Origin: an uncultured Pseudomonadales bacterium
Lineage (GTDB): Bacteria > Pseudomonadota > Gammaproteobacteria > Pseudomonadales > Azotimanducaceae
Direction of reading: 5' to 3'
DNA length: 64,000 nucleotides
Assembly: GCA_958295875.1 (NCBI GenBank)
Contig: OY282379.1
Coordinates: forward strand, 1,860,001-1,924,000
Every line of letters begins with the position of its first letter. Within the stretch, counting starts at the first letter, position 1. The notes beneath the pieces are model-generated. The model made no database searches and was not told the DNA's origin. It saw only the letters and a list, made by a program, of their open reading frames with translations. The translations under genes and the position numbers were made by a program. Shown here piece after piece: positions 1-64,000 of this stretch.

Positions 1-2
1 TG

Positions 3-122
3 GCCGAAGGCGACCTCCACGGCCAGCCGCTGTATCGCGTGCGCGCCGGCCCGCTTGCATCCGAAGCTGCCCTGCGCGGTTTGCGCGAAGCCGTCGAGGC
101 CGCCGGATACGGCGCGAATTGA
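3..122 (+). CDS. SPOR-domain protein, C-terminal fragment
   Basis: Only the last 39 codons are inside the window. The reading frame runs from the left edge to a TGA at 120-122. The visible pattern, LYRVRAGP followed by an alternating Ala/Leu/Arg helix and AAGYGAN, is that of the second half of a SPOR domain, which binds denuded peptidoglycan glycan strands at the division septum. Many SPOR proteins (RlpA, DedD, DamX, amidases) end with this domain, so the rest of the protein cannot be named. It converges on the Tad pilus genes. Confidence 0.6.
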   Translation, partial: AEGDLHGQPLYRVRAGPLASEAALRGLREAVEAAGYGAN

Positions 123-160
123 GTGCCGCGTCGCCCGGAGCGAGTGCCGCGGCGCGGCGG

Positions 161-1270
161 CTAGGCCGTCGCTTCCTCCTCTGCTGCGATGCTCAGGCCC
201 AACAGTGGCTGCAGGAAGGTAGTCAGCATTTCGCGCTCGCGCCGGTTCAACGCCCGCTGCGGCTCGCCAAGCGCCATGGAACGGGCCATGTTCTTGATGT
301 AGGGAATCTCAAAATCCTGCGAACGCCCGCCGAAGGCGTTGCGCAATTGATCTTCGCCAAAGAGCTTCGGCAACGGGCGCGTGTGATTCATCACCAGCGT
401 CGAGGGTGCCCCCTCCAATATCCGCAGCCAGCGCACAGCGATTGAGATGCCCGCCGGCGTCGGCTCGAACACAACGAGGTGATTCGACGCGATGTGTCGC
501 AGCATCCCAACGTGCGCCGGTTGCACCCCGCAAACGAGAATCATGTGTGCTTGGGCGGAGAGCGCGTCCACCAAGCCGCCAATGCCGGCTTGGTCAAAGT
601 CGTCTTGGCCGGCTTGGTCGATGGGGTGCGCCACCAAGCCAACGCGCGGGGAAACCTCCGCCTGCAGCCGTTCCAGCGCCGCGGCATCGTCGCTCAAGGA
701 TTGCAGCGCTTGGGCGAGGCCACGCCGCGGCTCGGTGTCCAGCGCCAGCGCCAGCGAGCCGAAGTTGGGGTCCAAATCCAAGCAACTCACGTAGCGCCCG
801 GCGTCCGCCGCCAGATGCGCCAACAGCGCCGTGATGGTGTTCACGCCCATGCCCTTGCCGAGCACCGGAATGACGCGGCTCGCCTGCACTTCGGGCCGCA
901 CGCCCTCGCCGTTCACCGTGGCGACCTCGTTGATCGCCTGCTGCAGGTTGTTGGCGTCCAGCGGCTTTGGCAGGTAGAGGAAAACGCCGCTGCGATACAG
1001 TTCGTTGGCCAGCGTCACGTTGTTCTCAGAGCCGGTGACGAGGATGACGCTCTCTGGCCGGCACACCTGCATGAGCGCCGGCACATAGACAATGGGGTTC
1101 TGCTCGCCATCCAAGTCGACGAGCAAGATGTCTGGCGACCGGCTGGTGCGGAACTCCCATGCGGCGTTGCGCACAGTGCCGCGCTGCACTTTCGCATCGC
1201 CGTCCAACTCGGAAACGATGCGCCGGCTGGCGGCATCCTTCAGGAAAGCCGCTAACGCCCCTTCGGCCAT
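161..1270 (-). CDS. cpaE: Tad/Flp pilus localisation ATPase-like protein CpaE/TadZ
   Basis: A 369-residue protein with the two-part layout of CpaE/TadZ. The N-terminal 110 or so residues resemble a response-regulator receiver (DILLVDLD, VILVTGSE and the LPKPLD end). A ParA/MinD-like P-loop domain follows. The Walker A segment reads VLGKGMGVNTIT, so the usual lysine of the KGGxGKT motif is Asn. Atypical Walker motifs are known in TadZ proteins, which localise the pilus machinery to a pole. It is the last gene of a minus-strand run flp-cpaA-cpaB-cpaC-lipoprotein-cpaE. The ATG at 1270 lacks a strong Shine-Dalgarno sequence. The motor ATPase TadA, often next in such loci, is absent; a convergent SPOR gene lies there instead. 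Confidence 0.82.
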   Translation of the reverse strand: MAEGALAAFLKDAASRRIVSELDGDAKVQRGTVRNAAWEFRTSRSPDILLVDLDGEQNPIVYVPALMQVCRPESVILVTGSENNVTLANELYRSGVFLYLPKPLDANNLQQAINEVATVNGEGVRPEVQASRVIPVLGKGMGVNTITALLAHLAADAGRYVSCLDLDPNFGSLALALDTEPRRGLAQALQSLSDDAAALERLQAEVSPRVGLVAHPIDQAGQDDFDQAGIGGLVDALSAQAHMILVCGVQPAHVGMLRHIASNHLVVFEPTPAGISIAVRWLRILEGAPSTLVMNHTRPLPKLFGEDQLRNAFGGRSQDFEIPYIKNMARSMALGEPQRALNRREREMLTTFLQPLLGLSIAAEEEATA

Positions 1271-1328
1271 GATGGGCTCAAGTGATCCAGGTTAAGGGTT
1301 CCGCGCACGCTTCCGCCCTCGCAAGCGC

Positions 1329-1550
1329 CTATTCCTCGCTCTCTTCCGCGTCGCCACGCCACGCGCCCACGGCGCGGACGGACGGCTCTGTGCGCCGCGG
1401 CCCTTCGGACTGGCTGGCCGAGGCGCGCATGGCCTCGCGGGTGAGCGCCACTTGGGCGCCGTCGGACGGGCTCGCCGGCGGCGCCTGGCAAGCGGCAAGG
1501 AGCGGTGCCCCGGCCGCCAACATCGCCAACGCAAGCCGCCGCATCGCCAT
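1329..1550 (-). CDS. small lipoprotein in the Tad locus
   Basis: A 73-residue protein with a clear lipoprotein signal: a basic start (MAMRRLALAM), a hydrophobic stretch and the lipobox LLAAC. About 50 Ala/Ser/Glu-rich residues without a recognisable domain follow. It sits between cpaC and cpaE, the place where the pilotin-like lipoprotein CpaD/RcpB lies in many Tad loci, but it is far shorter than CpaD (around 200 residues). A secretin-pilotin role is inference from position. Starts at 1577 and 1544 are also possible; the ATGs at 1550 and 1544 give normal signal lengths, and no start has a convincing ribosome site. The mature part is compositionally biased, so coding status rests mainly on the signal peptide. 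Confidence 0.55.
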   Translation of the reverse strand: MAMRRLALAMLAAGAPLLAACQAPPASPSDGAQVALTREAMRASASQSEGPRRTEPSVRAVGAWRGDAEESEE

Positions 1551-1594
1551 TCGTCCGCACACTTTGAGAACGCGCATGGATGCTAACACGCCGG

Positions 1595-3022
1595 CTAGTA
1601 GTAGAACTCGTTGCCGAGCTGACGCGCCGAATCCGCCCGCGTTTCCGCCCCGGCAGAGGCGAAGCTCGGCGACCCGAGGGCCGCCACGATGTAGGGCGTG
1701 ACGATGATGATGAGTTCCACGGAGCGATCGGTGGTGCGGGTGTTGCGGAACAGCGCACCCCACACCGGGATGTCGCTCAACAGCGGAACGCCGCTCCGGG
1801 TGCTGGTGGTGCTGCGTCGATACAGCCCCGCGATGGCGATGGACTCGCCGTCGCCGACTTCAACGGTGGTGGACGCGGAGCGTTGATTGATGTTCGGCAC
1901 CTGCGTGCCGGCGATCACCGCCCCGCCGGTGGTGACTTCACGGATGCGCGGCTCCACGGTGAGCGAGATTTGTCCGTCGTCCAGCACGAGGGGCGTGAAC
2001 TTCAGGTTCACCCCCGTCTCGATGTACTCCGTCGCCAGCAGCCCGCGCTCCGTGGCCGTCGGCACCGGGATCTCGAGGCCGGAAGCGAACTCGGCCGGTT
2101 GCCCGCTCACTGCGGTGAGGTTGGGCCGCGCGTGGACCGTGGCGAGGCCGTTTTGGGCGAGCGCCTCCAAGAAGGCGGTGGCGCGATACCTTGAGTCTGG
2201 CCCGAAGGTGGTGTGGCGCGTCAGCACGATGCCGCCGTCGCCGCCCAAGGTGGGCACCACAACGCCAAGCTCGTCCGTATTGATGGTGGACCTCGGCACC
2301 ACCTGACCATCTGGCAACAACGTTTGGAATTGCAGCGTCTGATCCCAAATCGGCTCCACCCGCGCGCCACCGGTGGCGACCCGAATGCCCCTCACCAGCG
2401 TGCGCAGCGGGTCCGAAAACGGGTTGATGTCCAGCGACCAATCGATGCCCAGTTCCTGCGTGATGTTGCGCGACACCTCGGAGATGACCACCTCCAGATT
2501 CACCTGCGCGGGGCCCTCGAGTGAGATGGCATCCACCACCGTTGCGTCGCCGGACACTGCCCGAATGCCGCGCAACAGCCGCTCGGCTTGGGCGGGGCTC
2601 TTGGCCTCGCCGGTGACGAACAGGGCGTCGCCAATGGCCTCCACTTCAATGTCGCCGGCGTCGCCGCCAAGGCTGCTGGCCACCGCATCGGCGTAGGCCG
2701 GCTGCGCCTGCACGCGCACAGACCAGGCGCCAAGCAAGCCGCCATCCAAACCATGCACTTGCAGGCTGGTGATGCCGACCCCCACGCCGAGCACGAACAG
2801 CTTGCGCTGATCGAGCAGTTCGACGTTGGCGGTGGCTGGGTTGGTGACCAGCGCGGTGCCGATGTCTGCGTTGAAGACCAGCGTTTGGGATTCGCCCGGC
2901 GCCACCTCGATGACGCGCTCGGCGGGTGTCGATGCGAACGCCGCCGCGGTGCCAACAGCCACCGCCAAGGCGCAGCCGCCGCGGCGCACCCGCGCGATGA
3001 GCTGAGCAATCACAGGCGCCAT
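1595..3022 (-). CDS. cpaC: Tad/Flp pilus secretin CpaC/RcpA
   Basis: A 475-residue outer-membrane secretin subunit of a Tad pilus. After a signal-like N-terminus (to about residue 31) comes the CpaC-type N-domain (GESQTLVFNADIGTALVTNP and KLFVLGVGVGITSLQV). A BON-like segment with GDALFVTGEAKSPAQAERL follows, then the secretin beta region from about residue 190 (VNLEVVISEVSR, ATVHARPNLTAVSGQPAEF, VPLLSDIPVWGALFR). The conserved VPLLGDIPxxGxLF signature near the C-terminus is preserved with Ser for Gly. It forms the channel through which the Flp pilus crosses the outer membrane. The gap to cpaB upstream is 21 bases, consistent with one operon. Length and domain order are normal for the family. 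Confidence 0.9.
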   Translation of the reverse strand: MAPVIAQLIARVRRGGCALAVAVGTAAAFASTPAERVIEVAPGESQTLVFNADIGTALVTNPATANVELLDQRKLFVLGVGVGITSLQVHGLDGGLLGAWSVRVQAQPAYADAVASSLGGDAGDIEVEAIGDALFVTGEAKSPAQAERLLRGIRAVSGDATVVDAISLEGPAQVNLEVVISEVSRNITQELGIDWSLDINPFSDPLRTLVRGIRVATGGARVEPIWDQTLQFQTLLPDGQVVPRSTINTDELGVVVPTLGGDGGIVLTRHTTFGPDSRYRATAFLEALAQNGLATVHARPNLTAVSGQPAEFASGLEIPVPTATERGLLATEYIETGVNLKFTPLVLDDGQISLTVEPRIREVTTGGAVIAGTQVPNINQRSASTTVEVGDGESIAIAGLYRRSTTSTRSGVPLLSDIPVWGALFRNTRTTDRSVELIIIVTPYIVAALGSPSFASAGAETRADSARQLGNEFYY

Positions 3023-3043
3023 TCCCCGCAGCGGCCGCCGGCG

Positions 3044-4084
3044 TTAGCCGGCGCCTCCGTCGGCGAGCACCTGCTCGGCGCCGCCGCCACCGCTGGCGCC
3101 GCGGATGATGCGGACAATCGGAATGTGTACCGGCGCCGCGGCTTCCTCCATCTCCATAACAGGCACCCGCAGGACGTCGTCGATGCCGACCAGCCCGTCC
3201 GGGCCGCGGCCCTCGTCGTACTCGTCAATCGCCGCCACCAACTCCCTCACCGGACGCATCGCCAATGTCAGCCGACCAGCGCTGGAAGCCAAGGCGATGC
3301 GCTCCGCATCCACCGGGTACACCTCCAGTGTGTAGGTGTCGCCTTCGTCTCGAAGGGGCTCTTCGGTGGCCACGGAGAGCAGCGAACCGTCCTCGTAGCG
3401 GTTGAGCTGCAGCGTTCGCGAGCCCACGGCCAACACGCGCACATCGCTCACAATCACCTGCGCCGATGGCCCAAACCCGCCAACGGCGCCATCAGTGCCG
3501 GTATAGACGAGAATCACGTCCACATGGTCGCCGGGGTAGATGATGTTCGCGCTGGTGGTGGCGCGGTCAATCGACACGGTGACAGCGCGCCGGTCCGGGT
3601 TCATCACCGCGGTGATGAACCCCGGCGCGCCGGGGCGGATGACGCGGTCCCAGCCGATGTAGTCTCCTGTCAAGATCGGTCGGCTGACGACGGAACCGAG
3701 CACGGCGTCGCGGGACACGGCGCCCTGCACCACCGCCACATCCAACACCAACGCCTCGCGCCACTCGCGCCACTCCACCAGTTCCGGCCGCAGCAAGACG
3801 CCCGTTTGGAGGTCGACCTTCGCCACCAGCACCGTGGGATAGGAGGGCTCAGGCTCTTCAGAGGGCGGCGGCTCGGGTTCCGGAACGGGTTCGGGCGCCA
3901 CCACTACCTCTACCTCTGGCGCCGGTGCCGGCGGCGGCTCGGGCGACTCCGAGAAGACGGCGCGAACGCCGAACCAAGACACCACCGCCACCGTCACGGC
4001 GGCGAGGCCGGCAAGGATGTTGCGACCGCTGAAGGCATCGGGCAAACCGCCGAAGCGGTCTGTGAAGTCAGACATCGGAGGCAT
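3044..4084 (-). CDS. cpaB: Flp pilus assembly protein CpaB/RcpC
   Basis: A 346-residue protein with one membrane segment near residues 25-45 (NILAGLAAVTVAVVSWFGV). A Glu/Pro-rich periplasmic linker (about residues 55-90) and a SAF-type beta-clip domain follow, the latter from ARVDLQTG-like VAKVDLQTGVLLRPELVEW onward, with YPGDHVDVILVYTG. That order defines CpaB/RcpC, a periplasmic factor working with the Tad secretin. The ATG at 4084 lies three bases after the cpaA stop (TGA at 4088-4090), so the two are tightly linked. A second ATG nine bases inside (MSDFTD) is possible. The Pro/Glu linker may span peptidoglycan, an inference from composition only. Confidence 0.88.
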   Translation of the reverse strand: MPPMSDFTDRFGGLPDAFSGRNILAGLAAVTVAVVSWFGVRAVFSESPEPPPAPAPEVEVVVAPEPVPEPEPPPSEEPEPSYPTVLVAKVDLQTGVLLRPELVEWREWREALVLDVAVVQGAVSRDAVLGSVVSRPILTGDYIGWDRVIRPGAPGFITAVMNPDRRAVTVSIDRATTSANIIYPGDHVDVILVYTGTDGAVGGFGPSAQVIVSDVRVLAVGSRTLQLNRYEDGSLLSVATEEPLRDEGDTYTLEVYPVDAERIALASSAGRLTLAMRPVRELVAAIDEYDEGRGPDGLVGIDDVLRVPVMEMEEAAAPVHIPIVRIIRGASGGGGAEQVLADGGAG

Positions 4085-4087
4085 CGT

Positions 4088-4579
4088 TCAACCCAGTGCG
4101 CGGGCTGCCAGCAATGTGGCGGCCGGCGGCGCGATGGCGGCTGCCAACGGCAGGCCGCGACGTCGGTATTCGCCGTCGCCGCGCAGCATCGCCGGCAACG
4201 CCAACAACAAGCCCAAGGCGCCGGTCGCAAGCAGGGCCAGCCCGATGTCGGCGGGGCCCAGCCACATGGCCAGCACCGCCAAGAGCTTGCCATCGCCACC
4301 GCCAAGCCAGCCCAGCGCATGCAGGATGAAGCCAAACAGCAACGCCGCCGCTCCGCAGAGCAGGCCGGCGGTTGGGGCGGCACCGAGCGCTGCGGGGGCC
4401 CAAACGGCCGCCACACCCCACAGGAGCGCCAAGCCAATGACGATCCAGTGGGGCACTTCCCGCCGCTTCACGTCGGTCCAAACGGCAACCAACGCCAGCG
4501 CCGCGCTCAATCCAAGCACCGCGGGGCCAAGCCAAGCCATGGCAGGCAGCCGGCGGAGAGTCACCCCCCGCGCCGGCAT
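4088..4579 (-). CDS. cpaA: Tad-type prepilin peptidase CpaA (A24 family)
   Basis: A 163-residue polytopic membrane protein with both catalytic aspartate signatures of A24 prepilin peptidases. The first is in TDVKRREVPHWI after the first helix. The second is in LGGGDGKLLAVLAMWLGP, the GxGD motif. It cleaves the leader of the Flp pilin encoded just upstream. Five to six hydrophobic helices fill the rest, and there is no N-terminal methylase-type cysteine domain, as expected for the short Tad form. Twelve bases separate it from the pilin stop. The start at 4579 has no clear ribosome site; an ATG at 4540 would remove 13 residues before the first helix. Confidence 0.88.
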   Translation of the reverse strand: MPARGVTLRRLPAMAWLGPAVLGLSAALALVAVWTDVKRREVPHWIVIGLALLWGVAAVWAPAALGAAPTAGLLCGAAALLFGFILHALGWLGGGDGKLLAVLAMWLGPADIGLALLATGALGLLLALPAMLRGDGEYRRRGLPLAAAIAPPAATLLAARALG

Positions 4580-4591
4580 GGCGCCTAGGTA

Positions 4592-4822
4592 CTAGGAGCT
4601 TGCAGCACTGGAGACTTCGCCCGCGGCGGCCGTCATGCGGTCGGACAGGTCGTCGAACATGCCTTCAAACGCATCTCCGAGCGTCGCAGCGCCAATGCCA
4701 ACGATGGCGATGATCGCCACCACAATCAGCGCATACTCGACGGAAGACACGCCACGCAGGTCTGCCAGAAACCGCGCCACCGCGGCACACAAGCGCAGCC
4801 AAAGCCGGTTGAGTATCATCAT
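4592..4822 (-). CDS. flp: Flp/Fap-type major pilin
   Basis: A small pilin precursor of 76 residues. A basic leader (MMILNRLWLRLCAAVARFLA) is followed by the Flp signature GVSSVEYALIVVAIIAIVGIG. The prepilin peptidase site lies before the Glu-Tyr pair, and the hydrophobic stretch packs in the pilus core. The tail is Ser/Ala-rich. An open frame extends to 4858, but GGAGG at 4827-4831 lies four bases before the ATG at 4822 and seven before a second ATG at 4819, so one of these two starts is used. It is the first gene of the minus-strand Tad operon and has its own promoter at 4861-4889. Confidence 0.9.
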   Translation of the reverse strand: MMILNRLWLRLCAAVARFLADLRGVSSVEYALIVVAIIAIVGIGAATLGDAFEGMFDDLSDRMTAAAGEVSSAASS

Positions 4823-4860
4823 CTTGCCTCCAAAACAGAGGTTACACGCATGGAACACGT

Positions 4861-4889
4861 CTTATACACGCGCCATCCCTTGCTGTAAA
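4861..4889 (-). promoter_or_regulatory. sigma-70-type promoter of the flp-cpaABCE operon
   Basis: On the minus strand a -35 TTTACA (4889-4884) is separated by exactly 17 bases from a -10 TATAAG (4866-4861). Each hexamer has five of six consensus bases. The predicted transcript starts about 30 bases before the pilin ATG at 4822. It stands out against the GC-rich background and is the best promoter match I found in the window. Confidence 0.68.
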
Positions 4890-5025
4890 CGCTTGCATGG
4901 GACGGGAGCGGTAGTCGAACGGCAGCGACCTCAAGGGACATGATGGCAAGGCGTGCTACCGATGCGGGTAGTTTCTGTGCAAGCCCCACCGCCGGTGCCC
5001 AAGACGCTCGCAGATTGGCGCGGCC

Positions 5026-6678
5026 ATGCTGGCGACCGTGGCCGCCGGCGAGGTCGTTGCCAAACGTGGGCTGCGGCGCTGGTTGCCCAATGCGGCCGGG
5101 GCGGCGCTGATGCTGGCCGAGCTGCGCGTCCGGCCGGCCTTCGCGGCGCTGCCGGCCGCGGTGCTCCTCACCTTCGCGTTCCGCTCCTTCGCACACGGGG
5201 TGGGGGCGGACGAACTCAGCCTGTTGGTGATGGCGCAGGCCATCCGCGATGGCACGCTCCCCTACGAAACCTATTGGGATGTGCGGCCGCCGCTGGCGTA
5301 CCTGTGGTCGCTGCCTTCCACCTTTGCCGCGGATGCCACCCGCGCCGTCGCCACGTTGCGGATGGCCGCGTGGCTCGCGCAAGTTCTGGCGGTGTGGACG
5401 TTCTTCTGCCTGTTCCAGCGCACGTTGGGCACGGCTGCGACGGCCTTGGGCGCGCTGGCGCTCACCGTCTCGGCCAACTGGACGGCATTGCACGCCATGG
5501 CCATGCCGAACCACTTTTCGATGGCATTGTCCGTGCTCGCCTTCGCCTGCGCCATCGCCGGGCGCCGCGGCCGCGGCGCTGCCCACTACGCTGGCGCCCT
5601 CATCGCCGGTGCGCTGCCTTGGGTGATGGTCCACGCGGCGCCGATGTCTGTTGCGTTGGCCGTGCTGGCGATGCTGCCGGGCAGTGCTGGCCCTGTTCTG
5701 CGGCGGCACTTGCTTTGGGCCGCCACAGCCGCGCTGCCCACCCTTGCCGTCGTCAGCACGTTCCTGTTGGGGGGGCATTTCGACGTGCTCGCGCGCACCG
5801 CATTTGGCGCCCCGCTTGGCGTCTTCGAGCTGCGCGGCGCCGGCGGCCAGCGCGCCTTTGCTGTCGGGGACGTCTGGCACATCTTCGCCGCCGCGCCCTG
5901 GCTCGCGTTGCCGGCGCTGGCCGCCCTCTTCGGTTTGGTTTGTCTGCCCGCCACGCTGCGTCGGGCGCCGCCGCAATCCGCGTTGCGCCACGCGGCGTTC
6001 CTCGTGGCGCCGTTGGCGCTTGGCTTCGCCGCGATGGCCTACGCCAAGCCGCCGGCGCCGCCGGAGTATTGGATAGACATGGCGCCGGTGATGGCGCTTT
6101 TGGTCGCGGTGGCGGCGGCGCGGGCGGGCGCATGGCGTGGCTGGGCCGAGCTCAAGCGCCCGGCCCTCGCGGCCGCGCTGCGGGCCGCCGTCGCGGCGAG
6201 CCTCGCCGCCGCGCTCGCGCTGCCAGCAGACCCTTGGCGGAAGCCGCCGCAGCGCCTGCCCAACGCCTACTGCCGCCACGCTGTGGCATACTGGCTCAGC
6301 CAATTGGGCCCCGGCGAGACGGTTCTCGACGTCACTGGTTTATGCGGCTTCCACTTGCTCGATGCCAGCGCGAGATTGCATCCGCCGTTCACGTTTCCGC
6401 CATTGTGGCTGCGCCAGCTCAACCAACCTTGGGTCGGCGCGGCTTTGGACGGCGACGGCGCCGAGACCGCCGCGGCGCGGCGCCTGCGCACCGCTCTTGC
6501 ACCCACTTCCACTGTCACGCTCATCCTCGCCGACAGTGAACTGCTGAACGCCGTGCGCGAGCGGGGGTGGGGAAGGGACTTGCACCGGCACTGGCGGATG
6601 GTCTGGTTCCGCCGCGTGGCCGGCATCGAAACCGGCGGGCGTCTCGCTAGGTTGGCGATCCTCAAGCGCCGCCCGTGA
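5026..6678 (+). CDS. membrane glycosyltransferase, PMT/ArnT-like
   Basis: A 550-residue polytopic protein. Near the N-terminus it has the signature of lipid-linked-sugar glycosyltransferases of the GT-C fold: GADELSLLVMAQAIRDG, then LPYETYWDVRPPLAYLW. The acidic pair in the first periplasmic loop (ADE) is the catalytic region in PMT and ArnT relatives. About ten hydrophobic helices follow up to residue 400, then a soluble C-terminal domain of roughly 150 residues. It probably moves a sugar from a polyprenyl-phosphate donor to an envelope acceptor; donor and acceptor cannot be read from sequence. Its TGA overlaps the GTG start of the OpgB-like gene (GTGA), so the two are co-translated. It is divergent from the Tad operon; 5026 is the first in-frame ATG and has no strong ribosome site. 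Confidence 0.7.
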   Translation: MLATVAAGEVVAKRGLRRWLPNAAGAALMLAELRVRPAFAALPAAVLLTFAFRSFAHGVGADELSLLVMAQAIRDGTLPYETYWDVRPPLAYLWSLPSTFAADATRAVATLRMAAWLAQVLAVWTFFCLFQRTLGTAATALGALALTVSANWTALHAMAMPNHFSMALSVLAFACAIAGRRGRGAAHYAGALIAGALPWVMVHAAPMSVALAVLAMLPGSAGPVLRRHLLWAATAALPTLAVVSTFLLGGHFDVLARTAFGAPLGVFELRGAGGQRAFAVGDVWHIFAAAPWLALPALAALFGLVCLPATLRRAPPQSALRHAAFLVAPLALGFAAMAYAKPPAPPEYWIDMAPVMALLVAVAAARAGAWRGWAELKRPALAAALRAAVAASLAAALALPADPWRKPPQRLPNAYCRHAVAYWLSQLGPGETVLDVTGLCGFHLLDASARLHPPFTFPPLWLRQLNQPWVGAALDGDGAETAAARRLRTALAPTSTVTLILADSELLNAVRERGWGRDLHRHWRMVWFRRVAGIETGGRLARLAILKRRP

Positions 6679-8684
6679 ATCCCGAAACGGCAGCCGTGGG
6701 CGCGCCGAGCCACGGCACTCGCCGGCGGCGGCCACGCCTGCTGGCCACCGTTGTCTTCTACTCGCTTTACCTCGGGCCGGCGGTGAGCGTTGCATCGTTG
6801 AATGTGGGGTATGCGTATTGGCTCGCCTCCAGCGCCGCCTTGGCCACCGCGGTGAGGTGGTTGTGGGCGGGGAGCGTCGTCAACCGGTGCGCCGCTCTCG
6901 CCCTCAACGCCACCGCTTCGTTTGCCAACGTGCTGTTGATGATCTCGTTGCACGTGCAGGGCGCGGGCTTCAACCCGCAGTTCTTCTTCCACGTCAGCTG
7001 GGAAACCCTGCTTATCGCGAAGGACGTGTTTGCGCCCATGTTCTTCGGCTGCTGGGCCTATTGGCTGCTGGTGAGCGCTTGGCCCGGCCTGTTGCCGCGG
7101 CCGGCCGACCAACCGCCGCGCCGCGGCCGCCACATCGCCGTGGCGCTCGCGCTGGGGCTGGCACTGAACGCGCCCTTGCTGTCGTTTGGCTGGCATTTGG
7201 CCAAGGAAAGCATCGACGTGAGACGCGCGTTGCTCGTCCCCAAACCGTCGCCTCATCTTGCGCTTGGGACGCAATCCGCACGCAAGGCGCCAGACTTGAT
7301 TCTGATTTTCGCGGAAGCGTTGGAGGCCACGCTCAGCGAGCGGTGGGCGTTTGGCGCGGACATGACCCCGCGGCTCAGCGCCTTGGCCGATGAGGGGATG
7401 CAATTCACCAACATGCACGAAGTGTCCTACGCGAGTTGGACTGCGGCGGCGCTGGTGGCGGCCCAGTGCGGCGTCCCCCTGCGCCCAGATGCGCTCTTCG
7501 AACGGGCGCTCGGCCGCCTGAGTTTCGATGCGCTCATGCCGGGTGCCACCTGTCTGGGAGACGTGCTGTCGGCAAACGGCTATGCGACGGCGTTCATGGG
7601 CGGCGCATCCTTGGCCTTCTCCGGCAAGGGTACCTTTTTGGCGGAGCACGGCTTCGCTCGGCGGCACGGACGAGTCAGCTTGACGGCCCGGCTGCCAGAC
7701 CCCTCCTACGTTTCCGAGTGGGGGATATTCGACGATTCCCTGTTTGCCTTGGCGCTGGACGAACTCGCTGCCCTGGACGCCGACAGCGCGCCATTCGCCC
7801 TCGCCCTGCTCACCCTCGACACCCACTCGCCAGCCGGCTTTCCCTCGGCAAGCTGCGCGCGCCTTGGCACCGGCGGCGACGCCGGGCAACCAACCGATTC
7901 GGCACCGGCATTGAGCGAGGCCCAGCGCGCCATGTTGCGCACCGTTCAATGCAGCGATCGCCTGCTGGCGGACTTCATCCAACAGGCGCGGGCGCGCTAC
8001 CCGAACGCCCTCATCGCGATGTTTTCGGATCACGAGGTCCCGTTCAACAACGTGCTGGCGCGCCCGCTCGCGCAACGGCAGGCGGAACGGCGCCTGCGCT
8101 TCGTCGTCTGGGGGCCGGACATTGCGCCCGGTGAGGTTGTCCGGCCCGGCACCCATTTCGACGTGATGCCCACGCTCATGGACCTGCTCGGGTTTCCCGC
8201 TTGGGCAGAGCACAACCTCGGCGCCTCGCTCATGCGCTTCGACAGCCCTTGGTTCAGCCAGGAGAGCCCTTACGCGCTGCGCGTGACCCACCATCTAACC
8301 GGCGTCGGCTTGGCATCCAACCACGCGGTGACGTTTGACGCGGACGGCCCGCTGATCGAGTTCGATGGCACATCCATGCTCGCCACCAACCAAGGGTTGC
8401 GATTGACGGATGGGGCCTTCGCGTTGGCCCTCGATGGCCAAGGGAACGTCGCGGGCATGGCCCACTTTCCTAACCGCGCCGGCGGTGCGCCGGACGCCAC
8501 CCTCCGAGAGTGGGCGCAGGGCCGCGCCCTCGTCGGCATCTCCAACAATCAAGCGATCAATCGCTTGTTGGCCAGTGGCGCCCCGCCGGGGATGATGTTC
8601 TTCGCGGGGCGCTTGGACAGCGAAACCTTGGTGGCCGGGGAACTCGCGGCGCGGCACACGGTGGCCGTGCCCATGAAGCCCTGA
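6675..8684 (+). CDS. OpgB/MdoB-like phosphoglycerol transferase (sulfatase fold)
   Basis: A 669-residue inner-membrane protein: about five N-terminal helices (to residue 180), then an alkaline-phosphatase/sulfatase domain. Several segments line up with phosphoglycerol transferase I (OpgB): LILIFAEALEATLSER, DMTPRLSALADEGMQF, and SWTAAALVAAQCGVPLRP, where the Thr occupies the nucleophile position (OpgB has YTIAGMVASQCG). The C-terminal metal site residues appear in ALIAMFSDHEVPF. In Escherichia coli OpgB transfers phosphoglycerol from phosphatidylglycerol to osmoregulated periplasmic glucans. Here the acceptor is unknown and could be the product of the glycosyltransferase encoded just upstream, with which it shares a GTGA overlap. 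No opgGH-like glucan synthase genes are nearby. An LTA-synthase-like role is the main alternative. Confidence 0.74.
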   Translation: MNPETAAVGAPSHGTRRRRPRLLATVVFYSLYLGPAVSVASLNVGYAYWLASSAALATAVRWLWAGSVVNRCAALALNATASFANVLLMISLHVQGAGFNPQFFFHVSWETLLIAKDVFAPMFFGCWAYWLLVSAWPGLLPRPADQPPRRGRHIAVALALGLALNAPLLSFGWHLAKESIDVRRALLVPKPSPHLALGTQSARKAPDLILIFAEALEATLSERWAFGADMTPRLSALADEGMQFTNMHEVSYASWTAAALVAAQCGVPLRPDALFERALGRLSFDALMPGATCLGDVLSANGYATAFMGGASLAFSGKGTFLAEHGFARRHGRVSLTARLPDPSYVSEWGIFDDSLFALALDELAALDADSAPFALALLTLDTHSPAGFPSASCARLGTGGDAGQPTDSAPALSEAQRAMLRTVQCSDRLLADFIQQARARYPNALIAMFSDHEVPFNNVLARPLAQRQAERRLRFVVWGPDIAPGEVVRPGTHFDVMPTLMDLLGFPAWAEHNLGASLMRFDSPWFSQESPYALRVTHHLTGVGLASNHAVTFDADGPLIEFDGTSMLATNQGLRLTDGAFALALDGQGNVAGMAHFPNRAGGAPDATLREWAQGRALVGISNNQAINRLLASGAPPGMMFFAGRLDSETLVAGELAARHTVAVPMKP

Positions 8685-8772
8685 GGGCCTAATCCAGTGG
8701 TTCAGTTGCTCGAAGGGGCGCCGGCACTGGGCCTGCTGGCCGGCGCAAAGGCTCAAGTGCGTCGTCGGCAAG

Positions 8773-8809
8773 GGCGCCGCGGCCACGCTAAAGCGTGGGC
8801 CGCCGCGCC
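8773..8809. terminator. hairpin between convergent genes
   Basis: A GC-rich stem: GGCGCCGCGGCCACGC (8773-8788), loop TAAA, then GCGTGGGCCGCCGCGCC (8793-8809), pairing with one bulge. It lies between the convergent OpgB-like and amt genes and could end transcription from both sides. There is no U-tract, so it is only terminator-like. Confidence 0.45.
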
Positions 8810-8820
8810 AATAGCCAACG

Positions 8821-10116
8821 CTAGCCGTCTGCGCCGATGGCCTCGCCGTGTTGGCTGTAATCCAGCCCCTCGGCTTCGTCTTCTTCGGTGACGCGCAGCT
8901 TGGTGAAGAGGCGAATGGCGTACAGGATGACGGCCGTGCCCAAGGCGCTCCATGCGCTGACCACGAGCACCCCCTCGAACTGCACCCACACCTGCATGAT
9001 GTTGCCTTCCACGGCGCCGGCCGCGTTGCCGATTTCCTCCAGCGCGAACACGCCCGTCAACACCGCGCCGAGCAGCCCGCCGATGCCGTGGATGCCGAAC
9101 ACGTCCAGCGCGTCGTCATAGCCCAAGCTGTACTTGAGCCATGCGCAGGCCCAGCAGCAACTGAACCCGGCGATGACGCCGATGGCGATGGCGCCGGCCG
9201 GGGAGACGTAGCCCGCGGCCGGGGTGATGGCGACCAGACCGGCGACGGCGCCAGAGACCAGCCCCAAGATGCTCGGCTTCTTCAACACCGACCATTCATA
9301 GAGCATCCAAGTGAGGGCGCCGGCGGCGGCGGACGTTTGCGTGACCAACATGGCCACCGCGGCGTTCGAGCCCGCGGAAAGCGATGAGCCGGCGCTGAAG
9401 CCGAACCAGCCAATCCACAGCAGCGAGACGCCAATGACGCTGAACAGCGGGTTGTGTGGCGCCATGTTCTCGGCGCCATAGCCGGTGCGCTTGCCAACGA
9501 TGAGGCACGCCACCAAACCGGCGATGCCGGCGTTGATGTGAACGATGGTGCCACCGGCGTAATCCAGCACGCCTTCGTCCCTCAAGAATCCGCCGCCCCA
9601 AATCCAATGCACCACCGGCGCGTACACGATGATCGACCAGACGCCGATGAACACCAGCATGGCCGAGAACTTCATGCGGTCTGCCACGGCGCCGGTGATC
9701 AGCGCCCCGGCCACCACGCCGAAGCCCAGTTGAAAGACCACGTAGAGCGGTTCGGGGAACGAGCCTCGAAGCCCGTTCAAATCGAGTTGCGCGAGCAGCA
9801 GCAGGTCGAGGTTGCCGACGTAGCTGTTGTCGCCGGAGAAGGCGAGGCTGTAGCCGACCAACATCCAGATGACCGAGATGAGGCAGCAAATGGCGAAGCA
9901 CTGGCCGGCGATGGAAAGCATGTTCTTGCGGCGCACCATGCCGCCGTAGAACATGGCGATGCCCGGCACGGTCATCATCAGGCCGAGCACGGTTGCCATG
10001 AGCATCCACGCCGTGTCGCCGCTGTCCAAGCCAGGCGGCGGTTCGGCGGCCAAGGCCCCGGTTGCGCCGAACAGCGCGAGGGCCGCGAGAATCGGCTTGA
10101 GTCTGGCGTTGGTCAT
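8821..10116 (-). CDS. amt: ammonium transporter Amt
   Basis: A 431-residue Amt/Rh channel. After a signal-like first helix ending ALAAEPPPGLDSGDTAWML come the family landmarks: FYGGMVRRKNMLS, the pore region VVHWIWGGG with GGTIVHINAGIAGLV, the first pore histidine of FGIHGIGGLLGAVLTGVFA, and the cytosolic tail LRVTEEDEAEGLDYSQHGE. This tail resembles the C-terminus that transmits GlnK binding. The start is fixed by AAGGAG five bases before the ATG at 10116. The ATG overlaps the stop of the Roadblock gene (ATGA, 10113-10116), so translation is coupled to it. No glnK is adjacent, although amtB usually pairs with glnK. The frame stays open upstream, but that part is the Roadblock gene read in another frame. 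Confidence 0.92.
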   Translation of the reverse strand: MTNARLKPILAALALFGATGALAAEPPPGLDSGDTAWMLMATVLGLMMTVPGIAMFYGGMVRRKNMLSIAGQCFAICCLISVIWMLVGYSLAFSGDNSYVGNLDLLLLAQLDLNGLRGSFPEPLYVVFQLGFGVVAGALITGAVADRMKFSAMLVFIGVWSIIVYAPVVHWIWGGGFLRDEGVLDYAGGTIVHINAGIAGLVACLIVGKRTGYGAENMAPHNPLFSVIGVSLLWIGWFGFSAGSSLSAGSNAAVAMLVTQTSAAAGALTWMLYEWSVLKKPSILGLVSGAVAGLVAITPAAGYVSPAGAIAIGVIAGFSCCWACAWLKYSLGYDDALDVFGIHGIGGLLGAVLTGVFALEEIGNAAGAVEGNIMQVWVQFEGVLVVSAWSALGTAVILYAIRLFTKLRVTEEDEAEGLDYSQHGEAIGADG

Positions 10117-10949
10117 TTCCGCTCCTTGTTCTGGCGCGAAGCGAACAGGTTCATGCGTGGGCCCAGCGCGGGCCGTTTGGGCTCTTTCGGTTTGGCCGGC
10201 GTTGGCGGGCCGCCGTCGGCTGCATCGGCAGCGGCCTTCGCCAGCGCGATGGGCGCCACGTTCGCCGGCGCCGGTTCCGGCAATGGCGGCGGCGCGACGC
10301 TTGGCATCGCTGGCGCCGCTGGCGCCGCCACTACGGGGGCGGGGCTTGCCGTGGTCGGCGCAGCAGCCGGCACTGACGCCAAGGCGTCTGGGCGGCCCAA
10401 GGGCACTGGTGCCGGCACAGGCACAGGCTCCGGCACGGCTGAGGGTTCCGGTGCCGCGGCCGCCAGCTCGGGCATTTCGCTCGACGGCGCCGTCGCGGCT
10501 TCCAGTTGATGATCCCAGTCGTAGGATTGCTTTGGCACCACAGCTTCGGTGGGGCGCGGCGCTTCGGCGAAACGGCCGACGAAGCGATGTATCGCCATCC
10601 AACCCAAGCCCAAGCTCACCGCCGAATCAGTGACCAGCACGAGCAGCCCGTCGTCCCACCCAGGAATGACGGCCATGAAGTGGTTCAGGTTGTCCGTGGT
10701 CATGTGCGCTTCGCGCACGAAGCGAGTTTCGGCGCCCCGCGCCAGCGTGTCCTCGAATTGGCGAATCAAGCGCCCCGAAAACATGTTGGTGGCGACGACG
10801 GACACCAAGTTGATCCCTTCGCCGTCCAGCACTGTTCCCGGCCGCGACTCCGCGGCCACGGTCAACCCGGTCTGCATGTCAATGACGATGCATCCCAAGC
10901 CGCCTTCCACTTGATCGAGAAGCTCGCGGCATATTCCCTGAACGTCCAT
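10113..10949 (-). CDS. Roadblock/LC7-domain protein coupled to amt
   Basis: A 278-residue protein. Residues 1 to about 125 have the Roadblock/LC7 pattern: an N-terminal helix (ICRELLDQVEGGLGCIVID), a beta hairpin (MQTGLTVAAES), a central helix and ending strands (HFMAVIPGWDDGLLVLVTD). Such modules (MglB in gliding bacteria) form dimers that regulate small GTPases. Residues 130-250 are Ala/Pro-rich and disordered. A basic end (KPKEPKRPALGPRMNLFASRQNKERK region) may bind lipid or nucleic acid. The ATG at 10949 has GAGGGAGA nine bases upstream. Its stop overlaps the amt start (ATGA). No Ras-like GTPase is encoded nearby. A role in placing or tuning Amt is inference from coupling only. Confidence 0.75.
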   Translation of the reverse strand: MDVQGICRELLDQVEGGLGCIVIDMQTGLTVAAESRPGTVLDGEGINLVSVVATNMFSGRLIRQFEDTLARGAETRFVREAHMTTDNLNHFMAVIPGWDDGLLVLVTDSAVSLGLGWMAIHRFVGRFAEAPRPTEAVVPKQSYDWDHQLEAATAPSSEMPELAAAAPEPSAVPEPVPVPAPVPLGRPDALASVPAAAPTTASPAPVVAAPAAPAMPSVAPPPLPEPAPANVAPIALAKAAADAADGGPPTPAKPKEPKRPALGPRMNLFASRQNKERK

Positions 10950-11128
10950 GCCAAGTCTCCCTCACCTCGCGCCGGCGCGCACGCCCTCGCGCACACGGCA
11001 TCAAACCGCGCCGCGGCGCCGCCGATGCCTTGCTGGGACACACGCTTCAGCGCACAGTCCCGCACAGCGTGCCGGATGATGCAACGCCCACGCCTAGCGG
11101 TCAAGCGCGGTGCGGGGGCGCCTCGCCG

Positions 11129-13807
11129 TCAATCGGCCTCGGCAATGCCTTCGTCGCCGGTAGTCAAGGTGATGGTGCGGTAGATCAGATCGTCTCCCGC
11201 ATCCGCCAGGTAGGCCGACAGGCTCGACGCCCATTCGCCGACGTCTCCCTCTTGGCCACAGGCGCCCGGAGCGCGCCGCAGCCGCTCTTGCAGGGCGTTG
11301 GCGACATCCGAATAACGCGCCGCGAACATATGCAGGACAAAGCCCCAACCCTCTTCCGGTTCTCTCACGTCAAACTCTAGGCTGAAGGTGTCCCTGCCCT
11401 GCCCACGCACTTGGGGGTTGCAGTTCAACAGGCGGATGTTGTCGTCCACCACATAGAACCCGGCGACGAAATTGCGAGCGCGCCGGAGCGAGAAGCTGAT
11501 GCTCAGGCAATTCTGCAGCGATCGCACCCGTTGGCCGGCGCGGAAGCTGTCCCGCCCCTCGCAGCGCCCGACGAAGCGCAATTCCGAAAGGATGCCAGCG
11601 GGCTCGGTTTCGACAAACCGCGCGAGCCCATCCATCAACTCCGCGACCCCCGCGCAGTTCAGCGCCACTTCGTGGCGGGTGGGCATCTCGGCGTGCGCTA
11701 TCGTCTCCTCTAGGGGACGGCAGCCCGCCGCCTCCACCCGCACTCGATAGTCCCCAGGTGGCAGTTCCATGCCCGGCACATAGGCCAAGCCGTCTTCGAG
11801 CAAGGTCACTTGGGCGTCGGCCGGAGTGGTCGCCAAGGTGAATGGCTGTGGCGTCCGCTCCAGCTCAATGGCCACCGCGGCGTCTCCCGCCACTGCCACG
11901 GTGCGCGTCTCGGTGCGATAGCCAGCCGCGGCCACCGACACCTCATAGTCGCCGCTCGGCAACGTCATGCCGGGCTCGTAAGGGGCGTCGTGGCCCAACA
12001 GTTCCACCGCGGCGTCCGGCGGCGTCAGCTCGACGGTGAGGGTTGCCAACACCTCGCTGCGCGCCAACGTGAGCGACACCTCTCCGGTGCTGCCCGGCGG
12101 CACGTCGCCCCGCGCAGACTGCGATTGATAGCCTTCCGCGCCGACCACCACCGCCACCGAGCCAGCCGCCAAGTTCTCCACCGTGGCCGGCGTGGTTTCG
12201 GCGAGGCGCACGCCATCCACTTCAATCCATGCCCCAGCCGGCTCGGAAGCGATGGCGAGGCTGCCCAAGGCCGGCGCCAGCGTTTGCTCGATCCGCGTCA
12301 CCTCGCCGGCGGCGAGGCGCTGCTCCGGGAGATCCAAGCGTTGGTAGCCTTGGCGCCGCAGGCTGAGTTGACGCTGGCCCGGCGCCAGCTCGGCAAGCTC
12401 CAGCGGCGCAGTGCCGACCAACTCGTCGTCCAACCACACCTCGACCCCTTCGGGATCCGTGGTCACGATCAAGGTGGCCAAGTCCGCGGCCGGCGCCGCG
12501 TCGGCGTCTTGCAACGTTGCTTCGGCTGCAGACGCTTCCGCGTCCGCGTCTGTCTCGGCTGTCTCAGCGGCCGCGATGCCGTCCGGCGCGTCTGCCGCCA
12601 AGGCGGCATCTTCTTCAAGAGGCGCATCGTCAACCGACGCCGGCGTGGGTGGCGCCTCGGCGCGCTGTGCCGCAGGAGCAGCGTCGTCCGTGTCGCGCAG
12701 CCAACCGACGTCCATCCACGTCAACACCGCCATCAACGCCAGCGAGGCGCCGACGGGGATCAGCCAACGGAGGGCGCCGCCACCGCCTGTCGACGCTGTC
12801 TCGAGCCCTTGCCCCGGCGCTTGGGCAAAGCCGCGCGCGGCGACTCGGGTGGAACGGCGAGCGAGATGGCCGGGCCGGGTGGCTGCCTCATCGTCGGCTT
12901 CACCCTCATGCCATGATTCCGGGAACGAGGAGCGCCAAGCGGGCACGCTCGCCGGACGTTCCCCCGGCTTGACGGCGAGCGCCGCATCGATGGCGGCCAA
13001 CACCGCTTCTTCATAGCGGCCGGCGGCGGCCTGCTGTGCCGGCACCAAGTCGTCATGCACCACGCGCGACGGCGCATCCGGCGGTGGGTGGCCCATCACG
13101 CAGCGGTACATCACGGCGCCTAGGGCGTAAAGGTCTGTCCAAGCGCCGAGGCGGATGTTCCCGGAGTACTCTTCCACCGCCGAGTAGCCGGCAGTCGGCG
13201 CGATGAGTTCGGTGCCTTGGGAGTGATCGCCAAACGCCTGCCGAGCGCCGGCGACGGTTTGCCGGCTGGCGCCCACCTCGAGCAGCAGCGGCGTGCCATC
13301 GGGGCGCAGCACGATCGTGCCGGGCTTGATGTCATGGTGCAGAAAGCCCGTGTCGTGCAGCTGTGCCAAGGGCTGCAAGAGCGGCTGGATGATGTCGCGC
13401 AATTGCTCTTCCGGCAGCACTTTGCCACCGTCCAAGACGGCGGAGAGCGTTTGCCCTTGGGCGTAGTCCAACACCACATAGCCCGTGCCATTGGCGCGAA
13501 ACCAGCGATTCACGCGGACGAGATTGGGGTGGTGGATGCTCGCTTGGCCGCGCGCTTCGTCGATGAAACGGGCGAGGCCTGTCGCAAAGGCGGCCCGGGT
13601 GGCGGAGGACGTTGGCAGCACTTGGCCGTCCGGCGAGCGCATCGCGAGGCCGTCTGGCAGGTATTCCTTGATCGCCAGCGGCTGTTCCAGGTTAGTGGGG
13701 TCCGTCGCCCGGTACTTGATGCCGTATCGGCCGACGCTCAGCACCTGCTGGACCTCGTAATCCCCCAAGCGGTGGCCGCTCGGCAGGGCATATGTGTGGT
13801 CCGCCAC
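11129..13807 (-). CDS. PEGA-repeat Ser/Thr kinase homologue, probable pseudokinase
   Basis: An 892-residue membrane protein. Residues 15-275 are a protein-kinase domain with a weak glycine loop (SVGRYGIKY), the ATP lysine K47 (LAIKEYLPD), E84 and the catalytic-loop Asp and Lys (HHDIKPGTIVL, D159 and K161). The metal ligands are altered: the Asn of HRDxKPxN is T164, and DFG reads E177-V-G. A single membrane segment follows near residue 355, then an acidic Ala/Glu linker. At least four PEGA-type beta repeats come next (VTTDPEGVEVWLDDELVG, IASEPAGAWIEVDGV and two more), then a roughly 180-residue C-terminal domain that I do not recognise. PEGA repeats usually lie outside the membrane. The GTG start at 13807 is preceded by GGGAGGGG. 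It is in a same-strand run with a vWA-like/TonB-C protein upstream and Roadblock-Amt downstream. Confidence 0.8.
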   Translation of the reverse strand: MADHTYALPSGHRLGDYEVQQVLSVGRYGIKYRATDPTNLEQPLAIKEYLPDGLAMRSPDGQVLPTSSATRAAFATGLARFIDEARGQASIHHPNLVRVNRWFRANGTGYVVLDYAQGQTLSAVLDGGKVLPEEQLRDIIQPLLQPLAQLHDTGFLHHDIKPGTIVLRPDGTPLLLEVGASRQTVAGARQAFGDHSQGTELIAPTAGYSAVEEYSGNIRLGAWTDLYALGAVMYRCVMGHPPPDAPSRVVHDDLVPAQQAAAGRYEEAVLAAIDAALAVKPGERPASVPAWRSSFPESWHEGEADDEAATRPGHLARRSTRVAARGFAQAPGQGLETASTGGGGALRWLIPVGASLALMAVLTWMDVGWLRDTDDAAPAAQRAEAPPTPASVDDAPLEEDAALAADAPDGIAAAETAETDADAEASAAEATLQDADAAPAADLATLIVTTDPEGVEVWLDDELVGTAPLELAELAPGQRQLSLRRQGYQRLDLPEQRLAAGEVTRIEQTLAPALGSLAIASEPAGAWIEVDGVRLAETTPATVENLAAGSVAVVVGAEGYQSQSARGDVPPGSTGEVSLTLARSEVLATLTVELTPPDAAVELLGHDAPYEPGMTLPSGDYEVSVAAAGYRTETRTVAVAGDAAVAIELERTPQPFTLATTPADAQVTLLEDGLAYVPGMELPPGDYRVRVEAAGCRPLEETIAHAEMPTRHEVALNCAGVAELMDGLARFVETEPAGILSELRFVGRCEGRDSFRAGQRVRSLQNCLSISFSLRRARNFVAGFYVVDDNIRLLNCNPQVRGQGRDTFSLEFDVREPEEGWGFVLHMFAARYSDVANALQERLRRAPGACGQEGDVGEWASSLSAYLADAGDDLIYRTITLTTGDEGIAEAD

Positions 13808-13925
13808 GTCCCCTCCCGTCTGGTTACGTCACGCCGCCGCGCGGCCCGGGGCGGTTGGCGCCGAAGGCTCGCGCAACGAACTGCGCTGAATGCTCACTCT
13901 GCCACCTAACATGCTAGCCCGCATC

Positions 13926-15644
13926 TCAAAACGCAAACGTGAACCGCGTCGTCACTTCCCGCCGCCGTTCGCATCCCGTCTCCACATCGTCGAAGTCGAA
14001 GCGGTACCGCTCCACGAGCTCCACCGCCGCCCTCTCGAACAGGCCACGCCACGTTTCGCGCTGCGCGGTCGATTCCTCTTCAACCACAACGATGTTCTCC
14101 GTTAAACCTTCCTCATTGACGGTGTAGCGGATCACGATCATCGCCGAGCCGTAGTTCACGCGACCACCGCGAGGATAGATGTCAACGTTCTGGAACTCGG
14201 GCCTCAGCACCACGGAACACGCCACAGGCGCCGGTTGGCCATCGGCATCGTTGCCGGCTGGCGGCGGCGTTTCTGCCGTAGCCGCTGTGGCGTCGCCTGC
14301 GGGCATGTCCTCTGCGCCCGTGGGCAACCTCTGTGCCGGCGCGGCGACTTGCTCCGTTGGCGGATTCACTTGTGCGGCGGATTCGTCTGGGGCGGCGGAT
14401 TCGTCTGCGGCGGCGGGGTCAATCTCAGACACGGCCGCTTCTGCCTCGGGCTCGGCCGCTTCAGTTTCGAGCGTGGATGGCTCTTCCGGCGCATCCGCTG
14501 CCGCCGCTGTTTGCGCTGCGGGTGCCTCTTGCGACTGCGGGGGCGGATCGGGTGGCGGCTGCGACGTTGGCCCAGCGCCCGGTTCGGCGGCACGCTCTGG
14601 CGCCTGGTCGGGGCTTGCATCGCTCTCCCGCGCCGCTTCAAGGGCTTGCCGGGTGCGCTCGATCTCTTGGAGTTGGCGCCGCGCCTCCTCCTGCTTCAAC
14701 CGCTCATCCTGTGCGGCCGCGCCCGCCCGGCTCAACGCCACTGCGTACGCGGATTGCAGCGGTTGATCGCGGAACGTCGGGCCGACGACGCCAGCGAAGT
14801 AGCGCCGCCAGAACTCTTTGTGGATGTTTTTGACGCGCGGGCGATCGGTCATGCCTTCGCGGGGCGCATAGAACAGCGTGACGCTCATGCCGGGGAGATG
14901 CGGTGGCCGCGCTCCCACCAAGGCGTCCTGCTCGCCGCGCAGCGCCTCGAACTCGCCGAAGCTCCACCCTTCCCAGCCCAGTTCTGGCTGCGAGTACCAG
15001 TCTGCGTGTTGCATCATGTCCGAAAAGACGTACAGCGCATGGCGCCCCGGCGATTCGGCGAACTCCAGGTTGGTTTCCTCGAGCGCCTCGATTAAATGGG
15101 CGTTGTACACCGTCGAAAGGTTGCTGCGAGCCGCTGCTGTTTGCGCCAAGCGCTCCGCCACGGCCGCGCGTTGCTCGCAGAAGCGCTCTGCGTTGGCGCG
15201 CACCGGCTGTGGCACCTGCGCCGCCATGTCCGTGCAATCGCGGTGCGTGGCGGCGCTGTCCTTGGCGCCGGAGAACGCGAGGTCCGCATTCGCATAGGGC
15301 TTGCAGAGGCGGGCGACGAAGTCTCGCGGGGCGCCGGCATCTGCGCCGAGCGACAGGACGCGCAACTCGGCATTCGCCTCGAGTTCCATCGTCACGTCGC
15401 GGAGCACGGCCCCCGGCAGGCGCGCGTCATTGAGCGGCTTGGTGAGATCGACTAGAAACACGGCGCGCTGCGAGATGTCGGCCGTGGCGATGGGGCACAG
15501 GTCTGCGTCCAGTTCCGGATCGACCTCGGCCAAGTCGCCAAGGAAGACCAACGCGAGCAGGGCCAACAGAATGATGACCGGCGGAATGATGAACAGCATG
15601 CGCCGCTGCTTGCCAGACGCCTGCGGCGCACGATGGACTGCCAT
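13926..15644 (-). CDS. membrane-anchored vWA-like protein with TonB-type C-terminus
   Basis: A 572-residue protein with one membrane helix (residues 15-38, MLFIIPPVIILLALLALVFL). An extracytoplasmic domain of about 250 residues follows; its opening AVFLVDLTKPL and later ALYVFSDMMQHADWY resemble a von Willebrand A fold, but with a degenerate metal site (D-x-T instead of DxSxS). Residues 320-460 are a Gln/Glu/Ala coiled coil and a long Pro/Ala/Glu spacer. The last 90 residues have a TonB C-terminal pattern (VDIYPRGGRVNYGSAMIVIR, VNEEGLTENIVVVEEES, AAVELVERYRFDF). Such spacers span the periplasm, so a link between inner and outer envelope is plausible. No ExbB/ExbD lies nearby. It precedes the pseudokinase by 118 bases on the same strand. 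The function is not known. Confidence 0.65.
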   Translation of the reverse strand: MAVHRAPQASGKQRRMLFIIPPVIILLALLALVFLGDLAEVDPELDADLCPIATADISQRAVFLVDLTKPLNDARLPGAVLRDVTMELEANAELRVLSLGADAGAPRDFVARLCKPYANADLAFSGAKDSAATHRDCTDMAAQVPQPVRANAERFCEQRAAVAERLAQTAAARSNLSTVYNAHLIEALEETNLEFAESPGRHALYVFSDMMQHADWYSQPELGWEGWSFGEFEALRGEQDALVGARPPHLPGMSVTLFYAPREGMTDRPRVKNIHKEFWRRYFAGVVGPTFRDQPLQSAYAVALSRAGAAAQDERLKQEEARRQLQEIERTRQALEAARESDASPDQAPERAAEPGAGPTSQPPPDPPPQSQEAPAAQTAAAADAPEEPSTLETEAAEPEAEAAVSEIDPAAADESAAPDESAAQVNPPTEQVAAPAQRLPTGAEDMPAGDATAATAETPPPAGNDADGQPAPVACSVVLRPEFQNVDIYPRGGRVNYGSAMIVIRYTVNEEGLTENIVVVEEESTAQRETWRGLFERAAVELVERYRFDFDDVETGCERRREVTTRFTFAF

Positions 15645-15798
15645 GTTGGGCGTGCCTTAGGCAAGGCCGATCGAGACGGCAACGGCGCCATCGCCCGAAG
15701 CGCCCGCCCACCGGGGGTGACCCGCAACCACGCTCGCGTTGGGCATGCCCTCTCCGCTCGCTGCCGCCACGCAATTGTTCGTTGGTGCCGGCAATGGC

Positions 15799-15822
15799 TT
15801 ACAACTCCTTTAAGGATTGTAA
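15799..15822. repeat. inverted repeat overlapping a candidate promoter
   Basis: The arms TTACAACTCCTT and AAGGATTGTAA pair with a single bulged base around a central TTTAA-type core. It lies 60 bases beyond the gluconolactonase-like stop codon and overlaps the -10 box of the candidate promoter for the vWA-like gene. It could be an operator or a short hairpin; there is no U-tract to make it a clear terminator. Confidence 0.4.
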
Positions 15823-15845
15823 CGCCAGCATTACGGGGCTGTCAT
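15816..15845 (-). promoter_or_regulatory. candidate promoter upstream of the vWA-like gene
   Basis: Read on the minus strand, ATGACA (15845-15840) and TACAAT (15821-15816) are 18 bases apart, each five of six against the sigma-70 consensus. The -10 box overlaps an inverted repeat at 15799-15822. The leader to the vWA-like gene start at 15644 would be about 165 bases. Confidence 0.42.
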
Positions 15846-15881
15846 ATTGCATCCGGCGCTCGCCATGCGGTGCCAAACGGC

Positions 15882-16841
15882 CTAGACGTAGGGCATCCCC
15901 TGCGTTTCCACATACAGCGAATACAGGGATTGGGACGCGGTGATGAAGAGGCGGTTGCGCTTCACGCCGCCGAAGCAGACGTTGGACGCCGGCTCCGGCA
16001 AGGTGATGGCGCCGATTTGCGCGCCGTCCGGCGCGAACACATGAACGCCGTCGTAGCCTTCGCCGCCCCAGCCGGCAGCGGCCCAGACATTGCCGTCCAC
16101 GTCTATCCGAATGCCGTCTGAGCTGCCCTTGCCCATGTCGCAGAAGATGCGCGGCGCGGCCAACGCCTTGCCTTCCACCACGTCGAAGGCCGAAATCGTG
16201 CGCGGGTGCCCACGTTTGTGCGATGCCCCCGTGTCCACGATGTAGAGCGTCTTGCAGTCCGGCGAGAACGCGAGGCCATTGGGCTTCACGAGGGTCTCCT
16301 CCACCACCGTCAAGCCCAACGTGGCAGGGTCGATGCGATAGGTGCGCTCCGGCAACTCGAAAGGCGCCTTGTGGCCCTCATAGTTGCCGTGGATGCCATA
16401 GCCAGGGTCTGTGAACCAGATGCCGCCATCCGGATGCACGACGACATCGTTGGGGCCGTTCAGGCGCTTGCCGTCATAGGCATCCGCAAGCACCGTGATG
16501 GTGCCGTCGTGCTCGGTGCGGGTGACGCGCCGAGCGTCGTGTTCGCAGGTGACGAGGCGGCCTTGGCGATCGCGGGTGTTGCCGTTGGCGTTGTTCGCCG
16601 GGCTGCGGTAAACGCTTACTGCGCCGCTGTCTTCGTCCCAGCGAAGGATGCGGTCGTTGGGGATGTCGCTCCACAGCAGTTGGCGGCTGTCGCCGAACCA
16701 AACCGGCCCTTCCGCCCAACGGCAGCCGGTGTAGAGCCGTTCAATGGCGGCGCTGCCGAGCACATATTGGCGAAAGGCCGGCTCCACCACCCGCACGTTC
16801 GGATCTGGGTAGCGGATGGGGACATTCCAATCGCGGGCCAT
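15882..16841 (-). CDS. SMP-30/gluconolactonase/LRE-family hydrolase
   Basis: A 319-residue six-bladed beta-propeller enzyme of the SMP-30/gluconolactonase family. Family segments are WAEGPVWFGDSRQLLWSDIP near the N-terminus, NGPNDVVVHPDGGIWFTDPG with the metal-binding Asn and Asp, VKPNGLAFSPD, and GSSDGIRIDVDGNVWAA. These position a divalent metal for lactone hydrolysis. The substrate is probably a sugar-acid lactone, but the family is broad. The ATG at 16841 is preceded by GAGGAG at eight bases. A TTG six bases further upstream would place the ribosome site only two bases away and is less likely. No signal peptide. It stands alone, with no sugar-acid pathway genes beside it. Confidence 0.85.
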   Translation of the reverse strand: MARDWNVPIRYPDPNVRVVEPAFRQYVLGSAAIERLYTGCRWAEGPVWFGDSRQLLWSDIPNDRILRWDEDSGAVSVYRSPANNANGNTRDRQGRLVTCEHDARRVTRTEHDGTITVLADAYDGKRLNGPNDVVVHPDGGIWFTDPGYGIHGNYEGHKAPFELPERTYRIDPATLGLTVVEETLVKPNGLAFSPDCKTLYIVDTGASHKRGHPRTISAFDVVEGKALAAPRIFCDMGKGSSDGIRIDVDGNVWAAAGWGGEGYDGVHVFAPDGAQIGAITLPEPASNVCFGGVKRNRLFITASQSLYSLYVETQGMPYV

Positions 16842-17053
16842 GGGCAACGCTCCTCAGTGCGATGTTGCCGGCACTATAGCAAGCGGGATGGGAGCGACGC
16901 CGGCGGGGTGGGCGTGGCGCCGGTACATGGGCGGTTTAGCGCGGTGTCAGTGCGGCAAGCGCGGCAGAGGAAGGAACGCGAGGCGGTGGAAGGCGCGGGG
17001 TTTTCGGCGTTGAGGTTGCCGCGTTGGCGGCGCGGCGATGACGTTGCGGGCGG

Positions 17054-17863
17054 CTAAGCCCCGACCGCCGGCTCGGTGTCGCGGCCAGCGAGCGCCGTGG
17101 CGCGACGCGGCGCCATCCGCATGGGTTGCTGCGCCGCGCTCGGCGGTTGGCCCGCGCTTGCAGGGGCTGGCGCCGGCGGCTTGGCGGCCGGCGCGCTCTT
17201 GCCGGCCAGCGCTTCTTCCAACCAGCGCAGCAGCGCGCTCCACTCGCCGCGTTCCGCCGCGAAGCGATTGTCGTGCGGGAAATCCAGAATGCCGGCGCCG
17301 ACCTCCGCCGCATGCAGATAAAGCTGGCTGTCTGCGAAGGTGGCCACGGTGGGCACGGGCAGGCGCTCGAGAAAGCGCGTCAGCCGGTCATAGGCGACTG
17401 TGCGCCTCACCACCCGATTCGCCAACACGCCGATGGGCACCGGGTGAGACCGATAAACGCGATGGTTCAACAAGCTGTCGATGAACTTGCCGCCGGCGCG
17501 AATGTCGATGGGCGATGGCAGCATGGGCACCAACACCGCGTCGCTCTCGCGGAAGGAATCGTCGAGGTTGCGTTCCGTCGCCACGGACGCCGCATCGATG
17601 ACGGCGCGCTCCACGCCGTGCGGCAGCCGATTGCGCCACGCTTGGGTTTGATACATGGTGGCGCGGCGTTGCGCGACGAACTCCACTTTGGCGAGGTGCG
17701 TTTCGCGCTGCTGCGCCCATGCCTCGGCGGAGCCTTGGGAATCTTGGTCTACAAGCGCGACGCGCCATCCTTGACGGGCATAGGCGACGGCAAGATTGGT
17801 GGCGATTGTGGTCTTCCCACAGCCACCCTTGGCGTTGACGATCAGTATCCGCAACGGTCGCAT
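17054..17863 (-). CDS. orphan ParA/MinD-family ATPase
   Basis: A 269-residue P-loop ATPase. It opens with the deviant Walker A ILIVNAKGGCGKTTIATNLA, followed by VALVDQDSQGSAEAW. Further family segments are AVIDAASV and DAVLVPMLPSPIDIRA. The last 60 residues are a Pro/Ala-rich tail ending in Arg/Ala residues, outside the ATPase core. ParA proteins use ATP-dependent DNA binding and dimerisation to place plasmids, chromosomes or protein complexes. No parB, origin or parS-like array is adjacent, so cargo placement is as likely as partition. The ATG at 17863 directly precedes the first beta strand, with GGAG close to it; an open frame reaches 17932 and would add 23 residues unlike the family. Confidence 0.78.
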   Translation of the reverse strand: MRPLRILIVNAKGGCGKTTIATNLAVAYARQGWRVALVDQDSQGSAEAWAQQRETHLAKVEFVAQRRATMYQTQAWRNRLPHGVERAVIDAASVATERNLDDSFRESDAVLVPMLPSPIDIRAGGKFIDSLLNHRVYRSHPVPIGVLANRVVRRTVAYDRLTRFLERLPVPTVATFADSQLYLHAAEVGAGILDFPHDNRFAAERGEWSALLRWLEEALAGKSAPAAKPPAPAPASAGQPPSAAQQPMRMAPRRATALAGRDTEPAVGA

Positions 17864-18107
17864 CACTCCGCCACTGCTTTCGCTGTGCATAGTTTGTGGA
17901 CAACCATACGCCGATTGGCGCCGCCAAACCACTGGACTTTGTTGCTATTTTGTTTCGCCGGGGCGTCAATCTGTTTCGTGTGGCGGCGATCTCGCGACGC
18001 TCCTTGTCTGAGACGAACCGCTCCTGCTCCCACTTCGCCAATCTATCCCTTTCCTAGCCATCATATGCTTCCTCATCGCTGCGCCCGCCGGCGCCAATTC
18101 CGTTGAT

Positions 18108-19196
18108 CTAGTCCACGAATAGCCGGCGCAGCGCCTGGGCGAGATCGGCGTCGCGCAACAGCAGGTCGACGAGCTCCCCCTCGGACATGCCCTCCGCGTA
18201 CGCCTCGCGCCAACAGCCTAGGTGGCCGCCATCGGCCGACCGCCGTGTGAACAACGACCAAGGCGATTGCCCTGGCCGGCGCGACTGTCGAATGGCGATT
18301 GCCGCCTCGTCTGGAAAGGCGTCCACCGTGTAGCGATGCCCGGCCAGCACGGACCTCCGCCGGACGCGCTTCGCCATGGCGACGTAGGGGCTGAAGGCGC
18401 CAACGCTTGCGAACTCGCAGATGTCGTCGGCGTGCGCATGCACCATGCGCAGGATGCGGACCCCTTGCCGCTGGTCGAGCGACACCGGGCCGGCAGAGCC
18501 ACCGTTGATCTCCGCCACTTCGCCCAATTCGCCGTCCACCTGCATGAGCCAACGTGGGTTGCCTTCCTCTTGGAGCACGTAGTAGCGGCTCGCGCCGGTT
18601 CTGAGGGCACCGTGGTAGGAGCGCCCGAACTCATCGCAATGCGCAACGCATAGATCGAGGGTGCGCCCCACGGAGCGCAGGTGATCGACCGTCACCACCT
18701 CCACGAGCTCGCAGTCCTCGTCCACGTGGCCTCGCCATGCGGCCGCCCGCAGCGCCCGCTCTTTGCGGCGATGGCCAGCCTTGTTCAAGAGGCCGCGGAA
18801 CCTGCGGGACCGCTTGACGATGGTGTCGAACGAGAGGCTCTGGCAGGCACGCAGGAACCGCACCGCTTGGCGGCGGACATCGCCATCGGGATGCCTTTCG
18901 GCGTGGCCAATGGCGAGTTCGACCCGCCGCAGCGTCCGCCGAACCAGCTTGTTCGCCGCAACGGTGGCGGCGCGGCTGCCGCGATGCCCCGGCGCTTCGA
19001 GAAAGCCATTGACGGTGCGCCGCAGGGCCTTCGGCAAGCGCTCCTTGAGGGCATCCGGGACGCGCGCGCCGGCGATCGCCGAGGCGATTTGCGCGAGCTG
19101 CCTCGACACCGTGGGCGCCGGTGAAGGCCGCTGTGGTGCCAACTTCTCGCTCTGCGGGCCGCGTGGCGAGGTTCGATCAACAGTCGGTCGTGGCAT
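18108..19196 (-). CDS. basic protein of unknown function, possibly PcfJ-like
   Basis: A 362-residue protein that I cannot assign firmly. The first 165 residues are Arg-rich and helical. The middle (about residues 168-250) carries DHLRSVGRTLDLCVAHCDEF, YHGALRTGASRYYVLQEEG, LMQVDGELGEVAEINGGSAG. That order of motifs (a gly-leu-x-x-cys-val element, a tyrosine, a reporter-like beta sheet ending in a Gly/Asn turn) recalls the PcfJ-like domain of conjugative elements, but the match is by eye and weak. The ATG at 19196 has an excellent ribosome site (AAAAGGAGAACC). No conjugation or mobilisation genes accompany it. It is upstream of, and on the same strand as, the orphan ParA, 245 bases apart. Confidence 0.55.
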   Translation of the reverse strand: MPRPTVDRTSPRGPQSEKLAPQRPSPAPTVSRQLAQIASAIAGARVPDALKERLPKALRRTVNGFLEAPGHRGSRAATVAANKLVRRTLRRVELAIGHAERHPDGDVRRQAVRFLRACQSLSFDTIVKRSRRFRGLLNKAGHRRKERALRAAAWRGHVDEDCELVEVVTVDHLRSVGRTLDLCVAHCDEFGRSYHGALRTGASRYYVLQEEGNPRWLMQVDGELGEVAEINGGSAGPVSLDQRQGVRILRMVHAHADDICEFASVGAFSPYVAMAKRVRRRSVLAGHRYTVDAFPDEAAIAIRQSRRPGQSPWSLFTRRSADGGHLGCWREAYAEGMSEGELVDLLLRDADLAQALRRLFVD

Positions 19197-19344
19197 ATGG
19201 TTCTCCTTTTGAGTTCGATGCCTAGGGGTTGAGAGATTCTGGAATCAAAGCGAATGAGCCTGGCCACGGCAGCGCCCGGAAGCGCGCCGGCAAGCGCAGT
19301 GCTAGACTTGCCGCATCGGTAAGGCGACTGGAAGCAACAGCGAG

Positions 19345-19698
19345 ATGAGCCAAGAAGCGCTAGACACGATCAAGGGGCAGATCGCGGACAACCCCATCCT
19401 GCTCTACATGAAGGGCTCGCCCCAAGCGCCGCAATGCGGCTTTTCCGCGCAGACGGTGCAGTGCCTCATGTCATGTGGCGAGCGGTTTGCCTACGTAGAC
19501 ATCCTGAGCCATCCGGAGATCCGGGCGACGCTGCCGCAATATGCGCAGTGGCCCACTTTTCCGCAGCTCTATGTAGAAGGCGAACTGGTTGGCGGCTGCG
19601 ACATCGTCACCGAAATGCACCACTCCGGCGAGTTGGAAACGCTCATCAAAGAGGCCGGGGCGCGCGCCGACGCCGAAGCTCCCTCGGCTGGGGGCTGA
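19345..19698 (+). CDS. grxD: monothiol glutaredoxin Grx4 (CGFS type)
   Basis: A 117-residue class II monothiol glutaredoxin. The active-site loop reads KGSPQAPQCGFS, with the single cysteine and the CGFS motif used to ligate a glutathione-bound 2Fe-2S cluster between two subunits. Further family landmarks are DILSHPEIRATLPQYAQWPT, the cis-proline segment TFPQLYVEGELVGGCDI and the glutathione-binding GGCD. It handles Fe-S cluster transfer together with BolA-type partners in the cytoplasm. The last 12 residues (ADAEAPSAGG region) are a non-conserved tail. It converges on rnt. Confidence 0.93.
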   Translation: MSQEALDTIKGQIADNPILLYMKGSPQAPQCGFSAQTVQCLMSCGERFAYVDILSHPEIRATLPQYAQWPTFPQLYVEGELVGGCDIVTEMHHSGELETLIKEAGARADAEAPSAGG

Positions 19699-19715
19699 TC
19701 GGCGCAAAGCCTTTA

Positions 19716-19737
19716 GGGGTCGCGCGGACGCGGCCCC
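19716..19737. terminator. hairpin after grxD
   Basis: GGGGTCGCG and CGCGGCCCC pair across a four-base loop (one G-T pair), 17 bases after the grxD stop. There is no U-tract. It may act for grxD and for the convergent rnt. Confidence 0.35.
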
Positions 19738-19940
19738 GCGCACCGAAGCCGCGCGTTCAAGCGCTCGCTGTTCTTTTCTATTCTCGGGGGCGTCTTTCTT
19801 GGGGGCGTGGGGCGTCGCTGCCGTGAGCCTGTCGCCGCGGGCCATAGCTTCGCCACAGCGCCGTCAAGGACATGTTACCCCCTTGCGGTCCCTAACTTCT
19901 GGGGACTCGCAACAACTTACATAACTTTTCCTTCGCTCAC

Positions 19941-20558
19941 TCAGCTTTTCGGAGCGCCGGCCAGCTTGAGGGTGTCCCACTCGTTCACGATGGCGCAGAA
20001 GAGCCGCGCCGCCGCCTCCACGTCGTAAGCGGCGGCGTGGGCGCGGGCGCTCTCGAAGCCGAGGCCAGCGCGCTGGCAGGCTTCGCTCAGCACCGTGTGG
20101 CCGTAAGCCACCGCCGCGAGCGACGCCGTGTCGATCACGGTGAAGGGATGAAACGGGCTGCGCTTCACGCCGTTGCGCGCCGCGGCGCTTGTCACGAAGC
20201 CGTGGTCGAAGTGCGCGTTGTGTCCGGTGAGCACGGCGCGGCGGCAACCGTGGCGACGCACTGCCTTGCGAACGAAGCGAAACAGTTCGCGCAGCGCCGC
20301 TTCCTCCGGCTCGGCAAGACGTTCAGGATCGTCGAGATCGATGCCCGTCAGTTGCAGCGATGCGGCCTCGACGCGGGTGTCTGGATGTGGCACGACGTTC
20401 CAGGTGACGAGTTCCTCGATTTCGAGTTCGTCGTTCGTCCAGCAGAGGCTGGCGGCGCCGATCTGCAGCAGGCCATGAGCGTCCTTGTCGAAGCCGCCCG
20501 TCTCGAGATCCACCACCAGCGGCAGGAAGCCGCGAAACCGAGATTTCATCCGGCCCAT
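19941..20558 (-). CDS. rnt: ribonuclease T (DEDDh exonuclease)
   Basis: A 205-residue DEDDh 3'-5' exonuclease of the RNase T type. Motif I is in [14 protein letters not shown], motif II around the [11 protein letters not shown] block, and motif III in [16 protein letters not shown] (His and Asp). [15 protein letters not shown] at the start and [19 protein letters not shown] in the middle are characteristic of RNase T rather than DnaQ or oligoribonuclease. It trims tRNA CCA ends and the 3' ends of other stable RNAs. The ATG at 20558 has GGGGGA five bases upstream; a longer frame to 20585 lacks one. It converges on grxD, and its 5' end is 127 bases from the divergent argG. Confidence 0.9.
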
Positions 20559-20685
20559 GGCTTCCCCCGCCAAGTGCGCCGGCACAGCATACCCGACTCA
20601 TGGCGGCGCCCCCGGGCCAGCGTCCGCCCGCGCCTCGGCTATCATGCGCCGCGCAACGGGTTCAACGGGCAAGCGGGGCGGCGCG

Positions 20686-21912
20686 GTGGAAGCATATCGT
20701 GGCAGCAAGATCGTGCTGGCCTATTCGGGCGGCCTCGACACGTCCGTCATTTGCCGCTGGCTGCAAGACGCCTACGACGCCGAGGTGGTCACTTTCACGG
20801 CAGACATCGGCCAAGGCGAAGAGGTGGAACCTGCCCGCGAGAAAGCGCAGGCGTTGGGTGTGCGCGAGATTCACATCGAGGATCTCACGGCCACCTTCGT
20901 CGCGGACTATGTGTTTCCGATGTTCCGCGCCAACGCCATCTATGAAGGCGAGTACCTGTTGGGCACCAGCATCGCCCGCCCGCTCATCGCCAAGCGCCTG
21001 GTGGAGATTGCCGCGGCAACCGGCGCTGCCGCCATCTCCCACGGCGCCACCGGCAAAGGCAACGACCAAGTGCGCTTCGAGCTGGGCGTGTACGCCCTCG
21101 CGCCAGACCTCGGCGTCATCGCGCCGTGGCGCGAATGGGACCTCACGTCGCGGGAGGCGCTCCTCGATTACTGCGCGAGACGGCAAATCCCGGTGGATTT
21201 CCAGCGCGGCGCCGAGTCGCCTTATTCGATGGACGCCAACCTATTGCACATCTCCTACGAAGGCGGCCCGCTGGAAGACCCTGCAACGCCCCCAGACGAA
21301 TCCATTTGGCGCTGGACGGTGGCGCCGGAGGAGGCGCCAGACCAACCGGCGTTCGTCGAGTTGGCCTATGAGCGCGGGGACGTGACGGCGGTGGACGGCG
21401 AGCGCGTGACGCCGGACGAGGCGCTCCGGCGCTTGAACGTGCTCGGCGGTGCCCACGGCGTCGGGCGCAGCGACATCGTGGAGAACCGCTATGTGGGCAT
21501 GAAATCCCGCGGCTGCTACGAGACGCCGGGCGGCGCCATCTTGCTGAAGGGGCATCGGGCCATGGAATCCATCACTTTGGACCGCGAGGTGATGCACCTT
21601 AAGGACGAACTGATGCCGCGCTACGCCAAGCTCATCTACAACGGCTATTGGTGGTCGCCGGAGCGCCAGGCGCTGCAGGCCCTCATCGACGCCTCCCAAG
21701 TGCCCGTGAACGGCACCGTGCGGCTGAAGCTGTACAAGGGAGCGGTGTCTGTGGTGGGGCGCGCGTCGGCAACGGACAGCTTGTACGACAGCGATGTGGT
21801 GACCTTTGAGGACGACCGCGGCGCCTACGATCAGCGCGACGCGGAGGGCTTCATTCGGCTCAATGCCTTGCGGCTGCGCTTGGGCGCCAAGCGCGGGCGG
21901 CGGCTCGGGTGA
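20686..21912 (+). CDS. argG: argininosuccinate synthase
   Basis: A 408-residue ATP-dependent ligase that joins citrulline and aspartate in arginine synthesis. The PP-loop [16 protein letters not shown] lies at the N-terminus. Other family landmarks are [62 protein letters not shown] and [13 protein letters not shown] at the end. The GTG at 20686 puts the PP-loop where homologues have it (about residue 8) and gives the normal length. An ATG at 20644 would add 14 residues and overlaps a possible -10 element. The frame is open further upstream, but that part lies over rnt. The usual partner argH is not adjacent; asd follows. Confidence 0.94.
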
Positions 21913-21959
21913 ACGGCGCGGCTGGCCGTCGGCGCCCACGGCGGGAACACGCAGCGGCC

Positions 21960-21965
21960 TATAAT
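21960..21965 (+). promoter_or_regulatory. -10 element (TATAAT) of asd
   Basis: A perfect TATAAT 31 bases before the asd ATG in otherwise GC-rich DNA. No good -35 hexamer lies 16-18 bases upstream, so an activator or an extended element may be needed. Confidence 0.42.
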
Positions 21966-21996
21966 TCGCGGCGTTTCCCACTCGCGGCGAACCATC

Positions 21997-23019
21997 ATGG
22001 CCCATCCTAGAGTTGCCATCGTCGGGGCGACGGGCGCTGTCGGCGCCATCGCGCTGGACGTGTTGGCGCAGCGGAACTTTCCGCTGGCCAGCTTGCGCCT
22101 CACCGCGTCGCCGCGCTCGGTGGGCAAGCGGCTGCCCTTCAACGGTGAGCAGATCGCGGTGGAAGCCACGCAGCCGGGCCTGTTCGCAGACTGCGACATC
22201 GCCTTCATTTCCGCCACGGACGCCATCAGCCGCGACATCGGCGCCGCCGCCCGGGCGCAAGGTTGCGTGGTGGTGGACGACAGCGGCGTGTGGCGCATGG
22301 ACGCCGAGGTGCCGCTGGTGGTGCCGGAGATCAACGCCGGCGCGGTGGCCGAACACAAGGGCATCCTCTCCATTCCCAACTGCGCCACCACGCCGGTGGC
22401 GATGGTGTTGGACGCCCTGCGCCAGGTAGCGCGGCCGCGGCGCGTCATCGCCGCAACCTATCAATCCGTCACCGGCACCGGCGCCGCGGCGTTGACGGAA
22501 CTCGAAGAGCAGGTGCAGGCCAGCGCGGCGGGTGGCGACGCGCCGCCGCCCGAGCAGTATCCGCACCCAATCGCCTTCAACCTGCTGCCGCACATCGGCT
22601 CGCTGCAGGACAACGGGTATTACTCCGAAGAGACCAAGATGCTGAACGAAGCCCGCAAGATCCTCGACGATCCGGACCTTGCGGTGTCCGCCACCTGTGT
22701 GCGCGTGCCGGTGCGCCTGTGCCACAGCACCGCCCTCAACATCGAGTTCGACGCGCCCATCGGCGCACAGCAAGCCCGCGCCGCATTGCGCGGCTATGCC
22801 GGCGTCACCGTGGTGGATGAGCCAGCGAACGCCGGCTATCCCATGCCCATTGACTGCGCCGGCCGCGACGACGTGTTCGTCGGCCGCATCCGTGAAGACA
22901 CCGCGCTGCCGAACGGCATCGCCCTGTGGGCGGTTTGCGACAATCTGCGCAAGGGCGCCGCCACCAACGCCGTGCAAATCGCGGAGGAGGTGATCGCCCG
23001 CGGGGCATGGTTGCGATAG
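21997..23019 (+). CDS. asd: aspartate-semialdehyde dehydrogenase
   Basis: A 340-residue NADPH-dependent dehydrogenase. It reduces aspartyl phosphate to the semialdehyde, the shared step to lysine, methionine, threonine and diaminopimelate. The Rossmann motif is VAIVGATGAVG, and the active-site Cys sits in SIPNCATTPVAMVLDAL. Further family blocks are ATYQSVTGTGAAALTELEEQ, AFNLLPHIG, EETKMLNEARKI and CVRVPVRLCHSTALNIEF. The C-terminus ALWAVCDNLRKGAATNAVQI is typical of the Pseudomonas/Gram-positive subgroup rather than the E. coli form. It starts at the ATG at 21997 behind the TATAAT element. MetY, encoded 5 kb further, uses a downstream product of this pathway. Confidence 0.95.
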   Translation: MAHPRVAIVGATGAVGAIALDVLAQRNFPLASLRLTASPRSVGKRLPFNGEQIAVEATQPGLFADCDIAFISATDAISRDIGAAARAQGCVVVDDSGVWRMDAEVPLVVPEINAGAVAEHKGILSIPNCATTPVAMVLDALRQVARPRRVIAATYQSVTGTGAAALTELEEQVQASAAGGDAPPPEQYPHPIAFNLLPHIGSLQDNGYYSEETKMLNEARKILDDPDLAVSATCVRVPVRLCHSTALNIEFDAPIGAQQARAALRGYAGVTVVDEPANAGYPMPIDCAGRDDVFVGRIREDTALPNGIALWAVCDNLRKGAATNAVQIAEEVIARGAWLR

Positions 23020-23106
23020 GGCGGTTGGCTGCTGCGAAACGGCGGCGCCGGCAGCGGCCTTCAAGCCCTTTGCGAGCAACATCGAGCGCCGCCCACGGAG
23101 GCAACA

Positions 23107-24039
23107 GTGGCCATTGACGCGACGCGGCTCGCCACGGAACTCAACGATCTCAGGACGGTGGCGGCGGCAAGGCTCGACGACGAGCCGCTGCCGGTGGGTG
23201 ACGCCGCCAGGAGTCGCCTGCACGAGGAGATCAGCCGCCTTGGGCTGAAAGCCCACATCGCAGACCTTGAGACGAACGGCTATGCGGTGCTGGAGCCCGG
23301 CAAGGCGAGGCCGCTGGCATTCTTCGACCGGCTGCGCGAGACCATCTTGCGGTTGGCCAAAATCGACGCCTCGGCAGACTTGGGGCCGGCGTCTGGCCTC
23401 GGCAAGACGCTCTTTCACCTCTTGCCGCAAGACCCGATCTTCGAGGAGGCGTTGATGGCGCCGGCGCCGTTGGCGTTGGTGACATATCTGCTCGGCTATC
23501 GCGCCAAGCTCAGCCAATCCACCGGCCTCATCAAGGACCGCGGCGCCGATGCCTTGGCGCTGCACGCGGATCACAGCAACAAGTTGCCGTCGCCGTGGCC
23601 GCGCATGGCGCAGTACTGCAACGTCACTTGGGTGACCACGGACTACACCCGCGAGAATGGCGCCGTCTGCGTGTGGCCAGGCAGCCATCGCTTCAGCCGC
23701 CCGGTGCCGCCGGACCTCGTGATGGCGCACGACCACGACGAGGTGAAGGTGCTGGAATTGCCGAAAGGCTCGGTGATCGTCTGGCATGGCAGCCTCTGGC
23801 ACGGAGCGGTGCCGCGCACCGCGGACGGCGAACGGGTGACGCTGGTGCTGCCCCATGTGCGCGAGCACATTCAGGCGCAGGAGCTGTATTGGGCCACCAC
23901 CACGCCGGCGATGATCGCCCGCAACCCAGCGCGCTTCGCCACGCTGATGGGGCTGACCTGCCAGAACCCGTGGCTCCAAGACGGGCCGATGTTCTTCGGG
24001 CGCGGCGGGCAGGCGCTCACCGGTTCGCAGTTCGAGTGA
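23107..24039 (+). CDS. phytanoyl-CoA dioxygenase (PhyH) family protein
   Basis: A 310-residue Fe(II)/2-oxoglutarate oxygenase of the PhyH family. The first metal ligands are the H-x-D of ALHADHSNKL; the distal His lies in IVWHGSLWHGAVPRTADGER, followed by the Arg that binds 2-oxoglutarate. NGAVCVWPGSHRFSRP is the usual core loop. PhyH relatives hydroxylate lipids, small acids and many secondary metabolites, so the substrate is not known. The GTG start at 23107 has CGGAGG seven bases upstream. It converges on pcm and on another PhyH gene. The two proteins share layout (LAYxADLExxGY opening, RNxxRFAxL end) but are clearly diverged. Confidence 0.85.
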   Translation: MAIDATRLATELNDLRTVAAARLDDEPLPVGDAARSRLHEEISRLGLKAHIADLETNGYAVLEPGKARPLAFFDRLRETILRLAKIDASADLGPASGLGKTLFHLLPQDPIFEEALMAPAPLALVTYLLGYRAKLSQSTGLIKDRGADALALHADHSNKLPSPWPRMAQYCNVTWVTTDYTRENGAVCVWPGSHRFSRPVPPDLVMAHDHDEVKVLELPKGSVIVWHGSLWHGAVPRTADGERVTLVLPHVREHIQAQELYWATTTPAMIARNPARFATLMGLTCQNPWLQDGPMFFGRGGQALTGSQFE

Positions 24040-24066
24040 AGCGCGGCCCGGCGCGGCGTCCGCGTC

Positions 24067-24138
24067 AGTGGTCTCCGGTTCGCAGCGGGTCGCGCGCTTC
24101 CATCTGCCCCAGATGGCAGGCGGCTAGTGGTCTCCGGT
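24067..24138. repeat. short direct repeat with hairpin at the 3' end of pcm
   Basis: AGTGGTCTCCGGT occurs at 24067-24079 and again at 24126-24138, where it covers the last codons and stop of pcm. Between them CCATCT/AGATGG (24100-24116) forms a six-pair stem with a five-base loop, between the convergent PhyH and pcm genes. The repeat looks like a small duplication of the pcm end; the stem may be a weak terminator. Confidence 0.4.
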
Positions 24139-24831
24139 GAGCGGCACGAAGCGCACCGGCAGCACGTAGCGCATGTCGATGTTGCCAGCCGCGTCCTTGG
24201 TGACCACCGCTAAGTTCTGCTCCCAGTCTGTGCCGACGGGCAACACCAAGCGCCCGTTGGGCTTCAGTTGCCGCACCAAGTTTTCCGGCACGTCCTCGCC
24301 CACCGCGGTGACCATGATGGCATCGAAGGGCGCCGCCTCCGGCCAGCCATACCAGCCATCGCCAGCCCGCACCTGCACGTTCGCGTAGCCCAATTCGCGC
24401 AGGCGCTCGGCCGCGCTCGCTGCCAGCTCTGGGATGATCTCGATGGTGTGGACGGTGTCCACCAGCTCTGCCAACACCGCCGCCTGATAGCCGGAGCCGG
24501 TGCCGATTTCCAGCACGCGGTCGCCCGGGGCCACCTCCATCAGATGCGTCATCAAGGCGACGATGAACGGCTGCGAGATGGTTTGGCCGTGGCCGATGGG
24601 CTGCGGCCGGTTCACGTACGCCGCAAGCCGCGCCACGCCCGGCACGAACTGCGCGCGCGGCACCGCGGCCATCGCCGCCATCACTTTCTCGTCGATGGCA
24701 GCCACGCGGGTGTGGCTGGTGGTGCGGCGGGTGTCCTCGCGAATGGCGTCCAGCATCCCCTGCATGGTCATCTGCCCGGCTGCGGACGCGCAGAGCACCG
24801 CCGCCAGCGCGGCTGCCGCGGCACGACGCAT
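24124..24831 (-). CDS. pcm: protein-L-isoaspartate O-methyltransferase, apparently exported
   Basis: A 235-residue methyltransferase that repairs isoaspartyl residues using S-adenosylmethionine. Family motifs are MAAVPRAQFVPG, IGHGQTISQPFIVALMTHLM, the SAM loop VLEIGTGSGYQAAVLAELV, and GDGWYGWPEAAPFDAIMVTA. Unlike cytosolic Pcm, the chain opens with a Sec-type signal (MRRAAAAALAAVLCASAAGQ), so it is probably periplasmic. The ATG at 24831 has GAGG five bases upstream, overlapping the end of the PhyH gene, whose stop is only seven bases away. The open frame continues above 24831 but lies over that gene. Co-transcription with the PhyH gene is likely. If exported, how it gets S-adenosylmethionine is unclear. 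Confidence 0.88.
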   Translation of the reverse strand: MRRAAAAALAAVLCASAAGQMTMQGMLDAIREDTRRTTSHTRVAAIDEKVMAAMAAVPRAQFVPGVARLAAYVNRPQPIGHGQTISQPFIVALMTHLMEVAPGDRVLEIGTGSGYQAAVLAELVDTVHTIEIIPELAASAAERLRELGYANVQVRAGDGWYGWPEAAPFDAIMVTAVGEDVPENLVRQLKPNGRLVLPVGTDWEQNLAVVTKDAAGNIDMRYVLPVRFVPLTGDH

Positions 24832-24838
24832 GGTGGCC

Positions 24839-25807
24839 TCAGCTATACAGCCCCTGCTGCGCCAGCGGCCCGACCCCGGATTTCGAGTACGCGGCGATGT
24901 ACTTGGCGGCGCGCTCCGCGCGGGCAAACGAATCTTCCTGGCTCTCGTAGCCGTACATGATCCCCTGCTGCGTGAGGATGGCGAATCGGGGCGAGTTGCG
25001 ATCCAGCATTTCCTGCGGGATCTTCCCCACCAGCCCTTCTTGGGTGCGGATGTATGGCCGCGCCATGTACACCGGCAAGCTCACGCGCAAGCCGGGCGCC
25101 GTGCGGTTGAACGCGCCATGCCAAGTGTTGCCATGCCAAACCAACAGCGAGCCGGCCTTGCATTCCACCGGCACCGCGGCGGGATTGCCGCCCTCGCCCA
25201 CCACCCCCTCTTGGCCGACGGGGCTGCGGCACCACTTGTGGCTGCCGGGCACAAAGGCCGTGGAGCCATTCTCGCGGTTGAAGTCTGTGAGCACGTAGGT
25301 GAGGTTGCAGACGAGCGCCTGCGGCGGCAACGGCGCCGGCAGCGGCGTATCCGTGTGCAGCGTGAACGTCGAGACGTTGGGGCCCTTCATGAAGCAGCCC
25401 ATGCTCGACAGCACCACGCCGTAGCCGCAGAGATACGTCGCCATCGCCAGCAGCACCGGGTTCATCAGTGCTTCCTCGAACACCCGATCCTCGAACAGGA
25501 TGGACTGCATCAAGTCGCCAATGGGTGAATCGCCATCGGCGCCGGAGAACGAAGCGAAGCGGCCCTTGAAGCCGGCATGGGTGGTGCCGCCGGCTAAGTC
25601 TGGCCGCACGCCGTTGCGCCGCTCGCCGACGTTGAGGGCAGCTTCGAGCAGGCGTTCCGCCAACCCATCGGGGCAGGCGATTTCTGGCGGAATCGCCGTG
25701 TAGCCGTGAGCGTCTAGATCCGCCACGTAGGCTTCGAGGCGCAAGCGGCGGATTTCTTCCCATGCGTTGGCGAGGTTGGCGTCGCCGCCGCCGTTTTCGT
25801 CGATCAT
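24839..25807 (-). CDS. phytanoyl-CoA dioxygenase (PhyH) family protein
   Basis: A 322-residue PhyH-family oxygenase. The metal site is H-x-D in FTLHTDTPLPAP and the distal His in LLVWHGNTWHGAFNRTAPGL; ENGSTAFVPGSHKWCR is the core loop. The C-terminus carries MLDRNSPRFAILTQQGIMYGY, an element shared with the two other PhyH proteins in this window. The ATG at 25807 is ten bases after GGAGG; a GTG six bases before it would sit closer and is possible. It precedes pcm by seven bases on the same strand. The substrate is unknown; similar proteins with long N- and C-terminal extensions are common in marine bacteria. Confidence 0.83.
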   Translation of the reverse strand: MIDENGGGDANLANAWEEIRRLRLEAYVADLDAHGYTAIPPEIACPDGLAERLLEAALNVGERRNGVRPDLAGGTTHAGFKGRFASFSGADGDSPIGDLMQSILFEDRVFEEALMNPVLLAMATYLCGYGVVLSSMGCFMKGPNVSTFTLHTDTPLPAPLPPQALVCNLTYVLTDFNRENGSTAFVPGSHKWCRSPVGQEGVVGEGGNPAAVPVECKAGSLLVWHGNTWHGAFNRTAPGLRVSLPVYMARPYIRTQEGLVGKIPQEMLDRNSPRFAILTQQGIMYGYESQEDSFARAERAAKYIAAYSKSGVGPLAQQGLYS

Positions 25808-26026
25808 GCTCACACATCCTCCGGCACACATCGCCAAGACGAGGCCAGCGCAGCGACTGTGCCGTCATTTGCCAAACTGCGGCCTCGAGCGTCGTTAGAG
25901 TCTAAGCGCAAACGTCGGGGCGGGCGACTGTTCGCAGCGGCCCTGTCGCGGCCGCTGCCCGCCCGTCTTTGCCGGTCCCCGGTCGCCGTCCTGGCGCCCG
26001 CTGTCCCCCTCCCGTCTCTTTCCCCC

Positions 26027-26069
26027 GCACGGGGCTACGCCAACTTCCCCTGCACGGGGCTACGCCAAC
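26027..26069. repeat. short direct repeat at the 3' end of the GGT gene
   Basis: GCACGGGGCTACGCCAAC occurs at 26027-26044 and 26052-26069, seven bases apart. The second copy covers the last codons and stop of the gamma-glutamyltransferase gene, so the 3' end has been duplicated just outside the gene. A similar small duplication is seen at the end of pcm. Confidence 0.5.
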
Positions 26070-27583
26070 ACAATGCCTTCGCCGCCCCGGCGTGCATCGC
26101 CGACGGCGATGAACTCGCGGCGGCGGTCCGCGGCGCTCGCGCCGTGGCGAACACCGGCCACATGCACGCCGCCGAAGAAGAGGTTCTTGCCGGGCCAGCG
26201 CTGCACGTTCGGGAAGGCCTGGGCGAGCGCTTCGGCCACCGGCGCCGCCATCCCGCCCTCGATGCTCAATAGATCGCCCTCCACATGGATGCGCGGCGCC
26301 GCCACCGCGTCCGCCGCCGCCATGCCGCCGACGAGCCGTTCGACGGTTTGCAGGATGGCGGAGCGAATGCGATTGGAGCCGCCAGAACCCAAGGCGAAAC
26401 GTTGCTCGCCGAAGGCGACGCTGGTGGGCGCCATCATGGAGGCCACGCGCGTGTCCGGGCGCCAGCGATGCCAACCCTCGGGGCTCAAATCCGCCTCGCC
26501 GAGCATGTTGTTGAGCATCACCCCGGTGCCGGGCGCCAAGCGGCCGCAGCCTTCGCCGTTGGAGAGCGTCATGGCGGCCAGGTTGCCATCGCCGTCGATG
26601 ACGCTGATGTGCGTGGTGCCGCGGCTGAAGCGCAGGGTTGCGCCGTCGATGCCTTCCGCCAAGGCTGCGCTCAACAACTCATCCGGCGCGAACTCCGCGC
26701 GTGCCGCATTGGCCGCCCGCATGGCTTCGGCCACGCGCACCGCCCGCGCCGGGCCTTCCGCCGCACCGCCGGCTTCGAGCGCCCGCAGCGCGAAGGCGAT
26801 CAGGGCGCCACCGGCCGATGGCGGCGGGTTGGTGAGCACTGCCGCGCCCCGATACGTCACCGCCAACGGCTGCCGGCGTTCCACGCGGTAGCGGGCAAGG
26901 TCTGCGGCGCCGAGTTGGCCGCCATGCTGCGTGGACGCCGCCACGATCCGCTGCGCCAGTTCGCCGCGGTAGAAGATCTCCGCGCCTTCGCGGCCGAGCG
27001 CCTCGAAGGTGTCCGCAAGGTCTGGTTGGCGCAGCACATCGCCGGTTTCTGGCATGGTCTCACCACCGCCGGCATAGGTGCGCCGCGCCTCCTCGTTGGC
27101 CGTGTAGATGGGCGCGATGACATGCATCATGTAGCGCTGCAAGGGGGTGATGGCCACGCCCTTGCGGGCTGCGGCGATCGCCGGCGCCAGCAAGCGCGGC
27201 AACGGCAGACGGCACAGGTCTTCGTGTATCTCGAAGATGCCGCGCACGGCGCCGGGCGTGGCCGCGGCGCCCATGCCGACATGGAACTCTTGGTATACAC
27301 CGCCGAAATCCACCTCCACCGGATAGAACTCGAGGCCCTCGGCGGCGCGCCGCTCAATGGGCGTCTGCACGAAAAAGTCGTACACCACGGCGGCGCCTTG
27401 CGCGGGTTGCGCGAGCAGAAAGCCGCCGCCGCCGAGCGAGGCGAGCACCGGTTCCGCCACGCAGGCGGCGCAGTGCGCGGCGGTGACGGCATCGAAGGCG
27501 TTGCCACCTTCGAGCAACGCTTGGCGCGCCGCGGCCGCGGTGACGGCATGGCCACAGGCGATGGCGCCGGCCGGCCGCGTCAC
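26060..27583 (-). CDS. ggt: gamma-glutamyltransferase family protein (Ntn hydrolase)
   Basis: A 507-residue member of the gamma-glutamyltransferase family. These enzymes self-cleave before a Thr that becomes the nucleophile; here it is in SRGTTHISVIDGDGNLAAMT, near residue 325. Other signatures are GGNAFDAVTAAHCAACVAEP, SLGGGGFLLA, GVMLNNMLGEADL and SMMAPTSVAF with LGSGGSNRIRSAILQT. The GTG at 27583 follows AAGG at eight bases. The usual periplasmic signal peptide is missing: the chain begins at the first conserved segment, so the protein should be cytosolic. The large subunit is also shorter than in E. coli Ggt. Substrates could be glutathione or another gamma-glutamyl compound. Confidence 0.87.
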   Translation of the reverse strand: MTRPAGAIACGHAVTAAAARQALLEGGNAFDAVTAAHCAACVAEPVLASLGGGGFLLAQPAQGAAVVYDFFVQTPIERRAAEGLEFYPVEVDFGGVYQEFHVGMGAAATPGAVRGIFEIHEDLCRLPLPRLLAPAIAAARKGVAITPLQRYMMHVIAPIYTANEEARRTYAGGGETMPETGDVLRQPDLADTFEALGREGAEIFYRGELAQRIVAASTQHGGQLGAADLARYRVERRQPLAVTYRGAAVLTNPPPSAGGALIAFALRALEAGGAAEGPARAVRVAEAMRAANAARAEFAPDELLSAALAEGIDGATLRFSRGTTHISVIDGDGNLAAMTLSNGEGCGRLAPGTGVMLNNMLGEADLSPEGWHRWRPDTRVASMMAPTSVAFGEQRFALGSGGSNRIRSAILQTVERLVGGMAAADAVAAPRIHVEGDLLSIEGGMAAPVAEALAQAFPNVQRWPGKNLFFGGVHVAGVRHGASAADRRREFIAVGDARRGGEGIVLA

Positions 27584-27675
27584 GCCAACTGCCTTAGCGC
27601 CAGACGCCGGGGACGGGCGGTTGCCAGCCCATTGGGAGCGCTCGCTGCATCAGCCGCCGGCGAGCATCGAGGCGA

Positions 27676-28329
27676 TCAGCCTGGCGGCGGCGCGGTTGCG
27701 GGCGCGTCGGCATTCGGATCATCGCCTTCGCCTAGCGTGTCCGCCAGCCGAGGCGCCTGTTCCCGCTCCGTCCCCCAAACGGCGTCCAAACGCGCGTCCC
27801 GACGACAGGAAAACCGATAGTAGCGATAGCGCAACGGGTTGTTCTGGTAGTAGTTCTGGTGGTAGCCCTCGGCGGGGTGGAAGCTGGCCGCCGGCAACAC
27901 GCTGGTGGCCACCTTGCGCTCGAAACGCGCCTCGATGTCGGCCTTGGCGGCCTCGGCCACTGCGCGCTCCGCCTCGCTGGCGTAGAAGATGGCGGCGCGA
28001 TAACTGGGCCCGCGATCGCAGAATTGGCCGCCATCGTCAAATGGGTCGATGTTGCGCCAGAACACGTCCGCCAGTTCCACAAAGGAGACGCGCTCGGCAT
28101 CGTAGGTGACGCGCACGGCCTCAAAGTGGCCAGTGCCGCCGGCGGTGACCTCTTCGTAAGTGGGCGCGTCGGTGTGGCCGCCGGTGTAGCCGGAGATGGT
28201 TTCGGTGACGCCATCGAGCTTGTCGTAGGGCGGCTCCATGCACCAGAAGCAGCCGCCTGCGAACACGGCCTCGGCGGCGGCTGCCGGCACGGTGGCGGCG
28301 ACGGCCAGCAATGCGATGATCTTCCGCAT
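27676..28329 (-). CDS. msrA: peptide methionine-S-sulfoxide reductase MsrA, exported
   Basis: A 217-residue MsrA. The catalytic block is AVFAGGCFWCMEPPYDKLDG, with the nucleophilic Cys in GCFWC. It is followed by ETISGYTGGHTDAPTYEEVT, GHFEAVRVTYD and the C-terminal HPAEGYHQNYYQNNPLRYRYYR. A Sec-type signal (MRKIIALLAVAATVPAAAAE) directly precedes the catalytic domain, so the enzyme should repair oxidised methionine in periplasmic proteins. The ATG at 28329 has GAGGG five bases upstream; an ATG at 28341 is less well placed. The last 30 residues are a Pro/Ala tail. It is divergent from metY. Electron supply for an exported MsrA (MsrPQ-like or DsbD-like) is not encoded here. Confidence 0.9.
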   Translation of the reverse strand: MRKIIALLAVAATVPAAAAEAVFAGGCFWCMEPPYDKLDGVTETISGYTGGHTDAPTYEEVTAGGTGHFEAVRVTYDAERVSFVELADVFWRNIDPFDDGGQFCDRGPSYRAAIFYASEAERAVAEAAKADIEARFERKVATSVLPAASFHPAEGYHQNYYQNNPLRYRYYRFSCRRDARLDAVWGTEREQAPRLADTLGEGDDPNADAPATAPPPG

Positions 28330-28467
28330 GGGCACCCTCATTGCCAGCCCGCGGCGAGGCTCGCCATTATATCCATATGCCCACTTTTCATCGGCCAACG
28401 CTCCTTCGAGCGCATGGCGGCGCGATATTCTTGCCTTCCTTGCACAAGCCCTTGAGAGCCCTTCGGG

Positions 28468-29739
28468 ATGAAAGACGAAACCATTGCCATTCACGGCGGT
28501 TACGAGACCGACCCCACCACCCACTCTGTCGCCGTGCCCATCTACCAAACCGTCGCCTACGAGTTCGACGACGCGCAGCACGCGGCAGACCTCTTCAACC
28601 TGGCGGTGCCGGGCAACATCTACACGCGCATCATGAACCCCACCCAAGCGGTGTTGGAACAGCGCGTGACGGAGATGGAGCACGGCGTCGGCTCGCTGGC
28701 GCTGTCCGCTGGCAGCGCCGCGGTGACCTACTCCGTGCTCAACCTCGCCCAAGCCGGGGACAACATCGTCAGCGTGCCGCAGCTTTACGGCGGCACCTAC
28801 TCGCTGTTCGCGCACAGCTTCCCGAAGCTGGGCATCGAGTCTCGCTTCGCCACCGGCGACGCCCCGGAAGACTTGGACAAGCTCATCGACGCCAACACCA
28901 AGGCGGTGTTCTGCGAGAGCATTGGCAACCCGGCCGGCAACATCGTCGATCTAGCGGCGGTGGCTGACATGGCGCGCGCCCGGGGCGTGGCGACCATCGT
29001 CGACAACACCGTTGCCACACCGGCGCTCCTAAAGCCCATCGACCACGGCTTCGACATCGTGCTGCACTCCCTGACCAAGTACATGGGCGGGCACGGCAAT
29101 TCCTTGGGCGGCGTGCTGGTGGATGGCGGCAAGTTCCCTTGGGCCGAGCACGCCGAACGCTATCCCATGTTCACGACACCCGAGCCGAGCTACCACGGCG
29201 TGGTGTACGCCGAGGCGCTTGGCCCCGCGGCGTACATCGGGCGCACCCGCACGGTGCTGCTGCGGCAGACCGGCGCCGCCATCTCGCCGTTCAACGCCTT
29301 CCTCGTGATGCAGGGCATGGAGACGCTCAATCTCAGGATGGAGCGCCACTGCGACAACGCGCTGGCCGCCGCCCGCTACCTGCAAGACCACCCGAAGGTG
29401 GAGTGGGTGAGCTACGCCGGGCTGCCGGGAGACCGCTACCACGATCTCGCGCAACGCTACATGGGCGGGCGGGCCTCCGGCATCCTCACGTTCGGCGTGA
29501 AGGGCGGCTTCGACGCCGGCGTGAAGTTCCATGACGCGCTCAAGCTCTTCAAGCGGCTGGTGAACATCGGCGACGCCAAGTCTTTGGCATGCCATCCAGC
29601 TTCCACCACCCACCGCCAGCTCACCGAAGCGGAGCAGGCGGCAGGCGGGGTGACGCCAGACTTGATCCGCCTCTCCATCGGCATCGAGCACATCGACGAC
29701 ATCGTGGAGGACTTGGAGCAGGCCTTGGCCGCGGTTTGA
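28468..29739 (+). CDS. metY: O-acetylhomoserine (thiol)-lyase MetY
   Basis: A 423-residue PLP enzyme of the Cys/Met metabolism family. It makes homocysteine directly from O-acetylhomoserine and sulfide. The start ETIAIHGGYETDPTTHSVAVPIYQT and the PLP lysine segment LHSLTKYMGGHGNSLGG are characteristic. Also present are GNIYTRIMNPTQAVLEQRV, ALSAGSAAVTYSVLNLAQAGDN, a long insertion around FPWAEHAERYPMFTTPEPSYHG that separates MetY from MetB/MetC, and the C-terminal LSIGIEHIDDIVEDLEQAL. It connects with asd upstream through homoserine. No regulator or riboswitch is visible in the 138-base divergent region shared with msrA. Confidence 0.93.
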   Translation: MKDETIAIHGGYETDPTTHSVAVPIYQTVAYEFDDAQHAADLFNLAVPGNIYTRIMNPTQAVLEQRVTEMEHGVGSLALSAGSAAVTYSVLNLAQAGDNIVSVPQLYGGTYSLFAHSFPKLGIESRFATGDAPEDLDKLIDANTKAVFCESIGNPAGNIVDLAAVADMARARGVATIVDNTVATPALLKPIDHGFDIVLHSLTKYMGGHGNSLGGVLVDGGKFPWAEHAERYPMFTTPEPSYHGVVYAEALGPAAYIGRTRTVLLRQTGAAISPFNAFLVMQGMETLNLRMERHCDNALAAARYLQDHPKVEWVSYAGLPGDRYHDLAQRYMGGRASGILTFGVKGGFDAGVKFHDALKLFKRLVNIGDAKSLACHPASTTHRQLTEAEQAAGGVTPDLIRLSIGIEHIDDIVEDLEQALAAV

Positions 29740-29750
29740 GGCGCGACGGG

Positions 29751-29782
29751 GGCGATGCGCGACCTATAGGCTGCGCATCGCC
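29751..29782 (+). terminator. hairpin after metY
   Basis: A perfect ten-pair stem, GGCGATGCGC (29751-29760) with GCGCATCGCC (29773-29782), and a 12-base loop, starting 11 bases after the metY stop. No U-tract follows. It marks the boundary between metY and the first accessory island. Confidence 0.55.
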
Positions 29783-29854
29783 GCGCCCAAGGGCTTCCTT
29801 CGGCGCGGCACAGTCCAGCGAGGTGCCGAGAGCCCGCTGAGCCCGCGCGAAGGC

Positions 29855-29882
29855 TTGACACCCAATGCCAAGGGTCTAAAGT
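29855..29882 (+). promoter_or_regulatory. candidate promoter of the dcm-like operon
   Basis: A perfect -35 TTGACA (29855-29860) is followed after 16 bases by TAAAGT (29877-29882), four of six against TATAAT. It points to the methylase start at 30017 and leaves a leader of about 125 bases with no recognisable regulatory structure. Confidence 0.45.
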
Positions 29883-30016
29883 CCCGCCTTGGTGTGCTTG
29901 GACGGTGTGACGCCCCGCACGACCTCGCCATCGTGGGACTTCTCGGCTTGCCCCGTCACAGTTGCCACTTCGTTAGACCCGCACTCGTTGGGATGACGAC
30001 GCCCGCAAGGCAGCTT

Positions 30017-31147
30017 ATGGACTATACGGACCGCAACCAAGGCATCAGCGACATTGGGGCCTCTCACGGTGCAGCGGGCCACGGGCGTGCCAAACGATTG
30101 GTTGGGAGGCTGCCGTCACCAGCGATCCCGCGCCGGGTGCGTGCGGTGGACCTTTTCTGCGGCATCGGAGGGCTCACACATGGGCTACGCTCCCGCGGCA
30201 TTGGCGTCGTTGCGGGCTATGACGCCGATCCTTCCTGCCGCTACGCCTATGAAGCCAACAATGACGGAGCCGCTTTCGTCGAAGCGGACATCCGTGAACT
30301 CTCGTACAGGGACATAGAACACCACTACCGTGGCGCCGATGTAACCGTTATGGTCGGTTGCGCACCCTGTCAGCCGTTCTCTGCACACACGCGGCGAAAC
30401 AAGGAGCGCCATGACGACTGCTCCCTGCTCGACGAGTTCTCCCGCCTCGTCCAACAGGGCACACCGGACATCGTCTCCATTGAGAACGTGCCAGGGTTGG
30501 CTCGGCACGACGCGTTTACCCAGTTCACCCGTCGACTTCATGATCTCGACTACGACGTGGCCTATGAGGTCTTGTGCTGCGGCGACTATGGCGTGCCGCA
30601 GCGCCGTCGTCGGCTCGTTCTGCTCGCATCCAAGTTGCGCAACGCATCCATACCGCAGCGGCAAGCGGCGACACCGACCATCGATAGCTTCATCCGCGAT
30701 CTTCCGGCGGTTGGAAGCGGCCAGTCGCACCCATCAGACAGCGCCCACGTCACGCTGCCTCTCTCGGACCTGAACTACCGTCGCATGGTGCAATCGAAGC
30801 CGGGCGGATCTTGGAAGGATTGGGACGAAGACCTCATTAGCGCCTGCCACAGCAAGGCCTACTATCCCGCTCCTTACGGCAGGATGCGTTGGCAAGCGCC
30901 GGCACCAACCATCACCACCCAGTTCTGCTACTACAGCACGGGGCGTTTCGGCCACCCCCAGCAGCACCGCACGATCTCGGTGCGAGAGGCCGCTCTCTTG
31001 CAGACATTTCCCCCTACTTACGCGCTCATCGATCCCAATGCGGCCATGCCCATCCACAAGATCGCCAAGCACGTCGGCAACGCCGTGCCCGTCAAGCTAG
31101 CGGAAGCGATCGGCGATGCCATTCTGGATGCCGCCTGTGTCCGATAG
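30017..31147 (+). CDS. DNA (cytosine-5)-methyltransferase
   Basis: A 376-residue C5-cytosine methylase with all the main motifs in order: motif I RAVDLFCGIGGLTHGL, the catalytic Cys in MVGCAPCQPFS (motif IV), IENVPGL (VI), YGVPQRRRRLVLLA (VIII), a target-recognition region of about 100 residues, ISVREAALLQTFP (IX) and HVGNAVPVKLAEAI (X). The ATG at 30017 has AAGG six bases upstream; a longer frame to 29855 lacks one. The N-terminal 40 residues are non-conserved. It overlaps the GHKL-nuclease gene downstream and almost certainly protects against it. The target sequence cannot be read from the sequence, and no vsr gene is adjacent. Confidence 0.9.
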   Translation: MDYTDRNQGISDIGASHGAAGHGRAKRLVGRLPSPAIPRRVRAVDLFCGIGGLTHGLRSRGIGVVAGYDADPSCRYAYEANNDGAAFVEADIRELSYRDIEHHYRGADVTVMVGCAPCQPFSAHTRRNKERHDDCSLLDEFSRLVQQGTPDIVSIENVPGLARHDAFTQFTRRLHDLDYDVAYEVLCCGDYGVPQRRRRLVLLASKLRNASIPQRQAATPTIDSFIRDLPAVGSGQSHPSDSAHVTLPLSDLNYRRMVQSKPGGSWKDWDEDLISACHSKAYYPAPYGRMRWQAPAPTITTQFCYYSTGRFGHPQQHRTISVREAALLQTFPPTYALIDPNAAMPIHKIAKHVGNAVPVKLAEAIGDAILDAACVR

Positions 31148-33182
31148 GTACCAGATGACCATCAGCCTCAACGTGCTGAACCACCTCGGACTCTCTCTGT
31201 ACAGCAACACTCCTGCCGTGCTGGCCGAAGTGATCGCCAACGCCTGGGATGCGGACGCCACGGATGTGCGCGTCAACTTCGACTTGAGTGAAAACACGAT
31301 CACCGTCACCGACAACGGCGTTGGAATGGACCAAGCAGACATCAACAACAAGTATCTCTATGTGGGCTATCAGAAACGGTCGCAAGCCAGCACCTCTTTC
31401 CTGACGCCTTCAGGCCGGCTGCCCATGGGCCGCAAGGGGATAGGCAAGCTCTCGCTGTTCTCCATTGCCGATCAGTTCGCCATCTATAGCAAGAAACTGG
31501 AAAGCCTGGAGCAGGCGTTGCTGATGGACGCCGAGAAGCTCAAGGCGGAAATCAAGAAGGAGGATGCCTCCACGCCTGGCTCCTACCATCCAGAGCCCAT
31601 CGAGTTCGACACAGACCTTGGGGAGCACGGAACGTCGATCCGAATACAACGGCTGAAGAAGGTCAAGCTAACGCGCGCGTCGGTTTCGGCCCTTCGTAAA
31701 CGAATAGCCAGACGCTTCGGGATCATTGGAGCACGGCATGATTTCCGGATCTTCATCGACGGCAGCGAGGTTACGTTCTCTGACCGGGACTACTTCCATA
31801 AGGCGCGGTTCATCTTTCAGTATGGCAGGTATGACTATACACAACACTGCACGAGTCTCGATACAGACGAAGACACAGGACGTCCACTCTCGTTTAACCA
31901 CGACAACCGATTTGACTCCAACGGAAAAGCCGATCCGGAAGGCGCATATGAAGTTCATGGCTGGATAGCCATCGCACGTCGCTCCAACGACCTTGACGAC
32001 CAAGGCCAAGACGACAATCTCAACAAGATCACGATTGTCGTCCGCGGCAAGGTGGCGCTAGAGGATATTCTGAAGGAGTATCGTCTAGGCGGCATGATCA
32101 CCAAATACATATACGGCGAGATTCATGCGGACTTCCTGGACGATGATGACGAAGACGACATTGCAACGTCCGGTCGGCAAGGCATCGCCGAGGATGATCC
32201 ACGATATCGCGCCATCAAGGCGTTCCTAGAAAGCGAGCTCAAGCGCATCTGGATTGAAACAAATCGTCTGAAGGATCGAAAAGGACTGGAATCAGCGCTC
32301 GCGTCCAACCCCTACATCAGAAAGTGGTATGACAAGCTGCGACCCAAAGACTTGCAAGAGTCGGCAAAAAAGATTTTCGCTGCCATCGACAAGGCAGGTG
32401 TAGACGAAACGAGCAAGCAGGACCTCTACGCTGATGGCGTGTTGGCTTTCGAGACGCTCAAGTTGAACTTCGCCCTTGACAGACTGGATCGCATCGACGC
32501 CAGCAATCTAGACCTGTTTCTTGGCTACTTGAAAGACGTAGATTCCATTGAGGCAGTGCGCTATTACGAGATCGTCCAAGAGAGACTGAGCGTGATCGAG
32601 AAGCTGCACGATATGGTGGACAAGGACGTGTATGAGAGCGTGCTCCAAAAATACATTTTCGACAGGCTCTGGTTGTTTGATCCCGCATGGGACAGGGCAA
32701 CGGGCGAACGCCATATGGAAGAGCGATTACAGCGCGTAGTAGACAGCGTTGTAGCGAAGGGCAAACACGTGAGACTGGATGTGCGCTATCGAAGCGTCCC
32801 GGGCACTCACGTCATCATCGAGCTGAAGCGTGCCAAACGCCCCATTTCGACGGGAGAGATCAGCGACCAAATCAACGCCTACATTGACGCGCTAAGGGCG
32901 GAACTGAACAAGACTCCGAAAGAAGCCTTGCTTCCTATCGAGGCGGTATGCCTGCTCGATAGGCTGCCCCGAGGCTGGAACAACTTGGAGCGTCGCCAGA
33001 AGGACGAGAACTCCTTGGCCGTCAACGGTATACGAGTGATGACCTATACGGCACTGATCGAGTCCGCGCGAGCAAGGTATCGGGCGTTCATTCGAGCATC
33101 GGAAGAGGCCAGCGATCTCCACCGGCTAATCGACAAGATTCGATCCCATAGCACCGTGGCATCCAGCATGGAGCGCTCTTAG
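31116..33182 (+). CDS. GHKL (MutL/MORC-like) ATPase with C-terminal nuclease-like domain
   Basis: A 688-residue protein. The N-terminal GHKL ATPase has all the nucleotide-binding motifs: E38 and N42 in AEVIANAWDADA, D66 in TVTDNGVGM, and MGRKGIGKLSLFSIAD around residues 104-118. A helical middle of about 250 residues follows. Near residues 565-600, KGKHVRLDVRYRSVPGTHVI and the E-x-K of IIELKRAKRP look like a PD-(D/E)xK nuclease core. MutL/MORC-like ATPases tied to cytosine methylases are a described class of restriction systems (Iyer, Abhiman and Aravind 2008). Methylase and ATPase overlap by 32 bases with the ATG at 31116; 31128 and 31155 are other starts, but residues before 31155 look conserved. 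Base composition is clearly less GC-rich than the flanks, a sign of transfer. Confidence 0.82.
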   Translation: MPFWMPPVSDRYQMTISLNVLNHLGLSLYSNTPAVLAEVIANAWDADATDVRVNFDLSENTITVTDNGVGMDQADINNKYLYVGYQKRSQASTSFLTPSGRLPMGRKGIGKLSLFSIADQFAIYSKKLESLEQALLMDAEKLKAEIKKEDASTPGSYHPEPIEFDTDLGEHGTSIRIQRLKKVKLTRASVSALRKRIARRFGIIGARHDFRIFIDGSEVTFSDRDYFHKARFIFQYGRYDYTQHCTSLDTDEDTGRPLSFNHDNRFDSNGKADPEGAYEVHGWIAIARRSNDLDDQGQDDNLNKITIVVRGKVALEDILKEYRLGGMITKYIYGEIHADFLDDDDEDDIATSGRQGIAEDDPRYRAIKAFLESELKRIWIETNRLKDRKGLESALASNPYIRKWYDKLRPKDLQESAKKIFAAIDKAGVDETSKQDLYADGVLAFETLKLNFALDRLDRIDASNLDLFLGYLKDVDSIEAVRYYEIVQERLSVIEKLHDMVDKDVYESVLQKYIFDRLWLFDPAWDRATGERHMEERLQRVVDSVVAKGKHVRLDVRYRSVPGTHVIIELKRAKRPISTGEISDQINAYIDALRAELNKTPKEALLPIEAVCLLDRLPRGWNNLERRQKDENSLAVNGIRVMTYTALIESARARYRAFIRASEEASDLHRLIDKIRSHSTVASSMERS

Positions 33183-33240
33183 ACTTCGACCAACCGCATC
33201 CGTTTACGCGCGCAGTGTCGAGAGCCGCGCCGGGCATGGC

Positions 33241-34698
33241 TCAGCCTAGCGCCGCCGCGTTGCTGCCGGCGGCGCGGCCGAACACCGCGCCTGAGGTGAG
33301 GCCGGTGCCACCCGGATAGTTGAAGTAGAACAGGCCGCCGACCAATTCGCCGGCAGCGTATAGCCCCGGCACCGGCGCGCCGTCTTCGCCGATGACGCGG
33401 GCCTCGTCATCCACGTGCAAGCCGCCGAACGTGAAGGTGATGCCGCAGGTGACGCCATAGGCCACGAACGGCGGCGTGTCCAATGCGTTCGCCCAGTTGG
33501 ATTTCGGCGGGTCGATGCCGGTGGCGGCACGGCCATCGCGGATGGCCGGGTTGAACGGCGTCTCAGCCTGCACCGCGGCGTTGAATTCCCGAAGCGTGGC
33601 GAGCGCCGGCGCGGCGTCCACCCCATCGAGCTTCGCCACCAACGCCTCCAAGCTGTCTGCCGTCACCTTCGTCACCCGCTTGATGCGGTACTCGTCGCGC
33701 AGCAACGGCGCCACCTTGGCGTCGAACACTTGCCAGGCGAACTGGCCTGTTTGGCGCAACACCTCGCGGCCATATTTCGCGTAGGTGTAGTTGCGGAAGT
33801 CCGCGCCTTCGTCCACGAACCGCCGCCCCTCGGCGTTCAGCATCACGCCTAGCGGATAGGAGTGCTTTTGGAAGTTGTCGCCCACCGAGAGGTCGCCGAA
33901 GTCCGGCGCGTTCATGTCCCACGCCACGGCGTGGCAGCCAGACCAGTTGCCGCGGCTTGCGGCCCCCGCGGCGAGGGCCATGCGCAGGCCGTCGCCGGTG
34001 TTGAAGCGCGTGCCGCGCACCTTGGCGAGCTCCCACCCGGCGCCCAGATACTGCGCCCGCCATGCCGCGTTCGCCTCAAAGCCGCCGCAGGCAAGCACCA
34101 CCGCATCCGCCGGCGCAGTCTCGTCGTTGACGCGCACACCGTTGACGCGCCCGCCCTCGAGGTTGAGCGCTTGCGCCCGAGCCGCGTAGCGCAGCGTCAC
34201 GCCACGGCGCTGGGCAATGTCCGTCAGGCCGTCCACCAAACCCGGGCCGCCGCCCCATGCCTCCACCGTGAGGCCACCCCAGAAGCGCGCCTTGCCATCC
34301 CGCTCGAAGGATTGGCGCCCGTACATCGGCATGAAGCGCACGCCGTGCCCGGCCATCCACCGCAGCGTGTCGAGGCTCTCGTCGATGAGCTTGCCGGCAA
34401 GGCTTGGGTCTGTGCGGAATTGCGTCACCCGGCCCATGTCGTCGTAGAAGGCATCGCGGCTGTAGGCGCCGAAGTCCGTCCGGGCGAGTTCCTGTTCGCT
34501 CAAATCTGGCATGAGGGCGCGGATGTCCTCGACGCCATCGTAGGCGATGCGCATGCCCCCGGCGGTGAAGCGGGAATTGCCGCCACGATGCTCGAAGGGA
34601 GCACGCTCCAAGAGCAACACCTCCGCGCCCTGCTCACGCGCCGCGATGGCCGCGCAGAGCGCCGCGTTGCCGCCGCCTATGACGATTACGCGGCTCAA
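33241..34698 (-). CDS. FAD-dependent dehydrogenase, tricarballylate dehydrogenase (TcuA)-like
   Basis: A 485-residue flavoprotein of the fumarate reductase/succinate dehydrogenase group. The FAD motif is VIVIGGGNAALCAAIAA with LLLERAPFEHRGGNSRFTAGG. The catalytic half has GLYAAGELVGGLFYFNYPGG and GLTSGAVFGRAAG, the pattern of tricarballylate dehydrogenases and related 3-ketosteroid-type enzymes. TcuA oxidises tricarballylate to cis-aconitate. Here the partner is not a TcuB electron-transfer protein but a class III CoA-transferase directly upstream, whose stop overlaps the TTG start of this gene (TTGA, 34695-34698). Substrate assignment is therefore open. Confidence 0.76.
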   Translation of the reverse strand: MSRVIVIGGGNAALCAAIAAREQGAEVLLLERAPFEHRGGNSRFTAGGMRIAYDGVEDIRALMPDLSEQELARTDFGAYSRDAFYDDMGRVTQFRTDPSLAGKLIDESLDTLRWMAGHGVRFMPMYGRQSFERDGKARFWGGLTVEAWGGGPGLVDGLTDIAQRRGVTLRYAARAQALNLEGGRVNGVRVNDETAPADAVVLACGGFEANAAWRAQYLGAGWELAKVRGTRFNTGDGLRMALAAGAASRGNWSGCHAVAWDMNAPDFGDLSVGDNFQKHSYPLGVMLNAEGRRFVDEGADFRNYTYAKYGREVLRQTGQFAWQVFDAKVAPLLRDEYRIKRVTKVTADSLEALVAKLDGVDAAPALATLREFNAAVQAETPFNPAIRDGRAATGIDPPKSNWANALDTPPFVAYGVTCGITFTFGGLHVDDEARVIGEDGAPVPGLYAAGELVGGLFYFNYPGGTGLTSGAVFGRAAGSNAAALG

Positions 34699-35879
34699 GC
34701 CACCACGCCCTCGCGCCGCAACTGCGCGGCGTCCTCATCGAGCTCGTCGAGAATCTCGTCCGTGTGTTCGCCAAGGCGCGGCGGCGGGCGTTCCGGGGTC
34801 GTGGGCGCCGCATCCACGGTGAAGCCGCCAGACAGGAACGTCAACGCGCCCACGCCAGGCACGTCCGGCAACGTGGCGAGGCTCTGCCGATGCTCGAGCT
34901 GCGGGTGCTGCACGACCTCTGGCGGTGCCTTGGCGCGGCCCGCTGGCACGCCTGCCGTGCGCAGGACGCCATCCCAGTGCTCCGCCGAACGGGTGGCGAA
35001 CACCGCCGCGAACTCGGCGCGCAACGCAGCGCGGTGTGTGTGGGCGGCGGCCGGCGTGGCGAAGCGCGCATCCTCGATGAGGTCTGCCCGGCCCACGGCG
35101 CGCGCCAACCGCTCGAACAAGCGGCGGTTGTTCGCGTTCACCATGAGCAGGCCATCGGTGGTGACAAACGTGCCGGAGGAGCCGGACTCTGCCAACGGAT
35201 TGGGCCCCACGCGGCGGCCGGTGCGGCCAGTGGCGAAGAAGCCGTAGTAGTTGAGGCCCATCAACGCCATGCTGCATTCGAGCATCGAGACATCGATGAA
35301 CGCCCCGGCGCCCGTTCGCTCGCGCCGGAACAGCGCTGCGCCGATGGCGGAGCTGGCGATCATCGCGGTGCCGCTGTCCGCCACGGCGAAGCCCACGCGA
35401 CAGGGCTGATCTTCCATGCCGGTGGCCATGAACATGCCGGATTCGCCTTGGATGAGATGATCGAATGCCGGCCGGTCGCTCTCCGGGCCAGATTGGCCGT
35501 AGCCGGAGATGGCGCAATAGACGATGGCGGGATTGCGCTCGTTGGCGGCTTGGTAGCCGATGCCGAGACGGTCTGCCACGCCGGGGCGCATGTTCAGCAC
35601 CACGACATCCGCCGTCTCGATGAGGCGCAGGATGATGGCGAGCCCGGCCGGCGCCTTGACGTTCACAGCGATGGAGCGCTTGTTCGCGTTCTGGCCGAGA
35701 AAACCCGGCGTCATCCCCGGTTCAAGCTGCGGCCCCATGCCGCGCATCTGATCGCCCCCATCCGGCGCTTCCACCTTGATGACGTCGGCGCCCATAAGCG
35801 CCAGTTGATAAGTGCAAAGCGGGCCGGCATGAACGTGGGTGAAGTCGATCACACGGATGCCGGCGAGCAAATCTGCCAT
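34695..35879 (-). CDS. class III CoA-transferase (CaiB/BaiF family)
   Basis: A 394-residue CoA-transferase. Family hallmarks are GIRVIDFTHVHAGPLCTYQLALMGADVIKVE, KRSIAVNVKAPAG, ADVVVLNMRPGVADRLGIGY and YCAISGYGQSGPE. The nucleophilic aspartate of this family lies in the segment LIQGESGMF, where the usual Asp of VVQA-type motifs is not obvious. These enzymes move CoA between carboxylic acids. The gene is the first of a two-gene operon with the TcuA-like flavoprotein, so a carboxylic acid is probably activated as its CoA ester before or after oxidation (inference). It is divergent from the glutaminyl cyclase gene. Confidence 0.84.
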   Translation of the reverse strand: MADLLAGIRVIDFTHVHAGPLCTYQLALMGADVIKVEAPDGGDQMRGMGPQLEPGMTPGFLGQNANKRSIAVNVKAPAGLAIILRLIETADVVVLNMRPGVADRLGIGYQAANERNPAIVYCAISGYGQSGPESDRPAFDHLIQGESGMFMATGMEDQPCRVGFAVADSGTAMIASSAIGAALFRRERTGAGAFIDVSMLECSMALMGLNYYGFFATGRTGRRVGPNPLAESGSSGTFVTTDGLLMVNANNRRLFERLARAVGRADLIEDARFATPAAAHTHRAALRAEFAAVFATRSAEHWDGVLRTAGVPAGRAKAPPEVVQHPQLEHRQSLATLPDVPGVGALTFLSGGFTVDAAPTTPERPPPRLGEHTDEILDELDEDAAQLRREGVVA

Positions 35880-36002
35880 GGGCGCACTTGGCTGCTAAGA
35901 CAGCTTTGGCAGCCTATCACAGGGGGTGCCGGCCGCCGCGGCGTCGGGTTGCTTAGCTATCATCAAACGCGGCAGCGCGCACGGCGCAGGACAGAGGGAT
36001 GG

Positions 36003-36782
36003 ATGCCCATGCGAGGGCAACTCGCGGTTTGCGCGGCACTCCTCGCCGGTGCGCTCCCGGCACTGCCAGCCCAGCCGACGCCGTCGGTGCATGGTTTCCG
36101 CGTAGTGGCGAGTTTCCCGCACGATGCCCAAGCGTTCACTCAAGGCCTCGTCTTCCATCAGGGGCGGCTGTTCGAGAGCATCGGCGGCTATGGCCATTCA
36201 GCGCTGCGGGAAGTGGACTTGGAGACGGGCCGCGTGCTGCGGGAGCGGAGGTTGCCGCAGCACCTTTTCGGTGAAGGGCTGGCCGTTGCAGGGGAACGCT
36301 TGCTGCAGCTCACTTGGCGCGCCGGCGTGGGCTTCATCCATGCGCTGGACGACTTCGCCCCCGCTGGGGAGTTTCGCTATGAGGGTGAAGGGTGGGGTTT
36401 GGCGGCGCGCGAGGGCCAATTGGCGATGAGCGACGGCACGGCGTTCGTGCGCTGGCTGCATCCTGTCACCCTAGCCGAGACAAAGCGCGTTCAGGTGCGC
36501 GATGGCGCAGCGCCGGTAAAGGGGCTCAACGAGTTGGAGTTTGTCCGCGGCCGGCTCTTTGCCAATGTCTGGCCCTCGAACCGCATCGCCATCATCGACC
36601 CAGCCACCGGCATCGTGACGGCGTGGCTGGACTTGAGCGGCATCTTGCCCGTCGTCTTCCGCCGGCCCGAAACGGACGTGCTGAACGGCATCGCCTACGA
36701 CCGTGCAGCCGATCGCCTGTTCGTTACCGGCAAGCGTTGGCCGCGCCTCTTTGAGATCGAACTGGCGCCGGCACTGCGCTAA
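36003..36782 (+). CDS. glutaminyl-peptide cyclotransferase, exported
   Basis: A 259-residue beta-propeller glutamine cyclotransferase of the plant/bacterial type. It has a Sec signal (MRGQLAVCAALLAGALPALPA), then FPHDAQAFTQGLVFHQGRLFES, LFGEGLAVAGERLLQLTW, EGWGLAAREGQLAMSDGTAF, LNELEFVRGRLFANVWPSN and the ending VLNGIAYDRAADRLFVTGKRWP. All five propeller segments of the family are present. It converts N-terminal Gln of peptides to pyroglutamate, probably in the periplasm. The ATG at 36003 follows GAGGG at four bases; a second ATG six bases inside is possible. The long open frame running upstream to 34764 lies over the CoA-transferase and is not coding. Confidence 0.88.
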   Translation: MPMRGQLAVCAALLAGALPALPAQPTPSVHGFRVVASFPHDAQAFTQGLVFHQGRLFESIGGYGHSALREVDLETGRVLRERRLPQHLFGEGLAVAGERLLQLTWRAGVGFIHALDDFAPAGEFRYEGEGWGLAAREGQLAMSDGTAFVRWLHPVTLAETKRVQVRDGAAPVKGLNELEFVRGRLFANVWPSNRIAIIDPATGIVTAWLDLSGILPVVFRRPETDVLNGIAYDRAADRLFVTGKRWPRLFEIELAPALR

Positions 36783-36817
36783 GCCGCGCCGCTCACCCCT
36801 CGGCGAGCGGGCGCGGC
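36783..36817. terminator. bidirectional hairpin terminator
   Basis: GCCGCGCCGCTC (36783-36794) pairs with GAGCGGGCGCGGC (36805-36817), with one bulged base and a ten-base loop. It starts at the stop of the glutaminyl cyclase and precedes the convergent DUF3604 gene end. It is very stable, but there is no U-tract. Confidence 0.5.
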
Positions 36818-36842
36818 CCGTCACACGCCGCTGGCGCGGCAA

Positions 36843-38786
36843 CTACTGCGGCGTGTGCCAAATGGGCGAAGACCAAGCGCGCTCTTGGATGGTGGCCGGA
36901 ATGTCCGCGCGCGGCGCCGCGCCGGCGCGGATGGCATCCCACGTGGACCAGCGGCAAGATGGGTTCTCCAACGCGCGCACATAGTAGAAGGCGCGTTCGG
37001 CCGCATCGAAGTCTGGGTCTGTCCAGATGGCGTTCAGCGCGGCGGCGCCCGTGTCTCCAACGAGCGCGCATGTTTCGATGTCTACGGCGGCGCCGTTGTC
37101 TGGGCATCGATGGCTGTCGCTGTCCACCTCCAAACCGTCCGAGCAGGCAACGTCATAGACGCGCTCCTGCGGCTCGCCGCCTTCAAGCCAGCCCTTGACG
37201 ATTTGCACCCGCTGCAGCGGCGCCGAAGCGGCATCCGCCAACGCCCAAACGAGGAAGCTCGGCGCGTCGCCGGCGCTCGGCAAGTCTCCACCCATCGGCA
37301 CGCCGCGGACGTAGGCTTGGGCGACCGTCGCTTCGGCTTCGCCAGCGAGGTCGAGCTGCGCCAAATCCCCGCCGAAGAAACGCAGCCGGATGCGCGGGCC
37401 GGACGTGGCGAAGGTTTCGCGGCGGCGCATGGCGTCGAAAATGGCTTCCCGCGTGTTCGCATCCGCCCACACCGCAGCCAAGCCGCTCGCGCCGTGGGTG
37501 GTGGCCGTGTTGACGAGATAGCGCCGCCCGGTGCCGTCATCCACCGTTTCCACATCGTCGCCGGGTGCTTGGGCAAGCGGCACGGAGCCGCGCCGCGCCG
37601 ATTCGGTTTGGGTGAGGCCGGCGGCATCCCAATAGGTTTCCTCTTCGAAGGCGCCGGCCGCGACATGGGTGTCGCTCGAGCCGATGAAGCCGAACTTGTA
37701 TGGGTTCGCCACGCCCCCGTTGGCAATGGCGAGGCCCCGCAACAGTGCGTCGCGGGCGTAGCTTCCGGGCGGCTCGCTCTCAATCTGCGTGGAGACGCGA
37801 TACGGCATGATCTCGAAATCCGCCCACTCGTCGTTCGGCGAGAGCGCGGGATGCGTCTCCGACGTGCCCTTGGTCTGCGTCATCTCCACCGTGGTTTCGT
37901 TGCGGGCGCGTTGCTCGGCGTAGGCATCGTCGATGTCGGCCGTGCCGTCGAAGTTGGTGAACTCGAACATGCGCCCGCCGGAACCGTTGGTGTTGTGCGG
38001 AATGGCCATCGAATCGATGCCGGCTGCGCGCCACTCGTCCATCTTGTCCCACAGGTCTTCCGGGTTGTAGGAATCGAGCCGCGAAAATGGCGCTTCTGGC
38101 CCTTCCCCACCGCGGAAGACGACGTTGCGATGCAGGTTCTCGTACACGCCGCCGGCGCCGGCGGAGGTGTACTCATAGGCGATGAATGCGGTGAAGTTGT
38201 GCGGATCGTTGTGCCGGTTGGCGCTGGCGATGATCTCGCTCCAAGCGGAACGGACGATGTTCATGTCGAGGTGATCGCGTATGGCCGGGTCTGAATCCTT
38301 GATGAAGCGCACATAGGGCTGCAAGGCGCGGAACACGCCGCGGCGTTCATCCGCCGTCTGCGCGGTGCGGACGGTTTCCGCCGCTGGGTGGTTATAGGCT
38401 GGGGACTCGGCATCCGTCATGGCGGGTAACATGCCCAGGTAGTTGGCATGGTCGCTGACGCCCAAGAAGTCCAACGGTTGATCGAGCTGCATCTCGAAGC
38501 CGGCGGGATGTTGGATGGCGTTGCCCTTCGCAAACTCGTAGGCCGCATCTGGGTCTGTGCGGGTGCCGAACACGAAGGCATCGTAGGAATAGCGGGTGTG
38601 GACGTGCAGATCGCCAAATAACGCTTGTCTTGCCTCGGGGCCCGGTGCCGGCGCGGGGACTTCCTCTGGCGCGGCCGCGGCCGGCGCGGCCGGCGCTTCG
38701 TCCCCAGCCGGCGCTTCGGGCTGGGAGCATCCCACCACCAACGCTCCAAACAAACCGCTCAGAATCACCGGCGCAACGCGGGGCAT
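36843..38786 (-). CDS. DUF3604 lipoprotein, PHP-like
   Basis: A 647-residue DUF3604 protein. A lipoprotein signal (MPRVAPVILSGLFGALVVGC) is followed by a Pro/Ala-rich linker. The metal-binding block is LFGDLHVHTRYSYDAFVFG, which resembles the first motif of PHP phosphoesterases. LDFLGVSDHANYLGMLPAM, AGIDSMAIPHNTNGSG and FGFIGSSDTHVAAGAFEE supply further His/Asp ligands. The C-terminal 120 residues contain RVQIVKGWLEGGEPQERVYD and WTDPDFDAAERAFYYVRALE. The enzymatic activity of the family is not established. The ATG at 38786 has AGGAGG eight bases upstream. An open frame to 39116 lies over the divergent hydrolase promoter region and is not used. The product is probably anchored on the periplasmic face or outer membrane. 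Confidence 0.86.
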   Translation of the reverse strand: MPRVAPVILSGLFGALVVGCSQPEAPAGDEAPAAPAAAAPEEVPAPAPGPEARQALFGDLHVHTRYSYDAFVFGTRTDPDAAYEFAKGNAIQHPAGFEMQLDQPLDFLGVSDHANYLGMLPAMTDAESPAYNHPAAETVRTAQTADERRGVFRALQPYVRFIKDSDPAIRDHLDMNIVRSAWSEIIASANRHNDPHNFTAFIAYEYTSAGAGGVYENLHRNVVFRGGEGPEAPFSRLDSYNPEDLWDKMDEWRAAGIDSMAIPHNTNGSGGRMFEFTNFDGTADIDDAYAEQRARNETTVEMTQTKGTSETHPALSPNDEWADFEIMPYRVSTQIESEPPGSYARDALLRGLAIANGGVANPYKFGFIGSSDTHVAAGAFEEETYWDAAGLTQTESARRGSVPLAQAPGDDVETVDDGTGRRYLVNTATTHGASGLAAVWADANTREAIFDAMRRRETFATSGPRIRLRFFGGDLAQLDLAGEAEATVAQAYVRGVPMGGDLPSAGDAPSFLVWALADAASAPLQRVQIVKGWLEGGEPQERVYDVACSDGLEVDSDSHRCPDNGAAVDIETCALVGDTGAAALNAIWTDPDFDAAERAFYYVRALENPSCRWSTWDAIRAGAAPRADIPATIQERAWSSPIWHTPQ

Positions 38787-38987
38787 GGCTCGTTCCTCCT
38801 GCCAAAGATGCTTGAGAATGCATGCAAACCTTAACAGGGGGGCGAGGTGCTTGGGTAGGGTGCGGGGTGTCGTCGCGATGCTTGTGGCGCCGAGCGGATG
38901 GCGCTTGCCGTGGCAGACGGCGAGGCGTGGCCGCCTCGCTCCGGGCCTGAGGCGATTAGAATCCACTCCGCCGAATCGAGCGATGCG

Positions 38988-39857
38988 ATGAGCCAACGCG
39001 ACAATCCCACCTCCCACAGCTACTTCTCCCAGCGTCTGCGGCTGCATTACTTGGATTGGGGCAACGAGGACGCCGCGGACCTGCTGCTGGTACACGGCAT
39101 CCACGATCATTGCCACTCATGGGATTGGCTGGCGCAATTCCTGCGCCGCCGCTACCACATTGTCGCGCCGGACTTGCGTGGCCACGGCGATTCCGAGTGG
39201 ACGTTGGGCAGCCCCTATGCGTACTTGGAGTATGTGCAGGACATTGCCCAACTCGTGCGCCAACGACGCCTAACGCCAGTCACCATGGTGGCGCACTCGC
39301 TCGGCGGCACCATCGCATCGATCTACGCCGGGGCGTTCCCAGAGGCCGTGAAGGCGCTCGTCATCATTGAGGGCGTGGGAATCTACCCGCGCCGGGCCGG
39401 ATCGCCAAGCGACCGCCTGCGTGGCTGGATTGACGCGAACCATGCCCTCGCTGGCCGCTCACCGCGCCGCTATCCCACTTTGGAAGACGCCTACCAGCGG
39501 ATGCAGGACACCAATCCGCATCTCTCGCCGGAGCAGGCGCGCCATCTCACCATTCACGGCAGCAATCAAAATGAAGACGGCACCTTCACTTGGAAGTTCG
39601 ACAACTACACCCGTGCCCCGCGCCCTTACGACATCTCGGACGAAGACATGGTCACGCTCTGGCAGCGCATTGAGTGCCCGGTGCTCATCATCAACTCACG
39701 CCAAGGCTATCCGCATCGCATCGGCCAAAACGACAGCCTGCGCCACTTCCAGAACGCCACCCTGCGCGAGATCGACGACGCCGGGCATTGGACGCATCAC
39801 GATCAGATCGACGCCTGCGCCGACGCCATCGCGCGGTTCCTGGGCGTGCCGGCATGA
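38988..39857 (+). CDS. alpha/beta-fold hydrolase
   Basis: A 289-residue alpha/beta hydrolase. LLLVHGIHDHCHSWDWLA carries the oxyanion region, DLRGHGDSEW the second strand, and MVAHSLGGTIASIYAGAFP the nucleophile elbow with Ser in HSLGG. The catalytic His is in DDAGHWTHHDQ and the acid probably in the PVLIINSRQG region. There is no signal peptide. The substrate is probably an ester or an epoxide-like compound, which cannot be decided from sequence. The start ATG at 38988 lies directly after another out-of-frame ATG. It converges on the DUF4143 ATPase. Confidence 0.85.
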   Translation: MSQRDNPTSHSYFSQRLRLHYLDWGNEDAADLLLVHGIHDHCHSWDWLAQFLRRRYHIVAPDLRGHGDSEWTLGSPYAYLEYVQDIAQLVRQRRLTPVTMVAHSLGGTIASIYAGAFPEAVKALVIIEGVGIYPRRAGSPSDRLRGWIDANHALAGRSPRRYPTLEDAYQRMQDTNPHLSPEQARHLTIHGSNQNEDGTFTWKFDNYTRAPRPYDISDEDMVTLWQRIECPVLIINSRQGYPHRIGQNDSLRHFQNATLREIDDAGHWTHHDQIDACADAIARFLGVPA

Positions 39858-39904
39858 GGCGGTGAGCGGCGGCCTCGGCCATGCGTCCGTAGGTGTGGAG
39901 GGAT

Positions 39905-41155
39905 CTACGGCCCCGGAGCGTTTCCCGCCCACACCTGCGTGACCGGCAACCCGTGCAAGGCTTGGCCGAACGGCACCACCTCTTGGCCTAGATAGACCAC
40001 CACGCCGCGCACGAACCGATCGCCGGCGATGGCCGCCAGCGCCTTCAACCCAGCGAAATCGCGCGGGCGCAATGTGGCGGAGCACTTCACTTCCACCCCT
40101 ACCATCCGGCCAGCGCTGTCTTCAAGCACCAAATCAACCTCGGCGCCGCCCTCGGTGCGGAAGTGGAACAGCATGCAACGGCGCTCGCGCCAGCTCAGCT
40201 GTTTCGTCACCTCCATCGCCACGAAGTTCTCCAATACATGCCCAAGCAGCGTCCGGTCGCGGCGCAGCCCAGCCGCGTTCACGCCGAGAAGATGCGCAAG
40301 CAGCCCGGTATCCACCAGCATCAGTTTGGGGGCCTTGGTCAGCCGCTTGCCCATGCTCGTGAACCACGCCGGCAGGCGATGGACTAGGAACGTCGTTTCC
40401 AGCAAGGCTAGGTAGCGCATCAGCGTGCTTTGCGGCAGCCCCATGGCACGGGCGACGTCTGCCTGGTTGATCAATTGCCCGGCTCGCGAAGCGAGCAGCG
40501 CGAGCAGGCGCGGCATGTCCAGCAGCCGGTTGATGTTCGCCAGCTCGCGCACGTCTCGCTGCAGGATGGCGTCTGTGTAAGAGCTGAACCATGCATCCCG
40601 CCGCCGCCCAGCGCGACGGGCGCGTGCCTCTGGATATCCGCCCGCGCAGATGCGCTCGATCACGTCGTCCTCGGTGTTCTTGGCAGCGGCGGCGGGCGTG
40701 GGAAGCTCTTCGGCAAAGAGGCGCTCTATGAAATTCTCCTCGGTGCCATCGATCTCTCCTTGGGAGAGCGGCCAGAGGGTGTGCCGTTCCATGCGCCCGG
40801 CCAACGAGTCCGCAAGCCCCGGCAGCGACAAAGCGCCGGCGGATCCAGTGAGGAGGAACTGGCCAGCGCGGCGGTCCGCATCGACCGCGGCCTTGATGGC
40901 CAGCGCCAACGCCGGTGCGCGTTGCACCTCGTCGATCACTGCCGGGCGGGGAAGGCCAGCCACAAAGCCGTCCGGGTCGGCGGTCGCCGCGGCCAGAACC
41001 GCCGCCACATCCAAGGTGGAGTAGGACGCAAAGCCCTGTTCCGCAAGGCCTTTCGCCAAGGTGCTCTTGCCAGTTTGGCGGGCGCCTTGCAGGTAGACAA
41101 CCGGAGTGTCGTCTAGAGCATCGCGCAGTTGTCGGGCGGCATGGCGATGGATCAT
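39905..41155 (-). CDS. AAA-type ATPase with DUF4143 domain
   Basis: A 416-residue ATPase. Walker A is LQGARQTGKSTLAKGLAEQ and Walker B is PAVIDEVQRAP, with the sensor segment GQFLLTGSAGALSLPG. A winged-helix section (INQADVARAMGLPQSTLMRYLALLE) follows. The C-terminal DUF4143 part contains AEVDLVLEDSAGRMVGVEVK, which has a PD-(D/E)xK-like D-x(n)-E-x-K layout. These proteins are common in variable regions; their function is not settled. The ATG at 41155 gives the usual N-terminus. A GTG at 41194 is in frame, but it lies inside the upstream palindrome. It converges on the hydrolase and opens the second accessory island. Confidence 0.82.
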   Translation of the reverse strand: MIHRHAARQLRDALDDTPVVYLQGARQTGKSTLAKGLAEQGFASYSTLDVAAVLAAATADPDGFVAGLPRPAVIDEVQRAPALALAIKAAVDADRRAGQFLLTGSAGALSLPGLADSLAGRMERHTLWPLSQGEIDGTEENFIERLFAEELPTPAAAAKNTEDDVIERICAGGYPEARARRAGRRRDAWFSSYTDAILQRDVRELANINRLLDMPRLLALLASRAGQLINQADVARAMGLPQSTLMRYLALLETTFLVHRLPAWFTSMGKRLTKAPKLMLVDTGLLAHLLGVNAAGLRRDRTLLGHVLENFVAMEVTKQLSWRERRCMLFHFRTEGGAEVDLVLEDSAGRMVGVEVKCSATLRPRDFAGLKALAAIAGDRFVRGVVVYLGQEVVPFGQALHGLPVTQVWAGNAPGP

Positions 41156-41168
41156 GGCCGGAATCTTA

Positions 41169-41223
41169 CCACCAAGTGGCCGGAAATCAACCACAGCGTG
41201 GCCAATTTACGGCCACTTAGTGG
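41169..41223. promoter_or_regulatory. 55-bp nested palindrome before the DUF4143 ATPase
   Basis: The outer arms are CCACCAAGTGGCCGGAAATC (41169-41188) and AATTTACGGCCACTTAGTGG (41204-41223), reverse complements apart from three mismatches. Between them sits a second dyad, CCAC-AGC-GTGG (41191-41201). The whole element begins 14 bases before the ATPase ATG. Its size and place fit an operator for self-regulation or a strong mRNA hairpin over the leader. Confidence 0.55.
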
Positions 41224-41328
41224 GCGATATCAACTTCTCAGTTTGGTGGCGGGCCGACGCTGGAGAAGCGCACTAGCCACACGCTAGCCCCCCGGCATGG
41301 CGCGAGGGACGCCAGCAGGACGCGAGGG

Positions 41329-41640
41329 TCAGGACGCATAGATGAGCTCGCGTGACCGGTCGATGGCCGCGCGCAGATACGGGTTCCTGACCACGCCTGA
41401 CTCGATCAGATCGACAGGACGCCCCAAGGTCTGGCGCAACGCCTCGGCAAAGTCGAAGTACTGTCGGAGCGTCGCACGGCCGTCGTCGAGTCTGAACTTC
41501 ACAAGGAAGTCGGCGTCGCTGGTTTGCGGATCGAAGTCCGCGCCGCGGGCCGCCGAACCAAAGACTTCGAGGCGCACCACATCATGGCGGCGGCAGAGTT
41601 CCGCCAGTTCTTCCTTCTTGTCAGCGATGGACGCGTGCAT
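41329..41640 (-). CDS. MNT-type nucleotidyltransferase
   Basis: A 103-residue minimal nucleotidyltransferase. The catalytic pattern is VFGSAARGADFDPQTSDADF, that is GS-x(n)-R-G followed by a D-x-D pair, as in MNT antitoxins of the HEPN-MNT class. A third acidic residue lies in VDLIESGV. The ATG at 41640 has AGGAGGA seven bases upstream; the frame is open to 41754 without a better start. MNT antitoxins usually neutralise an adjacent HEPN ribonuclease by AMPylation or binding. No HEPN gene with the RX4-6H motif is seen on either side, so this one appears orphan. It is divergent from the ATPase stub at 41812. Confidence 0.8.
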   Translation of the reverse strand: MHASIADKKEELAELCRRHDVVRLEVFGSAARGADFDPQTSDADFLVKFRLDDGRATLRQYFDFAEALRQTLGRPVDLIESGVVRNPYLRAAIDRSRELIYAS

Positions 41641-41761
41641 GCGGGATCCTCCTACACCGGCGGGAAACGATGCCTTTTCCTCGAGTTCATCGCAACAACG
41701 CCTCCGCCCAGCGTACCAAGCACGTGCGCGGACTGTACGCAAAGAGGCCAGCATCCCTGTT

Positions 41762-41798
41762 CCATGAAATCTCTGTGGCTACCACCGAGATTTCATGG
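41762..41798. promoter_or_regulatory. 37-bp palindrome before the ATPase stub
   Basis: CCATGAAATCTCTGTGG (41762-41778) and CCACCGAGATTTCATGG (41782-41798) are reverse complements with one mismatch and a three-base centre (CTA). It ends 13 bases before the ATG of the truncated DUF4143-type ATPase. The placement is the same as that of the palindrome before the intact ATPase at 39905-41155, though the sequence differs. Confidence 0.6.
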
Positions 41799-41811
41799 TA
41801 GCGTCCGTTCG

Positions 41812-41964
41812 ATGATCGCCCGCTCCGAGCCCATCCGCGTCATCCTTGGACGCTTAGACGCCTTCCGGGTGGTGGCGATCCTCGGGCCTCGACGGATCGG
41901 CAAAACGACCCTCGCTCAGCAGTGGCGGACGTCTACGCCGGCGCATGCACCAACGGTGCCTTGA
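41812..41964 (+). pseudogene. 5' stub of a DUF4143-type ATPase
   Basis: Fifty codons from the ATG at 41812. The first 38 residues (MIARSEPIRVILGRLDAFRV, then ILGPRRIGKTTLAQQW) are a normal N-terminus of a DUF4143-family ATPase, including Walker A. After QQW the frame runs into unrelated sequence and stops. The rest of the gene is absent, and the XamI-type endonuclease begins 104 bases further. The break looks like a deletion or an insertion of the restriction genes. The intact relative in this window has a different Walker A context, so this is not a recent copy of it. Confidence 0.7.
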
Positions 41965-42067
41965 GCGAGACTCGGCCGCGGCCTTTACAGGATGGTCTCC
42001 GTTATCTGACGGTACGTTAGGCAGTGTTCAGCTTACAGCCACGATCCCAAGTGCGAGCCGTCGTCTG

Positions 42068-43030
42068 ATGGCAGTCAACAAGGATAAGACGGATCGATGG
42101 AAAGAAGACATTAGGCAGTCGGTGGACATGTACAACGACTGGTTCATGCGCATGGCGCCGGAGGCTTACCAGACGACGAGGGTACAGACGACGAGGGATG
42201 TCGAAGAGACACTGAAAGCGACGAAGAACCTGACGTATATCGGTGTAGATCTGTTGAGGGCGAAGCCCTCGGTGTTGCCATCGTTGCGCATGTCTACCTG
42301 TCCGCCGCTTGCCGTGGACCGGCTGATCGGCTTGGCTGGCGTCTCGGAGAACTTGGTCAAGGTGATGGAGAAGGGCAATAAGATGCCATCGCGAATGCCA
42401 AGGCGTGAGCTCGACAATGACCTCGCGAAAATCGGCGAGATCATCCAGAACATGGCGGACCCAGACATCTTCGTCTGGCTGGAGCGTGATGACGATCCGT
42501 CCAAACAGGAACTATATCGGGCCGCGACGATCGTGGCCGATCGGTTATGCGGTGCCGTCGCTAATCCGATTATCCGCAATGCGCAGGAAAAGCGCCAGCT
42601 CGCTGCGATCAGCGAATGGTTGACAGCTTTGGGTTATCAGCGTCTGCTAGTAGGCGAGGGCACGAAATACGAAGAGATGCGTCCGGGGACGTTCTCGTTT
42701 CGGCTCAACATGCCGGTTGAGCAGGAAGGGACGGGCAAGGCCATCAACATGCCAGTCGATGCCGTCGTGATGCCGACAACGGCGAAGGCGGGCGAGTTGC
42801 CGTTGCTGATTGAGGCAAAGTCGGCGGGTGATTTCGCCAACGTCAACAAGCGACGCAAGGAAGAAGCCACGAAGGTGAACCAGTTGCGCCGGACCTATGG
42901 TCAGGACGTCCGCTTCATCTTGTTCCTGTGCGGGTATTTTGACAGCGGCTATCTCGGTTACGAGGCCGCCGAAGGCATCGATTGGGTGTGGGAGCATCGC
43001 ATAGAGGATCTCTCGGAGTTTGGGCTATAG
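42068..43030 (+). CDS. XamI-family type II restriction endonuclease
   Basis: A 320-residue endonuclease. Long segments match my recollection of the XamI family: the N-terminal KDKTDRWKEDIRQSVDMYND, then LRMSTCPPLAVDRLIGLAGV, RAATIVADRLCGAVANPIIR and NAQEKRQLAAISEWL. A PD-(D/E)xK core is visible: D231 in NMPVDAVVM and E249-x-K251 in LLIEAKSAGDF. XamI cuts GTCGAC; the same specificity here is inferred from family membership. The ATG at 42068 gives the family N-terminus; the frame is open to 41945. The methylase begins eight bases after the stop. Composition is less GC-rich than the surrounding metabolic genes. Confidence 0.85.
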   Translation: MAVNKDKTDRWKEDIRQSVDMYNDWFMRMAPEAYQTTRVQTTRDVEETLKATKNLTYIGVDLLRAKPSVLPSLRMSTCPPLAVDRLIGLAGVSENLVKVMEKGNKMPSRMPRRELDNDLAKIGEIIQNMADPDIFVWLERDDDPSKQELYRAATIVADRLCGAVANPIIRNAQEKRQLAAISEWLTALGYQRLLVGEGTKYEEMRPGTFSFRLNMPVEQEGTGKAINMPVDAVVMPTTAKAGELPLLIEAKSAGDFANVNKRRKEEATKVNQLRRTYGQDVRFILFLCGYFDSGYLGYEAAEGIDWVWEHRIEDLSEFGL

Positions 43031-43037
43031 ATGACAA

Positions 43038-44618
43038 ATGATGGGTTTTATGGAACTTGAGGCGCGACGGCTGGCCTTACAGGAAGAGCTAGACGCAGCA
43101 AAGGAACCTACCGAGCGGAGCCGGATGGGTCAATTCGCTACGCCGACAGCGCTGGCCGTCGACATACTGTGTTATGCGAACGCGCATCTCGGTAAGAGCG
43201 AGAAAGTGCGTTTCATTGATCCTGCGATGGGGACCGGCTCGTTTTATTCGGCCTTGCACAACGTGCTTCCGAGAACTCGTATCGGCGCCGCCGTGGGCTA
43301 TGAGATCGATCCCCATTACGGTACGCCAGCTGCGAAGCTCTGGGAGGAGACGGAACTCGATTTGCGTCTATCGGACTTCACCCGGGCTAAAGGGCCGGAG
43401 GACGCCGGGAAGTTCAACCTACTTATCTGCAATCCACCCTATGTACGGCACCACTACATCATCAACGGGGAGAAACAGCGGTTGAAGCTCCGCACCCGGG
43501 AGTCCTGTGGTGCAGAGATCAATGGCTTGGCCGGACTGTACTGCTATTTTTTGGGGTTGAGCCATGCGTGGATGACGGATGGTGGTTTGGCTGGCTGGCT
43601 GATCCCTAGTGAGTTCATGGACGTAAATTACGGTCTTTCGGTGAAGCGCCATCTGCTCGACAACGTGACGCTACTTCATATTCATCGTTTCGATCCGAAT
43701 GATGTGCAATTCGGTGACGCAATGGTGTCTTCTGCCATAGTGTGGTTGCGTAAAGAGGTTCCGTCGCCGGATCACCAAGTACGGTTTACCTACGGCGGTT
43801 CTCTGCAGGAGCCGAGGTTGGAGAGGCTGGTGCCGGTGGAGACGTTGCGGCGCGACCGAAAGTGGACGCGCTACCCTATGAAGGAGGGCCACGAAGTGGT
43901 CGAGAGACCCGTTCTCGGCGACTTCTTCAAAATCAAGAGGGGCTTGGCCACAGGCAACAACAACTATTTCATTCTATCGGCCGACGAGATCGAACGGCGC
44001 GAGTTGCCTGCGGAAGCGTTCAAACCGATATTACCGAGCCCGCGCCATTTGGCGGATGACGAAGTAAGGGGAGATCGGATGGGTAATCCGGTATTGGAAC
44101 GGCGTCTGTTCCTGCTCGACCCTCCGTGGTCGGAAGACCAGATCAGGAAGTGCTATCCGAAGCTATGGGCCTACTTGGAAGAAGGTAGGCAGCAGGGAAT
44201 CGCGAATTGTTATCTCTGCCGGCACCGAAAGCCTTGGTACATGCAGGAGAACAGGCCGCCGCCACCATTCGTATGCACTTATCTCGGCCGGACCGATACA
44301 AAGAGCGGCCGGCCGTTCCGTTTCATACTGAACAACTCCGAGGCAACGGCGGCAAATGTGTATTTGATGCTGTATCCGAAGGAGCCGATCAGGCATACCC
44401 TCAAGGACAATCCTAAGCTAAAGCGGAAAGTCTGGGAGTTTCTGAATGAGATTCCCCCCGAAGCGATGCTCATGGAGGGGCGGGTATACGGCGGCGGTTT
44501 GCACAAGCTGGAACCGAAGGAGCTGGGCAACGTGCCGGCCGAGGCCATCGACGAGCTGCTGCTTGGAACGAAGGGGCGGCGGTCGGAAAGACAGGGCGAT
44601 CTATTCCGACTGTCGTAA
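43038..44618 (+). CDS. adenine-specific DNA methyltransferase (XamI/Eco57I type)
   Basis: A 526-residue N6-adenine methylase. The SAM motif is RFIDPAMGTGSFYSAL (residues 58-73) and the catalytic motif ICNPPYVRHHY (NPPY at 132-135). GQFATPTALAVDIL before motif I is typical of this gamma-class group. The C-terminal half (from about residue 290, FFKIKRGLATGNNNYFILS) is the target-recognition region. It is eight bases after the XamI-type endonuclease and makes a type II restriction-modification pair with it. There are ATGs at 43038, 43041 and 43050, with no clear ribosome site, suggesting coupling to the endonuclease. Composition is less GC-rich than the neighbours. Confidence 0.88.
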   Translation: MMGFMELEARRLALQEELDAAKEPTERSRMGQFATPTALAVDILCYANAHLGKSEKVRFIDPAMGTGSFYSALHNVLPRTRIGAAVGYEIDPHYGTPAAKLWEETELDLRLSDFTRAKGPEDAGKFNLLICNPPYVRHHYIINGEKQRLKLRTRESCGAEINGLAGLYCYFLGLSHAWMTDGGLAGWLIPSEFMDVNYGLSVKRHLLDNVTLLHIHRFDPNDVQFGDAMVSSAIVWLRKEVPSPDHQVRFTYGGSLQEPRLERLVPVETLRRDRKWTRYPMKEGHEVVERPVLGDFFKIKRGLATGNNNYFILSADEIERRELPAEAFKPILPSPRHLADDEVRGDRMGNPVLERRLFLLDPPWSEDQIRKCYPKLWAYLEEGRQQGIANCYLCRHRKPWYMQENRPPPPFVCTYLGRTDTKSGRPFRFILNNSEATAANVYLMLYPKEPIRHTLKDNPKLKRKVWEFLNEIPPEAMLMEGRVYGGGLHKLEPKELGNVPAEAIDELLLGTKGRRSERQGDLFRLS

Positions 44619-44765
44619 CCTCGACGATCGCGTCTGGATTCTAGGTACATGCGATTTGGCTTTTGGGCGGCCGAAGCGCGACGAGCCTGAGTAGACGAGA
44701 GGGGTGCCTAGACAAGCTGCTGGCCGGCTGCGTGCTAGCATCCCGGCCACCAAGGGGGGAACGGC

Positions 44766-45527
44766 ATGGCATCACCGGAACGCTTGCGCGTGGCCATCGT
44801 CACGGGGGCGGGCACTGGCGTTGGCAGGGCGTCCGCGCTGGCGCTGCTGCGCGAGGGCTATGCGGTGGCTTTGGCAGGGCGACGCGAGGCGCTGCTGCAG
44901 GAAACTGCGGACGAGTCTGGCGCTGGGGAGCGCGCCTTGGTGGTGCGCACGGATGTGCGCGATGCGGACGCCATCGCCAACCTGTTCGCCGCAACGAAGG
45001 CGCGCTTTGGCCGCTTGGACGTATTGTTCAACAACGCTGGGCGTGGCGCGGCGCCAGTGCCGCTTGAAGAACTCGCCCTCGACAAGTGGCGGGCGGTGGT
45101 GGACGTGAACCTCACCGGCGCGTTCCTGTGTACCCAACATGCGTTTCGCATGATGAAGGCGCAGTCGCCGCGCGGCGGGCGCATCATCAACAATGGCTCC
45201 ATCTCGGCGCATACGCCGCGCCCCAACTCGGCCCCGTACACCGCAACCAAACACGGCATGACGGGCCTCACCAAGGCCACCGCGCTGGACGGTCGGCCCC
45301 ATGACATCGCCTGCGGCCAAATCGACATCGGCAATGCGCTCACCGCGATGACGGCGCGGATGGACGAAGGCGTGCTGCAAGCGGACGGTTCCACCGCCCC
45401 CGAACCCACCATGGACGCGGAGAACGTCGCCAAGGCGGTCACCTACATGGCGAACCTGCCCCTAGACGCCAATGTCCTCTTCATGACGGTGATGGCAACG
45501 AAGATGCCGTTTTCGGGAAGGGGCTGA
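44766..45527 (+). CDS. SDR-family oxidoreductase
   Basis: A 253-residue classical short-chain dehydrogenase. The cofactor motif is [14 protein letters not shown], the structural motif [11 protein letters not shown], and the catalytic Ser and Tyr-x3-Lys lie in [23 protein letters not shown]. Arg in the AGRREALL segment favours NADP(H). GGGGGAA lies six bases before the ATG. The product oxidises or reduces a hydroxyl or carbonyl group; the substrate is unknown. It is the first gene after the restriction-modification pair and converges on two CoA-transferase genes, so it may belong with that catabolic block. Confidence 0.87.
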
Positions 45528-45638
45528 TCGACCCAGCGCAGCGGGGCATCAATGCGGCGCGAAGCAGCCTGCCGGCGTGCCCGCGGCAACAGGCCATCCA
45601 CCAAGGCAGACCGCTGGTACCACGCGCCGCCGTTGCCT

Positions 45639-46847
45639 CTACCTAAACGTGCCGTCCCGCTCCCCGCGCTCCACGGCGTCCGCGTCCATGCCCAGCCAAT
45701 CTGACAGCACCGCGGCGTTGTCTTCGCCGATGTGGCGCACGCGCTCGTAGCGGTCGCAGGGGGTGCGCTCGAAACGAATCGGCAGGCGGTCCGCGAACGT
45801 TCGGCCGACGGTGGGATGGGGGTCTGCGAACTCCATCAGAAAATCGGAATGGGCAAGCTCCGGGTCTCGCTCCGCAAGATCGACGCCATTTTGCACAATG
45901 CCAGCCGGCGCGCCTTCCTGCTGGCACCGCGCCATCACTTCCTCCGCGGAGAGCTCACGCGTCCAAGCGGCCACGCGGCGCTCTAGCTCATTCGCCGCAG
46001 CGGCGCGGCCGGCTACGTTCGAGAATGCCTCCGCGCGCGCCCACTCAGGATCACCCATGGCGCGCCGCAGCCCTTGCCAATGCGCGTCCGTCATGCAGGC
46101 GATGGCCACCCAACGTTCGTCCGCCACCTCGGCGGATGCGGCGCCCGCGCAGGGGAAACAGCCATGTGGCGCGGCCAAGTCGTAAGGCAGCTTGTTGCCC
46201 GTCGGCGCGACCGCGCGGCCATTCACGAAGTAGTCCAACAGCGCGGGGCCAAGCAGATTCACGCCTACCTCGAATTGGGATAGGTCAATACGCTGGCCTC
46301 GGCCCGTGCGCCGACGGGCAGCCAGCGCCGCCAACACGGCCACCGCCGCGTGCAGCCCCGCTTGATGGTCGTTGTAGGAAAAGCCCAAGCCGATGTCCTC
46401 ACGCCCCGGCACGCCGGTCAGGCGCGTCAGGCCAGCCAGCGCGTGAATCGTGGGCGCATAGGTGACGAACTTCGACCAAGGGCCATCGCCGCCCATGCCG
46501 GACATCTGCACGTAGATGACGCCGGGATTGGCGGCCTCTGTGGCTGCATAGCCCACGCCCCAACGATCCAGCACGCCGGCGGAGAAGTTGTCGATCACCA
46601 CGTCCGCTGTTTCGCACAGCCGGCGACAAATCGCCCGCCCGCCATCCGTGGACACGTCCAGCGCCAGCGAACGCTTGTTGCGGTTCCACATGAGGTAGTA
46701 CGGAGTGCCTGGCGCGTTGCTGCCAGAGCGCTCGGCGGTGCCGACCTTCACCACGTCCGCGCCCATGTCCGCCAAGGTGCGGGTGGCGAAAGGCCCAGCC
46801 AAGACATGCGTGAAATCGAGCACTCTCACGCCGTCCAAGGGCCTCAC
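45639..46847 (-). CDS. class III CoA-transferase (CaiB/BaiF family)
   Basis: A 402-residue CoA-transferase. It has GVRVLDFTHVLAGPFATRTLADMGADVVKV at the N-terminus, RNKRSLALDVSTDGG, ADVVIDNFSAGVLDRWGVGY and YVQMSGMGGDGPW. The C-terminal dimerisation part has LSAEEVMARCQQEGAPAGIV. Its GTG start overlaps the stop of the second CoA-transferase gene (GTGA, 46844-46847), so the two are translated together. Paired CaiB-type genes encode heteromeric CoA-transferases in several pathways (for example benzylsuccinate CoA-transferase); a heteromer is inferred here from the overlap. The preceding SDR gene is on the same strand. Confidence 0.85.
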   Translation of the reverse strand: MRPLDGVRVLDFTHVLAGPFATRTLADMGADVVKVGTAERSGSNAPGTPYYLMWNRNKRSLALDVSTDGGRAICRRLCETADVVIDNFSAGVLDRWGVGYAATEAANPGVIYVQMSGMGGDGPWSKFVTYAPTIHALAGLTRLTGVPGREDIGLGFSYNDHQAGLHAAVAVLAALAARRRTGRGQRIDLSQFEVGVNLLGPALLDYFVNGRAVAPTGNKLPYDLAAPHGCFPCAGAASAEVADERWVAIACMTDAHWQGLRRAMGDPEWARAEAFSNVAGRAAAANELERRVAAWTRELSAEEVMARCQQEGAPAGIVQNGVDLAERDPELAHSDFLMEFADPHPTVGRTFADRLPIRFERTPCDRYERVRHIGEDNAAVLSDWLGMDADAVERGERDGTFR

Positions 46848-48022
46848 GCTGTGCCCTCCCAGCCAATCTCTTGGAGCAGCGCCGCGGTGTCCGCTTCAAT
46901 GTCGCCGTAGTGGCCGAGGGCCCAAGGCGTCTCCCCGAAGTGGTACGGCGCCCCAGGGCCCCGCGCCTCCGATGCCGACAAGCCTAGGTACTCAGCCCAC
47001 CATTCCCGCGCGGCCAGTTGCGGGTTGTCTGCGACCTCTTCCACCCCCGACACCAAGCCATAGGGCAGGTGCTTCGCCTGCGCGGCGTGAAACACCGCTT
47101 CGGCATCCTGCGTCGCCACCCATTTGCGCAGCACCTCCATCATTCGCGCAATCAGTTCAGAGCGATTCTCCGGCGCCTGCAAGGCGGGGTCCAACAGCGC
47201 TTCGCCCACGCCGTGCTCAAGCAGCCATGCAAGTTGCACATCGAAATCCGGTGCCGGCGTCACCATCACGCTGCCGTTGGTCGCCGCCATCACTTCGTAA
47301 GCATTGGTCCAGTGGCGGCTGCCGCGCCGCTCCAGCACTGGGCCGCGCGCCACCGCGATGTTGTGCTGATACCAGTACCACATGAACACCTGCTCCAGGC
47401 AGGACGCGATGCACTCATGCACCGAGACATGCACGCGCTGCCCAACGCCGGTCTCCCGCGCACAGTGCAAGGCAGCCAAAGCGGCGATGGCCGCGTAGGC
47501 GCCAGACACCATGAAGTTGAGCTCGCCGAATGCCTTCAGGGGCGGCGTGTCGGCATCACCGGTGGTGGCGACCGCGCCGCCCAGGGCGCCGGCAACCAAG
47601 TCTGGCGCCAGGTAGCTGCGCCACGGGCCGTCGGCGCCGAAGGACGACACCTCCACCACCACAAGCTCTGGCCGATGCGCCAAGGCTTCGCTCAATCCAG
47701 CTTCGGCCACGCCGAAGGCGCCATCGCAGGCGAGCACGATGTCCGCCCGGTTGACCAAGCGTTCGAGTTGCGCAGCACCTTGCGCCGCCCGTGGGTCCAC
47801 GGCGAAGAACCGCCGCGACGAGGCGAAGAACGCATGCCACAACGAACCGCCGCCATCCGCCTCGACATGGGGGCCGCGTCGCCGCAGCGGGTCGCCTTCC
47901 AACGGTTCCAGGCGCACAACGTCTGCGCCGAGGTCTGCGAGGAGCTTGGCGCCGTAGATGGCGCGTTCGTCTGTGAGGTCGACGATGCGGACGCCGCTTA
48001 GCGGGCCGGCTGAATCAGCCAC
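46844..48022 (-). CDS. class III CoA-transferase (CaiB/BaiF family)
   Basis: A 392-residue CoA-transferase, more diverged than its partner downstream. The N-terminal GVRIVDLTDERAIYGAKLLADLGADVVRLE keeps the fold but has DERA where active members have a Thr/Ser-His loop. Later parts (VVEVSSFGADGPW, HVSVHECIASCLEQ) follow the family. The catalytic Asp region after SVHE is replaced by Glu in this alignment by eye, so it could be the non-catalytic subunit of a heteromer. GTG start at 48022 with no strong ribosome site. It is coupled by GTGA to the next CoA-transferase and lies 22 bases after an SDR gene on the same strand. Confidence 0.78.
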   Translation of the reverse strand: MADSAGPLSGVRIVDLTDERAIYGAKLLADLGADVVRLEPLEGDPLRRRGPHVEADGGGSLWHAFFASSRRFFAVDPRAAQGAAQLERLVNRADIVLACDGAFGVAEAGLSEALAHRPELVVVEVSSFGADGPWRSYLAPDLVAGALGGAVATTGDADTPPLKAFGELNFMVSGAYAAIAALAALHCARETGVGQRVHVSVHECIASCLEQVFMWYWYQHNIAVARGPVLERRGSRHWTNAYEVMAATNGSVMVTPAPDFDVQLAWLLEHGVGEALLDPALQAPENRSELIARMMEVLRKWVATQDAEAVFHAAQAKHLPYGLVSGVEEVADNPQLAAREWWAEYLGLSASEARGPGAPYHFGETPWALGHYGDIEADTAALLQEIGWEGTA

Positions 48023-48044
48023 GGAAATCTAGCCGTTCCGTCGG

Positions 48045-48848
48045 CTAAGAGGCGGCGACTGCGCCGCCATCGCAGGTGATGGTTTCCCCCACCGTGAAGG
48101 CGCCGGCGCGTGAACTCAAGAAAATCGCCAGCCCGGCGATGTCTTCCATCGTGCCGACGCGGCCGCGTGGGTTCTGCTTGCCCACTAGGTCCCAATCCGC
48201 CGCTTCCCCTTCCGTGGCGCCGCCGAAGCCGACGCCCAAACTCAGCATCCAAGTGGGGAACGGGCCGGGAGCGATGGCGTTCACGATGATGTTTTGCTTC
48301 ACGAGGTGGGCGGCGAGCACCCGCGTGAGGTGATGCAGGCCGGCCTTGGAAGGGCCGTAGGGGAAGTTGTCGAACACCGGCGTCTTGATGCCATCCACAG
48401 ACCCCACGTTAATCACCCGCGCCGGGTCCTCCGCGCTCGCCGCCGCCCGCAACATCGGCAACAGGCTTTGGGTGAGGAAGAACGGCGCCTTGAGGTTGGT
48501 GTTCATCACCTTGTCCCAGCCGTTTTCCGGAAACTCGCCCAACGGAGCGCCCCAAGCGGCGCCGGCGTTGTTCACGAGGATGTGCAGGCGCTCCTCCCGC
48601 TCGCCGAGGGCCGCGGCCAATTCATTGCAGCCCGAGACTTCGGAAAGGTCCGCCGGCAGTGCCACGCACTCGCCGCCATAGGCACCCGTGAGCCGCTCCA
48701 CCGCGGCAGCGCAAGCGTCCGCCTTGCGGGAGCTGATGTACACCTTGGCGCCACTGGCTAGGAACCCCGCCGCGATCATCTCGCCGATGCCGCGGGAACC
48801 CCCGGTCACTAGGGCGATCTTGCCCTGAATCCGAAACAAGTCCTGCAC
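48045..48848 (-). CDS. SDR-family oxidoreductase
   Basis: A 267-residue classical short-chain dehydrogenase. The cofactor motif is VTGGSRGIGEMIAAGF, with SSRK after the second strand suggesting NADP(H). LHILVNNAGAAWG is the structural motif. The active site is NVGSVDGIKTPVFDNFPYGPSKAGLHHL (Ser, Tyr-x3-Lys). The insertion GVGFGGATEGEAADWDLVG near residue 215 is seen in a subgroup of SDRs next to acyl-CoA genes. GTG start at 48848 with AAGGGGGAG closely upstream. It is the first gene of a run with two CoA-transferases and is divergent from a luciferase-like oxidoreductase. Confidence 0.87.
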   Translation of the reverse strand: MQDLFRIQGKIALVTGGSRGIGEMIAAGFLASGAKVYISSRKADACAAAVERLTGAYGGECVALPADLSEVSGCNELAAALGEREERLHILVNNAGAAWGAPLGEFPENGWDKVMNTNLKAPFFLTQSLLPMLRAAASAEDPARVINVGSVDGIKTPVFDNFPYGPSKAGLHHLTRVLAAHLVKQNIIVNAIAPGPFPTWMLSLGVGFGGATEGEAADWDLVGKQNPRGRVGTMEDIAGLAIFLSSRAGAFTVGETITCDGGAVAAS

Positions 48849-48930
48849 GGCTCCCCCTTCCGCTTGACGCCTCGGCGGTTTCGCCGAAAACTGCGCGGCG
48901 CGATTCTACAAGACGCCACGGGAGGCTTGG

Positions 48931-49776
48931 ATGAGGATAGGCATATCGCTGCCGGTGCGGGAGCTTGGCAACGACTTGGGCGCCATCAAGGCGTTTGCTC
49001 AAGCAGCGGATGAACTCGGCTACACACATCTGCGTGTGCCGGATCAGGTGCTGCGCCCCGGCAGTGGCGATTTGCACGAGCCGATGATGTTGCTGGCCTA
49101 CGTGGCCGCGGCCACGGAGAACATCGAACTGGTGCCTTCTGTGATCGTGGCGCCGGCGCGCCAAACGGTGCTGCTGGCCAAGCAAGTCGCGGAACTCGAC
49201 ATCTTCACGGCCGGTCGCACGCGGCTCGGCATCGGCGTGGGGGGCAGCCGCGAGGAGTATGCGGCCCTTGGCATGGACTTCGGCACGCGCGGCGCCCGCT
49301 GCGAGGAGCAAATCAGCTTGTTGCAGGCGCTGTGGACGCGGGAGACCGTGGATTTCGCCGGGCGCTGGGAGACGGTGCAGGGCGCGGGGCTGGCGCCATT
49401 GCCGGTGCAGCGGCCCATTCCCATCTGGATTGGCGCCCGCGCGGTACCGGCGGCGCGCATCCGGCAGCGCATCGGCCGCCAAGCGAACGGATGGTTCGTG
49501 TTGTGCTCGCCGGAGCAATTCCCCGCCGTGAAGGCAGACATTGAAGCGGCGGCCAAGGCAGCGGGCCGCAACCCAGCCGACATCGGCACGGAAGCCGGGG
49601 TCGCCGTTGTGGGCCCGCGGGAAGCGGAGTGGCGAGACCGGGTGCGGGGCTGGCAGGCGGCGGGCCTCACGCACCTCTGCTTGAGAACCTTGGGCGGCAA
49701 TTTGCAAGGCGATGCCCATCTGGCCAAGATGCAAGAGGCGTTTGCGGCGCTGCGGGAGTTGGGCGTGCCGGCGTGA
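48931..49776 (+). CDS. luciferase-like (LLM) flavin/F420-type oxidoreductase
   Basis: A 281-residue LLM-class TIM-barrel oxidoreductase. Typical segments are MRIGISLPVRELGNDLGAIK, GYTHLRVPDQVL, ENIELVPSVIVAPARQTVLL, AELDIFTAGRTRLGIGVGGS and RPIPIWIGARAVPAARIRQRIG. Members use F420 or FMN; no F420 biosynthesis gene is seen here, so FMN or an unknown cofactor is possible. The ATG at 48931 has GGAGG five bases upstream. It is divergent from the SDR/CoA-transferase run, and the start of the secreted-protein gene follows after two bases. The substrate is unknown. Confidence 0.82.
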   Translation: MRIGISLPVRELGNDLGAIKAFAQAADELGYTHLRVPDQVLRPGSGDLHEPMMLLAYVAAATENIELVPSVIVAPARQTVLLAKQVAELDIFTAGRTRLGIGVGGSREEYAALGMDFGTRGARCEEQISLLQALWTRETVDFAGRWETVQGAGLAPLPVQRPIPIWIGARAVPAARIRQRIGRQANGWFVLCSPEQFPAVKADIEAAAKAAGRNPADIGTEAGVAVVGPREAEWRDRVRGWQAAGLTHLCLRTLGGNLQGDAHLAKMQEAFAALRELGVPA

Positions 49777-49778
49777 CC

Positions 49779-50927
49779 ATGCCCATGAAGGACGACATCG
49801 CGCAGCGCCGCGGCGGCATGATGTCCATGCGCCGGTTCCTAGCCCGCCTGCTGCCGTGCGTTGCCGCCGTGATTGGCGGCACCGCCGCTCACGGCGAGAA
49901 CATGTACACCATCCCGTTGTTCCTCAGTGCAGCCAATGAGGGCGGGCAGGGCTTCGTCCGCATCTTGAACGCCTCGGCAACGCGGGGCACGGTGTCCATT
50001 GACGCTTGGGATGATGCCGGGCGGCGGTTCGGCCCCCTCGATCTGGCAATCGATGGCTACGGCGTGCGCCAGTTCAACTCGAACGACCTTGAGCGCGGCA
50101 ACGAGTCCAAGGGGCTGTCGGGCGCCACCGGCGCCGGCCAAGGAGATTGGCGGCTCGAACTCTCCACCGAGCTCAACCTCATTGCGCTCGCCTTCGTGCG
50201 CACGAGCGATGGGTTCCTCACCAGCATCCACGACACGGTGCCCGGCCAGCGGGACGATGACCAAGGCCTTGAGGTTTATCCGGCGCGGATATTCAACCCG
50301 GCCAGCAACACGCGCCAAGTGAGCCGGCTGCGCATCATCAACCCCAACCCGCAGCCCCAGCGCGTCACGGTGCGTGGCCGGGCGGACGACGGCGCGTCTT
50401 CCGCCACCGTCGTGTTCGACCTTGCCGCCAACGCGGCGCGCACCCTGTCTGCCCAAACGTTGGAAGCTGGCGGCACTGGCTTGCGCGGCGCCTTGGGCGA
50501 TGGGCAGGGCAAGTGGGAACTCCATGTGTACGCCGAAAAGCCGCTCAAGGTGATGAGCCTGCTGCAAGCCGCCACCGGGCACCTCACCAACCTTTCGACG
50601 GCCCCCGCCCCCCTTGCGCCCACCAACGCCGAAGACTTCAAGGCGCGCACTGCTGGCAAGGTGGTGCGGGCACAAGACGCCTCCGGCTACTCGGTGCGAT
50701 TCTCCGACGGCGGCTTCACGGAGCGCGTGTCCGCGTCCGTCAGCCGCAGCGGAACCTACCAGTACACGCCCATCGGCCCGCGCTCCGGCTTCGTCCAACT
50801 GCGCTATGAAGATGGGGGCGCTTGCGCTGCTTCCGCCATCTTTGGCACGCAAACATCCGGGCGGCTGCTATCCGTCTGCGCCGGCGGCACGGGTTTGGAC
50901 ATCGATTGGCGGTTGGTTGACGACTGA
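49779..50927 (+). CDS. secreted protein of unknown function
   Basis: A 382-residue protein with an N-terminal signal (MRRFLARLLPCVAAVIGGTAAHG after a 16-residue lead). The first exported segment reads YTIPLFLSAANEGGQGFVRI, followed by GLSGATGAGQGDWRLELST. A second related beta module begins near RLRIINPNPQPQRVTVRG and has GLRGALGDGQGKWELHVYAE, so the protein contains two repeats of about 120 residues. A C-terminal beta domain with two Cys follows. I do not recognise a Pfam-level family. The ATG at 49779 is two bases after the oxidoreductase stop; ATGs at 49818, 49821 and 49827 would give a shorter, more typical signal. Surface or periplasmic location is inferred. Confidence 0.66.
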   Translation: MPMKDDIAQRRGGMMSMRRFLARLLPCVAAVIGGTAAHGENMYTIPLFLSAANEGGQGFVRILNASATRGTVSIDAWDDAGRRFGPLDLAIDGYGVRQFNSNDLERGNESKGLSGATGAGQGDWRLELSTELNLIALAFVRTSDGFLTSIHDTVPGQRDDDQGLEVYPARIFNPASNTRQVSRLRIINPNPQPQRVTVRGRADDGASSATVVFDLAANAARTLSAQTLEAGGTGLRGALGDGQGKWELHVYAEKPLKVMSLLQAATGHLTNLSTAPAPLAPTNAEDFKARTAGKVVRAQDASGYSVRFSDGGFTERVSASVSRSGTYQYTPIGPRSGFVQLRYEDGGACAASAIFGTQTSGRLLSVCAGGTGLDIDWRLVDD

Positions 50928-50963
50928 GCGCCAAAGTCTCTCAAGCGCCGAACCGCGGCGGCC

Positions 50964-51629
50964 TCAACCGTCCAAGCCCTCCAGATGTGCGGCGTCGTTG
51001 AACCGGCGCACGATGATGCGCTCTGGCGTCATCACGATATGGCTGATGGATGCGTTGGCCGCGCCGGCGAAGGCAAACGGTTCGGCGCCCGTGGCATGGG
51101 CGAGGATGTGGCCGATCACGCCGCCATGAGCCACGGCGACGACCAGCGCGTCCGGGTGGCGCCCGGCGATGCGCCGCAATGCCGGGATGAGGCGCGCCGT
51201 CAATGCCGCGTTGGATTCCGCGCCGGGGATCACGTCCCAGCGCTGCTCCGCCCGCGCCTGCGCCATCAAGGGGTGATTCTCCGCCGCCATGATGCGCATC
51301 AGCCCACCCTCCCACTCGCCGAGGAACACCTCGCGCAAGTCCGCCTCGACGATGGGCGTCTGGTTCAAGTGGGCACACAACGGCGCCGCGGTCTGTGCCG
51401 TGCGCCGCAGGTTGGTCACATACACTGCGGCGATGGGCAAGCGTTTCAGCCGCTCGCCTACGCGCGCGGCTTGCGCATGGCCGTTTTCGCGCAACTCCGG
51501 GTCGCCGTGGCCATCCACCAGCGGGAACGGGGCTTCCTTCGTCGCCGCGCGAGACTCGCCGTGGCGAACCAGCAATATCTCGGTGGCGCCGGGCGGGCGT
51601 GAGAAAGTGCCTTGGCGATACTCCTTCAC
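50964..51629 (-). CDS. histidine phosphatase family protein
   Basis: A 221-residue phosphatase of the phosphoglycerate mutase-like superfamily. The catalytic RHG is in ILLVRHGESRA, the second Arg in VTNLRRTAQTAAPL, the acid near LREVFLGEWEGG and the second His in VVAVAHGGVIGHIL. GEWEGG and the short form fit a cofactor-independent phosphatase rather than glycolytic mutase. The GTG at 51629 lies 11 bases after the stop of the glutathione transferase gene; a longer frame upstream lies over that gene. No signal peptide. The substrate is unknown; the genes are probably co-transcribed. Confidence 0.82.
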   Translation of the reverse strand: MKEYRQGTFSRPPGATEILLVRHGESRAATKEAPFPLVDGHGDPELRENGHAQAARVGERLKRLPIAAVYVTNLRRTAQTAAPLCAHLNQTPIVEADLREVFLGEWEGGLMRIMAAENHPLMAQARAEQRWDVIPGAESNAALTARLIPALRRIAGRHPDALVVAVAHGGVIGHILAHATGAEPFAFAGAANASISHIVMTPERIIVRRFNDAAHLEGLDG

Positions 51630-51640
51630 AAGGCCGCTCT

Positions 51641-52441
51641 CTAGGAAGCCGCCCGTGCCGCCTCTTCGCGCGCCGCCCGCACCTTCCCGCTGTCTTGGTT
51701 GAAGAGCAGCTCGCGGCGGGCTTTCTCCTCCGCCTCGGTGAGTTCGCGCTGGCCCCACTCGCGATGGGCGCGGAAGCCCCGGTCCACGGCCGGGCGGGCG
51801 CGCAGCTGATCCACCCAACGCTTCAGGTGCGGGCAGTTCTCCCACATCTCTTCGCCGAGCATGCGGCCGATGAGCATCGCCCACGGCCAGCTGATGATGT
51901 CCGCAATGCTGTATTCCGCGCCAGCCAGGTATTCATTGGCGGAAAGCTGCGCATCCATCACGCCGGAGAGCCGGTCCACTTCGCCGACGAAGCGCTTTTC
52001 CCCATAGGTCAGCATCTTCGGGTCTTCAACGATGTTGCGGGCGTAGTTCTTGAAGTGGTTGGCGTTGCCCATCATCGGCCCCAGGTTCGCCATCTGCCAA
52101 TGCACCCATTGCAAAACGCGGTAGCGCCCAGCCACGTCCTTCGGCAGAAACTTGCCCGTCTTTTCCGCCAAGTACTCCAGAATCGCGCCGGATTCGAAGA
52201 TGGCCAATGGCTCGCCGCCGCCCAACGGCTCGTCGTCCACGATCGCCGGCATCCGGTTGTTCGGGCTGATGCGCAGGAACTCGGGCTTGAACTGATCGCC
52301 ACCGCCGATGTCCACGGGAATCGCCCGGTAATCCAGGCCGCACTCTTCAAGCATGATGGTGGCCTTCCAGCCGTTCGGGGTGGGCCAGTAGTAGAGGTCG
52401 ATCAAGGTGGGCTCCTTTGCGGGGTCGTCGAAGGCGGGCAT
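51641..52441 (-). CDS. glutathione S-transferase (copy A of a duplicated gene)
   Basis: A 266-residue glutathione transferase of the YghU/Ure2p-like group: LIDLYYWPTPNGWKATIMLE, KPEFLRISPNNRMPAIVDDE and IFESGAILEYLAEKTG form the thioredoxin domain, with the helical domain from about residue 105. Its first 251 residues differ at only about 11 positions from the N-terminus of the fusion protein at 57931-59691. After the shared NQDS the two sequences part, and this one ends within 15 residues. ATG at 52441 with GAGG eight bases upstream. It is divergent from the IorAB-like genes and precedes the histidine phosphatase. Confidence 0.9.
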   Translation of the reverse strand: MPAFDDPAKEPTLIDLYYWPTPNGWKATIMLEECGLDYRAIPVDIGGGDQFKPEFLRISPNNRMPAIVDDEPLGGGEPLAIFESGAILEYLAEKTGKFLPKDVAGRYRVLQWVHWQMANLGPMMGNANHFKNYARNIVEDPKMLTYGEKRFVGEVDRLSGVMDAQLSANEYLAGAEYSIADIISWPWAMLIGRMLGEEMWENCPHLKRWVDQLRARPAVDRGFRAHREWGQRELTEAEEKARRELLFNQDSGKVRAAREEAARAAS

Positions 52442-52455
52442 GTTAACGCCTCGCC
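51671..52455 (-). repeat. GST direct repeat, copy A
   Basis: About 785 bp that recur at 58921-59705 in the same orientation, with no insertion or deletion by eye (constant offset of 7250) and long identical stretches. It includes most of the GST coding sequence and about 14 bases upstream of its ATG. Confidence 0.85.
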
Positions 52456-52507
52456 GCCATTGGAGTAACCTTGGCCGCGATTGACGGCGTAGGGAGTGGC
52501 AAAGCGC

Positions 52508-52963
52508 ATGGCTGTGGAATTGATGGTGAACGGCTCGCGGCGGCGGCTGGAAGCCCCCGAAGACACGCCGCTCCTGTGGGCGCTGCGGGACGACCTTGGC
52601 CTCACCGGCACCAAATTCGGCTGCGGTCGGGCGCTCTGCGGCGCCTGCACGGTGCGGGTGGAAGGCGTGGCCACGCGCTCCTGCCAAACGCCCATTGGCG
52701 GCGTCCAAGGCAAGGCCATCGCCACCATCGAAGGCTTGCGCGAGAGCCATCCGGCCTTGGTTGAAGCGTGGGTGGCGAACAACGTGCCGCAGTGCGGCTA
52801 TTGCCAAGCGGGGCAACTCATGTCCGCCGCCGCGTTGCTGGACGGCAACCCGACGCCCACGGACGCCGACATCGACGCGGCCATGTCCGGCAACATCTGC
52901 CGCTGCGGTACCTACGGGCGCATCCGCGCCGCGATCAAGCAAGTTGCGGAGGGTGCAGCATGA
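52508..52963 (+). CDS. 2Fe-2S subunit of a molybdenum hydroxylase (IorA/CoxS-like)
   Basis: A 151-residue protein with two 2Fe-2S clusters. The plant-type site is in [17 protein letters not shown] with a later Cys in RSCQTP. The second is the CGYCQAGQ and [12 protein letters not shown] pair. Size and order fit the small subunit of isoquinoline 1-oxidoreductase and other aldehyde/xanthine oxidase-type enzymes. It passes electrons from the Mo centre. Its stop overlaps the start of the large-subunit gene (ATGA, 52960-52963). The ATG at 52508 is preceded by GGAG at 11 bases; a GTG at 52496 overlaps that site. No FAD subunit is adjacent, as in IorAB enzymes. Confidence 0.9.
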
Positions 52964-55188
52964 TCCGTCCTCAAACCCAGGCGTTCGCCGCCACCCATGG
53001 CCGAGGTGCGCCGGCAAACCTGTCGCGGCGGCGCTTCATGCAGGGCAGCACGGCCCTCGTGCTCGGAGCGGCGACGCCGATGCTCGGCGCCGCGGCCGGC
53101 GCCAACCGCGACGCGCAAGCCACCCTCGCGCCCAATGTCTTCCTCGCCATCGATGGCGACGGCGGCGTGACGATCACCGCCAGCCGTTCCGAAATGGGGC
53201 AAGGCGTGCGCACCGCGCTGGCGCAGATCGTCGCTGATGAGCTGGAGGCCGATTGGGGCGCCATCACTGTCGCGCAAGCCGTTGGAGACCCGGTTTACGG
53301 AGACCAGAACACGGACGGTTCACAGAGCATTCGCTTGCTCTTCGACACGTTGCGCCAAGCCGGCGCCGCGGCGCGCGAGATGCTGTGCGAGGCCGCCGCC
53401 CAGGAATGGGGCGTGCCGGCCGCCGAATGCGACGCCGCGGAACACGCCGTGCGCCACCAGCCATCCGGCCGCACGCTCGGCTACGCGCAGTTGGTTCCGG
53501 CTGCCGCGGACTTGCCGGTGCCGGCGAACCCGCCGCTCAAGAGCCGGGCGGACTATCGCTACATCGGCAAGGGACAAGTCCATGTGGACGCAAACGATGT
53601 GGTGGATGGCCAGGCCGCCTTCGGCATGGACGTGACGCTGCCGAACATGGCTCATGCCGTGATCGTGCGCCCGCCAGTGCTGGGCGCCACGGTTGCGAGT
53701 TTCACCGAGCCGCCGGCGCAACCTGGGCTCATCGGCGTGGAGACATTGGATGGCGTGGGGTTGGGCGGTATGTTCCAGCCCCTGGGCGGGGTCGCGGTGA
53801 TCGCAGACCGCACTTGGACGGCCATCAAGATCGCTGATGCGTTGCAGGTGGAGTGGGGCGAGAGCCCCCATGACGGCTTTGACAGCACGACCCTTGCCGG
53901 GCAGTTGCGCGAGCTGGTGCGCGCCGATGGCGAGCGCATGTTCGACCAAGGCGACGTGGAAGCGTCGTTCGCCGCGGACGGCCAAGACGTCGAGGCGCTC
54001 TACGAGACGGCCTTTCTTTCCCACGCGCCGATGGAACCGCCCTGTGCGCTGGCGAACGTCACGGCTACCGGCTGCGAGGTTTGGGCGCCGGTGCAGGATC
54101 CACAATCCACGCGCGGCTTGGTGGCGCAGCAGCTTGGGCTGGACCCGGCCCAAGTGACGGTGCGCGTCACGCTGCTCGGCGGCGCGTTCGGGCGTAAATC
54201 CAAGCCAGACTTCGTGCTGGAAGCGGTGGAGCTCTCGAAGCGCCTGGCGCGGCCCATTCGCGTCACCTGGCGGCGCGAGGACGACATCCGGCACGACTAC
54301 TACCATGCCGCCAGTGCCCAATACCACAGGGCGAAGCTGGACGCCGAAGGCCGCCCAACGGCGTGGCTGCAACGCACGGCGTTCCCCTCCATCCAAACCA
54401 CGTTCAACAAGGCGGCGGTGGCGCCGGCGGGGTGGGAGCTGGAAATGGGCTTCTCCAACTTGCCGTTTCGCGTGCCGAATCAGCGCTTTGAGTATGCCGG
54501 CGTCGAGCCGGGCGTGCGCATCGGCTGGCTGCGCAGCGTGTGCAACATCTTCCACTCGTTCTCCAGCAACGTGTTCATTGACGAACTGGCGGCGGCAGCA
54601 GGGCAAGACCCGATCGCCTACCGGCTCGCATTGTTGGGCGAATCCGGCGCGTTGGAAGTGCCCGGAACGCAGCCGCCAGAAGGCCACGCGCTGGACTTGG
54701 GGCGGCTGAGACACGTGATCGAACGCGCTCGCGACGTTTCCGATTGGAACGCCGCCCGTGCGGCGGGGCGCTCCTTGGGCTTCGCCGTCCACCACAGCTT
54801 CCGCTCCTATGTGGCTGCGGTGGTGGAGGTGCAGGAAGACGCCGGCACCCTCAGTGCGGAACGTGTGCATGTGGTGCTCGATTGCGGCACCTACATCAAT
54901 CCAGACACCTGCCGGGCGCAGATGGAAGGCGCGGTGGTGTTTGGCCTCTCCATCGCCATGCGCGGCGAAATCACCATGCGCGACGGGCGGGTGCAGCAGG
55001 ACAACTTCGACGGCTATCCGGTGCTGCGCATGGGCGAAAGCCCAGACATCACGGTGGAATTGGTGGCTTCGGACGCGCTGCCCGCCGGCGTCGGCGAACC
55101 AGGCGTGCCGCCAGTGCCGCCAGCGTTCGTGAACGCCGTGTTCGCCGCGACCGGAAACCGCCACCGCACACTGCCAGTGCGGGCTTGA
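52960..55188 (+). CDS. molybdopterin-binding subunit of a molybdenum hydroxylase (IorB-like)
   Basis: A 742-residue large subunit of the isoquinoline 1-oxidoreductase type. A twin-arginine signal ([19 protein letters not shown]) shows export of the folded enzyme. Landmarks are [60 protein letters not shown] and, near the C-terminus, [18 protein letters not shown], which carries the catalytic Glu. It would hydroxylate an aromatic heterocycle or aldehyde using water as oxygen source. Coupled by ATGA to the 2Fe-2S subunit. A maturation factor (XdhC-like) and a cytochrome partner are not in the neighbourhood. An open frame above 52960 lies over the small subunit gene. Confidence 0.9.
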
Positions 55189-55251
55189 TCGGAGCTCCTT
55201 GGGCACGGTGCCGTCCAGAAGGTGCTGATCCCTTTCACTGGGCGCGAACCA

Positions 55252-55273
55252 CCTTCATCTGAAGGCGTATACT
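55252..55273 (+). promoter_or_regulatory. -10 element and operator-like palindrome before the PIN-partner gene
   Basis: A perfect palindrome CCTTCA-TC-TGAAGG (55252-55265) lies directly before TATACT (55268-55273), a five-of-six -10 box. No good -35 is visible. A dyad in the spacer just before the -10 box is the usual place for a repressor site of a self-regulated operon. The genes at 55319 and 56106 lie downstream. Confidence 0.4.
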
Positions 55274-55318
55274 CATGATCGCGCTCGCCCATGCGGCCAC
55301 GCGGTGAATCTGACGCCA

Positions 55319-56101
55319 ATGGACGAAACGACCGCTGCCCAACATGTTGGATTCAGCCTCTCCGAGGACGCTGTCTCTCTGAGCACCTTCACCTCCGCAG
55401 CAGATTCGCTTGCGAAGCTGCTTGGCGCACTCGAAGCGTCCATCGCAGATACACAGCTTCTAGATTGGCAAATCCAGGACTTGAGTGTCGGCAGCGCCAA
55501 TCTCTCGATCAGACCAAGCGTCCTCAACGACCTGGGCAGCAGCGTAATCTCTTCGGCCCTCGATGGGCTTGCCTTGGTGGAGGGCGCTCCGATGCGTCCT
55601 CCTCACTTCAGTGATGCCGCGCTTAGGTCGGCGAAGTCTCTCGTCAGCGCAACGAAGGACGGCGCCGGACGCTTGGCGGTCTTCGGCAAGTGCAACGGCG
55701 CCGTGGTTCGGCGCGTAACCGTCTCGAAACGCCTTACTGCACATGTGGACGAGCTGATCGGCTTCTCGTCCGTCGCTATGGGTTCGCTGGAGGGCACCCT
55801 TGAAGCCATGACCATTCATGGCTCTATAACGTTCAGCATTTATGACGCCATAACTGATCGCAGGACGCAGTGCAACTGCAGCCGAAAAATGCTCAACTTC
55901 GCTATGAAGCACTTTGGTGAACGAGTGTCTGTGAGCGGCGAAATCAGGTTCAACGTTCAGGGAGAGCCAACGGCGATGGGAGTTGACGAGATCCGGCCGC
56001 TGGGTGTTGGGCCGCTTCCTCAGCCCGAGGACATGCATGGTATTTTTTCGGACGACCCAGTCGACATCGATGAATGGTCTCGATTTGTAAGAGAAGACTA
56101 G
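55319..56101 (+). CDS. unknown protein encoded with a PIN-domain gene
   Basis: A 260-residue protein that I cannot assign. It begins with DETTAAQHVGFSLSEDA, is helical over residues 20-110, then forms mixed beta segments such as GRLAVFGKCNGAVVRRVTVS, TIHGSITFSIYDAITDRRTQ and VSVSGEIRFNVQGEPTAMGV. It ends with a short acidic tail DDPVDIDEWSRFVRED. No helix-turn-helix of the usual antitoxins is obvious. The PIN-domain gene starts five bases after its stop, so they form an operon. The acidic tail could dock on the partner, as many antitoxin C-termini do; this is inference. ATG at 55319 or GTG at 55304. The region is clearly less GC-rich than the genes on either side. Confidence 0.62.
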   Translation: MDETTAAQHVGFSLSEDAVSLSTFTSAADSLAKLLGALEASIADTQLLDWQIQDLSVGSANLSIRPSVLNDLGSSVISSALDGLALVEGAPMRPPHFSDAALRSAKSLVSATKDGAGRLAVFGKCNGAVVRRVTVSKRLTAHVDELIGFSSVAMGSLEGTLEAMTIHGSITFSIYDAITDRRTQCNCSRKMLNFAMKHFGERVSVSGEIRFNVQGEPTAMGVDEIRPLGVGPLPQPEDMHGIFSDDPVDIDEWSRFVRED

Positions 56102-56105
56102 ATGA

Positions 56106-56573
56106 ATGGTCTCTCGCAAACCCAAAATTAGGCGATACTGGGATGCTACCTGTTTTCTCGCGTTGCTCAACGGCGAAGAAGACGCGGAGGTGTGTGAGCG
56201 TATTCTCAATGACGCAAAGCGGTTAGCCACCGAAATCTGCGTATCGCCAATGGTCCAAATTGAAGTTGTACGGCCCAAGAGCGCTCCTAGACCGCTTGCC
56301 GTGGAATCGCGCGAGAGAATCCGCGCCTTCTTCGAGAATGACTATATCAAGTGGCGGATAATCGATCGCAAGATATCCAACGACGCCCAGAAGCTTTGTT
56401 GGGACCATCCGCTCCATCCCAGAGACGCGGTACATTTGGCTGTGGCGCTTGACTTGGAGTGTGATCTGCTAGAGACGGCCGATAAGAACCTATTGAACCT
56501 AGATCAACAAGTCCTGCCCAGCGCACTTAGGATCTGTAGGCCAGGGACGATAGGGCAAGCGACGCTATTCTGA
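56106..56573 (+). CDS. PIN-domain protein
   Basis: A 155-residue protein with a PIN-type nuclease core: D13 in RRYWDATCFLALL, E53 in VQIEVV, D107 in HPRDAVHLAVALDLECD and D126 in LLETADKNLL. This set of four acids is that of VapC-like ribonucleases that cleave tRNA or rRNA. It is slightly longer than typical VapC. The 260-residue unknown protein lies five bases upstream. If this is a toxin, that protein is the natural antitoxin candidate, though far larger than VapB. Composition is less GC-rich than the flanks. Confidence 0.78.
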   Translation: MVSRKPKIRRYWDATCFLALLNGEEDAEVCERILNDAKRLATEICVSPMVQIEVVRPKSAPRPLAVESRERIRAFFENDYIKWRIIDRKISNDAQKLCWDHPLHPRDAVHLAVALDLECDLLETADKNLLNLDQQVLPSALRICRPGTIGQATLF

Positions 56574-56584
56574 AAAGGCGACCC

Positions 56585-56824
56585 GTCGGAGGGCTTCTGT
56601 ACGGGCGCATGACGCCAGAGGCCGTTAGTGATGGCGATACCGACTACCGCAACCCGCTGCTCGCGGAAATCATTGCCAACCTTGGTTTTGCGCAACGTTT
56701 TGGGCTTGGCATTCCCTTGGCCAACCGGGCGCTCACGGACAACGGCAACCCGCCCCCAGAGTTCGGCTTCCTGCCAGAGCTTGTGACGGTGACGGTGCGA
56801 GCGCGGCGCGACCCTCGCACATGA
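56585..56824 (+). pseudogene. C-terminal remnant of an AlbA/HATPase_c_4-type ATP-binding protein
   Basis: The frame from GGLLYGRMTPEAVSDGDTDY through RNPLLAEIIANLGFAQRFGL and NGNPPPEFGF is the C-terminal end of the helicase-like ATP-binding proteins that have an AlbA_2 N-terminus and a HATPase_c_4 domain. The normal protein has some 400 residues before this point, and none of it is found upstream, where the PIN gene ends 12 bases away. No ribosome site precedes the ATG at 56609. I read this as the remnant left by a deletion or replacement. Confidence 0.68.
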
Positions 56825-56875
56825 AAAGGGAATCACATACTTGGTTGCCCAACCATCTCGCGGTTGAGCGCGGGG

Positions 56876-57034
56876 CTATCGCTCTAGCCCGCGTGGCCGC
56901 CGCGTTTCCGGCCGGCGCTTGGCTCCGCCATGCATCAGCGCCTTGGCGACCTGCTCCCGTGTCGCGTCGGCGATCCGCAAGTCCTTCTGGTCAGGAGAGC
57001 GTTTCCATGTCTCGCCTTTCTTCCGTCGCGCCAT
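56876..57034 (-). CDS. conserved-looking 52-residue basic protein
   Basis: A small protein: MARRKKGETWKRSP, then DLRIADATREQVAKALMHGG and a basic Arg/Pro tail. The IADATREQVAKAL core resembles the small accessory proteins with an (I/V)xDATPEQVAxAL helix found near bacterial mobile or defence genes; this is recognised by eye. The ATG at 57034 has GGGGGA six bases upstream, which supports real translation. It is divergent from the gene at 57075, with only 40 bases between the two starts. The function is unknown. Confidence 0.58.
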   Translation of the reverse strand: MARRKKGETWKRSPDQKDLRIADATREQVAKALMHGGAKRRPETRRPRGLER

Positions 57035-57074
57035 GTCGGTTCCCCCACATCGCTTCCCGTGGTACGCTGTCGCC

Positions 57075-57761
57075 ATGATCATACAAAGCACAGACGGTAG
57101 ATCACTCAAGACGTTGGAGGACTGGTCGCTCCGTAAGCGTAACCACTGGAAACGTGGGCGCAGCGCGTATGAGGTGGCGAACTTCATCGTCAACCGAAAT
57201 GGTGCAGACAAGCTCGAACGAAAGGTCTCCGAGGTGCTCGGCGGCACCGTTCAGTTCGACAAGATCACGCCTGAGTACGTAGTGCCATTCGACAAACAAC
57301 GTGGCCAGGGCAGAGTCCATGATCTCGGGATTTGGGGCGCAACCTCGTCCGGAGACAGCCTGTTCGTAGGCGTGGAAGCAAAGGTCGACGAGCCGTTCGG
57401 CCCGATCATCGCAGACGAGTGGAAAAAGCGAACCGTTGGAAAAGAAGCCCGCATACGCCAACTGTGCGACCGGTTCCCGGGAATCAGCGTAGACAGCAAA
57501 ATCCGCTACCAGCTCATGTACGCTGCGGCGGGAACCGTGTGCGAGCGCGCCAAGGTCTCGGTGTTCTACATAGTGGTATTCGTGACGGACTGCTACGACC
57601 CAAAGGAAGGCAAAAAAAACTACAATGACTACATGGAGTTCATTCGCCGTGCCGGCGGAGACCGCACTGCCCGCAATGTCATCGGCCCAACGTGCCACAG
57701 GCTTGATCTAGCCGGCAGGCGCCTCATCACCATCTACGACCACGTCTGCGAAGGGGACTAG
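57075..57761 (+). CDS. unknown protein, possibly PD-(D/E)xK nuclease-like
   Basis: A 228-residue protein. D83 in VHDLGIWG is followed about 18 residues later by E101-x-K103 in LFVGVEAKVDEPFG, the layout of a PD-(D/E)xK nuclease. The remainder includes EARIRQLCDRFPGI and a beta strand VSVFYIVVFVTDCYD. It recalls the DUF6946-type proteins, but the family name is from memory. The ATG at 57075 is chosen because the upstream frame lies over the divergent small gene. Composition is less GC-rich than the flanks. A defence role is possible given the island around it, but not shown. Confidence 0.6.
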   Translation: MIIQSTDGRSLKTLEDWSLRKRNHWKRGRSAYEVANFIVNRNGADKLERKVSEVLGGTVQFDKITPEYVVPFDKQRGQGRVHDLGIWGATSSGDSLFVGVEAKVDEPFGPIIADEWKKRTVGKEARIRQLCDRFPGISVDSKIRYQLMYAAAGTVCERAKVSVFYIVVFVTDCYDPKEGKKNYNDYMEFIRRAGGDRTARNVIGPTCHRLDLAGRRLITIYDHVCEGD

Positions 57762-57930
57762 CGGCCCGACGCTGCCCGTCGGCGGTCGCTCTGTCACCAC
57801 TACCCTATCGCACCCGCCTCCCTCAATTCAGGGGCGACCGTAACAGGTTGGGCAACAAAGTATGTAATTCCCCATGAAAAAGCATCGCCGTTTTCAACAA
57901 CAGAAGTGGCATCGGCAAGACTTCGCACCG

Positions 57931-59691
57931 CTACCAGCGTTCCGGAAGCTGCGTGAAGTGGGCAGCGGCGGTCGTCGCCGGCGAGATGTCGTCCAAGCCG
58001 AAGCGCTGCAATAGGTCGTTGTAGCGTTGAATGGCCTCGTCGCGGCGAATGCTTGACGTTTCTCTGTACGCCGCCAAGCTGCGGGCGTGAACATCAGGCC
58101 CACGACCGATCCGGCCGACGCCGGCCCAAGAATCGAACAACGAGCCGATGTCAATGGCCACCCCTCCTCGCTGCTTAATCCAATGGCAATAGATCTTGCC
58201 GAAGGCCCCGGCGCCCACGAGGAACAGGGCGCCCGGGAACGGAACGGTGAGTTCTTCGTGTAGTTGGCGGTAGCCGTCGGGATAGTGCATGGTCTCTATT
58301 GGGCCGGGCTGGTCGATGTCGAAGTCGGTGAAGTGCGTCATGTCTTCGCCGCGCACGCCATACCACCGGGTTGCGCGGATGCCGAACAGCGCCTGTAGGT
58401 CTTCGGCAATGTTCCGACAGGAAATCAAGCCCAGGAAGCTCGCACCCTGAAGCAGCGGACGATAGAGCAGCGCATACTGCAATAGCCGAGTGAGAGCCGA
58501 ATAAGTCACTAACGTGGACGCGCTTCGCAGGTTGAACGCCTCGATGGCTTGGGATACTGCCCGGAAGGTGCGATAGACCATCTGCTTTGGGCGCGGCAGG
58601 CCCACGATGTCTGCATCTTTCACCGCGGCCCTCAGCGCATCGACTAGCTGGCGGACGTCGGCCTCCGCGACGTCCTTTGTCCGAATCCATCTCAGCAGGT
58701 ACTCATCCACATCGCGTCGATTCGTAATCTCCGGGTAGCCGAGGACAACACCTTCGCCATCGCCAAGGCGAAGCACGGAACAGGGCGTTCCCTGATCCAT
58801 CCGTCGCTTCACTTCCAAGAAAACCTGGAACGCGTCGAGCCAAGCCTCCGTGCCGGCAAGTTCGACTTTGCGCCGGGTGTCCGCTTGGCGCTTTGCGACC
58901 GTCTGGGCTGCGGCTTTGCGCGCCGCCTGCACCCCCTCGCTGTCTTGGTTGAAGAGCAGCTCGCGGCGGGCTTTTTCCTCCGCCTCGGTGAGTTCGCGCT
59001 GGCCCCATTCGCGATGGGCGCGGAAGCCCCGGTCCACGGCCGGGCGGGCGCGCAGCTGATCCACCCAACGCTTCAGGTGCGGGCAGTTCTCCCACATCTC
59101 TTCGCCGAGCATGCGGCCGATGAGCATCGCCCACGGCCAGCTGATGATGTCCGCAATGCTGTATTCGGCGCCGGCCAAGTATTCATTGGCGGACAGCTGG
59201 GCGTCCATCACGCCGGAGAGCCGGTCCACCTCGCCGACGAAGCGCTTTTCCCCATAGGCCAGCATCTTCGGGTCGTCAACGATGTTGCGGGCGTAGTTCT
59301 TGAAGTGGTTGGCGTTGCCCATCATCGGCCCTAGGTTCGCCATCTGCCAATGCACCCACTGCAAGACGCGGTAGCGCCCGGCGACGTCCTTGGGCAGGAA
59401 CTTGCCTGTCCTTTCCGCCAGGTACTCCAGAATGGCGCCGGATTCGAAGATGGCCAACGGCTCGCCGCCGCCCAACGGCTCGTCGTCCACGATCGCCGGC
59501 ATCCGGTTGTTCGGGCTGATGCGCAGGAACTCCGGCTTGAATTGGTCGCCGCGGCCGATGTCCACGGGGATCACGCGGTACTTCAGGCCGCACTCCTCCA
59601 GCATGATGGTGGCCTTCCAGCCATTCGGGGTGGGCCAGTAGTGGAGGTCGATCAAGGTGGCCTCCTTTGCGGGGCCGCTGAAAGCGGACAT
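57931..59691 (-). CDS. GST-GT-D fusion protein (copy B of the duplicated GST)
   Basis: A 586-residue fusion. Residues 1-251 are a complete glutathione transferase, about 96 percent identical by eye to the protein at 51641-52441, up to NQDS. A charged helical linker (about residues 252-285, AARKAAAQTVAKRQADTRRK) follows. From there to the end is a GT-D-fold glycosyltransferase-like domain: SVLRLGDGEGVVLGYPE (residues 305-321), DADIVGLPRPKQ, FLGLISCRNIAEDLQALFGI and FLVGAGAFGKIYCHWIKQ with GVAIDIGSLFDSWAGVGR. GT-D domains act in glycan addition to surface proteins. I know of no functional reason to join them with GST. The fusion is in frame with no stop at the junction. ATG at 59691. Confidence 0.85.
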   Translation of the reverse strand: MSAFSGPAKEATLIDLHYWPTPNGWKATIMLEECGLKYRVIPVDIGRGDQFKPEFLRISPNNRMPAIVDDEPLGGGEPLAIFESGAILEYLAERTGKFLPKDVAGRYRVLQWVHWQMANLGPMMGNANHFKNYARNIVDDPKMLAYGEKRFVGEVDRLSGVMDAQLSANEYLAGAEYSIADIISWPWAMLIGRMLGEEMWENCPHLKRWVDQLRARPAVDRGFRAHREWGQRELTEAEEKARRELLFNQDSEGVQAARKAAAQTVAKRQADTRRKVELAGTEAWLDAFQVFLEVKRRMDQGTPCSVLRLGDGEGVVLGYPEITNRRDVDEYLLRWIRTKDVAEADVRQLVDALRAAVKDADIVGLPRPKQMVYRTFRAVSQAIEAFNLRSASTLVTYSALTRLLQYALLYRPLLQGASFLGLISCRNIAEDLQALFGIRATRWYGVRGEDMTHFTDFDIDQPGPIETMHYPDGYRQLHEELTVPFPGALFLVGAGAFGKIYCHWIKQRGGVAIDIGSLFDSWAGVGRIGRGPDVHARSLAAYRETSSIRRDEAIQRYNDLLQRFGLDDISPATTAAAHFTQLPERW

Positions 59692-59705
59692 GGTAACGCC
59701 CCGCC
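58921..59705 (-). repeat. GST direct repeat, copy B
   Basis: The partner of the repeat at 51671-52455, same orientation. The similarity stops at the left end where the GT-D-fusion linker begins and at the right end about 14 bases before the ATG. The two copies lie 6.5 kb apart. Confidence 0.85.
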
Positions 59706-59771
59706 ATCGTTCGACTCGCCTTGGCACAAGCGTGGGGTACACTCCGATTCGAGCAGCCGCGAGGGGCAACG

Positions 59772-60860
59772 ATGCAGATTCAAGACTGGCCTTCGGCGAA
59801 GACGACGCCGGCGCTGTACCGCGAACTGAAGCAACTGGATCTCTTGGAGAACCTCGCTGAACTCGAAGCGTTCGGGTTCACGGTGATTCCGCCGGAGAAG
59901 GTGGGGCCGCCGGCCTTGCATCGCCAAGTGCGCGAAGCGGCCACTCGCGTCGCCTGCGAGCGCAAGGGCTGCGCGACGAAGGAATTGCAGGACGTGTACG
60001 CGGACGGTCAGGAGCTGCTGCGCTTCTGCCTGTGGGACGACCAGGTGTTCGAGAAGCTGGTGCTCACGCCGGCGGCGTTGGGCCTCATCCAATGGATGGT
60101 GGGCACGGATTGCATCCTTAGCCTCTGCAACGTTTGGGTGAAGGGTCGGGGGCCGTCGCGCACCAGCGTCCATGCGGATTGGGCGCAGTTCGAGATGCCC
60201 ACCATGGCTGTCGAGGTGTTCGGCGCCAACTTCAACTATCTGGTGACGGATTACTCCAAGGCGGACGGCGGCTTGGCATTCGTGCCCGGCAGCCACCGCT
60301 GGCGGCGCCTGCCCTCCGTGGAGGAGTCGGAGTATTGGCTGGACAACGCCCATCCGGTGGAAGCGCCAGCCGGTTCCATGATTATCTGGGGCGACCACAC
60401 ATGGCACTGCTCCTATCCGAAGGACACCGACGGCCTGCGCATGATGGTGCTCGGCATGTACAACCGCCCGCACATGCAAACCCAAGAGGCGTATCGGCAA
60501 ACCGCCACGAATGAGGCGCTGGCGCGGAATCCGCTGCGATTTGCGCGGCTGATGAACGTGTACCACGGCATGCCTTGGGGCAAGAGCGGCGTGCATGCGG
60601 AGCGCATGACGGAGGCGCCACAGGGCTACTTGAGCCTATTCGACACGGAGCCGGCGGGAGACAAGGTGAGCGTTCCGGCAGATTTGGACTACCACACCTA
60701 TGACCGCGAGCGCGGCCGCATGATGCAGGCCGCCATGAGCGAAACGACGCTGCGCTTCCCAGACCACTACAAATCGAAGCCCGCGCAGCGGAAAGCGCCG
60801 GCGAACGCCGACGCCGACGCAGCCAACCAAGAGGTCAACGACAGCGCGGCTGCCCGCTAG
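59772..60860 (+). CDS. phytanoyl-CoA dioxygenase (PhyH) family protein
   Basis: A 362-residue PhyH-type oxygenase, the third in the window. The H-x-D is in SVHADWAQFEMP and the distal His in MIIWGDHTWHCSYPKDTDGL, followed by the Arg. GGLAFVPGSHRWRRLP is the core loop. The last 30 residues are a Lys/Ala/Asn-rich tail. GAGGGG lies six bases before the ATG at 59772. It is divergent from the GST-GT-D fusion, as the IorAB-like genes are from the other GST, and converges on gloB. The substrate is unknown. Confidence 0.85.
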   Translation: MQIQDWPSAKTTPALYRELKQLDLLENLAELEAFGFTVIPPEKVGPPALHRQVREAATRVACERKGCATKELQDVYADGQELLRFCLWDDQVFEKLVLTPAALGLIQWMVGTDCILSLCNVWVKGRGPSRTSVHADWAQFEMPTMAVEVFGANFNYLVTDYSKADGGLAFVPGSHRWRRLPSVEESEYWLDNAHPVEAPAGSMIIWGDHTWHCSYPKDTDGLRMMVLGMYNRPHMQTQEAYRQTATNEALARNPLRFARLMNVYHGMPWGKSGVHAERMTEAPQGYLSLFDTEPAGDKVSVPADLDYHTYDRERGRMMQAAMSETTLRFPDHYKSKPAQRKAPANADADAANQEVNDSAAAR

Positions 60861-60936
60861 GCGTCACTCACGCGCTCACCCGCGCTGGGCGCCAGCCGGG
60901 CCCTTGGTGAGACGCGCGGGTTCCCGCGCTCGTCCG

Positions 60937-61731
60937 CTACCAGCTGTTGCGCAATTCGCGCAGTTTGATGAACGCCTCCTTGGGCGATGGCTGTTCGCCA
61001 AGCTCGGGGAACGCCTCGCGCAGGCGGCGCAGGATGGTGGGGTTGCCGAGCCGAAAGAAGGTGTTGATCTCGCGCTCTTGGGCCAGCGTCGTCACGAGCG
61101 GGTTGGCCGGGTCGTGCGTGTCGGCCAGTTCGTCCGCGAGTTGCTGCGCCGCTGCGTTGTCTGGCTCGCGGTCCAGCGTGAAGCCCAAGTTGTTGGTGAT
61201 GTAGTCGTGCCCAGGATAGATGCGGGTGGCTTCGGGCAGCTTGGCGAGTTGCGAAACGAATGTGTCGTACAGCTCTTCGGGATGCCCCCCGCCGTGGCAG
61301 TTGCCGGCGCCGGCGTTGAACAGCGTGTCGCCGCAGAAGAGCGCCGGCGCGTCGGTCTTCGAGAGCAGGCAGACATGGCTCATGGTGTGGCCCGGCGTGT
61401 CGAGGGCCAGCAGCTCCACCGTTTTGCCCACGGTGACGGTGTCTCCCGCGGCGAGCCCCACGTCGATGCCGTCGATGCGTGGCCCGGCGTTCGCGTGGGC
61501 CAAGAGCTTGGCGCCGGTCGCCTCGATCATCGGCCCGTTGCCACCCGTGTGGTCGCCATGTTCGTGGGTGTTCAGCACTTGGGTGATGTCCCAGCCCCGT
61601 TCCTGTGCCCGACCGAGGCATTTGCGGAAATCGAGGGGGTCGATGGCGAGCGCCTCGCCGGTTTCCGGGCAGGCGATGAGGTAGTTGAAGTTGCGGTAGG
61701 CGTTGCCTGTCCAAATCTGCTCGACGATCAT
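60937..61731 (-). CDS. gloB: hydroxyacylglutathione hydrolase (glyoxalase II)
   Basis: A 264-residue metallo-beta-lactamase-fold thioesterase. The metal site is VLNTHEHGDHTGGNG, followed by ALDTPGHTMSHVCLL, ALFCGDTLFNAGAGNCHGG and YPGHDYITNNLGF. The C-terminal glutathione-binding helices are present (TFFRLGNPTILRRLREAFPE), so this is the true GloB form. It hydrolyses S-lactoylglutathione in methylglyoxal detoxification. ATG at 61731 with GGAG six bases upstream. The frame is open to 61956, without a conserved start. GloA is not adjacent. Confidence 0.92.
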   Translation of the reverse strand: MIVEQIWTGNAYRNFNYLIACPETGEALAIDPLDFRKCLGRAQERGWDITQVLNTHEHGDHTGGNGPMIEATGAKLLAHANAGPRIDGIDVGLAAGDTVTVGKTVELLALDTPGHTMSHVCLLSKTDAPALFCGDTLFNAGAGNCHGGGHPEELYDTFVSQLAKLPEATRIYPGHDYITNNLGFTLDREPDNAAAQQLADELADTHDPANPLVTTLAQEREINTFFRLGNPTILRRLREAFPELGEQPSPKEAFIKLRELRNSW

Positions 61732-61797
61732 GCGCGCTCCGTGGCCCCAAACCTTGCCCAGCCATTGTAGCCCGCCGCACCGAGGCGATGCCGTCGC

Positions 61798-61876
61798 CGC
61801 TGCCCGCTGCCGCTCAGCGCCTAGCCCCTTGCGAGCCGCCCGCTGCCCGCCGCCCAGCGCCGAACCCCTGCGAGCC
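61798..61876. repeat. imperfect tandem repeat before glyA
   Basis: A unit of about 40 bases beginning CGCTGCCCGC and ending TGCGAGCC occurs at 61798-61837 and, with several differences, at 61841-61876. The intergenic region between gloB and glyA (61732-61950) holds nothing else I can recognise. Confidence 0.5.
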
Positions 61877-61950
61877 GTGCGCCCGAGGCTGAAGGCGGTG
61901 CTCGCTCTGCATGAAAATCCCTCAAGGTCGGCGCGTTTTACCGGAGTACA

Positions 61951-63240
61951 ATGCATCTTTCCCTAGACGAATCCCTTGGCATGTTCGCCCGAACGGATGC
62001 CCTACGCGGCTTTGACGATGAGGTTTGGCGCACCATCGCCGCCGAAAACCGGCGTCAGGAAGAGCACATCGAGCTCATTGCGTCTGAGAACTATGTGAGC
62101 CGCCGCGTGTTGGAGGCGCAAGGCAGCGTGCTCACCAACAAATATGCCGAGGGCTACCCTGGGCGGCGTTACTACGGCGGCTGCGAGCATGTGGACCGCA
62201 TCGAGCGCATCGCCTTGGAGCGCGTCAAGGCGCTGTTCGGTGCAGACTACGCCAATGTTCAGCCGCACTCCGGCTCGCAAGCCAACGCCGCCGTGTATCT
62301 CGCCCTGCTCGAACCGGGCGATTGCGTGTTGGGCATGGGGTTGGCAGACGGTGGCCATCTCACCCACGGCGCCACGGTGAACTTCTCCGGCAAGCTCTAC
62401 CGCGCCGTCCAATACGGCGTCGATGCGGAAACGGGCTGCGTGGATTACGACGCCGTGCAGCGGCTCGCGGAGCAACACCGGCCCAAGTTGCTGATGGCCG
62501 GCTTCTCCGCCTATAGCCGGCGCATGGATTGGCAGCGCTTCCGTGCCATCGCGGATGCCGTTGGCGCCTACTTGGTGGTGGACATGGCCCACGTCGCCGG
62601 GCTCGTCGCTGCCGGGTTGTATCCGAATCCGGTGCAGATCGCAGATGTCACCACCACCACAACGCACAAGACGCTGGCCGGGCCGCGCGGCGGAGTCATC
62701 TTGGCGCGAGCGAACAAGGACATCGAGAAGCGCTTGAACTCGGCCCTCTTCCCAGGCTCGCAGGGCGGCCCGCTCATGCATGTGATCGCGGCGAAAGCGG
62801 TGTGCTTCAAAGAGGCCGCGACGCCGGAGTTCGCCGCCTATCAGCGGCGGGTGCTGGCCAACGCCAAGGCGATGGCGGATGAGTTCATCGAGCGCGGCCA
62901 TCGGGTGGTGTCCAACGGCACGGACAACCATCTGTTCCTACTCGATCTCATCGATGCCGGCATCACCGGCAAAGACGCCGACGCCGCGTTGGGGCGCGCC
63001 AACATCACCGTCAACAAGAACGCGGTGCCGAACGATCCGCGCCCGCCCTTCATCACGTCCGGCTTGCGCATTGGCTCGGCGGCCGGCACGCGGCGCGGCT
63101 TCGGCAAGGCGGAGTTCGGCACCGTCACTGGCTGGATGTGCGATGTGCTCGCCGACATCGGCAACGACAACATGATCGAATCGGTGCGCCGCAGGGTGTT
63201 GGAGCTGTGCCGGGCGTTTCCCGTCTACGCGGCCAGTTGA
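61951..63240 (+). CDS. glyA: serine hydroxymethyltransferase
   Basis: A 429-residue PLP enzyme that interconverts serine and glycine and supplies one-carbon units. Blocks in order: [79 protein letters not shown], the PLP-lysine segment [16 protein letters not shown], and [19 protein letters not shown]-like [20 protein letters not shown]. The ATG at 61951 has GGAG five bases upstream; an ATG 30 bases later has none. nrdR follows after three bases and ribD after that, the common gammaproteobacterial order. Confidence 0.95.
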
Positions 63241-63243
63241 CAC

Positions 63244-63702
63244 ATGCACTGCCCGTTTTGCCGCGCTGAAGACACCAAGGTGATCGATTCGCGGCTCGTC
63301 GCCGAGGGCGGCCAAGTGCGAAGGCGGCGCGAATGCCTCACCTGTGGAGACCGCTTCACAACCTACGAGACGGCGGAGCTGGCGATGCCTCGCATCGTCA
63401 AGAGCAACGGCGAGCGGGAACCATTCAACGAAGACAAGCTCCGCGCCGGCATGCGGCGGGCGCTGGAGAAGCGCCCCGTTGACGCAGACGCGGTGGAGAG
63501 TGCCATCACCCGCATCAGCCACATGCTTCGCGCCACCGGCGAACGCGAGGTGCCGTCGCGGCAACTCGGCGAGGCTGTCATGGGCGAACTGCGCGGCATG
63601 GACGCCGTGGCGTATGTGCGCTTCGCATCCGTGTATCGAGATTTCCAAGATGTGCGCGAGTTCTCCGAGGAAGTGCGCAAGCTCAACACAGAAGACGGCT
63701 GA
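63244..63702 (+). CDS. nrdR: transcriptional repressor NrdR
   Basis: A 152-residue regulator of ribonucleotide reductase genes. The N-terminal zinc ribbon is [19 protein letters not shown] with the second Cys pair in [16 protein letters not shown]. An ATP-cone domain follows ([20 protein letters not shown] onward), which senses dATP/ATP. The C-terminus ([20 protein letters not shown]) is standard. It sits three bases after glyA and seven before ribD, so the three are one transcript. No nrd gene is in the window, so its targets lie elsewhere. Confidence 0.96.
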
Positions 63703-63709
63703 CGCCCGG

Positions 63710-64000
63710 ATGCTGTCGCCGACGGACCTCGCGCACTTGGGCGCCGCCATCGAGCTCGGCGAGCATGGCCTCTTCAGCACCACGCCCAATCCCCGCGTCG
63801 GCTGCGTGCTGGTGCGCGATGGCGAGACGCTTGGGCGTGGCTGGCACGTGCGCTGCGGGGAGGCGCACGCGGAAGCCAACGCGCTGGCCGATGCCGGCGG
63901 CTACACCGCCGGCGCCACGGCTTACGTTTCCTTGGAGCCGTGCTGCTTCCAAGGCCGCACGCCACCCTGCGCCGACGCCTTGATCGACGCTGGCATCCGC
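63710..64000 (+). CDS. ribD: riboflavin biosynthesis protein RibD, N-terminal part
   Basis: The first 97 codons, cut by the right edge. The deaminase domain is clear: TTPNPRVGCVLVRDGETLGRGWH, the zinc His and catalytic Glu in GEAHAEANALADAGG, and the Cys pair in SLEPCCFQGRTPPCADAL. This half deaminates diaminohydroxyphosphoribosylaminopyrimidine; the reductase half would lie beyond the window. ATG at 63710, seven bases after nrdR. Confidence 0.95.
   Translation, partial: MLSPTDLAHLGAAIELGEHGLFSTTPNPRVGCVLVRDGETLGRGWHVRCGEAHAEANALADAGGYTAGATAYVSLEPCCFQGRTPPCADALIDAGIR

What the first reader, a model, noticed from the sequence alone, without database searches (positions are those of the whole stretch)
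55252..56573. PIN-domain gene with an unrecognised 260-residue partner and an operator-like dyad
The PIN protein has all four acidic residues and starts five bases after a protein that looks like no VapB-type antitoxin. A perfect 14-bp palindrome sits next to a -10 box upstream. Low GC and island context fit a toxin-antitoxin-like or defence module of a kind I do not know.
Basis: partly seen in the sequence, partly recalled or inferred. Interest (0 to 1): 0.5.

Follow-up and report, generated by a model that had tools for sequence, protein, structure and literature searches.

The report
Toxin-like nuclease with unnamed antitoxin-like partner
Two neighbouring bacterial genes, a PIN-type nuclease and an unnamed partner protein, form a pair that recurs in distant bacteria, sometimes as cargo of a small jumping element, and probably work as a toxin and its antidote.

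Summary
The two-gene pair is real and conserved. The 265-residue upstream protein has no match in Pfam, NCBIfam, PADLOC, PHROGs or PDB sequences. Searches found 15 further loci with a relative. Of the 13 found through the partner alone and readable downstream, 12 have a PIN gene directly after it. Partner and PIN co-diverge (r = 0.90, 11 pairs), both genes are under purifying selection, and three active-site acids are invariant in the 13 PINs compared (the fourth in 12). One partner precedes a different PIN subtype; one locus has three tandem partners before one PIN. Best reading: a VapBC-like toxin-antitoxin module with a large, unnamed antitoxin family whose Arg-bearing tail may block the active site (inferred). 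In 7 of 16 loci an IS1595-family transposase or fragment lies upstream; five partners (four with PIN) lie between IS1595-type ends, with perfect (2) or 7-of-8 (2) target duplications. The window copy shows no such ends, and 10 other IS1595 loci lacked the pair. The 'perfect palindrome' is imperfect, lies outside the conserved unit and is unsupported as an operator. Toxicity, neutralisation and fold are untested; AlphaFold gave no usable model.

The parts
55304..56101 (+). Partner gene, antitoxin-like, 265 aa (GTG start; ATG at 55319 is an alternative), of a family not named in the libraries searched
   Evidence: relatives in 15 further loci; dN/dS 0.22 against L010
56106..56573 (+). PIN-domain nuclease, toxin-like, 155 aa; acidic residues D13, E53, D107, D126
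   Evidence: PF01850 E 6e-13; D13, E53, D107 in 13 of 13 aligned PINs and D126 in 12 of 13, the broken PIN of L033 left out; dN/dS 0.17
56063..56098 (+). C-terminal tail of the partner (residues 254-265, with Arg263); inferred to insert into the PIN active site
   Evidence: tail comparison; analogy to S. flexneri VapB Arg64; inference, not modelled
55275..56582 (+). Stretch aligned with the closest relative L010 (78% identity): the two genes plus a short leader
55268..55273 (+). -10-like hexamer TATACT just before the conserved unit; by eye L010 has TACAAT at about the matching place. Promoter unproven
   Evidence: no two-box promoter found
55252..55265 (.).

Best explanation
A type II toxin-antitoxin-like module. 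The downstream gene makes a VapC-like PIN ribonuclease (the toxin). The upstream, closely coupled gene makes a large antitoxin (about 230-330 aa in the loci found, start codons uncertain) of a family with no recognised DNA-binding domain. The antitoxin probably silences the PIN by a VapB-like C-terminal tail: a short aromatic or hydrophobic stretch followed by an arginine that would sit among the acidic active-site residues in place of a metal ion. The module moves between genomes, in several cases as a passenger behind the transposase of an IS1595-family element, where it could act as an addiction or maintenance cassette. Shown: the pairing, its conservation, co-divergence, purifying selection between the two closest copies, active-site conservation, and carriage between IS1595-type ends in relatives. 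Inferred: nuclease activity, toxicity, neutralisation, tail mechanism and maintenance role.
For: PIN directly downstream in 12 of 13 testable loci found through the partner alone; in 14 of 15 testable loci when the window and L014 (found through its PIN) are added. With the first possible start codon of each PIN taken, the genes overlap or lie at most 4 nt apart in all 14; in L053 a later TTG start would leave about 6 nt. Co-divergence r = 0.895 over 11 pairs, 0.824 without L010, permutation p 1e-4. D13, E53 and D107 are invariant in 13 of 13 PINs aligned; D126 is in 12, with N in L054. The one PDB sequence match of the PIN profile at E <= 0.1 is a 'Ribonuclease VapC' (7by2, E 7e-5). dN/dS is 0.22 and 0.17 between window and L010. 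L054 pairs a weaker partner relative (E 2e-7) with a PIN that this family's PIN profile does not pick up, and L053 has three tandem partner copies before one PIN. The PIN of the plasmid relative is annotated 'type II toxin-antitoxin system VapC family toxin', its partner 'hypothetical protein'. Tails resemble the inhibitory mode described for VapB Arg64 (passages of PMC3384007). Reverse test: three PIN queries (one at E 0.01, two at 1e-6) against 72,556 plasmid records each hit only one record, the one that has the partner.
Against: No toxicity or neutralisation data. No DNA-binding domain was recognised in the partner, which is 2-4 times larger than typical VapB antitoxins (that size is recalled). 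In L019 (L012) the partner is split by an in-frame TAA (GTG follows at once) while the PIN frame stays open, which a strict addiction pair should not tolerate. L036 has a partner with no PIN. In L033 the PIN is broken. The long tail is missing in L018, L030 and L031, and L031 has Lys instead of Arg. D126 is N in the PIN of L054. Both AlphaFold2 models are unusable (mean pLDDT 31 and 36), so fold and complex are untested. Co-divergence also follows from simple joint inheritance.
Confidence: 0.74

Rival explanations
1. A two-gene defence system: the partner is a sensor, perhaps a nucleic-acid binder through an OB-like C-terminal domain, that keeps the PIN nuclease off until a phage or foreign element is sensed.
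For: L054 lies beside a type I restriction-modification gene, and L035's element also carries a DNA methylase with a restriction-endonuclease-like domain. Sub-threshold hits of C-terminal partner regions to tRNA_anti-like (E 0.099, L034) and BPL_C (E 0.005, L031). Large partner size.
Against: No PADLOC family for window partner or PIN at E <= 1; in 11 PINs two single hits at E 0.02-0.03. Flanks looked at by eye in L010, L017 and L019 hold ordinary genes; flanks were not surveyed systematically. The OB-like hits are below the curated cut-offs.
Confidence: 0.15
2. The pair regulates IS1595 transposition: the partner or PIN tunes transposase expression or processing, and stand-alone copies such as the window's are relics.
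For: Transposase, partner and PIN lie in one direction, transposase and partner 17 nt apart (L014), 26 nt apart (L031) or overlapping by 4 nt (L035) (coordinates). Terminal repeats enclose all three. A paper's title calls TA pairs in Tn3 transposons an apparent integral part of the transposition module (PMC7157771; passages read do not show a regulatory role).
Against: 9 of 16 loci have no IS1595 transposase in the stretch read (L018, L032 and L053 lie near contig ends). The window copy is conserved away from any such element. The 10 other IS1595 transposase loci of plasmids viewed, of 141 matching records, had no partner or PIN.
Confidence: 0.08
3. A housekeeping RNA-processing pair, not toxic, kept by its host.
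For: Purifying selection on both genes.
Against: Patchy presence. Genomes with a match that I count as real, query or seed genome included: 1 full copy plus 1 fragment of 390, 2 of 369, 3 of 398, 9 of 289, 1 of 78, 4 of 369 (same class and number). Differing flanks and transposon carriage.
Confidence: 0.03

Closest known systems
VapBC type II toxin-antitoxin systems (PIN toxin)
   Same: PIN nuclease with the acidic active site, encoded directly after a partner gene; partner tail with aromatic residues and Arg like VapB (passages of PMC3384007)
   Different: Partner of about 230-330 aa with no recognised RHH, AbrB, Phd, MerR or HTH domain; no supported operator
PIN partners listed by Makarova et al. 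2009 (COG2442/DUF433, COG2886, COG2880/DUF104, COG1753, MerR and others; passages of PMC2701414)
   Same: Gene next to PIN taken as antitoxin from gene neighbourhood
   Different: I saw no partner of this kind in the passages read (their tables were cut off in part); the ones described there are small or DNA-binding proteins
TA gene pairs in Tn3-family transposons (PMC7157771, passages)
   Same: TA pairs, two of them with a PF01850 PIN, as part of a transposon; antitoxin generally first
   Different: Other transposon family (the term IS1595 does not occur in that text), antitoxins of known families
IS1595-family elements with passenger genes (tISCpe8, MTnSag1; passages of PMC5704250)
   Same: 25-bp terminal repeats, 8-bp target duplications, elements with passenger genes
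   Different: Cargo here is a PIN pair; the cargo of tISCpe8, by the title of its cited paper, is lincomycin resistance

Membership tests
VapBC type II toxin-antitoxin | PIN-domain toxin with conserved acidic active-site residues | tested here: met
   PF01850 E 6e-13; D13, E53, D107 in 13 of 13 aligned PINs, D126 in 12 of 13
VapBC type II toxin-antitoxin | Antitoxin gene directly upstream, coupled, conserved as a pair | tested here: met
   14 of 15 testable loci; overlap or <= 4 nt in these 14 with first possible starts; co-divergence
VapBC type II toxin-antitoxin | Antitoxin of a known VapB-type family with a DNA-binding domain | tested here: not met
   Members of the 13-row alignment: no NCBIfam, PHROG or Pfam family matched by more than one member at E <= 0.1. 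An unrecognised DNA-binding fold is not excluded
VapBC type II toxin-antitoxin | Antitoxin C-terminal tail with Arg occupying the toxin active site | tested here: inconclusive
   Arg263 column nearly invariant in 13 aligned members, tails read in 18 sequences; no complex model; long tail absent in L018, L030, L031
VapBC type II toxin-antitoxin | Operator dyad, autoregulation | tested here: inconclusive
   The one dyad seen is imperfect, about 0.06 expected by count, and outside the unit shared with L010
VapBC type II toxin-antitoxin | Toxin inhibits growth, antitoxin neutralises | not testable with these tools
   needs experiment
IS1595-family passenger | IS1595 transposase adjacent, inside shared terminal inverted repeats | tested here: not met
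   Window: best terminal-repeat scores 7.4 and 9.2, below the shuffle median of 10.2; the only PF12762 match in the genome lies at 1446305, about 0.47 Mb away. Met in relatives: transposase or fragment in 7 of 16 loci, paired ends in 5, 4 of them with a PIN
Known anti-phage defence system (PADLOC) | Match to a PADLOC model | tested here: not met
   0 families for window partner and PIN; 11 PINs: two single weak hits at E 0.02-0.03. The relatives' partners were not scanned with PADLOC

The most novel reading that the evidence does not exclude
A distinct toxin-antitoxin class in which a large, structurally new antitoxin controls a PIN nuclease, spread as an integral cargo of IS1595-family transposons (transposase, antitoxin, toxin in one operon between terminal repeats), so that a simple insertion sequence carries its own addiction or transposition-control module.
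Probability: 0.35. Interest if true: 0.62.

Novelty: new variant of a known kind. Interest (0 to 1): 0.5.

Why it matters
It would add an antitoxin family, missing from the Pfam, NCBIfam and PADLOC copies searched, to the PIN toxins, an abundant toxin group, and so turn some 'hypothetical protein' neighbours of PIN genes into testable antitoxins. It also gives cases of a toxin-antitoxin-like pair carried inside IS1595-family elements with recognisable ends and target duplications, which makes the question whether small transposons use addiction modules for maintenance or transposition control directly testable.

Tried and rejected
Operator reading of the 55252 dyad: not supported. Structural route: AlphaFold2 on partner and PIN with two-row alignments gave mean pLDDT 31 and 36; no fold search was run on them and no fold is claimed. 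An OB-like C-terminal domain was considered from sub-threshold hits and left as a hint. Viral contigs: single-protein scans with the window partner and three relatives found no relative. Phages: no tblastn match of the window partner, the only query tried there. Plasmids: seven partner queries; the window's, L012's, L016's and L031's found none, L014's, L034's and L035's found only pMOC1. Hits dropped before the counts: L011 (35-residue fragment in a same-family genome, no PIN), L013 (inside a reading frame that I take for a nitrite reductase), L039 (E 0.008 inside a 997-residue frame). L037 was left out of the pairing count because the partner stops at the contig edge. One alignment held a row with wrong coordinates and was replaced. 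A suspected methylase in L036's element was dropped: no Pfam match at E 1e-3. The expectation that IS1595 elements commonly carry this module was not borne out: none of 10 plasmid loci viewed, of 141 records.

Full report
What is there. The window holds two adjacent genes on the + strand, 55304-56101 (265 aa) and 56106-56573 (155 aa). The second is a PIN protein (PF01850, E 6e-13). The first has no match in Pfam, PADLOC, NCBIfam (E <= 1) or PDB sequences (E <= 10). In a 13-member alignment of the family, no NCBIfam, PHROG or Pfam family was matched by more than one member at E <= 0.1, and its profile gave one PDB hit at E 0.24. GC is 57% and 53% against 66% for the window.

The pair is conserved. 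The closest relative (L010, an uncultured Pseudomonadales genome, 75% identity) has the same two genes 1 nt apart. The aligned DNA runs from window 55275 to 56582 and covers only the two genes and a short leader. Between these two copies dN/dS is 0.22 (partner) and 0.17 (PIN). Genome searches, seed or own genome included in each tally, gave: with the single protein 2 of 390 genomes in the order (own and a fragment) and 3 of 369 in the class (own, G572 and one dropped); with profiles 3 of 398 in the phylum, 9 of 289 in the class of G1075, 2 of 78 in the class of G825 (one dropped) and 4 of 369 in the window's class. A plasmid of Methylobacterium oryzae was found through its PIN. In all there are 16 loci with a partner: window, L010, L014, L017, L018, L019 (the wider view of L012), L030-L037, L053, L054.

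PIN genes follow the partner. L037's partner stops at a contig edge. Of the other 15 loci, 14 have a PIN directly downstream; in L033 the PIN frame is broken, and in L036 no PIN was found in six frames. Counting only loci found through the partner, it is 12 of 13. With first possible start codons the genes overlap or are at most 4 nt apart in all 14; in L053 a later TTG would leave about 6 nt. Of 12 PIN matches in this genome eight were fetched with flanks, L006 being the window's own; the partner profile hit only L006. Of the five others printed on the coding strand, four (L002, L004, L005, L008) have a 77-86 aa ORF directly before the PIN and L003 a 189-aa one (by eye). Partner and PIN distances correlate at r = 0.895 over 11 pairs (0.824 without L010; permutation p 1e-4). 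D13, E53 and D107 are invariant in the 13 PINs aligned (L033 left out); D126 is in 12 of 13, with N in L054.

Two unusual loci bear on function. In L053 three tandem partner copies (3086-3985, 3998-4816, 4910-5734) precede one PIN, with a fourth partial copy beyond it. In L054 a weaker relative (E 2e-7) precedes a PIN that the PIN profile of this family does not pick up but Pfam does (E 5e-17), beside a type I restriction-modification gene. The partner thus seems to go with more than one PIN subtype, as an antitoxin family might. Against a strict addiction reading, L019 has an in-frame stop in the partner with an open PIN frame.

Mechanism. In the S. flexneri VapBC structure VapB aromatic residues pack on VapC and Arg64 enters the acidic active site (passages of PMC3384007). 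Many partner tails here end in a hydrophobic or aromatic stretch and an Arg (WSRFVRED, YLDLLREG, YLARLRDG, FITEVRNG), and Arg263 is a nearly invariant column in the 13-row alignment. L018, L030 and L031 lack the long tail, and L031 has Lys instead. The tail mechanism is an inference from sequence; AlphaFold2 gave no usable model.

Mobility. An IS1595-family transposase or its fragment lies upstream on the same strand in 7 of 16 loci (L014, L017, L019, L031, L035, L036, L037). The five tested with Pfam all match PF12762; L036 and L037 have only fragments and rest on the similarity search. Terminal repeats of the IS1595 type bound transposase and partner in L014, L017, L031, L035 and L036, with the PIN inside in the first four; one end is left in L019 and L034. 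The repeat model was built from the L014, L017 and L031 ends, so L035, L036, L019 and L034 are the independent finds. They score 14.7 and 17.8 (L035), 19.9 and 20.4 (L036), 30.4 (L019) and 16.3 (L034). Single-base shuffles of one 11-kb locus gave a median best of 10.2, a 95% point of 14.0 and a maximum of 19.4 in 200, so L035 and L034 alone would be weak; L054, with no transposase found, also has unpaired hits at 14.4 and 14.2. The flanking 8-bp duplications support the ends: perfect in L014 and L031, 7 of 8 in L035 and L036, absent in L017. These are the features described for IS1595-transposase elements with cargo (25-bp repeats, 8-bp duplications; passages of PMC5704250). The window and L010 modules show no such ends. 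Conversely, 10 of 141 plasmid records with related transposases were viewed and none has the pair, so the module is an occasional cargo.

Literature. Nine searches of open-licence papers, on IS1595 with PIN domain, passenger genes or toxin-antitoxin, on TA pairs in transposons, on novel PIN antitoxins, VapBC structures and OB-fold antitoxins, returned no paper whose listing describes this family or this cargo. Only passages of four papers were read; the others were seen as listings. The claim that it is undescribed rests on that.

Verdict. A conserved, mobile, VapBC-like pair with a large antitoxin-like partner family absent from the libraries searched: a new variant of a known kind. Activity is unproven.

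Noticed in passing
window 56828-57872: A 1045-bp cassette with 27-bp inverted repeats (93% complementary) flanked by a perfect 8-bp duplication CATGAAAA (56820-56827 and 57873-57880), carrying a DUF6946 gene (PF22187 E 3e-24) and no transposase that I recognised: it looks like a mobile insertion cassette just behind the PIN module.
   Followed up: partly
L044 2944-2970 (genome position 3028943): A further copy of that repeat end (3 mismatches) elsewhere in the genome lies near a DUF433 gene (PF04255 E 3e-15), a family listed as a PIN-associated antitoxin; no matching second end was found there.
   Followed up: partly
window 51664-52455 and 58914-59705: Direct repeat of 792 bp at 93.7% identity within two reading frames that look like glutathione S-transferases (named by eye) and flank the 6.5-kb stretch holding the PIN module.
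   Followed up: partly
window 56609-56824: Short ORF matching the C-terminal part of a RecG-like ATPase domain (PF13749 E 2e-7), apparently a remnant, between the PIN gene and the cassette.
   Followed up: no
L035 7025-8623: The IS1595-type element in L035 also carries a DNA methylase gene with a restriction-endonuclease-like domain (PF01555 E 8e-44, Mrr_cat E 2e-4) behind the PIN pair.
   Followed up: no
L011 1501-1605: A genome of the same family holds a 35-residue remnant of the partner's C-terminal part (60% identity) with no PIN seen nearby: probably a decayed copy.
   Followed up: no
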